DNA from: Thermothielavioides terrestris NRRL 8126 | Lineage: Eukaryota > Ascomycota > Sordariomycetes > Sordariales > Chaetomiaceae | Assembly (NCBI RefSeq): GCF_000226115.1 | Contig: NC_016458.1 | Coordinates: 3,630,001 to 3,694,000 of the forward strand | Length of the DNA: 64,000 nt | Direction: 5' to 3' | Made by a program: the position numbers and the translations under genes | Notes under the pieces: generated by a model | Database searches by the model: none | Seen by the model: the letters and a program-made list of their open reading frames with translations, nothing else | Told to the model about the DNA's origin: nothing | In this document: piece by piece, positions 1-64,000 of the stretch | How the letters are laid out: the number at the start of each line of letters is the position of its first letter | Numbering within the stretch: position 1 is the stretch's first letter

Positions 1-742
1 CATAGGAGCCAGTGTCTCGTAGCTTCGGATGAAGTCCTTGCGCGCGTTGGTCGGCACTGCGATGAGATGCGTTTCCAGATACTCCGAATCTTGCACGAGC
101 AAGCTCGGATCGACGACCGGGGTCAATGACTTGGTTGAGAGGTTTCCGCTGGTGCATGTTAGCGTCCCCGGCAGGAAGACAGGAAACGGTCCAGGGCAAC
201 CCACGTCTGCTTCCTCTGTAGCGTCGCCAGCGCGGTTTTAACCCCGTTGTATTGGTTGAACTTGGCTTTGACATCGTTGTCGATGTTTTGCAGCTCCTTT
301 TGGAGATTTTCAATCAGCTCCCCCAACGGCCGATCGGCTCGGTACCGCACTTTGTTCCATTGGAAAGTGCGCAAATACTGATCCGTGGGCTCTGCGCACA
401 CCTCGTCAGGGACAAATGTGGAATGGGTGAGAGGAAAGCTGGAGCGCAAAGCCTACTGTCGTTGACCGTCTTCTGCTGCGCCGCCTTCTCTTCGTCTCCA
501 TCCAGAATTCCTCTCAGAGAATCTGCAACTTTCGCAGCTGCGGCTTCGCATGCGGCATTGAGCTTTGCAAGGTCATCTGCATGCTGTACTAGAGCGTCGA
601 GGGTGCCGATCTTGAACGGCGGTATAGAAAACGGCAGCGTTTCACCGTTATCTCGCCCAATTGTAGCGGCCAGCGCTGTCAAAGGGTCATCGTCGAAGAT
701 TCGAAGGGGCAGCGAAACGAGGATGTACTGAGTTGGCTGCAT
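1..742 (-). CDS. VMA5: V-type proton ATPase subunit C (partial, 5' part)
   Basis: Subunit C of the V1 sector of the vacuolar proton pump, a peripheral-stalk subunit that clamps V1 to Vo during reversible assembly. The N-terminus MQPTQYILVSLPLRIFDD and the block DQYLRTFQWNKVRYRADRPL are typical of the family. Model: exon 1 742-457, intron 456-392 (GTAGGC...GCGCAG), exon 2 391-205, intron 204-149 (GTGGGT...CACCAG, branch CTAAC), exon 3 148 to the left edge. Joining restores VND-K-PTDQY and KQ-T-GNLSTK. The gene runs off the window, so roughly the first half of the usual ~390-residue protein is visible. The start is the first in-frame ATG (742) and matches the family N-terminus. It is divergent from the AT-hook gene at 2378. 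Confidence 0.93.
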
Positions 743-2377
743 GGTCGGTTATCGTACCCTAGGCCGGCGGCTGCGCGGAGAGAGTGTCGGGGTACAAATG
801 GAACGAAGATGAAGTGGACGATAGAGCCTTGCGCCCCAAACAGCTTGTTGGAGCAGCAGAAGTTGGCGTTTGTGATGTGGCCGTCTGGTATGTTGGGGAA
901 GATGGTGGTTGGTTGTCGAAGGTTGGCTTGCTGTTGGACCAGGTCGCAATTGTGTGGCCCGTCGTCGGAACCCCAGTCGGAGGCGAGCTAATTCACGAAA
1001 CCAGGTGTCGAATGCAAGTTCTACTCCAGAAGAGGAGGCACAGTTGGCGGGAATTTGAATCGAGGTAGAAGAGGAACAACTTGAACGGTTGGTGTTGGCG
1101 TTGATGTACCGCCGAAGTGCCCCACCCGTAACCTTCCTGCTGGCCCGGTAAGCTATACGGATACCGATCCGTACAATGAGGTAACATACTTTGTAATTTT
1201 AAGCAAGGCAGGTACGTGAGGTTAAACATACCGCGATGCATCACACGGCATTGGGAAAATTCGTGTTGGGCAACATGGTCATCAATAAAGTTGTGTATGG
1301 TGTACATACGGCTACATCAATACGGTGGTGGTTACATTACGCCCTTGAGCTTCGCATTCGTTGTTTTCTGTATTTGGAGTTCATGTCCCTGCCGGAGCAG
1401 CCTCGCGGGTCAGGTCAGGTAAGCACCTACCGGTAATTTGTAAATCACGCAGCAGTATCTAGAGGTACAGAGTCACGTTACTGTCAGTCTCAAGCTCCTA
1501 CCTTAACATTCCTACGCCAAAACTCCGTCTGGTCACAGCCACTGTCGGTATGTGACGAGCAACGCAGTACGCAGCAGCTAAACAGACATTGCCTCTCCAA
1601 GGCAGGGGAGTGAACATACCAACCTGACCCCCACAACTGACGGCAACGATAGTTGACGACACTCCTCATAGTCTGACTACCGACCCAGCATGCAAGTCTC
1701 CTTCCCTTGAGAGAGTAACTAATCCGAAATCTTGATCCAACTTCGCCCCGGCCGGCTCTGCCACAACTGGCTTCTTCTCCCGCTGTGCTGTGCATGGAGA
1801 ACTCACTATCGTCGCACGAGACGGAACTCCTCACTTGATCGTTCTCGAGTGCTCGCCGACATTTCCTACCTATATCCGCCCGACCTGGAACGTCTTCCGA
1901 CGGCGAACCGCGGCAGGCCCGAAGCTTGACAGCTGTCGCTGTGCGGTCTGAGGTCGCGTTGATCCAATTGACACACCAAGCTCTTCCGCCGACAATCCGC
2001 GTTGCGTCCTGGGCCGAGTGGAGCCAAGCGCGCGATACCGTTGTTTAATCAAGGCTTTTGTTGTTTTCGCTTCACCGCTGCCGATCTACGCCTGGGCTTT
2101 TGGCTGGATATTATTCTGTCCTCGACGTCTATCGAACATGGGGTTTGCGCCCTGATCGCAAGCCTGCCGCGCCGCAGCACTTAGCCCACCAGCAGCCACC
2201 TCATCTACCACCCCGTGAGCAATCCGTGCTATCCACCCGCCGAACTCCAAGCCGTCCTGAATTGCGAGCTCCCGATGGCGACGGCTTCTGGTAAGCCGCA
2301 GTGCGGCGCTCTTCTCCAGACTCCTCGCTGACCGCTCTCCCCGCGTTGCCACAGTCCCCGCTGCTCAGGCCCCCGCG
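743..2377. other. Divergent intergenic region VMA5 / AT-hook gene
   Basis: No convincing coding sequence: the short frames here lack family-like sequence and splice logic. It presumably holds the two divergent promoters and 5' leaders. Nothing else stands out. Confidence 0.6.
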
Positions 2378-5300
2378 ATGGCCGCCGCCAACCCGACAGC
2401 CATGCCGTCTCTTACTCCATCACTCGACCAGGCAGCGCCGCCTGCGCATTCGTCGAGCGGCAGTTCGGTGGCAACAGCTGCCCCCGCCCACGCCCCAAGG
2501 TTTGGCTCGCTGGTCTCCTCCGAGCCGCCCCCCCAAGAGGCCTCGAACGGAGCCCATCGAGATGGGCGTATTCGCAATCCCGTACCGAGCAAACTGAAGG
2601 GGAAAACCGACGGTTCCAGAGGAAACTTTGGCGTCATGCAGATCGAGGTCGCTGGCAGGGCCGATGCTACCGATCGCGACGCCCAGGCGAAGAGGACTAG
2701 CGAGAGCACACAGCTGGCCGCCAAGCGTGCTTTTGAGAACGGCTACGTTTCCCTCCGCAGAAGCCGGTTTGTGCATCTACCCGATGAGCCGGCAGCAAAG
2801 CCCTACGTGCCGCCTTCGGCACCGGTCTCAGCGCCGGCGGCCCCCCAACGCCACTTCCCGCTGGGTCCTGAAGAGACCAAATCTGAGCAGGCGCGTTTGC
2901 TGACTCTGCTACGAAGCCTCCATCCGGTGCTTGTTGTGGACCAGATATGCAAGGCGCTGGCTTTCTTTGGTGGCATTCCTGGAGCACTGCCACCCGCAAA
3001 TGGGAAGTTCCCGGAAAGCGCAGAAGCAAACGGGTCGGGAAGCCTTTTCGTTGGCTGGATTGCGGAGATATTTCCCAAGCTGGGAGGGAACTCGGGACAA
3101 CAGAGCTTGGACTCCGTCCGGCCACTGGACAATCCCCAGCCCGTGAAACGCAAGCGAGGCCGACCGAAAGGGAGCAAAGCCACCAAAACACGGAAAGATA
3201 AGGGGGTCAAGAAGCGTTCTAACAAGGCCCGGCCTGACACGGACCAACAACAAGCATCAAGTATCCCGGATGATAGCTGGATCGACGTCGACGACGGCGG
3301 CGTGGCGAGCACCGACCACGCTGACCCCGATGTGATGCCCCTTCCGCATGCCGCGAGCCCGAAACCGCAGCGTGGCTCTTCGACTACGGCTATGATGCCT
3401 GGAAACCCTACCGAACCGTCCAACGCGGCGGCGAAGACGGCACTGCCAGCGGCACCTGCCGCCGGTGGTACAGCCGCTGACGGGCCGCCGAGCGCGAGGA
3501 GAAGGGGGCGCCCAAAGGGCTCGAAAAACCGGCCAAAGGACTGGGCCGTGAACTCCGTCCAACCACACGTGGAGACGGAAACCCAACCTACCCAGGGGGC
3601 CCCCGCTCCTTCACAGAACGCCCAAAGAACTCCAATGGATCACACGGTTCTGCCTGCGGCTGGCCTACTCGATGCCCAGTCGTCAACGGCCGTGAATTCG
3701 GCACCTGAAGCACCTCCTAAGAGGAAGGCCGGCAGATCAAAAGGTGCTGGACCTAAGCAACAAGCGCAAATGCAGCAGAGTGAGATTTCACCAGGATCTG
3801 AGCAACCGCACGAGACCGGTATCACAGGGTCGTCCAACTCCGATCCAGCAGCGCACGGCCAACTGCCGGCGTCTTACCCGTCCCAGATCACACATGACTC
3901 GCATGCTCAAAGTTTGACACTCCCAACTCCTCCCACAGCCAGCCCTTCCCAGGCGAAACCATCCAAAAGCGCAGGGCAGAAGAGGAAGAGGAAAGGGGAC
4001 GCGGCTGCCGACGCGTCCCTTGCCCCTCCAGGTGACCATCGCGACGGGTCGGCTCCGATGCAAGATGTGAGCGGGCGCGCATTGCCCACGCCACCGAGCA
4101 ACCCAGGAGCGCCACCGCTAGCAACAGCGCCGGAGCCCGCCCCTAAACGCCAGCGGAAGGCTAAAGAGCCTAGAAGCCTGTCAAGGAGCGGGAACCAGGT
4201 TGCTCCCCAAGCCATCACCGGGCCGCCTGCCATTGCGGCAACTGGAGCTTCGTCATCCAAGTCTGTGCCTGATCCGAGCCCTAGACTAGGTTCGGCTCCC
4301 GCGCCAGTCTCGGCCCGCAAATCTGAGCCAACGCTACTCGCTGCTCCTGTGGAGTCGGCGGCGACATCAGTCCCTTCGTCTCAACAGGGACAGTTTGAAG
4401 GACAGTCCTCTCCTACAACGGATACTTACGGCGCGCAACTTCAAGCTCAGTTTGACCAACAAACCGAAGTTGAGCCTCACACGATCGCGCCGGCAAACCC
4501 TCGAAGCCCGACGCAGCTCGTGAATACTCGCTTACAGCAACAGCCACACCGGCAGCCACCTGCAGCACCGCAGCAGCAGAGATTCGCCCAGCCGCCTAAC
4601 CATCAGCAGCTACTCCAGCGCCAGCATCAGAACCAACAGCACGCATCTGTTGCTCACAGTCGATCTCCCAACGCTCAGTCGCAGTCGGTCAACAGCTCGG
4701 TGGTAGCACACCAGCAGCAGCAGCAGCAGCAGCAGCCGCACCAACCCCAGCCACAACAACAACAAACAAGAACATTACAAAACCACTATAATCAATACCG
4801 CGTCCAGAGCTCACACTACCGCCAGCATCAGCAGCAAGCTTACATATCTTCACCGCCGGAGCAGTCGCAGCATCAACGGTTTTCGGGCGGACAGCCACAG
4901 AGTACACAGATGCCCGTGACTCAGCAATATTCGACGAGCATCTCCCAGACCCAGCAGTATGCCTCCAACCAGCAATCATTCGTGGCCAATCAACAGCAAT
5001 ACTCGGCCGGCCAGCAGCAAAAGGCCTCGTCGCAACAGCGCTATCAGCAGCAGCTAGCGACTACTTCGGCAGAGACCGCTTCTTTTACCACGCATCAGTC
5101 TCCGCATTTCAGCCCATCGACAACTGCCAATTTTAGCCCTGTCGATGCCGGTTATCGTAGCCCCGCCGCCAGCTTGACCAACGCTTCTTATGGACAACGG
5201 AACCAGTCTACCGCGCCGTCCCCTGCGGCGCCATTCAGAGCCGCCAGCACACACGGATTGCCGCCGCATTCGTCACATTTCGGGACGGGCAACGCGAGTC

Positions 5301-5599
5301 TCCAGCAACGTTCTATGAGCTCGGGCCAGCCGTCTTCTCAAGGGATGCCAGGTTTGGCTAGTGTGCAGGCATTTGCAGGCAGCACTGCTTCAGATTGGGG
5401 TTTGTTTGATTCGAGTCCTTTGGATGCAGCGGGGCAGCAAGGGGCAATGGGAATGAGCAATGCGAACTACGGCATCGGCGCAGCCAGTGTTCGAGCATCG
5501 TCGAACGGTGACCCTGGGTTTTCTGCCGCCAGTCTGACGACCTTTGATACCTCGGGTTTGGGGGGTGCTGATCGTTTTTATGGAGTAGGGCGGCGGTGA
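2378..5599 (+). CDS. AT-hook, glutamine-rich nuclear protein
   Basis: Single-exon protein of 1073 residues with no enzyme domain that I recognise. Three basic GRP-type AT-hooks or near-hooks are visible: KRGRPKGSK near residue 258, RRGRPKGSKN near 376 and the degenerate KAGRSKGAG near 450. A bipartite-like basic stretch QKRKRKGD lies near 535. A short ordered-looking segment (about 165-235, LLTLLRSLHPVLVVDQICKA) precedes the hooks. Residues about 690-900 are Gln/His/Ser-rich, including eight consecutive Gln encoded by (CAG)8 at 4712-4735. AT-hooks bind the minor groove of AT-rich DNA, so a chromatin or transcription role is likely, but the specific function is unknown. The start is ATG 2378 (context GCGATGG). 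Conserved relatives in Sordariomycetes are expected but were not searched. Confidence 0.85.
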   Translation: MAAANPTAMPSLTPSLDQAAPPAHSSSGSSVATAAPAHAPRFGSLVSSEPPPQEASNGAHRDGRIRNPVPSKLKGKTDGSRGNFGVMQIEVAGRADATDRDAQAKRTSESTQLAAKRAFENGYVSLRRSRFVHLPDEPAAKPYVPPSAPVSAPAAPQRHFPLGPEETKSEQARLLTLLRSLHPVLVVDQICKALAFFGGIPGALPPANGKFPESAEANGSGSLFVGWIAEIFPKLGGNSGQQSLDSVRPLDNPQPVKRKRGRPKGSKATKTRKDKGVKKRSNKARPDTDQQQASSIPDDSWIDVDDGGVASTDHADPDVMPLPHAASPKPQRGSSTTAMMPGNPTEPSNAAAKTALPAAPAAGGTAADGPPSARRRGRPKGSKNRPKDWAVNSVQPHVETETQPTQGAPAPSQNAQRTPMDHTVLPAAGLLDAQSSTAVNSAPEAPPKRKAGRSKGAGPKQQAQMQQSEISPGSEQPHETGITGSSNSDPAAHGQLPASYPSQITHDSHAQSLTLPTPPTASPSQAKPSKSAGQKRKRKGDAAADASLAPPGDHRDGSAPMQDVSGRALPTPPSNPGAPPLATAPEPAPKRQRKAKEPRSLSRSGNQVAPQAITGPPAIAATGASSSKSVPDPSPRLGSAPAPVSARKSEPTLLAAPVESAATSVPSSQQGQFEGQSSPTTDTYGAQLQAQFDQQTEVEPHTIAPANPRSPTQLVNTRLQQQPHRQPPAAPQQQRFAQPPNHQQLLQRQHQNQQHASVAHSRSPNAQSQSVNSSVVAHQQQQQQQQPHQPQPQQQQTRTLQNHYNQYRVQSSHYRQHQQQAYISSPPEQSQHQRFSGGQPQSTQMPVTQQYSTSISQTQQYASNQQSFVANQQQYSAGQQQKASSQQRYQQQLATTSAETASFTTHQSPHFSPSTTANFSPVDAGYRSPAASLTNASYGQRNQSTAPSPAAPFRAASTHGLPPHSSHFGTGNASLQQRSMSSGQPSSQGMPGLASVQAFAGSTASDWGLFDSSPLDAAGQQGAMGMSNANYGIGAASVRASSNGDPGFSAASLTTFDTSGLGGADRFYGVGRR
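4712..4735 (+). repeat. (CAG)8 microsatellite in coding sequence
   Basis: Eight perfect CAG units encode the longest Gln run of the AT-hook protein and are followed by mixed CAA/CAG codons. Length polymorphism between strains is likely. Confidence 0.9.
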
Positions 5600-6744
5600 A
5601 GTACATTGGACCGGCGTTAACTTGGGCTTGTTTATCTGGTGTCAACTATACTGTGTAGGTGGTTTTGGCTTGCGCGGGTGGGATGGATTTTATGCATTGG
5701 CAATGACGATATATGATGCAAGCCTTCCCTGAGCATTGCACCCATAGCATCTGGGGGCAACATTGTCGATTCCTTGACAATTATACTTTCTTTTGACACA
5801 TTCGTTTTATTTGCTTCTCTCACTGCTTATCTGACTGCTCCCGTGTTTTGCCTCTGGTGTTGCTCGGTCCATGCGATGCCGGACATCGAGGCAGGCAATT
5901 ATCCCTCCCAGTGCGGGAGCGACGTTGTCCATGTGCTCCCTACTTCAACTGAAAATCACAACGGCGGATGAAGGTCTCTCATTGAGCAAGCCATGCGCTG
6001 CAGCCTGAACTGCGGCTTATTGGAGACAGCAGGAAGATAACTAGATGGGGCAGGGTGATGGTCACCACTCACGCCAACTCGCGGGCCAACGCCTTGAATT
6101 AGGGTATGGCGAACAAGATGATCAAATGCTCATCTATCCCAAGACATTTCCGCCACTCCCCACAGGATAGCACCGGGGATTCTCTCCTACCTCCAGGAGC
6201 ATTCCTTCGCCCATTGAACACGTGCCAGGCTGATCCCGCGATCGGCTGGGCAAAACATGCCCAGTGCCGTCTAGGAGAATAACAAGGTGGCCTTCAGACA
6301 TACAAGTACACTGACCGCAAAAAAGCACAGTTGGGCAAACCCATGCAGCCCTCCAAATCGCCCAAATACAAGAATAGGAGTCAAAGTGAGACCAGTCACC
6401 CCCATACACCTAGCTCCTCATGCTGACCTCTGGCCCGAGATACCCGCACGTGTTGGGAATAAAAAAGAGTAGCCGTTAACGCCTGTAAATGCCCTTTTGC
6501 TTTCCAAGAAGAAAAAAAAAAAAGAAAAAAGGAAAATAAAGTTGCAACATAGGAAAAGCTCGATCCGGCTGTCGGGCTGCTGTCATAGTGTGCGGCAGAT
6601 TGTGGTGGATGATAATCGGTGGTGAGTGAATCGTTGGAACCGGGCCTGGCTGACGTCTCAGGGTCCATGCCCCTCTGGTCGATTGAAAGAAGAATGGCAA
6701 ACAAGAGAAAGGGAATGCTCGGTGCATGGAATGTGTTCCGCATG
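5600..6744. other. Convergent 3' region
   Basis: About 1.1 kb between the stop codons of the AT-hook gene (+) and the F-box gene (-). It contains an A-rich tract near 6509-6540. No supportable gene. Confidence 0.6.
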
Positions 6745-8375
6745 TTACTCCAAGGAGTCCTCCTCGATCGCGTCCAGATTCGGTCGGACAGAGTCGGGGG
6801 CGACAGTGCCGTACAGCCACTGGTCCTCATCGTCGACGCCATCTTCACGGATGAGGTCGGTCAATATTTGCGCATTGCGTCGAATGTCTGAAGGTCGTTC
6901 GACGATTTTGCGGTCGAGAATCATGGTCTCGGCCGTTTCCAACCAGATCTTCTGCAGTACCGGCAGGTCGGGAAGGAGCATTCTTGCTTCTTCCCGAGTC
7001 AGACTACCCATGGGCATGCCGGCGGCGAGACTGGTGCAGAAAACAAGACTCTCCGGCTGCTTCCCTTGGGCAACACTCGCATGGCTTGAACTCCCAGAGC
7101 TCGAGCTCGTGTCGTTCGTGCCGCTGTTGATCGAGGCGATCGACGACTTCTTGCGTTTGAGCCCCAGCACCCCCCGCCGTTTTTTCGTCTCCGGCTCGGT
7201 CGCCTCTCGGGTGATGGACCCATACCAGCTATCGACGGCTGCCCGTCGAGCATTGTAACCCTTGACCTCCCATATCCTCTCCACCTCCCGCAGGCCGCCA
7301 AGACAGAGGATCGCGACGTGTACCTCATCCGGCGGTCTATCCCTAAGATACCCCCTTAACGATCGCTCAACCCGGCCGACATATGACGGAGGTCGAAGGC
7401 GTCTGCAGAAGGACGAGATCACCAAGGGGAACGCCTCGTGGACGCGCAAAAGAGTTCGATCATCGTACATGCTGAGGATTTCGGCCTCAATCGGGTTGAC
7501 GGTGTACGGGGTGCGGTGCAGTCCGTTGCCGTCGTGCTCGGCGATGTACTTGAGGTGCAGTTTCCGGTAAGTCTCGAAAAAGTGAAACACAGTGAAGAGC
7601 ACTGGAATGAGACGCCGTCGCATCCGTTCCCTCTGTGGCGCAAATTCCCTCTTCTTTTCCTCCGTGTTCCTCAGGAACAGCTCCTTCGATATCCATTCGC
7701 ACATTAGGTAGGATAACTTGGCAGCAACGTGGAGTCGGTGCCATATCCCACAGAGGTAATGCAGGTTCAACGGGACGCCCTCCGGAGGGGGGTAAAGACG
7801 CTTGGCGTACGCGGGCACATGATGGTCGAGATGATAGCGAGCTATGGGCGACTCATTCAGCGAAACCAGAGCGTGCATTGATCTGGACGCCAGCCGCAAA
7901 TTCAGCACGTCTGAGAGCGGGAGCGAGGCGATGATCTCCACCTGCAATTCGTTCGGCAGGGCAACGAAGAGCTGGTCAAACGGAACGCTGGCAAGACGCG
8001 ATTAGCTTCATTGGGCGGGCGAGCGGATTGCTGGCAAACTTGTGTCACTCACCGTTGCTTGGGTGCGGCCGAAGGAGTCGACGAGGCTCTTCGCTCGGAA
8101 TGGTCGGTGCTGCTCGCGGTGGTGACCGAAGAGCCTTTGACGTGGAATTTGTTCCTGAAGAAGTTCAAACTTCTCTTGTCGGATCGCTTCTGTTCGCCAG
8201 CTTTGTGGGGTGCGCTTTCGGGCTCAGACAGATTGGAGCCCCGAATGGGGAGTATGAACGGGGATTGGGAGAGTCCGGCGCCAGGAGCTGCGGCAGGCGT
8301 GGCATTTTGCTGTGACTGGTTAAACTTCTCCAGGTAGCGCTCCGACCCGAATTCTGTGACATGTAGAGGCTCCAT
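6745..8375 (-). CDS. F-box domain protein
   Basis: Predicted substrate-recognition subunit of an SCF ubiquitin ligase. Model: exon 1 8375-8053, intron 8052-7988 (GTGAGT...TTGCCAG), exon 2 7987-6745; 521 residues. The F-box straddles the intron: VPFDQLFVALPNEL joins QVEIIASLPLSDVLNLRLASRS (about residues 108-145), with the usual LP..L..I...L pattern. The remainder is a leucine-rich alpha-helical region with no repeat family that I recognise. A basic/serine linker (TKKRRGVLGLKRKKSS) lies near residue 380 and the tail is acidic. The start at 8375 (MEPLHVTEF) is the first ATG in a family-like context; the open frame continues upstream without an ATG. The target is unknown. Confidence 0.85.
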
Positions 8376-10423
8376 GATTCCTGGCTGCGAGTCGGCAATG
8401 CAGCCGCAGAGCCGAAGACAAGCTGGGCACCCCGGTGGAGTAAAAAGCGCATGCAGAAGCACGCGCGAACAGCCGTTCCCTGCCCTACCGAGACGACGCC
8501 GTCGTCAGAGAAGAGATCGCAAAACTCGCAGCAGAGAGGGATCGCAGCTCAATCATGGTGGGAGAGCATCGATCTAATGCGGGACGCTTTTTGGCCACCG
8601 GTGGCGCACGGTTGACAGCGGAAAGCAGGAGGGAAGGCGCGGTCCCGAAGGCCGAGTCGGTAACGCTTGACTGGTGTGATCGGTCCCTGGCGAAGACAGA
8701 CGGCGAGAGCGGCGAGGCGATGAAAAGAGCGCGTGCTCACGACCCTGTGCTGCGCTCTCTCTCCGTCTCTCTCTTTCGGCTCGTAGGACAGCGTCGATAA
8801 TGGCCAACAGAAGTTGTGCAACTTGTCTGAGAGATGGTCGCCAGCGAAAAGAATCCAATCGTGGACTGGCGCAGGCGCGGGCGCGGTGAAGAGCGCCCAC
8901 GATTGATCGATGGATCGCGGCCAACAACGCGAGGTACTCGCAGAAATTCCGCAGAGGTCGGCAGCGACAGGAACAGAAGCCGGGAGACACCGGCCGGCAG
9001 GGAGGACAACGACTGGGAGGAGCGACAGCGACCCCTGTTTTGGGACGGGAGAGGTTGGAGGAGGAGGACGGTGAGTTGGTAAGGGGGCCCACCGAGGGAA
9101 CTGCTGCGGAAGAAAGGCGATAATGCAAGGAAATCCGACAAAAAGAGACACGGAAGTGGTGGTGGTCTGCGTATCCGTACTGTGTATTCCGTACAGAACA
9201 CGGGGAGAGAAATGAATGATCCCAGGTTTACGCTGGGCGTTGCACGGAGGATGGGAAATGGGCCAGCGATGGCAAAAGCGTGGGTGGGTGGTGAAGATTT
9301 GCGAGCGACCGGGGCTCTGGGATGGCGGCGACGGTCTGCGGATGGGCCACGGCGGTTTGGCCGGCGTAATAGTGGGGAGATACTGGAGCCCCATCAGCGG
9401 GCGCGGGACATGGCCCACAGCGTGCGAGCTAAGTACCTGAGAGCATGTGGGCGACCACGCGGAAAACTATGTACCCTGCTATTTCGTGGCTGCCGATTTA
9501 CCAGACAGGGGACGGAGCTCACGAACACCCTGGGCCGATTGCTTGCGTTTCATGGGGGAATGTCCCAATCGGGCCTGTTAGTGCTTCCAGGAAGGGCGCG
9601 CAGAGACCAGCTCCCAGATAGGTCGGTCCAGTATTCCGTACCTGTGGATGTTAAGGAGAGATAGCACGGGCTTTCTTCGGTGCCTTGCATCCTTGCAGGC
9701 AACTTGCGGAGTTGGTCCAGCGGTCCTAACAAATCCTCTCTCCTCTGGCGTAGCAACCCCCGGGCTCAGTGCCTTCTCAGGCTCAGCGGCTGCAGAGCAA
9801 GGTGGCACATCGCAATTTAGCCGTAGCCAATTAAGAGAAGAGAATATCACCGAACACGGCAGCACTTCCCAACTGTGCACACTAACTGCCAAGTGTATCC
9901 CGTACTGTGTACGGAATACGTGATTTACCGTCCAAGCTCAGCGGGGAAGATAGCTCTCCGTTTCACACTTGTTGAAGCACTCCATCGCCTCCATCTCCAC
10001 AACGGTCTTGGGAACCAGCCCGTGAGGAACCCCGCGGGGTTGGGTCCATCACGCTCCCTCCTAACCTCAGGTAGTGTATTCCGTACACAGGTATTGCTGT
10101 GTCCGTACAGATACGCGTGAAGTGTAGTGTACAGACACTCATAGTACGAAAGCACTACTGCGGAGGTAAGGCAGGCCGCCTTGAGTTTTCCAAGGGATGC
10201 TCCGTATCCGCACCTCGATCCGCTAACGGTGACTCCGGTTTTGCGTCCCTCATAGTTAGTTCTCGACATTCTGTACTCTGACTGCGTTGGGCGTCTCGGT
10301 GCGGCTTTTGCTCGCGCCAGCTGCCGAACAAGAGACTGGTCTCGAAGATTTGCACCTTCGTCCAGATTCGCTTCCTACTCGATATGTCTCATATTCTTTC
10401 GTTGTTTTCTTTTTTGGAAGGAA
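8376..10423. other. Gene-free island, left part
   Basis: 5' leader and promoter of the F-box gene plus further non-coding sequence. A 289-codon minus-strand frame at 8549-9418 is pyrimidine-driven low complexity (Pro/Ser/Arg-rich) and is not accepted. Four exact copies of an 11-mer GTATTCCGTAC (either strand) lie between 9184 and 10086. Confidence 0.6.
9184..10086. repeat. Cluster of four GTATTCCGTAC / GTACGGAATAC motifs
   Basis: Exact copies at 9184-9194 (+), 9631-9641 (+), 9909-9919 (-) and 10076-10086 (+). Further exact copies lie at 12453-12463, 16915-16925 and 46460-46470. All seven are intergenic. The motif is a near-palindrome (GTAYTCCGTAC core). Function unknown. Confidence 0.8.
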
Positions 10424-10431
10424 GGGAAGGT
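10424..10431 (+). repeat. Target-site duplication of MITE copy 1, left (GGGAAGGT)
   Basis: Perfect 8-bp direct repeat with 10814-10821, flanking the element at 10432-10813 exactly. Confidence 0.85.
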
Positions 10432-10813
10432 GGTCGTCGTTAAAGAGGTCCCGCCAAGACAAATTTCGGAACCTACCGCTTACAAGTATTTACAAATCGC
10501 CAAGGCCACGACGACTTCGAGCAACATCAACAACGAAGAATCGCAAAGACTCGTAGCAACAACTTCGCGAAACCCCAACCAAATCGAAAGAAAAGAAAAC
10601 GAAATTAACCTATACCCTAACCTTGACCCGTACCCTAACTTTAACCTAAATCCTAACTAGCGGGCGGCTAGCGCTGCCCCCTGCACCCCTAGCGAACTAA
10701 CCCCTTGGCGATAGAGTAAACGCCTTGGCGATCGGGGTTACGTAAAAACGTTGTAAAAACATTGCCGACAATTGGCCGAAATTAGTCTTAGCGGGACCTC
10801 TTTAACGTCTACC
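10432..10813 (+). mobile_element. Non-autonomous DNA transposon (MITE), copy 1, 382 bp
   Basis: The element begins GGTCGTCGTTAAAGAGGTCC and ends with the imperfect inverse of that end (left arm GGTCGTCG, right arm inverse GGTAGACG, then a shared TTAAAGAGGTCCCGC). The terminal inverted repeats are about 38 bp with a few mismatches. It is bounded by the 8-bp duplication GGGAAGGT (10424-10431 and 10814-10821). There is no credible coding frame inside, so it must be mobilised in trans. Eight-bp duplications are typical of the hAT superfamily, also of P and Merlin; the GGT terminus is not the classic hAT CAG/TAG end, so the superfamily is unassigned. The interior holds an array of degenerate CCCTAA units (10607-10657). 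Confidence 0.88.
10607..10657 (+). repeat. Interstitial telomere-like CCCTAA-type array in MITE copy 1
   Basis: Tandem degenerate hexamers such as ACCCTAAC, TTAACC and TCCTAAC. The same array, inverted (TTAGGG-like), lies at 11067-11119 in copy 2, so it is a fixed part of the element rather than a chromosome end. Confidence 0.8.
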
Positions 10814-10821
10814 GGGAAGGT
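10814..10821 (+). repeat. Target-site duplication of MITE copy 1, right (GGGAAGGT)
   Basis: Partner of 10424-10431. Confidence 0.85.
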
Positions 10822-10904
10822 CTTGCCTCAGGGAGAGCAGCAATTCGGTTGGTTGGCGGCCGCCGATCTTTGCTTATGATGAGACTTGCCCCTTGTGCTA
10901 GCAC

Positions 10905-10912
10905 TTTCAGGC
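10905..10912 (+). repeat. Target-site duplication of MITE copy 2, left (TTTCAGGC)
   Basis: Perfect 8-bp direct repeat with 11303-11310, exactly flanking 10913-11302. Confidence 0.85.
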
Positions 10913-11302
10913 GGTAGACGTTAAAGAGGTCCCGCTAAGACTAATTTCGGCCAATTGTCGGCAATGTTTTTATAGCCTTAGTACCCCGCCAAGACCGCCA
11001 AGCGGTTTGCACTATCGCCAAGGGTTAGTTCGCCGGGGGTATGGGGGGCGGCGCTAGCCCCCCGCTGGTTAGGGTGAGGGTTATAGTTAGGGTGAGGGTC
11101 AAGGTTAGGGTACAGGTTAACTTCGTTTTCTTTTTTTTCGATTTGGTTGAGGTTTCGCGAAGCTGTTGCTACGAGTCTTTGCAATTCTCGTTGTTGATGT
11201 TGCTCGAAGTCGTCACGGCCCCGCTTACCCCGTGGCGATTGTAAATACTTGTAAGCGGCAGTCTCCGAAATTAGTCTTGGCGGGACCTCTTTAACGACGA
11301 CC
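10913..11302 (-). mobile_element. Non-autonomous DNA transposon (MITE), copy 2, 390 bp, inverted
   Basis: Read on the minus strand, this copy has the same start, internal blocks, CCCTAA-like array and end as copy 1. It differs by scattered substitutions and small indels, and is clearly more divergent in the last third of the interior. It carries its own, different 8-bp duplication TTTCAGGC (10905-10912 and 11303-11310), so it is an independent insertion and not half of a single large palindrome. The two copies are separated by 83 bp of host sequence between their duplications. Confidence 0.88.
11067..11119 (-). repeat. Interstitial telomere-like array in MITE copy 2
   Basis: Degenerate TTAGGG-type units (GGTTAGGGTGAGGG and similar), the inverted equivalent of the array at 10607-10657. 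Confidence 0.8.
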
Positions 11303-11310
11303 TTTCAGGC
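11303..11310 (+). repeat. Target-site duplication of MITE copy 2, right (TTTCAGGC)
   Basis: Partner of 10905-10912. Confidence 0.85.
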
Positions 11311-14300
11311 ACCGCGAGGGAAGCACTGCAGTGCCCAGGGAGATCAAGGAACGGGCAATGCACCCAAGCGGGCGAGCTCGTCTCCTGCATACCTGATTAG
11401 GTACCTCCGCCAGGTATGTCGTTAGTTGGCGGCTCACTGTCGGCAGTTGGGCAGCCAACGTCCTCATTCCCAGTCGAGATTGCTACCTGTTTTCTACAAC
11501 TTAGCTGCCAGCTGCAGAGGGCATAACTAACTGCGCAAACAGCGAGGACGGATGACTACCTACTGTGTAGTTATGGATACTCCGGTCCATGGCGGACGCG
11601 AGCTGGGTTGGTGCGGCGCTTCTCCGGCCGTTCTTGGTGGTGCCCATTCCGCGGCTCGCGGCTTGCGCCTTCGGTGATTGGACATGAGGCAGTTCTCGAA
11701 CTGTGTGGATGCCAAGCTCAACGCTGTCCTGTGTGCGGATACTTGTAGGTATGGGCTGGAGGTCCACGACGAACCGCGGCTCCTGCCACAACAATCAGGG
11801 CCTGGCCTCGTTCTCATAAGCGCCATTTGGTTTAGGCCAACTGCCTAGATACGCGGTACGGCCGGGTGCCGGATCCGTGTGTTCGGCCCAGTTCTCGGTG
11901 GTGGGGGGCCGTTGATACCTCTGCGACCTATGTATAACTCCCTGGGTAGTGGACGGAGGAAAGCCGCCACCTTCACTGCTCGGCTTCAAAGTGAGACCGT
12001 GACCGTGTTCGGAGGAGTTACCGCCCGCCTCCTTACTATGTATGCCGCGTGTGCGGATCTCCGGCTCGTCCCCGGCCAGTCACAAAGCGAGAGTACCGAT
12101 CAGAATGGCAAGAGAACGGACGACTACAGTAGTGTGCTGTAGCCCACTGATGGAAACGGCATGTCGGCAAGAGTCGACTGATGGGGACCCCCACCCGGCC
12201 CGGTCAGGCGATCACATTGTCTCGCGGCTTTGATGGACACCGACCACCACAGGCACCGGTGAGCCTCGAAGCGCCGCTCGCGAGTACGTATAATAGTTAC
12301 ACTAGATCCCGCCAGCGCACACATTCCCGGCTCCAGAGTCGGGAACACTCCTCTACCGTCAAGAGCCGATGATCAACGCGAGACACGCATCCCTCCAACA
12401 TTAGGAAGAGCTGTTGCTAACTACCTAGCTCGAGGCTGCCAGAGAAAAACATGTATTCCGTACTCCGTACATAGTATGGCCCCGGTGGAACAAGCAGCAG
12501 CCAAAATGCTGAGCGATGGGTTGGCCCATGTTTCTGCTCAGCAAGCTCAACCCTGCGTATGCAGTTCGGGCGTGGTGTATCGATCAACCTGTGAAGCCTA
12601 CCGATGCTTGTGTGCAATGGAACGCATGCCCTCTGCCTCGCGTCATGAAGTAGGTGGAAAATACTATGTTATCGAGGTTTAAAGGCGGAAAAAAATAATG
12701 CGAGCAGTCTACCGGTGCTTATGAAGAGCATAGGCAGTCCGATAACTACCTACCTTCCTACCAAACTCCTGAGGCTCCTTTCTGGGCGCCCTCTTCTCGG
12801 TAACCGATGCAGGGTTGTGTGCGTGTGTGTGTGTTTGGGGGGGGGGGGGGGGGGGAGGGGGAAGCGGAGGACAAACACAGTATGTTCTCGAAAGGCAGCT
12901 CCTGCTTGACCTCCGCCGACCTGTTCTAGTGTACAAATATGAGACATGGCTGGAGCAGAAGTCGTAACTTGTGTACAACCTGGAAACATTTCATGATCTC
13001 GAAGACTTCCATCTTGGACTCAACAAGTCACCAGCCGCCTGCACTGAAGCACTGACGCCTGATACACAAGCGGGGCTTGATGCCAAGCCGCTTGTGAGCT
13101 ATTTTTGGCACACACATGTGTTGTGGTGTAACTAGCGGTGATGCCCCTCGTTGCGTGCCTCCCCACGACCCGCTTCGCCGGTCCCCATCCTCAGCTCGCC
13201 CGGTTCAATTGATGGCAGAGAGAAGCGCGCAGCGGATTCTTCGTCATCCAAAACTGAATGGTACTGTGTGCCCAGTAACGGTATACCCAACAATATTCTT
13301 GCCAGCAGCTGTCGGGAGCTTCCGGGCCAGAGGCTCCAGGGTCACAAAAGACACGCATCGTTGAGCCTCAGCTCTCGGTCATTGCGCCGACATCCAACAG
13401 CAGGCCGGGTTCCCCGGATTGGTACGTGCATTGGACACCTGCTGCATGAAAAACCGCGCTCTGCACCACGCTGTCCACACCTTCCCGCAGCATGCGTACT
13501 GTACACTCGGTATAGTTAAGCTTTGTCCCTGGCTCCCGCACCCGTTTCCAGCGCACCCGATCCCATCTGCGGGAGGGGACGCCCATCCCTCGACTGCCCG
13601 CTGCGGGGAAGCAAATGACGATCTTTCGCGGGGTCCCTCCCATCTCTTCACGTTGAAGGCGGTTATTTGGCCATCAGCTGCCGTGACTCTTGGATCCCGC
13701 CTCGTTTGTCATTAGCTTGCCGAGAGCTGCCAGAAGCTGACACTGATCGTCTCTGACCTACTCGGCGCTCATTTTGCTTTCTCCCCTCCCTGCTCTGCAA
13801 TCTGAGCGACCGACATCCCACCTTTGCATCGCGTGTGGTTATCGCTTGTCGCTTCTTGGAGCTGCCCCCCCCCTGGCCTCCCTTTCTGATTCCCAGTTAG
13901 ATATTCCGAGCTGCCTCGCGGCTGCTGTGAGTTTCATATTAGCCTACGTCGCGCGCGCTACCTGTCCTGCCAAGGGCCGAGATACCCAACCGTTCCTTGT
14001 CTCTTTCTTCCTGTCCTTCGACGAGACCACCAAGCATTAAGTCTCCAGCGACCTGTCCGCTCAGCCCCAGCCAAGTTGAGCCGACTCAACCCGCCCGCGC
14101 CCTCGACGTTCGCCGAGTCTTGTTCCCCTTCCCCCACCACGTTTGCTTCCCGCGACGACAGATCCCGCCCGACCTGCATCCGCCGCTCTCCGTGCCCTCA
14201 CACGCGCGCGCTCCTTCTCCCCGGGCAGAGCACGGTCGAAGTAGCGTCGGCTCGTCTCGCGCAAACCCCTCCCGTCCTCATTGCTCCTGTTACTACTGTT

Positions 14301-14360
14301 GCTTTTGGTATTTTGCGCCCACATTGCGGTTAGATTCGCGCCTTCACACCTGGACGCGAC
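11311..14360. other. Gene-free island, right part
   Basis: No acceptable gene. It contains one 11-mer copy (12453), a GT tract running into 19 G (12814-12861), and from about 13750 a pyrimidine-rich stretch that probably forms the promoter and long 5' leader of the gene at 14361. Confidence 0.6.
12814..12861 (+). repeat. (GT)n tract followed by G19-A-G5
   Basis: A TG/GT-rich stretch (12814-12836) continues directly into 19 consecutive G (12837-12855), one A and five G. It is potentially G-quadruplex or Z-DNA forming, and also a likely site of sequencing length error. Confidence 0.85.
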
Positions 14361-15514
14361 ATGGCAACCCCGGGCACGCAAGCGCCCGCATCGGAGCCGC
14401 TGGAGACCCTGGACGTGGTCGAGACGCCAACGTCGCCGTCGTCAGGCTTGGCCCGGTCCCGTTTTGAATTCGAAACTGGCAGGGGCAACGAGGGCACCAA
14501 GATCCTCATGGTCGAGTGGGATGACGTGGCGCCGAGGCAAGACGGCAGTTCCGAGCCACGAGCGGCAGGTAGCGACTGGGAAGTGTCATGGGAGGGCAAG
14601 GGGGACGTGCTTCCGATCCGCGATGTAGATCCCGATCCCGATAGCAACGCACACCGCATCTACTTCCTCCTCCCCCCGGGCGCACCTATTCCTGCACTGG
14701 TCAGCATCGCGCGCAAGGGCGGCAGTGGCGGAACCGGGAGCGAGGCGGGCATGATACTGCGGACCAAACCGATGCCAGCCATCTTCCCCGCGGAGTTGGC
14801 GAGCAAGCAGGACGCCGGCCGGCGCGGCGTGCTCCACACGATATGGGCAAGGTTGCGTCTGGCGGAGTTGCAGGCCGAGATTGCGGCCGAGATGAGGGCC
14901 AACGGCGAGAGCGTGGGCCTCGAGATGGCCTTGCAAGAGCGCCAATGGATTATCGACCACTTTGGGCTCGCGCCAGGCCTGGGCATGCCACGACCGACGA
15001 AGCTCCATATCCCACAGAGCTCAACGGGCCCAGCAAGCCCAAGGAGTCCCATGGGCGGCCGGTTGGGGGAGAAGCTTAGGGGCCTCAAGCTCGCAACCAG
15101 TCCCGCGGAACTAGCCGCTGGTAGTCAAGGTGTGTTCCAAGTCTTTCATGGCCCCGGCAGCCCTGCTTCAAGTGGTTCGTGAAGAACAATGTGGACCAAA
15201 GCAAAGATGGCGCCGGTTTGTCACTAACTGCACCCTTCTTCCGAACAGCTGCACAGAATACGCATACGGCACAGAAGCACCATCATACTGCGTCAGCACC
15301 CTCTGCTATCACGGGCGATTCTGTCTCCAGACCGGCGGCCTCGGGCGGTAGCGGCGGCCTCGCGTCCTTGGATGCCATGGTGGAGAGCGGTCATGCTGCG
15401 GCTCCTGCTCTCGCGGCCGCGGGGTCAGACGATACCAATGAGGAAGACTTGTTCGCTCTTCCTATGAGCCCTCGCAGCCCGGAGATGAAGAGGAGTCCCT
15501 TCAGCCTCTTATAG
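14361..15514 (+). CDS. Conserved fungal protein of unknown function
   Basis: Model: exon 1 14361-15129, intron 15130-15248 (GTGTGT...CGAACAG), exon 2 15249-15514; 344 residues. The join gives SQ-A-AQNTHT in frame. The N-terminal half looks ordered and conserved in style: ILMVEWDD near residue 50, WEVSWEGKGDVLP near 74, RIYFLLPPGAPIP near 101, then KPMPAIFP and a helical segment (VLHTIWARLRLAELQAEIAAEMRANGE). The C-terminal third is Ser/Pro/Ala-rich and probably disordered, ending MSPRSPEMKRSPF, which resembles SP/TP kinase sites. I do not recognise a named domain and assign no function. It is convergent with VPS37. Confidence 0.75.
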
Positions 15515-15941
15515 ATGCCTGTAGTGTCTACTCGTGGACACCGGGGGCCGTCGTTGACCCCGGGTTGCTCCCGGGCAGACTCCTTGGGGAGGAGGACAAG
15601 TATTGGCTGCCTTCGTATCGGAGCGCCGCTACGGAGTAGTCGAGACGGCGGGGTGTCTTAGTTGACAGAAAGTAATTGTATGGGGTAGAGAGGGTGTTAA
15701 AAACCTTCCCCTGAGGGCCAGTCGGCTGACCACTTAGATAATCATTAACCAACTACGCTTGGCCATTATGCTGGCCGAGTGACCGACCGTTCCTCCACGC
15801 GTGGATTGTGCCTTCTAATCGTATTACACTGTTTTGGGCCTGTCCATACCCTCTTGCCCGGTGCGGGCCCCTTATCCGGGCTCCACTGGCAACTGTTCCC
15901 CCTTCCCAACACACCCCGAACCTTCTTACCTGACCGCTCCA
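15515..15941. other. Convergent 3' region
   Basis: Between the stops of the 14361 gene and VPS37. Nothing notable. Confidence 0.6.
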
Positions 15942-16748
15942 CTACCGCCAGCCACCTACACGGCCCTCGTCCCACCTCTCCTTCCTCTCCTGCCGCAAAT
16001 AATACAGCTTCTTTGCCTCCCTGTACCGCCTGACCCAGTCGCTCACCTCGCGCTCCGTCGCCAGGGCGCCGTCTCCCCCGCCATCGAGAAAGCTCTCCTC
16101 GAGCGCGTCGCACACCCCTTCCTGCTCGGCCACGCCCTGCGCCAGGCGCTGGTACAGGCTGGCGGGCGCGAAAGGCGCCAGGGCGTGGTCCATGTCGGCC
16201 TGCTTGGCGCGCCACTGCCGCTCCAGCGCGTGGGTCGACAGCAGCTGCGCCTGGGCGGCCGTCCGCTGGTGGGCGAGACGAGCCTCGAGGTCGAGCAGCT
16301 GAGCCGCGCGCTCCATGTTCTCGGCCAGCGCCGCCTGCAGCGCGCCGTGCGACGCCCTCAGCGACGGGTGGATCGTCCGCGGGGAGTGCGTTAGCGCCGT
16401 GAGCAATGCCGGGTCCGAGAGGATGTCGGCCAGGTCCTGTTTGCTGAGACCGGCGCGGCAGGGAAGACGAGCCGGCGAGTCAGCCGAGAACAACGCTTCT
16501 CCGTGGTGGGGTGCCCTGACAACTTACGACTTGTCCTCGAGGAACTTGGGGAGCCACCGATCACCAGGATCCGCAATGTCCTGCGATTGCGCGGCGTGCT
16601 CCTCTGCCGCCGCGGGCATGCCCGTTATCGGTTCAGGCAATGGCGGGACCGGCGGTAATGACCCGCTGGCGGCCGTGCTCATCCGGCTTACATCGTGGCT
16701 TCCTGGTGGCTTTGGGGGCGGCGCAGGCGATGGCGTGTGCGCATACAT
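15942..16748 (-). CDS. VPS37: ESCRT-I subunit VPS37 (Mod(r) domain)
   Basis: Component of the ESCRT-I complex that sorts ubiquitinated membrane proteins into multivesicular endosomes. Model: exon 1 16748-16528, intron 16527-16444 (GTAAGT...GTCTCAG), exon 2 16443-15942; 240 residues. A proline-rich N-terminus leads to WLPKFLEDKS-KQDLADILSD across the splice site. A helical Mod(r) domain (about residues 75-235) follows, with LLDLEARLAHQR and the terminal SDWVRRYREAKKLYYLRQERKERW typical of fungal VPS37. The start is MYAHTPSP, the first ATG in the frame; the frame stays open upstream without an ATG, so a further 5' exon is not excluded. Confidence 0.85.
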
Positions 16749-17358
16749 GGCTCTCGATCCTCGGGCCGCAACCCTCGGCTCACCGTTTCCCACTTACTGT
16801 CCTCCTCGAGTAGGGGGCCGCTGCGCAACGTGCGATCTGCGGTGTCGTTAGACCTGTTGGTATTTCCCAGGTTGTTGTGGAGTAACATGGATTCAGGACG
16901 GCATTTGTGTTCAGGTACGGAATACTCAGGTAATTCAAAGCCGGGAGGTGTTCCAGGTTGTGTTTTGGGCGGGGGAGGGGCACTCTCTCGGGGCTCAATC
17001 CCGTTAGTTACACATTACATGGGCAGGTAATTAACGCCGCTCCAGGTAACTACGGTAATCAAGCATCAAAACACACTTGCTCTCTCACTCATGCACACCG
17101 GCTAGGAAAATGCGTAAAACAGTCTGGACAGGCTAGAGCCCTTGGCAACAAGCGATTCAAAACTTGCCTTTTCTACGTAGTTCACGTCACGGCCATTTCA
17201 CACATGAGTTGGAGAATATCGCGCGGGGCTAGGGAGGCACCAAGGGGTTTGCACTCATCAAGCCAAGATACCTGTCTTGTTTACCAGCCTTCAAACACAA
17301 TAACGAGATAGAGAAACGCCTGCTCGTGCGGAATCCCCCCACACGCATGGTCTTCAGT
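16749..17358. other. Intergenic, VPS37 promoter / ABP1 3' region
   Basis: Holds one exact GTACGGAATAC (16915-16925). No gene seen. Confidence 0.6.
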
Positions 17359-19915
17359 CTATGAGTCGAGCTGCACGTAGTTTGCTGGGAAGAGACCGGA
17401 CGCTCCACCGTAGTGACCGAACCACCAATCCTCGTCCGGAAACTCCAGGTTTGTAATCTTGGCTCCCTCGGGAAAGCTTAGTTCTGTGCCGGCACATGTT
17501 AGTAACGCGTGTCGACTGAGAGGGCCAGGCTAGGGGTGGTGAGCAGGCGGCGACGAACCATTGTCTTCTGCAGCCTCATAGTCAAATTGTGCTGTCGCCG
17601 TGGGTCCCGCTGCGACATGCTCAGGCTCGTCGGGCACTGCGGGGGCTGCCGCCGGAGCCGGGGCCGGGGCAGGGGCCGGCGCCGGCGCCGGCGCTGGCTG
17701 GGCAGCGGACCTTTCGTCGTCGTCAACAAGTTCGACGTAGTTACTCGGGAACAGGCCGGTCTCGCCCTGAGCGTTGGTACCCATCCACCAATCATCGTCT
17801 ACCATCTCGATATTGGTGACATATTCGCCTTCCCGGAGCTCAATCTCATTGTCCTCGGCCTTCTCGTAGTCGTATTGAATCAGCGCCCTCCTACCGCCAG
17901 ACGCACCAGTGGCTGCAGGCCCGCTGTCTGCGGCATGGGTCGCTGCGCTGCTGGCCACGGCGGCGACGGCGGCTGCCGCAGCTCGCGGATCGTTAGACTC
18001 TCGCTCAGTCGGGAGTTCCTCTTCCTTGGGCAGCTCCTCCGGGACGGGCACCGGTCGTGGAGGCAGTCTCTCGGCCGGAGGCTCCATCGCAGGAGCGGCA
18101 CTCCGGGGGACAGGCATCGCAACCCGGACAGGCGACGACTCGCGCTCTTCGTAGTTGCGCGACGGGATAGATGGGGGCGCTTCTGCCTCCTTTTCCTCTT
18201 CCTCTTCCTGATTTGCAGCAGCCGGACGAGAAGAAAGGCCGGGAAGAGCAAAACCGCCAGCAGGCCGGGTCTCCGACGGCAGCGGCGGCGGTGCTGGTTC
18301 GTCCTCAACGGGAGCAGCAACGCTCCGGGCGGACCGGGTAGTCGTGCCCATAGGCGCGGCGTCCTTGAACCTGTCGCGTAACGCCGAGACACCCGCAGCG
18401 CCTGCCACGGGTTGCTCCGGCTCCGGCTCCGGCTCCGACCGCTCGGTTCCTCCCGTCTTTTGCTTCTCCACGCCTCCTCGACCATACGTCGTGGTCTGTA
18501 CAGGTGCCCAGGTTTTACCCGAATAGCCACTCTTCCACTCGCTACCGCTCTTCTGGGCTGCGATGGGCGACGTCACTGGCGGAGATACGGTATTCCCGGC
18601 CGCGCCGCCTTGCCTGGCTTTCTTCTCAGCCCAGAGCTGAGCTGGGGTTTTGCCGTCCTGGTCAGCAAACGTCCGGCTAGCGGCACCAACAGGCGGCGGG
18701 GCAGGCATCGACGGAGCACCAAAGCCCAGGCCCACGGGGGTGGGAGCCTTGGTTCCGGTGAAGGGCGTGCCGCCAAATGCTTTCGCAACCTTGGGCTTGG
18801 GCAGCTCGGTAAGCCGTTCCGATTGGGTAAAGGCAGCGCTGCGTTCGGCAAGGCTCTTGGGCTGTGCCGGCTCGGCCTCGGGCTCGGTAGGGCGCTGCTG
18901 AGCTCTTGCACGGATGGCAGCAATATCCACCTTACCCACAGGCTCGTAGGCGCCCTTGACCACCGTGGGACGGTCATCCTGTGAGGCCTGGGCCCTGAGC
19001 GCAGCGATGTCGACCTTGCCCACCGGTTGGTAACCCCCCTTGACGATATCGCTCGGCCGGTCGTCCGGCTTCGACGGCCCGTTGAACCGCGAGTCGTCAT
19101 TGTTCCTGCGCAGGGCCGCGATATCCACTTTTGTCGGCTTGTAAGCCGGCTCGACCTTCTCCAGTTCGGTACGTGTGACCGGCGGTGCGTCGGCGCCCCA
19201 GCCGTCATCGTCGGTATGCTCAGGTCTCCGGTTGCGTGCGGCTGCCGGCGGATTGAAGGAGCTCCCGGACACGGACGTTGTCGGGGTGAACACGGGTTTC
19301 TTAGCGACCGGAGGAGGCGCCGCCGCGGGGGTGGGAGTGGAGCCCCCCGCAGAGTATTTAGCTCCCGACGCATCGGCGACCTTTTGCATGATATCTTCTG
19401 GCGCGAGGTCGGCGTCGGAGCGCGCTGTGATCTGGACATGATATCCGTGAAGAACCTTGGACACAGCGGCAACGTGGCTCGTGAAGTAGCCCTTGGTGCG
19501 CTCCGGGACGCCGCCGCCGCACCAGGCGATGAGGACATTCTTGGGAAGGCCGGTGTTCGGATCCTTGACTCTCACGAAAGCAAACTGGATGCGGCCTTCG
19601 TTGAACTCTTCCACAAGCTCGGCGAGTTCGCCATCTGCAGACGGGAGAGGGCCCGGTTAGCAAGGCACACGGGCCGTCGGCGACGCCGGGAACCAGCGGG
19701 GCAGCATCGTCGCACTCACCACCAGTGCTCTCGACCTTCAGAATGCTCTCTTTCGCACCGGTGTTCTGGAACGCATTCAGCAGCGGCGCCTGCACTGTAA
19801 ATAGCGCCCAGCGCGCTGCGGTCGGCGAGGTCGACGAAAGGGCAGGGCCATTGATGACGCCCTGGTAGCTGCTTTTGATCGAGGGACCGTTTATTGATAG
19901 ATTTAGCGACGCCAT
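17359..19915 (-). CDS. ABP1: Actin-binding protein ABP1 (ADF-H plus two SH3 domains)
   Basis: Cortical actin-patch adaptor that links Arp2/3 activation to endocytosis. Model: exon 1 19915-19720, intron 19719-19635, exon 2 19634-17559, intron 17558-17484 (branch CTAAC), exon 3 17483-17359; 798 residues. The N-terminal ADF-homology domain (residues 1-140: SYQGVINGPALSS, FNEGRIQFAFVRVKDPNTGLPK, LIAWCGGGVPERTKGYFTSH) is followed by a long Pro/Ala/Glu-rich linker. The linker carries at least four PTKVDIAALR or VGKVDIAALRAQ-type acidic/basic repeats (about 180-275), as in Arp2/3-binding linkers. Two C-terminal SH3 domains follow: IQYDYEKAEDNEIELREGEY...GLFPSNYVEL, and AQFDYEAAEDN-ELSFPEG...GLFPANYVQLDS. 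The second SH3 is only complete when the last intron is removed. An Ala-Pro dipeptide run separates the SH3 domains. Confidence 0.93.
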
Positions 19916-20719
19916 TGTATTGTCGGTCCTCGCGTCGCTACGTGAGGGAGACACAAATAGAAGAGGAATAGAAAACCAAGGAAAGACGGGAACCAACGAT
20001 CGAGAGCCTGCTGGTTGACTCCGAGGAATGTTGAATTTTCAGTGTGAGGACGGGAACAGAGGCCTGGGAGGGAGCTCTCCAGCGGACGTCGAAAGAGGCT
20101 GTGCAAGAGCAGTGGAGGTTCCAGGATATTGGCGGGGCTTGGCGCCTGGGGCAAAGAGGTAACATACCTTACCTTACCGAAGGTAGCGAGGTATCCACAG
20201 CTCCGGAAAGGTAAGGTACCTTCTAGGTACCTCCTCTACGCCTGCCCTGGGCTAAGAGACTGCCAGGAGCTGAGGGAGGATTCCATACCTGCCGTAGGTC
20301 ATAAGATGACGCTTGTGCAATGGAAGACAACCTGGAAGTCGAGTGTTTGGTTTCTCGGACAAATCTCGAGGATCCACGACGGCTTGGATTCCCCAAGATC
20401 GGCACCCCGGCCACCCCGGGACTCGACTGCATCCACTGGCTCGCTACACTTGAACAGCAGTCAGGTTGGCATCGCAGGCTGGCCAGCTCTTCTGCGTCCG
20501 AGGTGGTGCGTTTCACACATCTAGGAAACAAACACGGTGTTGCGCTAAGTTCAATATTGAAGTGCAGACTGCTCAACCCCAGACGCTGGAAGCAAAATCC
20601 ATGGTCTCTTACTATTACAGGGCGCCAGCCATTGTCAACTCCCGTGTCCTCGACGCAACGCGAAACCATGAATGAATGTCCTGGTACCTCCAATCCCTCG
20701 GTGCTTCCCATAACCACTC
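19916..20719. other. ABP1 promoter region with TACCT cluster
   Basis: Between ABP1 (start) and the CYSTM gene (stop), both minus. A cluster of ACCTTACC/GGTAAGGTACC/AGGTACC units lies at 20162-20242. No gene. Confidence 0.6.
20162..20242. repeat. TACCT/AGGTA palindromic cluster
   Basis: Repeated CTTACCTTACC, GGTAAGGTACC and TAGGTACCTCC units, about 240 bp upstream of the ABP1 start. Comparable clusters occur at 21700-21800, 42030-42250 and 46510-46560, always intergenic. Confidence 0.7.
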
Positions 20720-21076
20720 TCAGCAGCATTCCATGCAGCACTCGCAGCAATCAGCGCAGCATTCGCAGCCTTCCTCGCACACGAAGCAGCAGCATAGCGC
20801 CGCCAGACAGGCCTTGAGGCAGCCGTCGCCGCCGCCCCCGTGATGGCGTGGTTGCTCCTGGTATTGCATTGGGCCTTGGGGCGGGTAGTAGCCCTGTTGG
20901 GGTGCCGGGCCGGGATAAGCCTACGGAAAAGAGCCGCCGCATCAGCAGGTCTGGTCGGGAAGAGGTCTTGCGGGAACGACACTTACAGGCTGGGGGTACT
21001 GCGGGTAGCCCTGGGGCGGGGGCCCACCGTGATAGCCTTGCGGCGGACCTTGCTGGTAATACTGTTGCGCCGACAT
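20720..21076 (-). CDS. Small cysteine-rich tail-anchored protein (CYSTM-like)
   Basis: A 96-residue protein not evident as one open frame. Model: exon 1 21076-20987 (30 codons), intron 20986-20921 (GTAAGT...TCCGTAG), exon 2 20920-20720. The N-terminal two-thirds is a Gln/Gly/Pro/Tyr-rich repeat (YYQQGPPQGYHGG, GYPQYPQP, GYYPPQGPMQYQ), like rhodopsin-tail or CYSTM proteins. The C-terminus is GCLKACLAALCCCFVCEEGC followed by further Cys pairs, ending MECC: a hydrophobic, palmitoylation-prone CYSTM module with about 15 Cys. Family members sit in membranes and are linked to stress tolerance. The role here is inferred only from composition and architecture. Confidence 0.8.
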
Positions 21077-22267
21077 TGTGAAGCAGTCGAGAGAGGATGG
21101 TTGAATAACGATGGGCTGGCGTTGACAGCGGAAGTGACGGGAATGTGGCGGAGGTCAGATGCGGGATTGCGAGCGAGGTCAGATGCCAAGAACTTGGCCG
21201 AGAATGGGGATTTGCAGGCAGTCTGAGGCGGGTCGCTGTGCCTTTTGAGCCTTTTGAGGGAGATCGCCAAGGCGCGCCAGCCAAAGGGGCGCAGGGCGCG
21301 AGTGGCTGAGGGCAGACCCTGCTTGGCTGGAGATCACATGAATGGCTGCAATTGGCTATTGTGTAAAGGTACGGATACTGTGTGAGCTGGCATAACCCGG
21401 TTCCCTTCAAAGCCGACTGCGCTTCTTGTTTCAGTTGCCGCTCCGGGCAAGCTTCACTCAAAGCAAATGGGGGCTGTGCAGACCGCCTTGGTGTATCGAT
21501 TGCTGCGTCAAATAACGCACGGACGGCAGTTTTATAGCATGTCCAGTAACTGCCGCGATGCAGGCGCTTGGGAGTTTCATCAGCGGCGCTTGGAGTATGC
21601 TGAGTGATGTGGTCATGCCTTGAGAACTTTCGCCATCTGAAGCCTTGGCCTTTGAAAGGATAACCCGTCAAACAGGAAGAAAATCTCGGCAACTTGAGGC
21701 ACCTAGGTACCTATTCCTAGATGATCCGAACTTGAGGTACACGTGTATGGCGATTGAGGTAGCGCACACAAAAAAGCCAACCTTGGAAGGTACCTGATGA
21801 CGTTACCCTGGTTATCTCTACTTTAACATTACCTACCGTATCTTGGGTACTCGTTCAAAGACCTAGGTTGGCGCTTTCGGTTGAAATGCCACGAAATCGC
21901 TTTGGGCTACGTTAACACGCCGCAAAGACCGCTCGACCAACAGTGTACACGAGAGTGCAGGTGAAGGGCGTCGTCTCTGATCGATTGTGTGGTTGGGGAA
22001 GAGGGCGAAAGAGGTTGTGGAATGACGCAACCAGATATGACCAATCAAGGACCCGCCCCATCCGTTATCGGCTGACAGATGGCGGGGCAGGTTTTGCCTC
22101 AGTGCCGGACCTTTTTCCACAGGTCGAGGGGTAGTTCTCTTCAACTGGCGTCGTCCATCAAACACTCCAATTTGAAAAGAGTATTAAGCCGCGGCATCCT
22201 GCCCACACTCCACTGCTCTTCATCAAATTCCTTTGGGCGGCAACACTGCTTACCTCGTCTGTGCGAT
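21077..22267. other. Divergent promoter region CYSTM gene / GRX4
   Basis: Includes a TACCT-type cluster at about 21700-21800 (CACCTAGGTACCTATTCC, GGAAGGTACC). A 313-codon minus frame overlapping the CYSTM exons (20751-21692) is not credible. Confidence 0.6.
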
Positions 22268-23137
22268 ATGTCCGAGTTGAAAGAGATCACCAGCGTATCG
22301 GACTGGGAGCAGCATGTTTCGACGCTGCCGTCGTCCACTCTGCTGATCGTTTCCTTCCATGCCCCATGGGCGGCACCGTGCAAGCAGATGGAAAATGTCC
22401 TCCAGACTCTCGCCGCCGAATACCCCGTAACCCAACCGCTGTCGACTTCGTGGGTGAAGATCAACGCTGAGGAGTTGTCGGACATCAGCGAGGCTTACAA
22501 CGTGACGGCTGTTCCCTTCCTCGTCCTTATCAGGAACGGAGAGGTGCTGGAAACGGTCAGCGGGAGCAGCGCCGCGAGGGTGCGGAATGCGATCGAAAGA
22601 CACGCGAGCAAAACCGCGGCGGCAGGCACTGCCAGCAACGGTCCGGCAGCCGGCATCGACAACAACGGTGGGGAGGTCGCGACGGAAGAAGACCCAGAGA
22701 AAAAGAAGCAGGAGCTCTTCAAGCGTCTCGGTGAACTGGTCAAGGCTGCGCCTGTTATGTTATTCATGAAGGGGACACCGAGCGAGCCAAAGTGCGGTTT
22801 CTCTCGACAGATGGTGGGCATCCTGCGCGACAACTCTGTCAAGTACGGCTTCTTCAATATCTTGGCCGACGACGAAGTACGGCAAGGGTTGAAGGAGTTC
22901 GCTGATTGGCCGACCTACCCGCAACTCTGGGTGGAGGGGGAACTGGTTGGCGGTCTTGATATTGTGCGTTTACATATCTCCCCTCCGCTCCATCTTTCTT
23001 TCCTTTCTTTTGGCGCACTTTGTCTTGGGCAAGCACTGACAGTTGGAAAGGTCAAAGAGGAATTGGAGAACAACGCCGACTTTCTGAAACCATATAGCGT
23101 CAAAACGAACGGCGATACCGCGGCTGCGGCGTCTTGA
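22268..23137 (+). CDS. GRX4: Monothiol CGFS glutaredoxin (Trx-Grx type)
   Basis: Cytosolic/nuclear [2Fe-2S]-binding glutaredoxin of the Grx3/Grx4 class, which relays iron status to transcription factors and supplies Fe-S clusters. Model: exon 1 22268-22963, intron 22964-23050 (GTGCGT, branch CTGAC, acceptor GGAAAG), exon 2 23051-23137; 260 residues. The N-terminal thioredoxin-like domain has WAAPCKQM in the redox loop (about residues 35-42). The C-terminal Grx domain has the CGFS ligand motif at residue 176 (GTPSEPKCGFSRQM), the conserved WPTYPQLWVEGELVGGLDI, and then VKEELENN. The intron is 87 nt (3n) and has no stop, so unspliced RNA would encode a 29-residue insertion just before the C-terminal helix. 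The start MSELKEI fits the family. Confidence 0.93.
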   Translation: MSELKEITSVSDWEQHVSTLPSSTLLIVSFHAPWAAPCKQMENVLQTLAAEYPVTQPLSTSWVKINAEELSDISEAYNVTAVPFLVLIRNGEVLETVSGSSAARVRNAIERHASKTAAAGTASNGPAAGIDNNGGEVATEEDPEKKKQELFKRLGELVKAAPVMLFMKGTPSEPKCGFSRQMVGILRDNSVKYGFFNILADDEVRQGLKEFADWPTYPQLWVEGELVGGLDIVRLHISPPLHLSFLSFGALCLGQALTVGKVKEELENNADFLKPYSVKTNGDTAAAAS

Positions 23138-24717
23138 ACCCTGGTTGATGGAAGATAGCCGCCGCCGCCGTCATTGTCGGGGAACCCGGTCACTGTCTTG
23201 CGAGATGCTGCGGACTGTCGAAGGCACTGTCTTCGAGAGGCGGGATTGCCGTGTGAAATCCATGACCCCGCGCGCAGCAATTCGGTGCCCTCTCCGTATG
23301 ACTCACATCGAACTGCTGTTGGAGAGCTTAATAAGCAAGAGTGCAATCCTCCGCTATCTCCGCACTCGCTCAACGCCTGGTTTGCTTTGTTGAGGAGGTG
23401 GCCGTCCTCCGGGGATAACCGCGGTTGACGAAGCCGGGATTCGAGGAATAAACTGGGACGTTTGCTACTCAGCTAATCCTCAAGTGCACCCATCTCTATG
23501 TTCTGCTCTGTGCTCCAAACAAAGTGATTGTATTTATCTCGAATTTAGGCCAGGTTCTCGTGGGGCGATGCGCTCCTATGCGAACAGAAAGGGATTAAGA
23601 TTGAAGGACCAATCTTCGCAAGTCTGCACGCAAGCCTATGAACGTGATGGTTCACGACCTCTCCGCCACGAAAGAGCAAAGAGCGCCAAGAGGAGCACCA
23701 CGGGGAGTACTGTACCACAGAACCACACTGTGCAGAGGGTTTAGCTGAACCGCGCGGAAAGGCAAAGACGGCGCTAAGGGCAGACTCAACTTGAACAATT
23801 AGATAGTTGCGGCCAACCTACCTGTGGTCATCACGTATGTCTCCGGAGCAAGGTGAACAGTAGAGCGAGAGCCCTGGTCCTGTTAGTCAGGGAAGCCATT
23901 CACTGCTTTATGTGCCGTAACTTGCGGACGGTTCTCCGAGTCTGGACCTGAAATACGCATACACGTAATTATTCCATACATAAGTTACGGCAGTTCTTGG
24001 CATTCCCGTTTGCAGCACTTTGACCCCGTTCCCGCCCCACCTGCAGTGGCTCGCCCAAACCCCACCAAAACTCCCACGCTCACTCACCCTTACGCAGTAC
24101 ACTACCTACCTAGGCAGGCTTCCTTGGCCAGCGTCATTCATGTGCGACTCGCTCCATCCCTCCTGACTTCCTCTCGCCGTCTCGTCGCAGCCCGCATCCT
24201 GAAGTGTTGTTTTTGCCCATCGACAGTTAGACACCCGTGATCAGTATTTACGGACACCTCACTCGCCGCCACCAACACCGACACGTTTCACCAGGCCTCC
24301 GGTCTTCCCTAGGTTGCGGCTCGTCGACAATTGATGAGCACCAAGCTGGTCCGCGCCGCCATTCCGTGAAGATCTACCGCCGTATCCCGTGGCAGCGGGG
24401 CAGTTCCCAGGTCGCCGCCACAGCAGGATTGGAACTCCGAGTCTCTTTGCGCACCTCTGTCCGCCAGTGCCAGACACGGCGCGTCAGTCTCGGCCCAACT
24501 TCCTGGAAAACGGCGAACTTCTGAGCGCAGGGCTCCTTTGCGGCTTGCTCTGGAAGCATCGGGAAAACGCTGGGGGTTGTCTCAACCTTTGTCGGGGTGC
24601 AGGCCTCCCAGTTTCGCTCGACGGGCGCGTGCTGCGTATCTGAAGGCGCATTTGCGATCAGGACGCGTATCAGCTGCCTGACCGATTCGGTTTCGTCTGC
24701 TAGTTGCGTGCTCGAAA
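23138..24717. other. Intergenic, GRX4 3' / Zn2Cys6 regulator promoter
   Basis: 1.6 kb without a supportable gene. A TACCTACCTAGG unit occurs near 24104-24115. Confidence 0.6.
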
Positions 24718-27626
24718 ATGACGCCGACGCCTCCTTCAACCACGAATTCGTCCACCGGTCGGTCTCCTGAAGCACAGTACCGGGTGGTCCGTAAGAGAAA
24801 TAGAGTGCCGCTCAGTTGCTACCCCTGCCGGACAAGAAAGTGAGTCGCCTTCGCGCTTGCTACCTTCCCGCTGTTTTTGCGTTGTTGTCCGCTGACGATT
24901 CCAGATTGTAAGCTGCCGTCTCCGGGGTGCTAGCTGGGTTCCTTCCGAGCTTTTCTAACACGGCGCCCAGGAAGTGCGACAGATCTCACCCATGTAGCAA
25001 CTGCACCAAGCGCGAGGGCGCAGACACGCTCTCCTGCTCATACGCCACTCCCGTTTCCCGCAGGAAGAACCAGAGCCAAGGGGAGCCCAGTGCGGACGAT
25101 ATGCAGAACCGGATCGACAGGTTAGAGGGTCTCGTCCTGTCGCTGATGCACGGAGGGGCAAGTGTCGATGTTGGCTCGTTGCCCGGGGCGGCGTCCTCGG
25201 TTTCCTCAGCCGGCGCTGCTTCCAACGCCTCGCCTTCCACCGCAGACAGCAATTCCTTGCCCGCGAAAATCGATGAGCGTGACGACGGCGCCATGCAGGA
25301 CGAGGACGAAAGTGATATTGATGAGGGTCTGGCCAAGTCCCTGGGCGTCTTGAAGGTCGATGCAAGCCGGACGAAGCAGGTCTATTTGGGGGAAGAGCAC
25401 TGGCACACCATCCTGCTTGACATCGCCGAAGTCAAGAACTACTTCGCAAATCACAAGAAGGACATGGAGAGGAGCTACGAGAGGATTAAGTCAACCAAGC
25501 CGCCAAACGCGAAACAACCGCCGATCCTACTGATGGGCGCGACGCCTGCCTCTGAAATCGAGCTCCGCGCCGAGCTGCCGCCCAAGTCGACCGTCCTAGC
25601 CCTGTGCGCAAGGTGTTTCAGCTCGGTAGACAACGTTGCCAGCATTGTCCACGCGCCGACGTTCCATCAACAACTGCGCAGACACTGGCAAGACCCGTCC
25701 AAGACGCCTATCATGTGGTTGGCGCTGCTGTATTCGATTCTGTGCTTGGCCATGCTGAGCTATCACAAGGTCGGGGACGAGCCGCCTGATGGGAAGGGCC
25801 GGGTGCTTGAGCTGGCAGACGAGTACCGGCTGAGAACAGTGCAGTGTTTGATTGCCGCCGACTACACAAAATCCGCCGAGTACACGGTGGAGGCCATGTT
25901 GCTGTACGCCTTCTGCGAGTACTCGTCCCGGTGGGATGCCGAATTAAGTCTGTGGGTAATTATATCCATGGTTGTGAGGATCGCGATGCGGATGGGATAC
26001 CATCGCGATGGCAAGTGGTTTCCCACTCTCTCCCCCTTCGAGGCGGTATGTTTATTTTTTTTTTTTTTCACCCCCTTTTTTTCCCCCTTTTTTCTCTTTT
26101 GTCTCCGTTTGTTTAAAACTTCACTCTCCAGTATGCGCCTTCCTTCTCACAGCTGACCACTGCTCCCCAATTTAGGAAATGCGACGCAGGACCTGGGGTC
26201 TCGTTAGGATGCTTGATGTCTTCTTGTCGCATCAGATCGCACTACCCAGCATGATCTCAGAATACGACTGCGATACCGAGTTGCCCCACAACTTAAACGA
26301 CGAAGACTTCGGTCCGGACACGAAGGTATTACCCCCGTCTCGGCCCAATGATGAGCCGACGCCCATCAGCTACTTGATCTTCAAGATCAAGCTGTGTCTA
26401 CAGCTCGGAGCCATCTTGCAGGCCACGGGCCGAGTGAAGAACCCAGTTCACTATGACGAGATCCTCCGATTTGATGCCAAGCTACGCGACATCAGGGCCG
26501 AGCTACCACCCCACCTGAAGATGCTGCCACTTGAGGAATGCCAGGGCCCGCTGACGCTAGTCATGGCACGCTTCAACATGGACATTCTCTACCTCAAGAT
26601 CATGTGTTTGCTCCACAGGAAGTACATACCGCGAGCGAGGCACAACCCCCGGTATGCGCACTCTCGGCGCAGTGCCATCGAGGCCTCACTAGAGGCGCTG
26701 CGGCACTTGGCAACGCTGCATCGGGAGTCACAGCCCAATGGGCGGCTGCATCCGATCAGGTGGTTCGTTACATCGGTGGCGACCAAGGACTTCCTGCTTC
26801 CTGCCATGCTCATCGCACTCGACTTGCACTTCGACAATGCGGGTCAGGGGTCGGCGGGACAAAGCTCGCATTTCTGGTCCCGGGAGCAACGCCAGGAGAT
26901 GATCGTCAGCCTTGAGCTGACAAGGGACGTCTGGAAACAGCTGGCCGACATCTCGATGGAGGCAGTCAAGGCGTCCAACACGCTGGAGATCATGCTGGCC
27001 AAAATCAAGGGCTCCGGTGGCGCGGACGGGCCGACAAGTCCGGTCGAGAGGACGTCAGCTTCCGGGCCTCTCGGAGCCACTGGCTTGACGGCATTGGAGC
27101 CGGAGCACTCAGCGGCTATGACACTTGGCATGCTTTCGGAGGGAGCAATGCCCGGCTCGCCTGCGACGCTCGGCGGCCCCCAGATGTCTGCGGGCGCCCC
27201 GTATGGGACGCTCAACCCGAGCTCGGACCCATCGAATACAGGCCCGGGCCCGAGTACGGGACCAGGCACAAATATGGGAGCAGGCGCCGCAGCATATGAA
27301 TTTTCCAACCCCATGCTGGGTTTCGACGGCGGGCAATCTCCACTCTCCATGTTCGATAACATGGCGGGCGGCAACCTCGACTTTTCTACCAACCTTGATT
27401 GGGTAAGGATGTTCCCCGGCCTAAGTTTAGATGCCGTGACCTCCCTCAGGCGTACACCTTGCTGACCCGCGGTATCCAGGATTCCTTCGAGAACTATATG
27501 CAAACCGCCCACTGGGGCGCCGAAACTCTCCAGTTCTTTTCTGGCAACCCAGAAATGTCACAACAGCAGGCTCCGCCAGATGGCATTCCGTTTCCCTACG
27601 GCCCAGATCTGAGGGGTTCAACCTAA
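24718..27626 (+). CDS. Zn2Cys6 transcription factor with fungal-specific TF domain
   Basis: Model: exon 1 24718-24839, intron 24840-24904, microexon 24905-24907, intron 24908-24970, exon 3 24971-26045, intron 26046-26175, exon 4 26176-27402, intron 27403-27449, exon 5 27450-27626; 867 residues. The zinc cluster (residues 34-64) reads C34-x2-C37-x6-C44-x5-C50-x2-C53-x10-C64 with the canonical RTRKLKCD, which needs the 3-nt microexon. An acidic segment (DEDESDIDEG) and a probable dimerisation helix follow. The fungal-specific TF domain (about 220-560) includes the APTFHQQL block, YHRDGKWFPTLSPFEA and EMRRRTWGLVRMLD, which joins correctly across the 26046 intron. The C-terminus is Gly/Pro/Ser-rich and likely activating. 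It ends 820 bp upstream of the amylase gene, same strand. It is not obviously AmyR; the target is unknown. Confidence 0.9.
24905..24907 (+). other. 3-nt microexon (ATT) in the zinc-cluster codons
   Basis: Flanked upstream by a complete 65-bp intron (GTGAGT donor 24840, CTGAC branch 24892-24896, CCAG acceptor ending 24904). Downstream is a complete 63-bp intron (GTAAGC donor 24908, CTAAC branch 24955-24959, CCAG acceptor ending 24970). Its inclusion turns AA|A TT|G into Lys-Leu and restores the six-residue spacing between Cys37 and Cys44. Skipping it would give RTRK-KCD with five residues, still in frame but off the family consensus. Confidence 0.8.
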
Positions 27627-28445
27627 AGTGCTGTCGAGGGAGGGATGGCGGTGGTGCAAGCGCGTCTCCTCGTTCTCGAACGAATGTCAGCCGAGCAATC
27701 TCCCGATTTCTTGAGGGGGCAGGGCACGAGAAGGATGTGGTAGTTAAGAAGCTAGGGACATACGGCGGCGGGTGTAGGATTTGGCGTGTCATTGTTTGGA
27801 CCATTCCGGTGTGTGTATTCAAATCACCCAATACCCTCCTCTCTGGAACAGGGTTTTCGAGCCAGGGCGTAATCAAGCCCGGTGGCACATCTTGAGAAAT
27901 GACCACTCCCCAACCATCCTACGTGAGGACTCCTCTGTTGGTCAGAGGCATTCGGCCCTTCTGTTAGTTACCACCGAATGCAACTTCTGAGCACCCCGGC
28001 ACGGCACTTGGTATGGAGTGTGACGGGGGTCTCCGAACTATGCGGGGAGCGGGGCTGTGGTCCGCGTGGGGGACGGAAGTGGCTTGCCTGTTTAAGGCGA
28101 CCGCCCCGGAGCCCACAACCCCATACTGTTATTTCCAGTTGCATCAAGGGGTGATGGGGTCGCCGGACGGCCCGATTCGCGAGACACGTAACTGCGTCTT
28201 CGCAGCTCTGTGTTGGGCTGCTTGCACTATCAATGCTTCTGCTTCGCGACCTCGGCGACAACCGGTTCGGGGCAGCAACCGGATACCGTTACGGTGCTGG
28301 GTGTCCGTGAGTAGCGCGGACCTATTTACAGTAGTATATGGAGGTTGGGGTCCCCGGGGCTGTTTTTGGTCTTTAGCCCCTGAGGTTGGAGTATACGCGG
28401 CCACCACGAACTCTATCACCTCGTTAATCTGCTAACTCGCCCGTG
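27627..28445. other. Intergenic, amylase promoter
   Basis: 819 bp between the Zn2Cys6 gene and the amylase start. It holds three CreA-type sites (see separate entry). Otherwise nothing clear. Confidence 0.6.
28042..28071 (+). promoter_or_regulatory. Cluster of three SYGGRG (CreA/CRE-1-type) sites
   Basis: GCGGGG at 28042-28047, GCGGGG at 28049-28054 and GTGGGG at 28066-28071, about 375-404 bp upstream of the amylase ATG. CreA/CRE-1 binds SYGGRG and represses amylases on glucose; paired sites are usually the functional ones. The match is by consensus only, and such hexamers are common in GC-rich DNA. Confidence 0.4.
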
Positions 28446-31270
28446 ATGCGCACTCTTCACCGAGCCCTTCTTGTCCTGGCCGGAGCTGTCCTGGAAGCTT
28501 CGCAGGGTGCTGCCGGGCTCTCGGCTGCCGAGTGGCGGAGCCAGTCCATCTACCAGGTTGTCACCGACAGGTTCGCCCGGACCGACCTGTCGACCACGGC
28601 GTCTTGCAACACGGCAGACCAAGTCTACTGCGGAGGGACATGGCAGGGGCTCATCTCCAAGCTGGACTACATCCAGGGCATGGGTTTCACCGCCGTATGG
28701 ATCTCACCAGTGGTCAAGCAGGTGGAAGGCAATTCCCAAGATGGGTGAGCTCTCCGCCGCGTGAACCGTCCCGGCCTGCCCGAGCTCCCGCTGACGAGTG
28801 AGTCATGGAAGGTCGGCCTATCACGGATACTGGGCGCAGGATATCTGGGCCTTGAATCCAGCTTTTGGGACCGAGGCGGATCTCGCTGCGCTCGCTGCGG
28901 CACTGCATGCCCGAGGCATGGTGAGAACTCAAGCTTGGTGCTTCCGAGCCACGACCAATGCTTTGCTGATGGGTGGTGCTCTGCTCCCAGTATCTCATGG
29001 TTGACATCGTCACCAACCATATGGCATACATGGGTTGTGGCACCTGTGTAAACTACAGCCTGTTCAATCCCTTTTCATCGGTGCGGATCGTGTCCTCCCT
29101 CGCCGGCAACCCACTTCCGGGGCTCAAGGGGCCAAACCGCTAAGTCACTGCAGTCATCGTACTTCCACCCATATTGCGCCATCGACTACAGCAACCAGAC
29201 GTCGGTCGAGGTGTGCGTACTCCCCTCCCTGATGAGTGAGGGGCGATGATATTAGCAGCTGACATGATGCTGCAGTTGCTGGCAAGGGGATAACATTGTC
29301 AGGTATTCTTCGGAGGAACCCCGAGTCCTACTTCCCTCTCCACTCGGCTTAAGTTACCGTAGAAGATCCAACTAACAGGCATCCAGTCTGCCTGATCTGC
29401 GCACCGAGGAGCAAGTGTTCCCCAAGCCCCCTTGGGCCCCCCGTGGCATGAAGACACCGGCCTACTAACTAGGCAAGCAATGCAGTGACACCGTGCGCAG
29501 CATCTGGAACCGCTGGGTTAGCCAGCTCGTGTCCAACTACTCCATGTAAGATTGAATATCCATCCGTTGCCCGCCGAATACTACGCGATGCGAACCCGTG
29601 TTGACATGCTGGGCACATAGCGACGGCTTCCGAGTCGACAGCGCAAAGCACGTCGAGACGTCCTTTTGGCAAGGCTTCTCGACAGCGGCGGGCGTGTACC
29701 TGCTGGGCGAGGTCTTTGACGGGGACCCGTCGTACGTGGCGCCTTACCAGAACTACCTCAACGGGGTTCTGGACTATCCCAGGTACGAACGAACCTTACC
29801 CTGGCTTGTCTTTCTCACCTGCAATGCTGACTCCCCGGCTCAAGCTACTACTGGATCCTCCGGGCTTTCCAGTCATCCAGCGGCAGCATCAGCGACCTCG
29901 TCTCCGGGCTCAACACGCTCCATGGCGTTGCTCTGGACCTTAGTCTATATGGGTCCTTCCTCGAAAACCACGATGTGGCGCGGTTTGCGTCATTCACGCA
30001 AGACATGGTGAGTGCGCAGCACGGAGCTTCAAGCGTGTCCATTGTCTCAACAAGTGGCTAACCAGATACTTTGTACGGCCGAGAAGTCCCTAGCGAAGAA
30101 TGTGGGTGGTGCATAAGAGCCCGTTGGAGATCTGTCCTTACTAATAATCTTGCCCGGATGGGAACGGCTGGAGTTGTAGGCCATCGCATTCACAATGTTG
30201 AAAGACGGTCAGTGTCCCGCAACCGTGACGGCCATGGGTGCCCTTATTCTGACAAGGGGCAGGCATCCCCATCATATACCAGGGACAAGAGCAACATTAC
30301 TCTGGCGGAACGACGCCCAACAACCGCGAGGCCCTCTGGCTCTCGGGCTACTCGACTAGCTCCGAGCTTTACAAGTGGATTGCCGCCTTAAACCAGATCC
30401 GGGCCCGAGCAATTGCTCAAGATGGCGGCTATCTCTCCTACAGCAGCCAACCCATCTACTCGGACAGCCACACCATTGCCATGCGCAAAGGCACCTCGGG
30501 ATACCAGATCGTGGGCGTGTTCACCAATGTCGGGGCTTCGTCGTCGGTCACGGTCACCCTAACCTCTTCCGCGACGGGCTTCGGGGCGAACCAAGCACTC
30601 ATCGACGTGATGAGCTGCACCGCCTACACCACAGATTCGACGGGAGCCCTCACTGTAACCCTGAACGACGGCCTGCCCAAGGTGCTTTATCCGACTGCGC
30701 GGCTCTCGGGCAGCGGTATCTGCGCAGGGATGACCAGCACAGCGCTGCCGACGTCAAGCTCGACTGCAGCATCAGCCACGACGAGTAAGTTCAGGCCCTG
30801 GCGTGGTTGGCCCAAGAGTGATATTGTGTGTCGGCCACTTTGACGCCAACAGTTGGTAACGGAAATGGCCTTCTAGCTGCCTCAGCCTGCTCCTTGTCGG
30901 CAGTGAACATCACCTTCAATGAGCTCGTCACCACGGCGTGGGGGGACACAATCAAGCTGTAAGTGTTAGGAAAGATTGGACATGCTGCACCCCCTGTGGC
31001 TCAAGGGCTAACGGAGGCGATTGTGGCAGGGCCGGCAACATATCCGCTCTCGGCAGCTGGAGCCCAAGCAGTGCCTTGACACTGAGCGCATCGCAGTATT
31101 CACAAAGCAACCCGCTCTGGTCCGTCACAACCGTGCTCGCTCCCGGAACGGTGATCGAGTACAAGTTTATCAAGGTCAGCGCCTCCGGGACAGTAACATG
31201 GGAGTCGGACCCGAACCGCGTCTACACTGTGCCCTGCGCAACTGCGACGGTCAGTAGCACTTGGCGATGA
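28446..31270 (+). CDS. Secreted alpha-amylase, GH13 with CBM20
   Basis: Endo-alpha-1,4-glucanase of the Taka-amylase type. My 14-exon model: 28446-28744, 28812-28920, 28991-29080, 29154-29212, 29276-29302, 29387-29410, 29486-29545, 29621-29782, 29845-30007, 30087-30101, 30180-30207, 30263-30784, 30853-30958, 31030-31270. The total is 634 residues and all phases close. A signal peptide ([18 protein letters not shown]) leads to [19 protein letters not shown]. All four GH13 motifs are present: DIVTNH (141-146), GFRVDSAKH with nucleophile D229, GEVFDGD with acid/base E253, and FLENHD with D320. [16 protein letters not shown] follows. After a Ser/Thr linker comes a CBM20 starch-binding domain ([24 protein letters not shown]), with the binding Trp residues present. 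The intron at 29411 uses a GC donor. Exons of 15, 24, 27 and 28 nt are unusually small. Confidence 0.9.
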
Positions 31271-31474
31271 TGGCCAAAAGGGGGGGCCAACGTGGCCTAG
31301 GACAATGCACGAGTGGGCCGGTGCGCGACAAGTTTGAGCACTCATGCCCATTTCACCACGTAAAACCTGCTAGTAGTGTATGTAATCGAAGAGAAGAGCA
31401 AAAAATCCATCGCATACTCTGGCTCAAATCAACACGGCCGGGCGGGACCAGCCCTCTGCGCGTGAACTATCTAT

Positions 31475-32245
31475 CTAGAGGTTGAAGGCCGTCTTGGCCC
31501 GGTTCCAGTAGGCGAGCCGCTCCGAGAGCGTCCCGTCGACGCCGAGGCAGTTGCTGTTGTAGGCGATCCAGCCGGCGTCGGTGCCCGTCTTGAGCGAGCT
31601 GCGCACGTCGGCGGTGCACTTGGTGGTCAGGAACCACGCGGCCGAGCCGAAGTTGTATTCGTCCGGCGTGACCAGCGCGAGCACGTCGTTGGGCGACTTG
31701 CCCGCCACCTTGGCCGCGCCGAACAGGTCGGTGGCGTACTCGGACACGAACTGGGCGATGTTAGTCAGGCATTCCCACCGCGAGGCAGGGAAACTTTGGG
31801 GAGGGGGGTAGAAAGGGGGGGATGAGGGGAAAGGGCTGCTGGATGAGAGACTTACATTCGGCATCATCATGTTTGCCGTGCCCTGGCCTGGCCTGCCGGG
31901 GCTGACGTTGTGCTTGAACTTCATGTCGACGCTCTCGAGGCCCATCAGGGCAACGGTGGCGGCACACTCGGCCGTGCTCAAGCTCTCGCACGCCTTGGCG
32001 ATGAATGGCGCAGCCTGGTCGGCCGTCCGGCACTCGTCGGGGAACTGAGCGCCGGCACACGAGCCGGACGACGGCATAATGGCCCTGACGGCCGCAGCCA
32101 TGTCGAAGGTGCTTCCGGCTCCGGCTGCCGCCGCGGTCGTGGTCGCAGCGGGAGCGGCAGCAGTGGTCGTTGCTTGCCGGGACCCCTTGGGGCACGCAGC
32201 GGCCAGCCCGCTGAGGAGGAGAACCGAGAGATACTGGGTCCGCAT
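31475..32245 (-). CDS. Small secreted protein (lysozyme-like fold suspected)
   Basis: Model: exon 1 32245-31856, intron 31855-31751 (GTAAGT, branch CTAAC, GCCCAG), exon 2 31750-31475; 221 residues. A signal peptide (MRTQYLSVLLLSGLAAACP) precedes a Thr/Ala-rich linker (about 25-45) and a domain with even Cys spacing: SGSCAGAQFPDECRTADQAAPF, CESLSTAECAATVALMGLESVDMKFK, FGSAAWFLTTKC, NSNCLGVDGTLSERLAYWNRA. This layout recalls secreted, single-domain, lysozyme-like or chitosanase-like fungal proteins, but I cannot place the family and do not see a certain catalytic pair. The 105-nt intron is 3n and free of stops, so an unspliced reading adds 35 residues. It is convergent with the amylase, 204 bp between the stops. 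Confidence 0.75.
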   Translation of the reverse strand: MRTQYLSVLLLSGLAAACPKGSRQATTTAAAPAATTTAAAAGAGSTFDMAAAVRAIMPSSGSCAGAQFPDECRTADQAAPFIAKACESLSTAECAATVALMGLESVDMKFKHNVSPGRPGQGTANMMMPNVSLSSSSPFPSSPPFYPPPQSFPASRWECLTNIAQFVSEYATDLFGAAKVAGKSPNDVLALVTPDEYNFGSAAWFLTTKCTADVRSSLKTGTDAGWIAYNSNCLGVDGTLSERLAYWNRAKTAFNL

Positions 32246-33274
32246 TGTTTTCTACCTCGGAGGCTTGGATATTGCTCGTTCTCCCGTGAGTGAATGATGT
32301 TGATGTATGGCCGAGGTCAACTCGAAGAAATCTGGGTATCCTTGGTACCTAGAGCGCGCGTGTGGTGGAAAGGAACGAGAGGGCGGCTGCTTCAACCGGG
32401 AAACGCCTCTGATGATTTAAATAAAACACAATCAAAAAAGGTCGATGAAGAACGAGAACATGTCACAGCGCGGGAACACAAAGAAGTAGCACAAGCAGTT
32501 TGAGGAGAATGTACATATATATACCAGTATGCACCGATTACTGCCTGCCAGCAATTACAAAGGACCCGCGCGGCAGATTCCAACCGTACCCCTGACCTGG
32601 ACAAGGTGGCAAACGGCTCCCTCCAGGCCATTCTTTTCACCCCTTGTGCCTCGTTGGTTGGTTTCCTTCTTTGAGGAGATCCCGTGGAACACAACCCAGC
32701 AAGCTGGTGAAAGCGTTTCGAAACGCGCCCCCTGCAGTGAGGTTGTTCTGGGGTCCAGGAAAGGCGCTCGCTGACTGGCTCCAACTATGTTGGCCCCTGG
32801 GGTGCATCTTGCCGCTGGCCACTCAGCGGGCCGAAACGGCGGCCCACTGGCGCAGGCTGCGGCAAAACGCAGGGCACAGCATGCAAACAACATGCCCAAT
32901 GGATCAGATCAGTGATCAGCATCACAAGCCGAGCCAGAGGCACAGCCAAAAAGAACCTCCAGCTCCTCCAGCGTGCACCCCGTGATCTCGAGCACCCAGA
33001 ACCAACCTCCACTACAGCTTGCTGCACATTGAATCCATGATGGAGCGGCATGGCAGTGCCACGCACAACGTCAAAGATGCACGTGTGGATTAGAACAGGT
33101 AGGTAACTAACGTACAATGATTAGTTGTATGTACTGCACAATGTTAGATGTTAAAAGAGCTCCATAAACAGACATCACTCCTTGCCTTTATGCACGGCCC
33201 CACGAGGAAAACTGCGGGTCAGCGGCAAATAGACAACCAAGTTATGCTTCTTTTCGCAGACTGACACAACGCCA
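32246..33274. other. Intergenic
   Basis: Promoter of the secreted protein and 3' flank of the large F-box gene. No gene seen. Confidence 0.6.
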
Positions 33275-36200
33275 TCAAGCGGCTGGGAACCGCGGGTCAT
33301 ACTCCTCGTAGTATGCCGAATCAGCGCCCCGGTCAGTTGGCCAAGACCCGGCCGCCGGTCTGGCCTGAACCGCTTCTCGGGGCAGACTCGATCGAGAAAC
33401 AGGAGCGTAGCCAGGCTCGGCAGCAGCACCGGAAACAATGTCGCGGTGCACCCTCCTCTCGTCGTAAACGTAGCGTGCATCTGGGAGGCGCCGTACCGGC
33501 CGCCGGATGTAGTATTCCCCGTGCTCGTCGATGACCTGGACGATCTCATACGCTTCGATAGGCGGACGCGGCGGCATGCGCATATCCTCGTGATGCCGGT
33601 AGTACTCAGTCTCTGCCGTTACTGTGCCGTGGCTGCGACTGTTTGCCCGTGGATCCGGCAGGCCGAACCGCCGTTCTTCAGAGCGTAGAAGGTGTGGTTC
33701 GCTGAACTCGGCATGATGAGTTCGCCCGGGGCTGTACGCTTCGTGCCGGACGCCCCCTGGGGCCGGTCCGGAATAGTAGGTCACGTCTACTTGCCGCCCA
33801 GACGAATTGCTGCCTTCGACTCTCAGCCAATCCGCCCGATACTGGGGCTGTCGACCAGGAGACCTAGCCCGGCCTGCTCTGTCACCAAGTTGAGCGTACG
33901 ATTCGGTGTCGTATTGTGCCGCAGAGACGTGCCGGTAAGTTGGCAACTCGGCGCTTGATCGCCCCTGCTGGACCTGAAACTGGGGTAACCGCCGTTGCTC
34001 GAGGCGCGACTCCAACGCTGCCATGATATTGGACCCCTGGTCCGCGTTCACAGGGGGCACTTGTTCTCTTGGCTCAAGCCGCTGAGATGACTCACTGTTC
34101 GGCTGCTCTGAAGCCTGATCCAGAGAGGGGCCCACCGTTCCCGGCCGTTCCGGGTTGGAACCAGGCAAACGCACGGCCGTAGTCACTCCCGGATACGCTG
34201 TGCGCATGGCACGCGCATCCTGCCCTTCGCGCAGTCTGCTCTCATCAACCGTCGTGGACTCTCCTCGGCCGAACACTCGGTCGCCCCGGCCACCCGTGTC
34301 TTCGAGGCTTCCCCAATTATCATTGCCGGTCGCCTTTGCATGATCTCCGCAGCCGTCCTGACCATGAACTGGTCTCGACTGTCGCGACGAATGTCCGCCC
34401 TTCTCGTTGCCAGCCGAAGAATGGCCATTGTCCGACATCGCCCCGGGTGTCGCAATGAGGGAAGATTGTGCCGAGCTACGATGATCGACACCCATGGATT
34501 TTGAGACAGTGGAGGACTCGTCCTTGTTCGCCGATGAAGTGGGATTCCCATTGCTTGTGCTCGACGCGTCGCGGGCAGTGGCCGGCATGGACTGGCAGCC
34601 TTCGGCGGCGCTCCGTGGAGGCTCAAGGGCTTGTTGTTGCTCTGGAAGCTCCTTTGCCGTCGTAGAAACGGGTCGCGGTGTAAAGGCTGACGGAATAGCT
34701 GCTGCTAGCAGTGCCCTTTGGGCCTTGCTGATAGAAGAAGCGAGATGGGACAGCACCGTGAGGTCAGGGAGCAGCACCATGTCCAGCACCCAGTCCAGCG
34801 GCGCAGGCGTCGTCTGCGCTGGTTCAACGTGCTTGGACTGGAAGTGATTCGCCAGCTGCGGCAGGGAAAAGCGTTTCCGATCCTGCTCTACCGTATTTGC
34901 ATTACCGAGCCCTAGATGGCAGGCCTTGCAAACGAGTCCGTTGACGTTGCGGACGGGCCGCATCTCCTTGTTGTTGGACAGACCATCAATGAACATAGTC
35001 AGCGGCGGCGTTTCGTAGAACCTCGACCTGAATCTCTTGACCAAATGGTGGATAGTCACGAAAACCCTCACGCTTCCGGGGAGATCCTTGATATCGCCCA
35101 GCGCCCGCCAGACCTCGCGGGAGTTGCGGGCAATGTCCTCTACCTTGGTTTGATAGGGATCGGGGAAAGCCGAGGGCTGGGACGGAGCGTACGAGTCACC
35201 AGTACTACCTGGTTGGTAAGTCCCATATTGATGATTGTAGTGTCCACCTGGAGGGGGGATAAAACTCTGCGCCGGCTCAGCAGTTGCTCCGGGATATGGC
35301 ATGACCGGAGGCTGATAAGGAGGGTAGGCGGTCGGCGGCGGCGGCGGGTACGATGGCTGTTGATCGTAGCCGGGCTGCGGTGGGAAGTGGGGGGCAATTG
35401 GGGACGGTTGGTAAGGTTGCGGCGGATGGGGTGGTTGTTGATAGTAGTCATTGTTTGTCTGCGTAGCGTATCCATACCCCATCGCAGGTGGGTAGGCGGC
35501 CGGCGGCGCAGGCATTGTCCCTTGTTGGGGCGGGTAGTTGTAACCTGCGAACGGAGGCGCACCTCCGTTGACGGCATATCCGCTCCGGGCATGCGGGTTG
35601 AACGTGGCCTTGGGAGGCCGCGCTGTGGCGCTGAAGGGAGGGCGCGCCGGCCACTCAGCTCTCCAGTGGACGACAATGCTTCCCAAGCTGAGAGCATTGG
35701 TATGTTTTGCTGCGTAATGCTGGATGACCCCCTCGAATCCGAACTGCTTGAAGTTCCCCACGCAGCCACTGCAATAAAAGAGTTCCTTGCGAAAAGGCTC
35801 GGTGTGGGGTTTGATCTTGGTGTCAAATATCCACTTCATGTTCTCCAGAGTCAGTTTTTGGGTGAACGGCCCTTCCGGGGGGTCCGTGGTAGGCTTCCTG
35901 CCGGCTGCCCTCGCCGCAGCGGCCTCCTTTGCGACTTCGGCGTAAAACCGAGCACGAACCTGGAGCAGAGCATCGACGGCGAAGCGGGAACAGTTCTCTC
36001 TTGTGACCTTCTTGCCCTTACCCCAGCTGTCTCGGATTACGTCGTCCGCAAACCCAGCGATTTTAGCGCGCAACGGAGCCTGCGCCTCCTCCCAAGCCTT
36101 ATCAATGCGGTCTCGAGCCTCCATCGTGGTAGCCAGAGTTACCTCGAGACGCCGTTGTTCCCGGCGGTCCTGTTTTGGCTCGGATTTGGCTGCGAGCTCG

Positions 36201-37664
36201 CCGTCCCGGAGCTTCTCGGCATCTGCTCGCTGCGCCAACAACCTAGGTTTGAGCCGTTCCCAGGCGTCGTCGTCGAACCGGGCAACGATCTGTGTGGCGG
36301 CTTGAAAAGAAGGGATGTGGCGAAGGACGTCTGCTGTCAAGGGCGGGTCCAACAGCAGAGCCCGTCGCTCGATTTCCGCTCGCCTGGCAGCTTTCAGCTC
36401 CACAATCTCTTCGGCAGTCCGCTCGTGGCGCCCGAGGGGTAGTGACTGGCGCAGGCTGGGCGGAGGAAGGGATCCATCGGTCGTTAACTTTTGGGGCTGA
36501 GGGAGGGGGACCTTTCTCGCATATCCGGGATACAGCTGCGAACACATCTTCGCAGTACCTCCCGATAGTTCCCACTTCTCCCACTTTGATGCATCGTGCT
36601 GCAGGGCGCTGCCTCGGCCGTCCAGACCCTTTAGCCACTCACCCACTGTCCCTTGGCCCATGTCCCTGACCTGGGCAAACTCCTCCTCGAGAGCTTTGAC
36701 GTCTGAGGAAGAAAACCATTTGGTAACGGGGGAGCTGGGCGGGAGCTGACCTTGCTCAAGCGTAGTAGCCGAAAAAACATCGAGATCCTGAGTGATGAAG
36801 ACGAAGGGTAGGGCGGGGATAACAGCGGATGGCAGGGAAGAAGATATGAGTAAATCGATGTCCTATAGATAGGATCAGACGGCCGCGCCTAACTCCTCGG
36901 CCCTCGAGAATTTTACGCACCTTGATGGACGACTTTAGAAGACAGGACCCGCACAGGCGGCTGCCGAATGTCCAGATGGCGGTGACCCCCTCTGGACCGG
37001 GGCCGGGATGGCGGGGGTCCGGGCGGCCGGATCTCTCCCGAGCGTCCAGCTTGCCACACGCCTGACACCTCGGGGAGCATGCGAGGCGCCACATGTCGAG
37101 CTCGGTCTTTGACCGGAGCGGGGCGGGCATATGAGACCAAAACAACCGCCTCGAAGCCTGCCAGATGGCATTGGGCTCCATGGGCTCTAGGACGCCCCGG
37201 GTTGCAGAGCCGGGAACATCTCTTGGTGACGACGAGGCGGGATCAAGATAAAGATTGAACAACTTGTTGACAGCCAACAGCTTGCCCAACGATTTGGGCG
37301 GACAGAAAGTGAAGATATGGTGCCAGATCTCAGGAGGCAAGAGAGACCTGTCCAGGCTCGGCGAGCTGCCGGCTGCCGTCCATGGCTGGGCACTGTGGTC
37401 CCTGGCCAACCTGGTCTTCTTGAGAGGCGTTTGGGAACCTGCCGCCCCGGGAAGGCCGGCTTCCGCGTCAGGATCGCGCAGCCTCCGCTTCATTCCAAGG
37501 ATGGACGAGCCACTTGCGGCTCGAGATCCATTGAGTGGTGCATCAGGTGTCGTGTGCTCGTCGTCCAGGGCCATGCGCGATGCCTCAGGTCCCGCAGCAA
37601 GGTCAGCGACGTCAGCCGGCATATCTCCATCCGCCACGCGGCTCAAACCGGGGATTTGAGCCAT
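33275..37664 (-). CDS. Large F-box protein with two C2H2-like zinc-finger modules
   Basis: Model: exon 1 37664-36921, intron 36920-36863 (GTGCGT...TCTATAG), exon 2 36862-33275; 1443 residues. The N-terminal part is disordered and basic (GMKRRLRDPDAEAG). An F-box follows near residue 100 (SLLPPEIWHHIFTFCPPKSLGKLLAVNKLF), then a Cys-rich segment CSPRCQACGKLDARERSGRP and IWTFGSRLCGSCLLKSSIK. Across the intron the frame continues as DIDLLISSSLPS to KALEEEFAQVRDMGQG. A charged helical region follows (400-520). There are two zinc-finger-like modules, one at CSGCVGNF...HYAAKH and one at CKACHLGL...HFQSKH, each C-x2-C then H-x4-H. They are separated by a long Pro/Gln/Tyr-rich tract. The last 500 residues are Ser/Arg/Pro-rich. 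Probably an SCF adaptor or nuclear protein; function unknown. Confidence 0.82.
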
Positions 37665-38929
37665 CACACAGAGAAGGCGACAGCAATGAACGAGAGAACC
37701 GGGGAGAAGAAAACGTCAGCAGGAAGGGCTGCTGCACCAGCGGACTGAACAGAGCAGCAGCTGGTGCCTCGGGAGGAGGGGGACTGGACAACACTTGTCA
37801 AGGGAAAAGTAGGTAGTGAAGGTAGGGAAGAGCGTGCAATGGACAACGGCCGGAGATGCAACCGTTGTCCGCCAAGGAGTTCCTATCCTTGGGTATCGTG
37901 TTGGAGCCGACAAGAGCCTAGGATAACCTGGTCTCTAGCATCCAACGTATGCCAAAACGTGAGAAGGAAGTTCTACCAGTCAGCTGCGCGCCCAAGAAGT
38001 CGCAGCATCTTGAGATGCGGCGTTGCCTGTGGCCGTGCTGGACGAACAGATCCTTCAGTTGCAAGGTTCGCGGGACACAAAGGTGAGCAAGCACTCCAAG
38101 CCCAAGGAGCCTTCTGGCGCGACGGTAGGCAAGCCAGTATTGGCGTGGGATCGCGCGGAGACCAACGTCGAGTGGGAAAGCTAGAGACGGTAAGAGCGTG
38201 TTTCGTTTTTGTCGTAGAGGATTGCAGTGAAAGTGTCGAATCGAGTTGTCGACTGGCAATTTTTCTGAATGGTTCGTCCGGTGACACGCGTTTCTTCTGC
38301 ATTTGATCGCGGAAGCCACCAGCAGCAGCGAAGGGCTTGCAGGGGTGTCATCAACTACCTACCTTATTACTAATTAGGCTAAGATCCACTCGGCGCCTCC
38401 CGCATTGTGCACTTGCAAGTGCAACTGACCAACTCCGTCTGCGTCGAGTCGCAAGTGCATAGCGGAAACCGATGCTACGCATGCAATGCACAGAAGTGCA
38501 CGTCCTGTAATGCATGCATCGCAGCTGTTGGGTAACGGAGGATTGGATTGGCTGCTATGTACGTGAATATTTTATCGAGGGGAGGAGGCATAACCACCAC
38601 TCCATCTCGTTCCAGCGCATCGCCGCGGACAGACGCAACGATTCCCTTGCCCTGCCCTGCCCTGCTTGGGCCCTCTCCTTTCTTCCTGTACTATGCAATG
38701 TTGGCTCCGCTGAAGCTCTCGAAACAAGGTTCTGTCTAACGGACATGCTCTGCGAAACCCAAAATCCCAAACTAAACTTTGTCAGTGTACATACATTGAT
38801 CGGTGCCCAACCCGGCACGCAATCGTTGCCTCGAGTGACAGGCAATATGAAGTACAGCAATACAGTCGTGTGGAGGGCGCATCTTGGTTCCCGATGCATC
38901 ATCCACATTGGCCAAGCGGCCATGCCGAT
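37665..38929. other. Intergenic with palindrome cluster
   Basis: Promoter of the F-box/zinc-finger gene and 3' flank of DNM1. A cluster of TGCA-type palindromes is at 38406-38522 (see separate entry). No gene. Confidence 0.6.
38408..38423. repeat. Perfect 16-bp palindrome TGCACTTGCAAGTGCA
   Basis: A perfect inverted repeat. A half copy GCAAGTGCA follows at about 38451-38459, and further TGCATGC/GTGCAC palindromes lie to 38522. It could be a dimeric regulator site or hairpin; no known factor assigned. Confidence 0.7.
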
Positions 38930-41548
38930 CTAGACGACCTCGCCGATGATCTTGGCAGCCTCTCGGTATGTCTGGAGCAGCTTCTCGCACTTTTCGCGCT
39001 CCTTCTTGACCGCATCATCCTCGTAGAGAAGTTCCTCGAAGAGCGATTCCTTGTATAGCTCGCTGACGAGCCGGTTCTGCACCACGTCCTTGCAATGGTT
39101 GACCAGCAGGTGCATGATCGCCTTGGGTACCTGGTCTGCGATGCTCTCCCGCACAATGTTGAAGTAAGAGCTGATCAACGCCCGGATCAGCTCCGTCTCC
39201 ATGGCCTCACGGTCCGTCAAGGCAGGTTCGCCATTGTTACCCTACGGGATCAGGTGGTTAGTCCCTCGTAGAGCTTCAGGGCTGGAAAACGAGCGGCGGG
39301 ATGCCAGTCTACTTACCAAGTCGCCTCCCTTCGAGCCCTGGGTGAAATCCAAGGCCTCATCAGGCCGCAGAGACTGGATTGGGGACCGCAGAGCCTTCTC
39401 TTCCGGCCGCCGCATGCTCTGGCTGAATGTCGGCTCCACGGATTGGCTCACATGACGGCCAATGTTCGCGTTGGGCGGCGCGGCTCCGGGCGCCATGGCA
39501 CCGTCCTTGCCGAAAAAGTAGTTGAGGAACGTATCCTTGGCATTGCCCAGAGCTTGTCCGTTAAATCGTGAAGGGGACGAGGAGCGGGCCCCATTGAGTG
39601 CCGCAGCGATGCCGCCGGCAGCCGTGTCATGGACGGCCGGCGAGAGGCTGCGCGAGCCCTTCCCGGGCGCCTTGCGCACTACGACGGTCTCCGTCTTCTC
39701 CGCCGCGGCGTTTTCCTCCCCCTCGTCGCCTGGGGTGTCCGTGCCGTTGGCACCGAGCTCCTTCATCCGCCTCCGCTCGCGCCGCTCCCGCTCCTCCTGG
39801 ATCAAGCGCTTCCTTTCCCTCTCCTGCTTGTTGGTCACGACCTGGCTCATGGCAGCGGCAGCGCCGAGGAAATTGGGGTGGTTGGTGTTGATATAGGCTC
39901 GCTGGATGGCTATCAGAGACTCGACATACGCCGACGCGGGGCCAAGACGTTCCCGCAAAAGGTCAGAAACCACCTCGATGAGCTTGGCCTGCAACCTTGG
40001 AAACCGGGAGAGCTCAGTGGACCCGCAAGTGTGGCAGATCTTGATGAGCTCCTCGTAAACCAGCTCGACACAACGCTGGCTCGGCACCTCGAGAAGCTTG
40101 ATCTGGGGCTTGACGAGCAAATCAAAAGCCATCTCGGGCACGAAGAGACTCGGGCGCGGACCGGTGGAGTTGCGGATCGCCGTCCGGATGTCGAGAGCCG
40201 ACAGGTTCGAAGTGGGGTCAATCGACTCCAGCGAGCTCCCAAAGACCGAGTTGAAGATGTAGTAGATGCGAGCGCCGCCGCAGAGCTCTTTTGTCGAGAT
40301 GTCTGTTGAAGTGCCGTCGATCGACGATATAAAGGACGTCGCAAAGCGCGTCATGAGTTGCAAGATAAGGGAGCCCCGGTGCTCCTTCCCGCTGAAGTGC
40401 ATGTCGCCGTAGCTGGCGAGCTCCTGTTGGGTCTGCCCCATGAGAGTATTTAACCGGGCTTTGATGTCCGGGAGACGATCCCGGATGTGGGCCATCAGCG
40501 TGGTGTTGAGGGTCTTGGCGAGGAATTGCGTGCCACAGCGGGCAGCGATGTTCCTGTAGGCAGGATGATGTCTGAAAAACTCGGCCTCGGACTTCAGAGC
40601 CTCCTCCATCGGCTTGTTCCCCTGAATATCCTGCTGCGACCGGTTCACCACTCCGATCCAGCCGAGCTTCAACGGGTAAACGCGGCCTGACAGGATATCG
40701 AGTGCGTTGGTGCCGTGGTCCATCAAGTCGACTTTTGTGAGCACGCCAATGGTTCTTCGTCCCAGGGGATCGACATGGCGGGCGAGCTTCAGCGCCTCCG
40801 AGTTGACAATGTCGACATTTGCCGGCGATACAGCCAGAATGATGCTGTTCGGTTTGGCGATGTACTCGGATATTAGGTTTCGTGTCTGCTTCTCAATGTC
40901 TGTGGGTTGGTCTCCAATGGGCACCTGCAGCGCTCTGGTCAGTTCAGACAGAGCCAGGCACAACTAAGGCACACCGGGAGATCCGACCTTTGTCAGTCCC
41001 GGCAGGTCAACCAGGGTGAGGTTAAGGACGTGTGGCGAGAAGATTTTCAGGTTGATGGGCTGGCGATTGATACCCTTGTTGTTCCCAGCGACTCTGGCGG
41101 TCTCGTTCTCGATTTCCCGCTTGACATCGCTAAAGTCGTTGAATCGTCGGTTGGGGATGTGGTGAAACTCGGCCCACTCATTCCGGGCAGCCTGGGTGGG
41201 ATTTCTATAGCCCACGTTGGCATTATCATCGCCTTCGTCATTGGGGACGTTGATGAGTTGGAGGATAAGGGGCCTCCGAGTGACAATGCCGCTGCCGCGG
41301 GGTAGGAAATCTCGGCCAACAATATTCTCGAGCACCGAAGACTTGCCCGCCGACTGGGACCCGACGACAACCTGCAAAGCGCAAACGAAACACCGTTAGT
41401 GCCGGGTAAACGCGGAAAGAGGATGGCAGCAGGGTGCGCCTGGCCGTACAATTTGCGGCAGATCTAGGGAGTCATTGCCGATGGTGTTGAACACAAGATC
41501 TTGGAGCTTGTTGACGGTCGCCAGCAAGTCATCGCCGAGTGCAGCCAT
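38930..41548 (-). CDS. DNM1: Dynamin-related GTPase of mitochondrial/peroxisomal fission
   Basis: Oligomerises on mitochondria and peroxisomes and constricts them on GTP hydrolysis. Model: exon 1 41548-41450, intron 41449-41372, exon 2 41371-40988, intron 40987-40925 (branch CTGAC), exon 3 40924-39317, intron 39316-39242 (branch CTAAC), exon 4 39241-38930; 800 residues. The N-terminus [20 protein letters not shown] distinguishes Dnm1 from Vps1. The GTPase G1 P-loop GSQSAGKSS (37-45) spans the region just after intron 1. G3 DLPGLTK is at the second splice site, followed by [13 protein letters not shown], and G4 is TKVDLMD. The middle domain ends [12 protein letters not shown] variable basic/acidic B-insert ([15 protein letters not shown] to about residue 690) precedes the C-terminal GTPase effector domain ([27 protein letters not shown]). 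Confidence 0.95.
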
Positions 41549-42456
41549 GGCTGCGGCTGTGCAACGAGGAAGAGATGATCTAAAGCAACGTCGATCGGTG
41601 ACGGGAAGGGGCAACGAGACGCGACGAGATGAGCCGACAGTGGGTGTCGCCGGGCGAATGTTCGGCCTCAAACAGCCTTTCTGGAGGTCGACGCGACAAG
41701 AAGCCAGGGGCGACGGCAGATGGCTGGCCGTAGGCTGGTCGTAGGCTGGTCGGATGTACGGAGTAGCCCTGAGAAAATGACGTTGACTGACAGGAGAGCA
41801 ATTGTGGGCTGTCGGGTGGTTGACAAAGCTCTACACAGTAGGAGGCTTGACAGAACTGGATGGGCAGCGCATCGATCAAGTTCCAGGCCCTCAGACAAAG
41901 TTACACCACGAGACGGTCAAGCAGCGAAGTGAAAAGCGCGTCTCAGGCAGCCCCACCAAACCTGGAAGTGCGAGATGCGTTATGGCCTGAGGCGGCAGTT
42001 GGGTGATTGGAGAAGCTATTGTTTACCAGCACGGAGGTAAGGTAACTAGCATTACCGCTGCATGGACCTCAACTCACGTTAGTTAACTGCCAGGCGAGTT
42101 TTCCCGAGTTACCCCGTTGCGGCAGTGTAACCATGTCGGTAATGTTACCAGGTAGTTACCTACCTCGCTAGGTACCTTACAGTACCTCGCTCTGTACGGA
42201 ACACACCATGGTGATACACAAATGCTTCTAGGTAGGTAAGGTAGTGGTACTGTATGTACGGTAGTCTCCGGCAGCACAGTGCGCAACTTGGGATTCCAAC
42301 TTCCTTTCGAAGTCCGCGTTTCCCATTCACCAGCATCCACGGGGAGGCACGTCAAAGACAACCGGCAGTCAGGTGTCCTCGCATCTCGCGTTTCTCTGCT
42401 CCAGACAGCAGCGACGCCGTAGCCGAGACGGTACGGTACCAGTATAGGAGCCCAAG
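41549..42456. other. Divergent promoter region DNM1 / COX19 with TACCT cluster
   Basis: The stretch 42030-42250 is rich in GGTAAGGTAACTAG, AGGTAGTTACCTACC, TAGGTACCTTACAGTACC and TAGGTAGGTAAGG units. No gene. Confidence 0.6.
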
Positions 42457-43049
42457 ATGAGCACCTTTGGAAGCCCAGGGCCGTTGCCGTCAACGAAACC
42501 CGTTCCGTGAGTTCCCGGGTCGAGAGTGCCTGCTACGGCTCTCAGCTAACCATCTGTCTCCTGTTGAAGGCCACAGAGAGGCAGCTTTCCTCTAGACCAC
42601 GACGGCAAGTGTGCTTGTCCATCCTTGCGGCGACTGAATGTTTCGCTCATGAGTGCTGCGCATTAGGGGAGTGCAAGAATGCCATGATGTCCTACCTGGA
42701 CTGCATCAAGAAGGTCAAAGGGGTCAATGAAGACGAGTGCCGCATGCTGGCCAAGTCCTACCTTACATGCCGGATGGACCGGTACGTGGTATATTACCAG
42801 CCGCCACGCCCCTGTCTTCCATCCTCTCCGCGCGCCTCCCTCACTTCTTTCCACCAGCGGCCCCCCTTGCCCTCTTTGTTCCCGTTGTTTCTCTCCTTTT
42901 CCTTTGGCCGAGCACAAACTAACCGCTGAGCCTTCAGCAACCTCATGGCAAAGGACGATTTTAGAAATCTGGGCTTCAAGGAAGAGGCACCAGCCAAGCA
43001 GGCCGATGGCCGTGATGAGTCGGGTGTCAAAGGCGAGCTCCGGTGGTAA
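42457..43049 (+). CDS. COX19: Cytochrome c oxidase assembly protein COX19 (twin CX9C)
   Basis: Intermembrane-space copper-handling factor for cytochrome c oxidase assembly, imported by the Mia40 relay. Four exons: 42457-42506, 42570-42604, 42667-42781 and 42938-43049; 103 residues. Introns: 42507-42569 (GTGAGT, branch CTAAC), 42605-42666 (GC donor GCAAGT, acceptor ATTAG) and 42782-42937. The protein reads MSTFGSPGP...[16 protein letters not shown], with the CX9C pairs C31/C41 and C53/C63 (the [13 protein letters not shown] block). The family tail [14 protein letters not shown] is only made by splicing to the last exon. The GC-AG intron is required, because no GT donor keeps DGECK in frame. 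The coding exons are spread thinly, so single-frame reading misses the gene. Confidence 0.9.
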
Positions 43050-43768
43050 TCCTGCCAGTACGCATACCCTCTGCCGGTTGCAGATGTCCGAGGTGGTATG
43101 GGTCTCGGGCGTCGCAAGTCTTACGGAGGATCGTGTTGCTCACTACACAGCCAGATCGGCTCTGGTATGCTGGCCGGGACTTCACTCTCTAACAGTTGTA
43201 TCCCATGCAAGGATGCTGGTCCTCATCCAAGCTTCCTTCTTCCCCGCCAACCCGGCCACCAGCTGGATTGGGCGGTTTGTTATATCGCTAGCCACCAGCT
43301 TCTGCGCCAAGCAGGCCCTCTTCCAGCAGCACACAAGCGTAGACTCATTTTCGATTGCCCAACCGGCTGTCATGAAAGAGTCCTTATTTGGCAAACTTAT
43401 ATTTCCCGATCAGGTGTGTTCCTAAACCCGTTTAATCACGGCCATGCCGCGTACATACGATCGCAGGCGCCCGGGGTGGCCACTTCGAGCAGCATCCGAC
43501 TGTGGGTTGCCATCCAAACCGAGCAGTTCCAACTGCTGCAATTTCCAGCTCCTCAGAACCCATACTGATGTTACCATTAGTATGGCGGCGTGCCGCGAAC
43601 AAAGGGATTGCGTGTCTTACAGCATAAGAATGAGGCAATGTACATTGTTCCCGTGAACGCCTGGACATTGAGATATGGGTTCGCTCCCGAGGTTCTGAGA
43701 CTTAGGCCGATTACTTCGGAACTGGTGGGCGTCAGCAAGTTCCCATGGGGCTGGAGAGCGGACAGTTG
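43050..43768. other. Convergent 3' region COX19 / MFS
   Basis: No gene seen. Confidence 0.6.
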
Positions 43769-45353
43769 TTAAGGTACCCACAAGGTGGCAGGCAAAACCA
43801 ACAAGAGCCAGTAGATTGATAATGCTGCGAACATGAGGTCAGCCGGCCATTGCCAGAGATGCTTCGGATATTGGGGGTCCTATACCGGAAGGCAACAACT
43901 GCAGCCCTACAACCTCGGCTCCAACAGGGGCAACACACGGCCAAATGATGCCGGCGAACGCGCCGAGAAGAGCGTACACGATGAGTCCCGCAAAATGAGA
44001 CCCGGCGAAGATCCAGAGGAAGAAGGCAGCCATTCCGGCCACCAGAGTCCCGATGGCGGCAACGTTGATTCTTCCAAAGCGATCGCTGATGAGGCCGATG
44101 AGGGGTCTACCGAGGCCCTGAGATACTGGACACCACGGGGCGGGAGATCTTAGCACGAGCCCCAGAGCGGCGAGTTTTGCTTCGGACTTACAGTTGAACA
44201 TGGCGGCTGCGAGTGAACCTTGGCTCGCCGTGAAGCCCATTGACTGAGCATAGTCGGTGATGGAGAAGACTACGATAACGTAGCTCAAGAGGCCGAAGAA
44301 TCCCCAGCCGACAAACAGCCAAAACTCGAAGCGTTTGAAGAGACCCTTGTGGAACGGTACGTGGATGGCGCCGACCGCATGGTTCCGGTCACGCAGGGTC
44401 AAGCTGCACACCCCGTTCACTACAAAAGCTATGATGGCCAGGATGCGGAAGGCCCAGGCGAGACCCAGCTGAGAGATCATGGCATTCGTGGCGAGGGCGT
44501 AGGTGAGTCCCCCCAGGCCCGACCCACTGGTGGCCACAGCGTTGGCAAAAGACCGCCGCTTGGTAAACCATTGGGGGACCACGCCGACGGTGGCGGTGAA
44601 ACAGAAGCCCAGCCCTACGCCGAAGCATACGCCTTGGCTGAGTAGCAGGTGCCAGATGTGCGTTGAGAATGAAGCTCCGATGAAAGACACGCTAGACGAG
44701 GGATGATTTGCGGGTCAGCACGCCGTGGTAGTAGAGGGCGCAGATGGGGGCCGTCTTAGGTCGCTCCGGTCGTTAAGACACTTACGCTTCTAACACAACA
44801 CCGATTCGCAAGCTATGGGGTGTCCCAAACCGACCGATACACCACGTCGCGAGCGGGGACACCAGTAGAGCTGGCCGTTGAGACGGTTAGCGAGCAACTC
44901 CTGACCATTGTATCAGAGGTATGGCGTACCTATCGATATGGATAGGCCGCCAACGAAGGCAAAGCCAAGCGGGGAGGAACCGACAATGCTGCCAGACCGC
45001 AAGTAATAAGCTAGGAAGACGGCGTAGGACGAGTTCAGACCCCAGGTATGGGCATTAACCAGCAGCACAGAAAAGACGACGACCCTGGTCACCCATGTTA
45101 GAACGCGGGCAAAAGGGGGATGTCAGGCGGTGCTCATAGTGCACCAGTGAGTATGTTGGACTGACCAGCCATAGCCACCTTCCTTGAATTCGACTTCCCC
45201 CGGCGGATCGGTTTCAGCAGGGCTCTCGTCCGACCCCGAGGTCTTCTCACCGGCGAAACCGAGATCGCCACCCTTTAGATGTACCCCCTCGGTTGTCGTC
45301 GATTCAGGGGCTCGGGAACCGGGACCATCAGGGGCTGCTATGTGCGGAGGCAT
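43769..45353 (-). CDS. MFS transporter, monocarboxylate (MCT/SLC16-like) family
   Basis: Model: exons 45353-45166, 45084-44930, 44870-44786, 44691-44192, 44125-43886 and 43824-43769; 407 residues. Introns carry GTCAGT, GTACGC, GTAAGT, GTAAGT and GTATAG donors. A cytosolic acidic N-terminus precedes the MCT signature EGGYGWVVV in TM1, created by splicing. Then TM segments follow: NSSYAVFLAYYL, GFAFVGGLSI, PLATWCIGRFGTP, FIGASFSTHIWHLLL, GVCFGVGLGF, QWFTKRRSFANAVATSGSGLGG and others. The segment AAMFNLSQGLGRPLIGLISDRFGR also needs splicing. It resembles fungal Mch/Esbp6 plasma-membrane carriers; the substrate is unknown. The last intron (43885-43825, CTGAC branch, TTCGCAG) yields PSALSIYWLLLVLP and a short tail. 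Without it the frame stops at 43839. The C-terminus is the least certain part. Confidence 0.85.
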
Positions 45354-47077
45354 CGGCGAGACCTGGTAGAACCATCCGCGGGCAGGGGCAGCCAGGGACG
45401 GGAGAAGCTGGTGATTCAGGGCAATGACACCGCGAATGGAACTCGCTTCGAGGCAGCCCGTCAATCCGCTTTGGCAGAAGACAGCGACGAAGCAAAAGTC
45501 AACGCGGGTGACCAGTACACAGAAAGGAACCAACCCCACGCAACGTCGAGGAAGAGTCGCTGGAAGCGGGTTGATCTAATTCTTTGCTGCCATCCAAGGG
45601 TCCTCAGAAGCACAGCAACCTCGTCTCCTGTCCCTCGGGGATATTTTGCATGGTCCCGGCCTGTTCCCGGCCTGTTCCCGGCCCCCACACCCACCACCAC
45701 TTCAGAAAGCCAGCCTGCCTCGAGCTGGGTTCGCAGGAGCCGCCGAAGCAGCACATCCGTACGCTATTCCGACATTAAGCGGGTACCTCGCGAAATGTAA
45801 CAGCGCCATGGTGGGGCCTCACGCTCGGCGTGTTCGAACATCGACCGCAGGCTCGTCGCTGTCCCTCCACTCCCAGCCATGTGCGTAGCTCATACGGATA
45901 ACCAGGAGAAGGCGCCCGAAGAACTTCGACACCAGTGCCTGCAACGCTCTGGTAAAATCTCTCCGCCGCGGTCCGCAGCCACTGATGAGACTTCGAATTT
46001 CATGCCATGCCCACTCCTGCCCAGCCGGCGCTTCGGGAATAACGGGCCTGTGAAGAAGCGGGCCTCGCCCCAAGGTGCAGGGGGGGCGCCGAGTGCGGGG
46101 AAGGGCAAATTCGGCGCCTGTGAGTGGTTTCGGCGGCAGCTTCTGGAAAAGTCTCAGGTGTTCCGAGAGGTGACGCTAACGTTAGTTGCAGTCGCTGAAA
46201 AGAGCTGCCTGAGCTGGCACAGCTTGTGGGTGGGGAGGCGACGGACTAGCGACAACTGCGTAGATTGGTAAACATTAGTGGAGGCCCTTGGGATTTGAAA
46301 GAAATTGTCTCTCATCGGCTTTTCAACTGCTGTGTGTTCGGGCGGTCCCGTGTGACATGCATGATCCTGTTCTCTCAGGCCCAAAATTCCCCAACTGTCC
46401 AGGGCATGTAACTACCAGGTAATGTTCATTAATTGGTATTTCGTACGGGGTGCCTAGTAGTACGGAATACAGTTACTGTAATCCGTAAGGCATGAGCAGC
46501 CCACGGGTGGCCACCTTACAGGTACCTACCTAAGGTACCTTAGGTCAGCAATCGAGGTGTACACGGTACAGATGCGGAATACATCCAACAATTTCACGTC
46601 AGATACATTGCGGAACGGCGTACGCAATAGTTACTGTACGGAATTGATTCTCGAGTTACGGTGGTTTTGTAACGCAAGGCTGCCACTCCGCTGTGGCGGC
46701 TGACGGTCGCTGTGGGAACCCGTGTTTGTCTTGGTCGCGGCCCAATCGCAGCCGACATTCAATAACAGCGGCTCGCCCTGCTCCTCGGTTCAACAATCCG
46801 CAGTTGACTCACACGTGTCTCCATTTCCTTTTCCGCCCCGTTGCTGTCACGTTCTTCCCCTGCCTGCTCTGCCTAGCAACGTCATTGCCTCAATGCCGAA
46901 ACCGTAGCAGGGTAAACACTGCAGGTCGTGGAGGCACTTAAACCATCCGCCTTCTGATCCAACCCACCTGGGAATCCCTCGCACCGTCAAACTCCAAACC
47001 CAATCAACTCCGCTCACCCGCGAGATTCAGGATATCACGCTAAGGACACTGCAGAGTTATTGCCCAGGGAAGCAGCC
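45354..47077. other. Divergent promoter region MFS / LIM gene
   Basis: Contains an exact GTACGGAATAC (46460-46470), near-copies around 46573 and 46637, and a GGTACCTACCTAAGGTACC cluster at 46521-46543. No gene. Confidence 0.6.
46511..46643. repeat. GGTACC and CGGAATAC motif cluster
   Basis: Overlapping ACAGGTACCTACC, AAGGTACCTTAGG, GCGGAATACATC and TGTACGGAATTG units sit about 440-570 bp upstream of the LIM gene start. The composition is like the other motif clusters in this window. Confidence 0.65.
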
Positions 47078-49753
47078 ATGTTCGCCCGCGGCAGGTCCAA
47101 GGAGCCTAGCTCCGCCAGGAAGGTGACGCCGCCGTCCCCTTCCTACATGACAAACGAGCAATTCGGTACGCAAGCTCCACCTTCCCCTGGGGCAAAAAAT
47201 GACATGGAATTGGTGCTGACCTGCTGGCCAGCCGCGTACCTGGCCGACCTGCGCAACAGCCGCACTAACAGGCCTGCGGGAGCCCGCCCGCCGCCGGCTT
47301 CCAGACATGATGCTCTGGGCTTGAATGCCGCCACCCGGCCGTCCATCGGATCTCCCACGCCATCGCGAACGTCCTTGCCCCAGCAGCGCTACCACCAACC
47401 GACACAATCCGACGGTGTTCCCCTTTCCGCCAGCCGCCCGTCCGTTGCCCCCAGTGTCTCTTCGCGACACTCGGCCAAGACTCCTGGAAAAGACTACTAC
47501 CCCGACCAGCCGGTACCACCGCTCAAGCCGTCAGAGGTTGTCCCCAGTGCGACCTACATTGAGCGTGGCCAGAGATGGATGGAAAAGGAGGAAGCTTTTT
47601 CACTACGCCGGGCCATGGAGGATATGGACCTGAGGGACCAATCCAAGCGAAAGAAAAACCGGGAAGCAGATGCTGAGCAGGCTAGGGAAGACAAGCGGAT
47701 CTACGAAGCGGCCTTAAACGAAGCGGCCGAGCTTGTCTGGCAACATCAAAATCCGGGTAAGGTGCCGCAGCCGGGGGGCCCCTACCGCTACAGGCCGCAT
47801 CTGCGCAAGAATAGCTACGCACATGCCCGTGCAGCCAGCATCGGGAGGTATGGGAGCGATGTCGCGCCGACTGGTCTTGCTCGCGATTCACAAGCGCGTT
47901 CCGTATCCGGGAGCTCTTCCGAAGGCGACGATCTCGGGTCCGCTGCCGGCCGTCCGTCGTTTGCTTCTTCTCGCCAACCAGCAGTCGCGGAACCTCCTTT
48001 GGGGGCGGCGGCTTCGCATCGCATCACCAAGTCCTATGGCGACCTCTCGGCCGCGCCCCGTTCGGTCTCAGGGCGCCGTTCCAGAAGCAAGCAGGGCAGG
48101 CACGTCAGCGGCGACGCCCCCCAGCCGTTCTCAGGGGATCAAATCTGGGAAGAACTAGACACGGAGACGTCTGGTCAACCTCCAAGCTCCGCGCCGGATG
48201 ATGCCGTCCATCCCCTGCAACCAAAGCCAAAGGACCCTTTGAACCGCATCCAGTCCGCGTCCGAGGCGACCACGGGGGTGAAAATGAGCCCTTCACCCCC
48301 GTCACCTGATAAGTTGGTCTCCAAGTACGAGATACATCTGAATCCTCCAACGCAGTCTCGAAACCCCCAATACACCATCAATGATCGCTCTGCTGCTTTA
48401 CCCGCGCAGCACCGAGACGTACCTCGCAAGCACGGCATGGAGATCCGCAGCGACGAGATCAGGCAGGCAACGAGCATGAAGTTGAAAGACCGCAGCCCCA
48501 AGCTCCCCACGCCGTCAGCCGTCAGCGATAATCCAGGCCGACCTATCGTAAGCTTTGATAAAGATTGGAAGCCCCCAGAGGAGGCTACTGACGCCAAGTC
48601 AGAAGAGTCGAGATGCGGGCGAGGGGGCCTCCAGCGCCCAGCGTGCCTCCTCCCTGGCACGCTCCGCAACCGCCAGTCGCTGCAGCAGCAGCAACAGCAA
48701 CAAGCGCAAGCGGTCCCTGCTATCTCTGTTACGGGTGATTGTGAGGCCTCGTCATCGCCGTCGACGTCGAACCTGCGCCGGCCACCACCCGCCGCGCCCG
48801 GGACTTCAGTAGATACACCTTCTGTGCCTGTGATTGCGGTCTCTGACTGTTCCTCCCCATCTCCACCCGCCATCGTCATCGAGCCTGACGGAGCAGATGA
48901 TGGCCCCCGCGTTCCCGCCCTCGTCACCACCAGCGACAGCAGCGGCGGGACGCGCAGTGGCTCCAGTCGTCCGCTCCCCACTCCTCAAGCCGGCGCCCCG
49001 CGAATTCGGCAGGCGGGCGGCCCTCGCGGTCACTGGTCACAAGCTCCGAGGCCCGTCGGTAGCCGGGCTACAGCTCGCTGCCACGAATGCGGTGACTTCA
49101 TTGAAGGTCGCTTCGTGTCGCTGGCTGGCTACTCGGAGCGATTCCACCCGCAGTGCTTCACATGCTACGCCTGCGGCACGTCCCTCGAAGCGCTCGAGAT
49201 CTCGCCAGAGCCCGACAGCCATCGGGCTGCGCGCCTCGATCGCATTTCCCGCCGGGCGGCAGGCGAAGTGCTCCCCGAGGAGCCCGGCCAGACGATGGCC
49301 GAGGATGGCGACGAGCGGCTGCGATTCTTCTGCCACCTTGACTGGCACGAGCTGTTCGCACCCCGCTGCAAGCACTGCAAGACGCCCATCATGGGCGAAC
49401 ACGTCGTGGCGCTGGGCGCTCACTGGCATTTCGGGCACTTCTTCTGCGCCGAGTGCGGCGAACCGTTTGAGAAGGGCATGACGCATATCGAAAAGGACGG
49501 CTATGCGTGGTGCGTGTCCTGCCAGACGAAACGCACGGAGCGTCGCGCGCCCAAGTGCCGCAAATGCAGGACCGCTGTTATCGGCCAGTACATTCGTGCC
49601 CTGGGCGGCGAGTGGCACGATGAATGCTTCCGGTGTGCCACCTGCAATGGTGGGTTCGACGACGGGCAGATCTTTCCCATGGAAGGTCGCGGTGCGCCTG
49701 GCGAGACTGTGGTGCTTTGCACGAAGTGCATGGAAAAGGAGCTGAAGGCTTGA
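47078..49753 (+). CDS. Triple LIM-domain protein (paxillin/Pxl1-like)
   Basis: Probable scaffold of polarised growth or septation, by analogy with fungal paxillin-like proteins. Model: exon 1 47078-47165, intron 47166-47231 (GTACGC, CTGAC branch, GGCCAG), exon 2 47232-49753; 869 residues. Removing the intron gives MTNEQF-AAYLADLRNSR, a smooth conserved N-terminus. A charged helix (WMEKEEAFSLRRAMEDMDLRDQ...) is near residue 160, followed by a long Ser/Pro-rich disordered stretch with Gln7. Three C-terminal LIM domains follow from about 645. LIM1 (CHEC...HPQC..CYAC) has a ~40-residue insertion before its last CHLD. LIM2 is CKHC...H..HFFCAEC...CVSC. LIM3 is CRKC...HDECFRCATC...CTKC. The intron is 66 nt, 3n and stop-free. 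The start is MFARGRSKEP; an upstream in-frame non-ATG stretch is ignored. Confidence 0.88.
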   Translation: MFARGRSKEPSSARKVTPPSPSYMTNEQFGTQAPPSPGAKNDMELVLTCWPAAYLADLRNSRTNRPAGARPPPASRHDALGLNAATRPSIGSPTPSRTSLPQQRYHQPTQSDGVPLSASRPSVAPSVSSRHSAKTPGKDYYPDQPVPPLKPSEVVPSATYIERGQRWMEKEEAFSLRRAMEDMDLRDQSKRKKNREADAEQAREDKRIYEAALNEAAELVWQHQNPGKVPQPGGPYRYRPHLRKNSYAHARAASIGRYGSDVAPTGLARDSQARSVSGSSSEGDDLGSAAGRPSFASSRQPAVAEPPLGAAASHRITKSYGDLSAAPRSVSGRRSRSKQGRHVSGDAPQPFSGDQIWEELDTETSGQPPSSAPDDAVHPLQPKPKDPLNRIQSASEATTGVKMSPSPPSPDKLVSKYEIHLNPPTQSRNPQYTINDRSAALPAQHRDVPRKHGMEIRSDEIRQATSMKLKDRSPKLPTPSAVSDNPGRPIVSFDKDWKPPEEATDAKSEESRCGRGGLQRPACLLPGTLRNRQSLQQQQQQQAQAVPAISVTGDCEASSSPSTSNLRRPPPAAPGTSVDTPSVPVIAVSDCSSPSPPAIVIEPDGADDGPRVPALVTTSDSSGGTRSGSSRPLPTPQAGAPRIRQAGGPRGHWSQAPRPVGSRATARCHECGDFIEGRFVSLAGYSERFHPQCFTCYACGTSLEALEISPEPDSHRAARLDRISRRAAGEVLPEEPGQTMAEDGDERLRFFCHLDWHELFAPRCKHCKTPIMGEHVVALGAHWHFGHFFCAECGEPFEKGMTHIEKDGYAWCVSCQTKRTERRAPKCRKCRTAVIGQYIRALGGEWHDECFRCATCNGGFDDGQIFPMEGRGAPGETVVLCTKCMEKELKA

Positions 49754-50364
49754 AATCTCGTTCGTCATTATCTGGATGAGATGCTCAGCATGGGGGTGCT
49801 GGATGTCGCAGTGCAAATCATGTCTTGTCGTTGGACCACGGAGACAGATCTGGAGCAACGGCTGGGGGTTTGTTGGGAGCTCTGTAGTTTGGGTGTTTGC
49901 AGGTTTCACAACATGAGAAGTTTTCTGCGGCGCCTGTCTCTGCCCGTCTTAGAATCTCGCTTCGCGAAGTGAAGAATCATGTTCACAACTGCCCTTGTTT
50001 GGCCTGGTCTTCGGCTAGATGCGCTCATGAGGGCAAGATCACTGGAAAACCACTGCCACTGTACTACTCGACGGGACATGAAAGACGGGATATTTCATGG
50101 CGAATGACGGTTCCCAAGCGCCAGATACCCGGCACTGAACAGATGGACCAAACCCTTTCCAGGCAAAAGACAGCGTCAAAAATCCACGCATCATGCACCA
50201 ACCCCCCCCCCCCCCCCCTTCCTCTCCAACATCCCATTCCCCCCGCCCAAGGAGTTCAAGCCGCAAACGCCGATAGTCACATTCACTGTCCCGAAAACTG
50301 AAAGTGTTGCCCGGTACTGAGTGCCAGACCGCGTCCCCTCCCGTCACCGAGCCCCCATCAGCGC
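49754..50364. other. Convergent 3' region LIM / SUMO
   Basis: Contains a run of 17 C at 50202-50218. No gene. Confidence 0.6.
50202..50218 (+). repeat. C17 homopolymer
   Basis: Seventeen consecutive C downstream of the SUMO stop. Potential i-motif/G-quadruplex on the opposite strand, and error-prone for sequencing. Confidence 0.9.
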
Positions 50365-50766
50365 TTAGAAACCACCGACCTGTTCTTGGTGAACTTCAAG
50401 GGTATCTCCGTCTTGCATTTCCAGCTATCGAGACACAGAAAAAACAGAAAGAAATTAGCATTTGAACCTTCCTGGGGGGAGAGACAAGCATCGCCACGCA
50501 ATCGGCGCCAAACTTACCGTGTCCGGGGTATCGGTGGGTTGCACGCGCTGTCCCTCAAACAGGAACCTGACGGACGCGAGCGTCTTGCCTTGCCGCTCGC
50601 AGAAGGCCGTCATAAGCTTCTCCAGCTTCGTGCTGCGCTTGATTTTGAAAAAGACCTCGTTGTTGTTGTCGGTCACCTTCACGTTCAGATGCTCGCTCGC
50701 GGCCGCGGCCGGGGCCACCTCCGGGCCGGGTTGCGCCGGGCTGCCGTTCTCGGCGTTGTCCGCCAT
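50365..50766 (-). CDS. SMT3: SUMO (ubiquitin-like modifier)
   Basis: Small ubiquitin-like modifier conjugated to lysines by the E1/Ubc9/E3 cascade. Model: exon 1 50766-50518, intron 50517-50425 (GTAAGT...CGATAG), exon 2 50424-50365; 102 residues. An Ala/Pro-rich flexible N-terminus precedes the SUMO fold: EHLNVKVTDNNNEVFFKIKR, LEKLMTAFCERQGK, VRFLFEGQRVQPTDTPDT. Spliced to LEMQDGDTLEVHQEQVGG, the di-Gly is followed by a single Phe, so the precursor tail to be removed by the Ulp protease is one residue. The intron lies exactly between DTPDT and LEMQDGD. Without splicing the frame ends in unrelated residues. Confidence 0.95.
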
Positions 50767-52255
50767 GTTTTCTAGGGTGTTCTCGTTCGGTCTCTTTGGT
50801 GACTAGTGGTGGGCGACGGTGGGCTGGGAATAGCGCAGAGGTTGTGTTAGCTGAGAGGATGAAGGCGAGGTAGAAATATTGTGCGAGTGGGTGGTCGTGC
50901 GGCGCGGCCGGGAACTTTCAAGAGAAGTTGGCTGGGTGGAAGGGGAGAAGAAGGCGGGGGACCTTACGCGAGTAAGCAAGCGCTTTTGAGCGCAAAATCG
51001 CCGGCGGCCGAATTGGCTTTGTTTGTGAGAAATCGTCAAAAGACGACAGCGAGCACCGAAATCACTCTTCGCTCCGAAGTGTTTGTTTGAATCACTGAAG
51101 GAATTTGCCTGAAGCTGACGGTTGTCAGGAAGATGGGGGATGCCTGCCGTGGCGGGGAAATGGTGGCGCGCTGTGGTAGGTGGGGTGAAAGAACTGTGTA
51201 TCGGTAATCCAAAAGGTACCTTACCTGACACAGTTTGTTGGCTACCAGGTCCCAGCGTGAGCTCCAGCCTGAAGAAATGCGGAATAGGTAGTACCTTCCG
51301 CCGTGCCAGCCATGTAATGTGTATGGATAAGCTGTATCAAATGCTGAATTGAAGTGGAAATATGCTAAGTGCCTGGTGCTACTAGGACCCTCAATAATAC
51401 CTTACTGAGAGGTAATTCAAGCCTCATGTAGTGTCCTGATCGGAGGACATACCTTGATCCGAGCCACAGCTTCAACGTTGCCCGAGTCTTTTACCGGGCA
51501 GCTCAACTCCCTTCCCCTCGTATTGCGACGGTGAGAGACCGGGATGTACCGAGCGAAACCAGTAGCTTTACCAGGTCTCTTGGACTACTAAGCACAAACA
51601 CTGCTAGGATGGCTCAACTATAGCACTGGACAGTTGCGCATTTCCAATGGAGCTTAAGGAGCTTTGCGCAAGAACCTTGACGCCTGCCTTGTGACTCACT
51701 GCCTTTCCAGAGACGCATGATCCAGGGCAGCTTGATGTTAGGTACCCACTGCATCGAATGTTTCTACAGTTCCGTAATGTTGTCTGGACCCTTCATTGAC
51801 AAGACGGCCCGGAGTTCCAATTTGGGTGCGGAGTACTCCGAGCGCACACTTCAAAGGTTCAGGTTGCTTGACAGGTCTTCACTGACATCATAGCTTGGCC
51901 GTTTCCAACAAAGTTCTCAGGGGTATGTAAGTTAGGTGTACACTACACTACTGTTCCGGATCCCGTAGATTGGAAATCGCAGAATTTGTTTCCAACCTGA
52001 CTGCTAGGAGCAACCACCAACAACAGCACAAAGCTGACGGCACGCAGTACGGAAGGCGGATTGTCTCCAACACTTTGATGGGCCACTCCCCACAATGGTC
52101 CGTGTCGAAATGACCATGCTCGCCGCCGGTCGACAGCTGTGGACTGCAAGACTGACATTGTACTCTCAAGCAGGGGCTTGAACAAGATCTGCGGAGCGAT
52201 CCTCCCTGCCATCCCCGAGCGGTTCGTCTCAGCCTCACGGGATGGCGATGAGAAC
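50767..52255. other. Divergent promoter region SMT3 / CMC4
   Basis: 1.5 kb. The 142-codon minus frame at 50803-51231 lies in the SUMO 5' leader and is not supported. No other gene. Confidence 0.6.
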
Positions 52256-52548
52256 ATGCTGACAAAACTCTGCCGCATCTCTCAGTGCGCAATCCAAAGT
52301 GAGTCCTCCGGACTGCGCCATGGCCGGCCAGAGTTCACCATTGAGCGTGCTGATTCCTGTTGTTGCTGGCAGACTGTTTGACGAAAAACGGCTACGACGA
52401 GGCTAAATGTGCCCAGTTCGTCGACGCGCTCTATGAGTGTTGCCAGGCCTTCTATGAGAGAAACGGCGACAACGCAGCGACCGTCAGCTGCCCCAAGCCA
52501 AATCTGCTGCGGCTGAAGATGGAGCAGAGGAAACGGGGCGTCCGGTGA
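52256..52548 (+). CDS. CMC4: Mitochondrial intermembrane-space protein CMC4 (twin Cys motif)
   Basis: Small Mia40-type substrate (p8-MTCP1 class). Model: exon 1 52256-52298, intron 52299-52372 (GTGAGT...CTGGCAG), exon 2 52373-52548; 72 residues. The sequence LCRISQCAIQ-NCLTKNGYDEAKC, VDALYECCQAFYERNGD, VSCPKPNLLRLKMEQRK matches the CMC4 pattern, with Cys pairs around CAIQxC, AKC and ECC. The first exon is short. The reading CRISQC keeps the family C-x4-C-x4-C spacing, which argues against an alternative acceptor at 52285. The start is the ATG 12 nt before the first family-like residues, so the N-terminus is the least sure part. Confidence 0.82.
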
Positions 52549-53227
52549 CACGCATGACAGAATGTATCACTCGTCCAAATATGTCCACCTGAAAGAACCT
52601 CCACAGAGGTATCAGGCAACTGGAAAGGAGGTGCAGGATTCCTCTAGGCTATCATTGAGCGCGCGTGAGGCCACGTGGGCCTGAACAAGCAATGAAGGGC
52701 TTGTTCCGAGACTCTAATATGAATGCCATGGACATTGTTGAGAAGAAAGGGGAAAACTCCCAAAAAATTTGGCGCTTGCGACGCCTTTTCTGGAAGTGGA
52801 CAGGAGTGGGCCGCTGGAAGCTCAAGGCCCGCTTGCCTCACAGTGCCTTTTTCGTATGTATACTGTCGAGGGGCGCGCAAGGCTGCCAATGCATTTTTCG
52901 AGCCGCATTCACCGCAGTCCTGTGTAACCGTACACAGCATACGCGACACCGCGTTTGGCTCATTTCACCACCAGGACGGAACACAGATCAGCGACTGCGG
53001 AGCCAAGTTGCTGGGGTGAAACGTACCACCTCAAACCCGCTCAAAAGGCACTGCGCTAGGCTAGTTTCTTCGCATAGCAGCCAATTCGCAAACCAAGCCC
53101 GCAGAATGCTTTAGAGAGCGAGCAACGCCTGAGCTCCACTACTGTGCAGGCAGGCCTCTTCTCAGACCTGCGCAGCATCTCCCAAGCCCAACAACACCGG
53201 CTGCCGCAATCGCAACCCGTTGTCGAC
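52549..53227. other. Intergenic CMC4 / NUP84
   Basis: No gene seen. Confidence 0.6.
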
Positions 53228-56200
53228 ATGGTGCCGGCATTTGTCAGTACATCGCGCTCCTTTCCCGATGTTGAACTGCCGGCCACTGCTGACACACTGC
53301 TTGCTTTAGCGCTCCCCAGCCTCAGACGGGACTTCTCGGGCAAGCTCTCAGAGCCCAGCTCAAGGTTCGCCAATCCCTGCGGCCGCCATGCATTTGACTC
53401 CTGAGCAAGCCATTGACGCACTTTGCAGGGCCCCTGCGTGATGAGATGTCGGATCTTGAGGCTACGTACCAGGAGAGCACCATCCGGGCGGGCGAGGAAG
53501 TCGACTATTTCGCCGCCCAGCTCGACCGTTACAGCACCGATCTCACCGGATCCCCGGCCGAGAATCGCGCGCACGTTTTCAAGCTCGTCGACTCCTATTA
53601 CACTTACTCGCGCAAGAGAGCCGACAGACTGCGTGAGAACCGACCTAGAGATCGATCCGGGCGAGGAGCGAGTTGGCAGACGGCTGGTTCAGCTGACATG
53701 GACATCGACGAAGCCGACGACAGCAACTCTGGCGCCACGCCCGAAGACGTCCGCCGTGCGGAAGAGGAGGCTCAGACGTGGGATCTCTTGCGCCGGATCC
53801 TTCCCTTGCGGTACCGCGACACGACCGCGGCACAGCCAGCACCCGCGGGCGACAACTCGGCCAGGACGCGCAGGCAGTGGTGGAACGAGTTCTTGATCTC
53901 CGATTCGACCGCGCGCGAGAGGAAGATTGTTCTCGAATGGCTCCAGAGTAGTGCCAGTTACCGACCGCCCATCGACGAAGTCGTTAGCGAACTCCAGCAG
54001 AATGCCGAGAGAGGCGACATTGTCGCACACGGCTGGCTTCATACCCGCCACAAAATCAAGCTACAAAAGTCCGTCAACGGCTACCAAGGCGTCCTGGATC
54101 CGAACGACGCCGCAGCCGCCAAGTCGCACCTCGGCTCCAGCACCCTGGTTACGCAGCTGGATCCGGACGCGGTCACCCGTCAGGCCCGCAAGCTGGAACC
54201 TCAAGACGAATTTTTCGAGCGCGCCATCTGGCTGGGATGCTTTGAGATGCTTCGTCGCGGCTGCCCCATGTCCAAGATTAGGGACTGGTGCTCCGAGAGA
54301 ACAGAGCTTTGGAGGGCAGCATCGATTGCCCCTCTACCGCTTTCCAACCCCGAGGACGACGAGCAGCTCGAGTTCGAGCCGAGCTCGCTAGTGCTGTGGC
54401 GGAGAATGTGCTTTGCCGCTGCTCGAGACGGCGGGACGGGAGACTACGACAAGGCGGTTTATGGACTTCTGGCGGGAGACATCGCCAGCGTGGAGAGGGT
54501 GTGCCGATCCTGGGACGACTTCCTCTTCGCTCAATACAACGCCCTTCTCAGGACGCAGTTCGATCTGTACCTAACCAAGCACGGCGGGGCTGATGCGGCC
54601 AGAGCCGCCGAGCGGTTCCCTTCTTTCAATGCCGTCCTGCATCACAGCGATCCGATGACGGTCAGCAAGCGTCTCATTGCCTCGTTGGAGGCGGATCCTA
54701 GGACCAGCAAGGAGGCGACACGCACTGCAAAGGCGCTACAAGGTGCCATTGTCGCAAATGAGGTCGATCGACACCTCTTCCACCAAGGGGTGGTGCTATC
54801 CAGACACGCAAATCAGAAGCAGAAATCGAAATTGATCCCCGAGGTCTCCCTCCCCCACGTGGAGAAACTCAATCAAGACAAGTACTTTGACCTGTCGGAC
54901 CACGATGGCCTCCGGGTGTTGGCCCACGTTCTGATCATCATCTCGACGCTGGACCACCTTAGCGGCTTTACAGAGGACCGGGGCGGCCTCCAGGTGCGGC
55001 ACCAGGCCCAAGAGAACATCATCGCCGCCTACATCAGCTACCTCCGGCTTGCCAACCTGGAGGAAATGATTCCGCTGTACTGTTCCAAGCTGCAGGGCGC
55101 CCGCATGTATGAGACGCTGAGCAGGAATCTCATCCACATCGTCGACAATGACGCCCGGGTACACCAACTTACCATAATGAGGAAGCTGGGGCTCGATTTG
55201 GCCGAGTTTGTGACGAGCCAGCCGCCGATCTATCTGGGCGATGTCCAGGACAGTTCTCTGCGCTGCGAAGCCAAAGGCCAGTTCAAGATCCTCGAGAACG
55301 GGCCGGCTACACTTAAGTACGGCCGGGTTGTGAAGCCCGATTTCTTCGGGGAGGACGCCGAATTTGTCGACCAAGAAGACGAACTGATCATCCGTGCCAT
55401 GGAATGGCTCATGTGCGTTCCGGGGCTATTTGTGGAGACCTGCACCTATGCCGTCCGGGTCTACAAGTATTTCCTCAGTGCGTCTCCAATCCGCCTTGAG
55501 GTTTGACCGCTGTTGAGTACTGACACATCACACAGAGCGGATGCGGCTGCGGGCTGCCCGCGCCTTCAGCCAACGGGTTTCCGGGTGGGAGATTGCGAGG
55601 ACCAAGTCTCCTGTGTTGGTGAAGGAGGCGACTGAAAATCCGGGGCCCGGCTGGTTTGAGGAGTTCGTCAGCGGAGAATTTCCGGCCGACTTCCTAGCAA
55701 TATGCCAGATGGACAAGGAGAAGCTCATCAACCTCGTGCGGAACGTTTGGGAACTTGAGTGTCTCGTCCGCGCACTGGATTCGATAGAGACTTTGTCCTC
55801 GGTGGCGGGGCTCAGCAGGGAGTATGACCCGCCCTCCACAAGCTCCGATTCACTTACGCTCCGCCTACTCACGCACAGTTCGCAACAGGGAAAGCAACGC
55901 GTCGCGCGAGATGTGGCGCGCCACAAGTCAGGAAGTCCGCTCGGCCAAAGCGTGCATGCAGCCCGTGCTGAGGAACTGGCTGTTGGTATCCAATGAAGGT
56001 AGGAGGAGGAGATAAAGGCTTTTACTACTGCCTAGAGTCCCGTGTGCTAACGGAGGGGGCGGTGCTAGTTGACGAGGACTTCCAAGAGCTCCGTGCGGCC
56101 TATATCCCGGAGACCGTGCTGGCTTACATCAGCTGCCTGCACTTTGCGGGCACATCGCTATCGCGCGACAACCTACTAGAGTGCATGGAGCTCGCGGCAG

Positions 56201-56455
56201 TGATCGCCGAGAAGGGCTCGGATGTGGCCCAGGAGTTCATGGCGTGCAACAGAATGAAAGAGCTCGTCGAGGCCTTTGCATCGTGCAGCAAGGCGCTGGC
56301 GATCTGGACCAGCGATAAGAAAGGATCGCAGACAAATTCCAAGAAGATCAGGGAGATGGGATGGTACGTGCCAATCTTGCCGGCTGATCTTGACGCATGA
56401 GGTGCCGCTAACAAAGTCGCGTAGGTCCAGGGAGTTGTGGTCTATCAAGCCATAA
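53228..56455 (+). CDS. NUP84: Nucleoporin Nup84/Nup107
   Basis: Structural Y-complex (Nup84/Nup107-160) nuclear pore component, an alpha-solenoid. Model: exons 53228-53339, 53429-55477, 55536-55821, 55889-55998, 56069-56363 and 56425-56455; 960 residues, all phases close. Core sequences include TWDLLRRILPLRYRD, FEMLRRGCPMSKIRDWC, LFAQYNALLRTQFDLYL, YISYLRLANLEEMIPLYCSKLQ and AMEWLMCVPG. The C-terminal part is only continuous after splicing: KYFL-K-RMRLRAARAF, LSR-E-ESNASREMW, SNE-V-DEDFQELRAAYIPETVLAYI, and GW-SRELWSIKP. The first intron is modelled with a GC donor (53340). If this is wrong, translation could start at ATG 53446 (MSDLEATYQEST), losing about 43 residues. The rest is robust. Confidence 0.9.
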
Positions 56456-57138
56456 CGGCTGGTGAGGGTTGCGCATCGAGATGGACAGGTTCACGCAAAG
56501 CGTGAGGCTGAGAAGAGATTGGGAGGGTAAAACGAGCGTTATCCTCACCGTTACGCCTGTCCGATGCCGACGGTGGAAATGACGGGGCGCATCCGAGGGC
56601 GGGCCTCGGCAGCACGACTGGGCCGGGACGGAACGCGAGCCTTGAGGAGTTTGCGGCCATGGCAGGGAAGTTCATGACGCTGCATCGCTGCCAGCATCGG
56701 CGGCCAGGGGCTGGGAGATGGAGTGGCAGATCAACGGATGGATGCATGTCTTGTCTTGGTAGAGGCGCTCTGAGCTAATATTCTGGTGTTGACAAGGCTC
56801 TGCGTCGGTGCGGATATGTGGCGCATCGGCAAGAGGGCGCGATTGGCAAATATCACGAATTCGGTGAATCTTGCGAGGAATACGGAATACCGGATAGCAA
56901 AACGCCCAGACGCAGGGCCCCGCACGCAGATCCGCAATGACACAACAAGCTAGCGAGACTCGATGCGGGGACCGCGAGCAAGACAAGGCGTCCAACCGCG
57001 GCTGAGACTCGACGCCCCGTTGCCTTCTATTTATTTATTTCCTTTTCTTAATTCGCGTTCGTCCCGGTGCCCAGGACACACGATAGACAGACAGCCTTGA
57101 CGCTGCGGGCGTTGGCAGGGGAAAAAAAAACAGGAATA
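56456..57138. other. Intergenic NUP84 / hydroxy-acid dehydrogenase
   Basis: Holds a near-copy of the 11-mer (ATACGGAATACCGG at about 56880). No gene. Confidence 0.6.
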
Positions 57139-58585
57139 ATGTCTGAACCCCACGATGAGGACAGCGGCGGGGATCATGGAGGAAAGAAGGGCGAGAAGGT
57201 AGCGTACGGCCAGTACCAGTTCGACCTGTACGCCCAGGCGCTCCTCAGCGGCAAGAAGCCCGTCGTCACGACGGACCCGAACAAGCTGGAGCAGGCGGCC
57301 AAGGCGGCCATGAGCCCGGAGGCGTTCAACTACGTGTTAGGCGGGGCGGGGGAACAGGCCACCGTGGAAGCCAACCGGCTTGCCTTTCGCCAGTGGAAGC
57401 TGATCCCGCGCATGTTGCGTCCAACACAGCCGCGGGATCTCAGCGTCAAGCTCTTTGGCAAGACCTACGGTAAGTGATGGGGAGAAAAGCCAATGTGTTC
57501 TTCGGCGGCTGCGGGGGAGTTGCTGAGGCCCCAGACCAGATACGCCTATCCTGATGGCCCCCGTGGGCGTGCAGACAGCCTACCACGAGGACGGCGAGAA
57601 GGGCGTCGCGACGGCGTGCGCCTCGCTGGGCGTGCCCTTCATCTACAGCACCGCCGCCAGCACGCCGCTCGAGGCAGTCGCCGAGGCCGCCGACCGGTCC
57701 CTCAGCCCGCCCGAGCCGCCCCAGGACAACAACAGCAACAACAACAACAACAGCAGCAGCAAGGACGACGAGAAGGCGGCGGAGCCGGCGCGGCAGCCGC
57801 AGGCCCCGCGCTGGTTCCAGCTCTACTGGCCGCTCGACGACACCATCACGGCGTCGCTGCTCAGCCGCGCGCGCGTCGCGGGCTGCTCGGTGCTGGTGGT
57901 GACGCTCGACACGTTCACGCTGGCGTGGCGGCCGCTCGACCTCGACGCGGGGTACCTGCCGTTCGCGCGGGGCGAGGGCAACGCGCTCGGCTTCAGCGAC
58001 CCGGTCTTCCGCAAGAAGTTCGCCGACCAGTCCGACGGCGGCGCGGTCGAGGACAGCGTCGTCGCCGCGAGCCGGCTCTGGGCGAGCGAGGTCTTCTCGG
58101 GCCACGCGCACCGCTGGGAGGACCTGGCCACGCTGCGGCGGCTCTGGGGCGACGGCCCGATCGTGCTGAAGGGCGTGCTGAGCGTGCAGGACGCCGAGAT
58201 GGCGGTCCGGTACGGGATGAACGGCATCATCGTCAGCAACCACGGCGGACGGCAGCTGGACGGGGCCGTGCCGAGCTTGGAGATGCTGCCCGAGATTGTG
58301 GATGCGGTGGGCGACAGGTTGACCGTCCTGTTTGACTCGGGCATCAGGACTGGAACCGATGTGATGAAGGCTCTGGCCCTCGGGGCAAAGGCCGTGCTGG
58401 TTGGGCGGCCGGTGATATATGGTTTGGGAGCTGCCGGCAGCGAGGGAGCCCGCCATGTCCTGGCCAGCCTTCTGGCAGACTTAGATCAGTCGATGGGCCT
58501 GGCCGGAGTGCAGAGTGTGGGCGACCTAAACCGGGCCATGTTGAGGAGGATCAATTATGGCGGCGATTTCAAACCGTTGCTCTGA
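57139..58585 (+). CDS. FMN-dependent alpha-hydroxy-acid dehydrogenase/oxidase
   Basis: TIM-barrel flavoenzyme oxidising an (S)-2-hydroxy acid (lactate, glycolate or a longer acid). Model: exon 1 57139-57469, intron 57470-57539, exon 2 57540-58585; 458 residues. No cytochrome b5 domain, so it is of the lactate-oxidase/monooxygenase type rather than cytochrome b2. Visible motifs: FNYVLGGAGEQAT, TPILMAPVGVQ (made by splicing), FIYSTAASTPLE, WFQLYW, VTLDTF, IVLKGVLSVQDAEMA with the FMN lysine, IIVSNHGGRQLDG with catalytic His and Arg, DSGIRTGTDVMKALALGAKAVLVGRP, and INYGGDFKPLL. A low-complexity insert of about 30 residues rich in Asn/Ser/Gln/Pro (around residues 165-195) interrupts the barrel loop before WFQLYW. 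The start MSEPHDED is the first ATG with a downstream family match. Confidence 0.9.
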
Positions 58586-59005
58586 CGAAGAGTGATTGTT
58601 TGTATTGAAGGCCGGGAGGCGGAACGAGCTGGTATATATGCGCCGTGGCCGTCACTTGTCCGCTCTTATCCCCGACCACAATCGCATCAAGAGAGGTTCC
58701 CCCATTGCATTTCCAAAACATGGGCTGTTCTTCAGGGCGGCCACTGCACTGTTCCCTTGTATGGCTCGAATCTTGATTGATCAAGCCAGCTTGCCCCGTT
58801 CGGGCATTGATATCGAATCTGGGCCTCGTCCCATCCCCGGCCGCGGCCCATCATCTTGAGAGTGCCCACTTCATTCATACATGACCCATGTCCTGGCAAT
58901 CTGTGCGGTCCTTGTTGGTCGCGGGGGTGGCGCTTTCTGTGGCCCCGAAGTCACGTCGGTAGCTCAGACTGCGGTGATGGTGGTTTCGGCCAAGCCAAGC
59001 CCGTA
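58586..59005. other. Convergent 3' region
   Basis: Between the hydroxy-acid dehydrogenase and cyclophilin stops. No gene. Confidence 0.6.
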
Positions 59006-61006
59006 CTATACGACGTCGATATTCAGGATCTTGATGTCCTCTACCGGCTTCTCCTTGTACGTCTTGACATTCTCAATCCTGTGGATGACGTCCAGGCCCT
59101 GGACGGCGCGCCCGAAAATGGTGTGCTTGTTGTCGAGCCACGGCTAGGGTTCTGTTAGCAAAGCGCCTCGACGGTGCAGTGAGCGGTCTTAACCCACCGT
59201 CTTTTCAGTCGTGATAAAGAACTGGCTGCCGTTTGTATTCGGACCAGCATTGGCCATGCTGAGGGTGTATGGCTTATCATGCTTCAAGCTGCTGAACTCG
59301 TCCTCAAACTCCTTCCCCCATATGCTCTCGCCGCCCGTGCCGTCGCCCAAGGGGTCGCCACCCTGAATCATGAACTTACGGATCACGCGGTGGAAGATGG
59401 TATTGTTGTAGTACCCGCGCCTGGAATGGGTCACAAAGTTCTCTACGGCCTTTGGGGCCGCGTCGGGGAACAATCGGACGTGGATGTCGCCGTAAGTGGT
59501 GTGGATGATGGCCGCTGTGCCCGTCTCGGCCTTCTTCTTCTCTTCAACCTTCTTCGGGCCCAGCACGGTTGGTTTCTCGTTCTGGACGTCTCTCGACGAC
59601 TTGGAGACCTCCTCGTCGTTGGTGAACATGTAAAAGCGGACCTTCCTCACACCTGTAGCGACGAGAATTGGGTCCCTCGTCTCGGATTCCTGCAGCAAGG
59701 GGTTGCTCGACGCCGCCATGGCAACCGTTGTCACGCCCTTTTTCCGAGGCTGTCCTTGGTACATCGCCAACGCCAGCGGGCGGAATCCTTCCTCTCGCCC
59801 GAAGACCTTGACTACCTGATTGGTGTACGTGTTAAGCACCTTCACCCCAAGGTAGGACCCGTAGAGGATGAAGTGCCCCGACTCGTCGAAAATAACGTTA
59901 AACTTGTCGCGGAGCGCTGGGGACTCAATCTCACGCTCCTGAGCGAGCCGACGGCCAAACTCAACGGCATCCAGCTTTTGCAGCGCGGTCCCGGCCTGCT
60001 GCATTTCCTCCATGACCTGCAGCGACTCGTCATACGTCCGCAGGAGCTGCGCGGAGGCAAAGTCAAAAATGCGAATCTTGCGGTCTGGGAAGGACACGGT
60101 GGCGAATCTGCTCCCATCGGGCGAAAGAGTGAGCGACGAAGGCACAGACTTTGCCTTTTTGAACTCGAATAGACTCGTCGAGCTCTTGTACCGGAAGACA
60201 TTGTCAGGCTTCTGGTACGAGCCGCCCGGCTGCCAGTATTCCACCATGCCGCCCTCGTCCATCGATATTACGCAATCGTAGTGGTCGTTGAACGCCATCA
60301 GGGACACGGGACTCCGGTGCAGGTTGGTAATCGTGTGGACGGGTTCCTGGTCCTCGCCCCTACCGTCATAAATGCGAATGCTGGGCTTGCCGTCCCCGTT
60401 CGAGACGGCTAAGAGAGGCAGAGACGATCCTCTCTTGTGAACCCAACACACGCAGCGCGGAGCGTAGTCGAGTTGGAGGACAGCGAGGAGGTCGAAGGTG
60501 ACGACGTCGAACAGCTTGACCGTCTTGTCCACGCCGGCCGTCGCAAAGCTGCGCCCGTCCTGGCTGCACGAGACGGACAAGATCTCGCCCTGATGCGCCT
60601 TGAACTCCTTGACGAACTCGATGCCCTCGGCAACCTTCTTCCAGAACTTGACGACGCCGTCCACCGACGTCGTGATGAGGAACTCGGTCAGCGGGGTCAT
60701 GGTGAGGAAAGCCAGCTGCTCCTTGTGCATCAGGGACTTGGAATAGCGCGTCGACTTGGGGAGGGCCGAGATGTAGAGCTTCTCGTATGGAAGAACGCGC
60801 CGCTTTTTCTTGGGCGCCGCCGAGGGCAGCTGCGGGCCCATGTCGTCGTCCGAGGAGCTGTCTGTGTCTTGAAGCGTCAGCAAGGAGAACGACTTGTCCG
60901 CGCGGTGCGAGGGTTGCTGCGACGCACCGGAACCATCATCGCCCGTGAAGTCTGCATGGCTCCGCTTGTTGGACTTGGCGTCGTCGTCGTTGCTCGTCTC
61001 GGCCAT
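59006..61006 (-). CDS. WD40-cyclophilin peptidyl-prolyl isomerase (PPWD1 type)
   Basis: Nuclear, spliceosome-associated cyclophilin family. Model: exon 1 61006-59198, intron 59197-59144 (GTGGGT, branch CTAAC, CCCTAG), exon 2 59143-59006; 648 residues. The N-terminus is acidic, Ser/Asp-rich with a basic [10 protein letters not shown] nuclear signal near 65. WD40 repeats run from about 90 to 370 ([71 protein letters not shown]). The C-terminal cyclophilin domain (from about 495) includes [29 protein letters not shown] with the catalytic Arg, and [12 protein letters not shown]. Joined to [20 protein letters not shown] it retains the Trp of the cyclosporin pocket. It ends KILNIDVV. It should be active as an isomerase, judging from the intact residues. 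Confidence 0.93.
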
Positions 61007-63215
<2,209 letters not shown>

Positions 63216-64000
63216 GCCGCCGACGATCCACGAGGTTATCTCCACATTGTATATACCCATTCATTCAGAAACCGGCGTTTGCGGGTAAAGGTTTGGGGTT
63301 TAGATCAAAAGTGATGTTTTGGCCGTCGAAAAGCACCTGCCCTCGTAAGAACCTGCACCACAACGGTAGTGCTGAGCCTCCAGTGTCGTGACCATCGGGT
63401 TTTCCCGTAATCGAAGGGCGAAAGCAAATAGCAAAGGGTTACGGGCCATTGTTGTGTTCGAAGACACCAGGTAATGTTGGGTTGGCGCCAGACCGAACAC
63501 GCGATGGTAGCTTCCTCGACGCAGCCTGCCAGAATTGGAGCTCGCGTCTCAATCTGGGACCGTTTCATCGGGGCGACGGAGAAACAATTGACCGTTCGCT
63601 GTGGTTGTGCGCTGTGGCAGAGCTTGACCGACCAGCCAATGAGAGGGCCCGAGTTCCTAAGTTTCCCGATCTCTGAGAAACTGAACCTGAACTGCGCCAA
63701 CCTTCAACCCAGCTGGGAGCCTGCTACCTCAAACACCGACGGTGGCAGCGAATTGCCTTGTCAGTCCGACCCACGACACCCTTTCCACGCTCCGCAAGGT
63801 GTGCCGACCATGCTGGCGAGGACCTGCCTGCGCTCGGCGCGCGCATTCACCGGTGCGAAAAATGGCGCCGTGCAGATTACCAAGGCAAGTTTGTTCGTGC
63901 ATGGCACCGGCCGTGCTCGCGCTCATCGCATGGCCGCATGGACGACAACACCCGCTCGCCCAATTGCGCCCGCAGCTCCACCTTGTCCATTGAATCCGCC
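63216..64000. other. Right-end intergenic sequence
   Basis: 3' flank of the DAHP synthase gene. The short frames here show no family resemblance, and any next gene lies mostly outside the window. Confidence 0.55.

Follow-up and report, generated by a model that had tools for sequence, protein, structure and literature searches.

A single-codon microexon that probably completes the zinc cluster of a fungal Zn2Cys6 regulator

A gene for a transcription regulator in Thermothielavioides terrestris very probably contains a genuine, normally included exon of three nucleotides, ATT, which lies between two complete introns and completes the zinc cluster of the protein. We identified it in a stretch of 64,000 nucleotides (hereafter the window, in whose positions all coordinates are given). 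The best reading of the evidence is that the microexon is real and old, and that gene finders overlook it.

Results

Layout of the regulator gene

The gene lies on the forward strand at 24718-27626 and consists of five exons, which give a protein of 857 amino acids when the Leu of the microexon is included (Table 1). Its start, MTPTPPS, agrees with the relatives. Exon 1 ends with AGAAA at 24839. In both introns that flank ATT a branch-like site stands shortly before the acceptor: the A of CTGAC is 9 nt from the end of intron 1 and that of CTAAC is 12 nt from the end of intron 2. The original prediction of two back-to-back introns around ATT was exact in its coordinates and sequences, and by its sequence ATT is a microexon in the usual sense of a coding exon of at most 30 nt flanked by two complete introns. 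Further downstream, intron 3 carries long runs of T and C, including 14 T in a row, and a second open acceptor of intron 4 ends at 27449. Downstream of the regulator, at a distance of about 0.8 kb and likewise on the forward strand, an alpha-amylase-like gene starts (28446-28748 and onward), with a PF00128 match of 49 bits within its first 100 amino acids.

Table 1. Exons and introns of the regulator gene, in positions of the window
Feature	Position	Strand	Description
Exon 1	24718..24839	+	From MTPTPP... to RTRK, ending with AA, the first two bases of the Lys codon; zinc-cluster cysteines 1 and 2
Intron 1	24840..24904	+	65 nt, phase 2; GTGAGT / CTGAC / TTCCAG
Microexon ATT	24905..24907	+	3 nt; would supply the Leu of RTRKLKC, giving Cys2-x6-Cys3
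Intron 2	24908..24970	+	63 nt, phase 2; GTAAGC / CTAAC / GCCCAG
Exon 3	24971..26045	+	Remaining zinc cluster (KCDRSHPCSNC...C), linker, start of Fungal_trans
Intron 3	26046..26175	+	130 nt; spliced junction SPFEA/EMRRR agrees with relatives
Exon 4	26176..27402	+	Remaining Fungal_trans domain (PF04082) and C-terminal region
Intron 4	27403..27479	+	77 nt; junction DW/DSFENY agrees with relatives
Exon 5 and stop codon	27480..27626	+	End of the 857-aa protein with Leu

The best database match to the regulator is the species' own deposited protein (P0001; Sordariales, Chaetomiaceae), with 95% identity over 90% of the query. This protein of 736 amino acids starts at 25101 (MQNRID), the first in-frame Met of exon 3, and lacks the entire DNA-binding domain; the probable cause is a gene model that overlooked the twin introns.

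The microexon restores the zinc cluster

Zn2Cys6 binuclear clusters follow the consensus C-x2-C-x6-C-x5-12-C-x2-C-x6-8-C. With the microexon, the regulator reads CYPCRTRKLKCDRSHPCSNC...C and conforms to this GAL4-like pattern, save that the last spacing is 10 residues (TKREGADTLS), longer than 6-8, as it is in close relatives; without the microexon the consensus is lost. Inclusion of ATT yields AAA TTG AAG TGC (KLKC), skipping yields AAG AAG TGC (KKC), and the frame is kept both ways. Inclusion had been predicted to set six residues between Cys2 and Cys3, and skipping to leave five in an intact frame. Both predictions held: the Pfam model Zn_clus (PF00172) matches with 31.1 bits when Leu is present (cut-off 21), and the match vanishes when it is absent. 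The protein also matches Fungal_trans (PF04082, 72.9 bits) and resembles in sequence the solved chains of HAP1/CYP1, PUT3, CBF3 and GAL4. The regulator is by these matches a Zn2Cys6 (GAL4-like) transcription factor, with predicted binding of zinc and DNA.

The spacing of six is also the rule in the same genome (36.9 Mb in six contigs). Its 30 best Zn_clus loci, a choice that by its nature favours standard spacing, were parsed for six cysteines with four to eight residues allowed; parsing succeeded for 28, all of which have x6, and failed for two.

To enumerate the possible splicings we considered single introns from GT or GC to AG of at least 35 nt, and pairs of introns with a middle exon of 1-30 nt. 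C-x2-C-x6-C was rebuilt without a stop by none of the 386 single introns and by one of the 3,295 two-intron combinations, namely the one that retains ATT at 24905-24907. The original prediction had named other splice sites that insert one codon as an outcome that would count against it; none among these 386 and 3,295 splicings restores the cluster in that way.

How readily such an arrangement arises by chance depends on how much of it is counted. In dinucleotide shuffles of the 131-nt interval, with 6 nt at the start and 20 nt at the end (including the second branch site) kept fixed, a bare AG-NNN-GT able to give x6 appeared in 2,244 of 20,000 (11%), and this motif alone is weak evidence for a microexon. 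When the internal AG also had to follow a pyrimidine and be accompanied by a branch site and a donor of the GTRNG type, criteria chosen post hoc with the site already known, the number fell to 4 of 20,000. Genome-wide searches found no enrichment of either of two core patterns: CTAAC..CAGNNNGTAAG occurs at 3 sites against 9 for the reversed control, and CTGAC..CAGNNNGTAAG at 8 against 17. The case for the microexon rests on its coding context, not on a genome-wide excess of the pattern. ATT is probably included in the mRNA of T. terrestris.

Most annotated CDR-type relatives lack the Leu

We collected 177 homologues as representatives of clusters at 90% identity, drawn from the best 120 each of 1160, 517 and 514 matches and taken as mostly orthologues. 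The motif CxxCRx[RK]KxKC[DN] is matched by 98 of them, and its free residue is Leu in all 98. These comprise 29 proteins of CDR type (20 annotated, 9 from lgn/jgi contigs) and 69 of CNR type (65 annotated, 4 lgn), the latter including Hypoxylon rubiginosum (Xylariales). The KKC form, with five residues, was found in 52 proteins, every one from an annotated source. A further 10, again all annotated, are aberrant at this point of the cluster, and the first half is missing in 17 (11 annotated, 6 lgn/jgi). One of these 11 annotated proteins, P0155, looks unrelated.

The 82 annotated CDR-type relatives collected thus divide into 52 without Leu (RTRKKC), 20 with Leu and 10 aberrant, which implies that many regulators of the group are mis-annotated as lacking a DNA-binding domain. 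Such errors affect regulator inventories as well as constructs built from these models. Among the matches listed, PF00172 is absent from 52/52 KKC rows and present in 29/29 CDR-type KLKC rows; likewise, in a direct Pfam check P0009 and P0123 (KLKC) passed Zn_clus and P0006 and P0004 (KKC) failed. Exons of 3 nt lie outside what gene finders and aligners model, which is probably why many annotated Sordariomycete relatives omit it and seem to have no zinc cluster. In the KKC rows the Cys is never followed by N. P0086, one of the aberrant models, starts with MRRRLKCDR and so reads LKC. The models P0064, P0065 and P0098 continue RTRK with YV..., as if translation had run into an AA/GTAYGT donor at the same phase-2 point.

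KKC annotations were found in Chaetomium fimeti (Sordariales), Trichoderma virens (Hypocreales), Cryphonectria parasitica (Diaporthales), Colletotrichum tofieldiae (Glomerellales), Sporothrix brasiliensis (Ophiostomatales), Thielaviopsis punctulata (Microascales) and Pyricularia grisea (Magnaporthales). Both KKC and KLKC occur within Podospora, Colletotrichum, Coniochaeta and Cercophora. We placed 96 rows on a FastTree tree with the N-terminus excluded (52 KKC, 29 CDR-type KLKC and 15 of the 69 CNR-type). The annotated KKC and KLKC labels require at least 14 changes on it, and 21 if the lgn/jgi rows are added; 200 label shuffles gave a mean of 17.5 (14 to 20), with 14 or fewer in 3 of the 200. 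The scatter of the two forms is wide, as expected of missed exons, but less than at random. It may be that one or both introns are really absent from some lineages, or that annotation pipelines cluster by lineage, and some KKC annotations may be supported by RNA-seq. Protein-guided scans of genome and viral contig sets found no DNA of a relative; for other species, the two-intron layout is proposed from their proteins.

Probable cDNA-derived relatives carry the Leu

Eight lgn/jgi proteins (P0009, P0017, P0032, P0067, P0081, P0114, P0126 and P0150) run unbroken across the junctions of introns 3 and 4. Their full-length open reading frames lie on short contigs (longest 2.7-7.7 kb) that, given this continuity, are probably spliced cDNA. 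KLKC is present in all eight, against 20 of the 72 annotated CDR-type proteins that could be scored (Fisher p about 1e-4), and the skip form, KKC, in none of the eight. The nearest collected relative of P0009 is P0006 of Chaetomium fimeti, which is 83.7% identical and annotated as KKC. A different kind of support comes from P0123, whose cluster RSRKLKC is uninterrupted; its 80-kb contig, and a reading frame that continues into intron 3 without splicing, mark it as probably genomic.

The picture is not a simple one, for among 15 lgn/jgi proteins in the comparison six have no zinc cluster, though their intron-3 junction is spliced. These open reading frames (P0024, P0031, P0045, P0071, P0108 and P0119) are of the probable cDNA type. 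They could reflect contigs incomplete at the 5' end, the choice of start site, or introns retained at the microexon.

Discussion

Constitutive inclusion or an alternative

The simplest competitor to a microexon is a single intron of 131 nt, with KKC as the real product and ATT standing between splice-like motifs by chance. The frequency of bare AG-NNN-GT among the shuffles speaks for it, as do the 52 annotated KKC relatives, which are partly clustered on the tree. It would nevertheless cost the protein its Pfam Zn_clus domain, in a genome where every parsed locus has x6, and it leaves unexplained the invariant Leu of the x6 motif forms, the KLKC of the probable cDNA and of the uninterrupted genomic relative, and the rarity in shuffles of full signals at the internal sites. 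We consider it highly improbable. Even less credible is a stwintron, in which a nested intron splits a splice motif of another intron: the successive removal of adjacent introns does resemble fungal stwintrons (PMC9024468, PMC6616335), but here the donor, branch-like site and acceptor of each intron are contiguous, three coding bases lie between the introns, and no splice motif is split, which is what defines that class.

The original prediction had gone further and held that splicing of the microexon controls the activity of the factor, and that skipping could give an isoform dead for DNA binding. In such a switch, conditions would set the balance between inclusion and either skipping or intron detention, and hence between a DNA-binding and a cluster-less form. 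Skipping does preserve the frame, and retention of intron 1 (RTRK-stop) or of intron 2 (RTRKL-stop) brings an immediate stop, after which the next Met, at 25101, would open a cluster-less protein. P0001 and the lgn/jgi open reading frames P0031, P0071, P0108 and P0119 start at that very Met, with the intron-3 junction spliced in the lgn/jgi cases. There is also a reported precedent for a glucose-regulated microexon of 20 nt in a Zn2Cys6 gene, Xlr2 of Trichoderma virens (PMC11121469). Against this, skip forms are absent from the eight probable cDNA-derived proteins, the x5 annotations are widely scattered on the tree, and the cluster-less reading frames may come from contigs incomplete at the 5' end or from start choices of gene callers. 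The isoform claim found no support: KKC, at 52 of the 72 scoreable annotated CDR-type proteins and 0 of 8 probable cDNA-derived ones, looks like gene-finder output, and we regard a regulated switch as improbable. A related and likewise unlikely proposal is that the twin-intron microexon is an old control point, kept across several Sordariomycete orders, at which incomplete or skipped splicing under some conditions would yield a form without the DNA-binding domain. Since either retained intron gives an immediate stop, intron retention would be no less plausible than clean skipping as an off-state. As a by-product, a protein that restarts at Met 25101 and lacks the DNA-binding domain is possible.

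Relation to known ultra-short exons

Ultra-short exons are a known class in fungi. In the titles and abstracts of the matches listed, mostly of non-subscription literature, we found no description of the regulator's microexon, of any 3-nt exon inside the zinc cluster of a fungal protein, or of such apparent breadth across orders.

One close precedent among fungi is the 1-nt exon of the CYP621A P450 genes of Fusarium, which is supported by SRA reads (PMC12940212). There too an ultra-short exon between two introns rebuilds a conserved motif, is hard for gene finders and is backed by an intronless relative. Skipping of that exon breaks the exon phases, however, whereas the 3 nt of the regulator keep the frame; and CYP621A is an enzyme of Fusarium, whereas the present exon, known from sequence, falls in a regulator's DNA-binding domain and seems to be shared by several orders. 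A second precedent is Xlr2, whose 20-nt microexon encodes PCRRCE and was reported to vary with glucose. Like the present one, it lies inside the Zn2Cys6 cluster of a Fungal_trans regulator, is missed by annotations and removes the DNA-binding domain when lost, but it has 20 nt rather than 3. Xlr2 (T. virens ID 47927) is apparently a different gene, the regulator's relative in T. virens being TRIVIDRAFT_214414 (P0060).

Outside the fungi, Drosophila homothorax has a conserved, alternatively spliced micro-exon of 3 bp (PMC7392893), which is likewise a 3-nt exon conserved in evolution in a transcription-factor gene. It lies between domains and consists of the initial 3 nt of a longer exon, whereas ours lies within the DNA-binding motif. 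In plants, conserved microexons are often misannotated, and their flanking introns are reportedly detained more often (PMC8831610). Plant microexons resemble the present one in being conserved, ultra-short and often absent from annotation, but they were found by RNA-seq, and the regulator's from the DNA of one fungus and the proteins of others.

The present exon places a single codon at the centre of a DNA-binding motif, and the relatives suggest that one splicing layout has persisted across several Sordariomycetes orders. It also offers a natural test of how the spliceosome removes two introns that are three bases apart.

Splicing mechanism and origin of the twin introns

It is implausible that an exon of 3 nt is recognized as a unit, and for this reason we propose that the two ordinary short introns would be excised in turn, each on its own, through intron definition. 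AA, ATT and G would then be joined to give the Leu of RTRKLKC, which would set Cys2 and Cys3 six residues apart and so produce a protein presumably able to bind zinc and DNA. Intron 1 would occupy an old position common to the paralogues, and intron 2 would be a later arrival.

The paralogues of the same genome are consistent with this order of events. Four close ones with a split cluster (L081, L082, L083 and L084) have a single phase-2 intron that interrupts the same Lys codon behind its AA, exactly at the position of intron 1, followed by G, a codon for Ser, Leu, Val or Leu, then Lys or Arg, and Cys. They have no counterpart of intron 2, which falls within the following codon. Because these four have only the position of intron 1, intron 2 was probably added later, 3 nt beyond it, which would have isolated the microexon. 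A further relative, L089, gave no solution in this comparison.

We also looked for recurrence of the layout among 41 Zn_clus matches that start at profile position 7 or later, 40 of which were examined. One intron resolved 20 of the 40 loci, and a second round resolved 8 more (28/40), which left 12 loci with no solution; the solutions are uncurated, have x6 built in and include several weak donors. Among the 20 loci left open by the one-intron search, a two-intron search that required consensus-like donors and introns of 45-150 nt gave no solution. Tandem duplication of one intron into two was considered as a source of the pair and rejected, the similarity of the introns being no better than that of shuffles (1,218 of 2,000 reach the score); by alignment and shuffles, introns 1 and 2 show no sequence kinship. 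The genome does hold an intron-free related regulator, L088 (G000:C3:62100-63500, minus strand), whose cluster is uninterrupted and reads CDPCRARKLKCNREWPCQNC.
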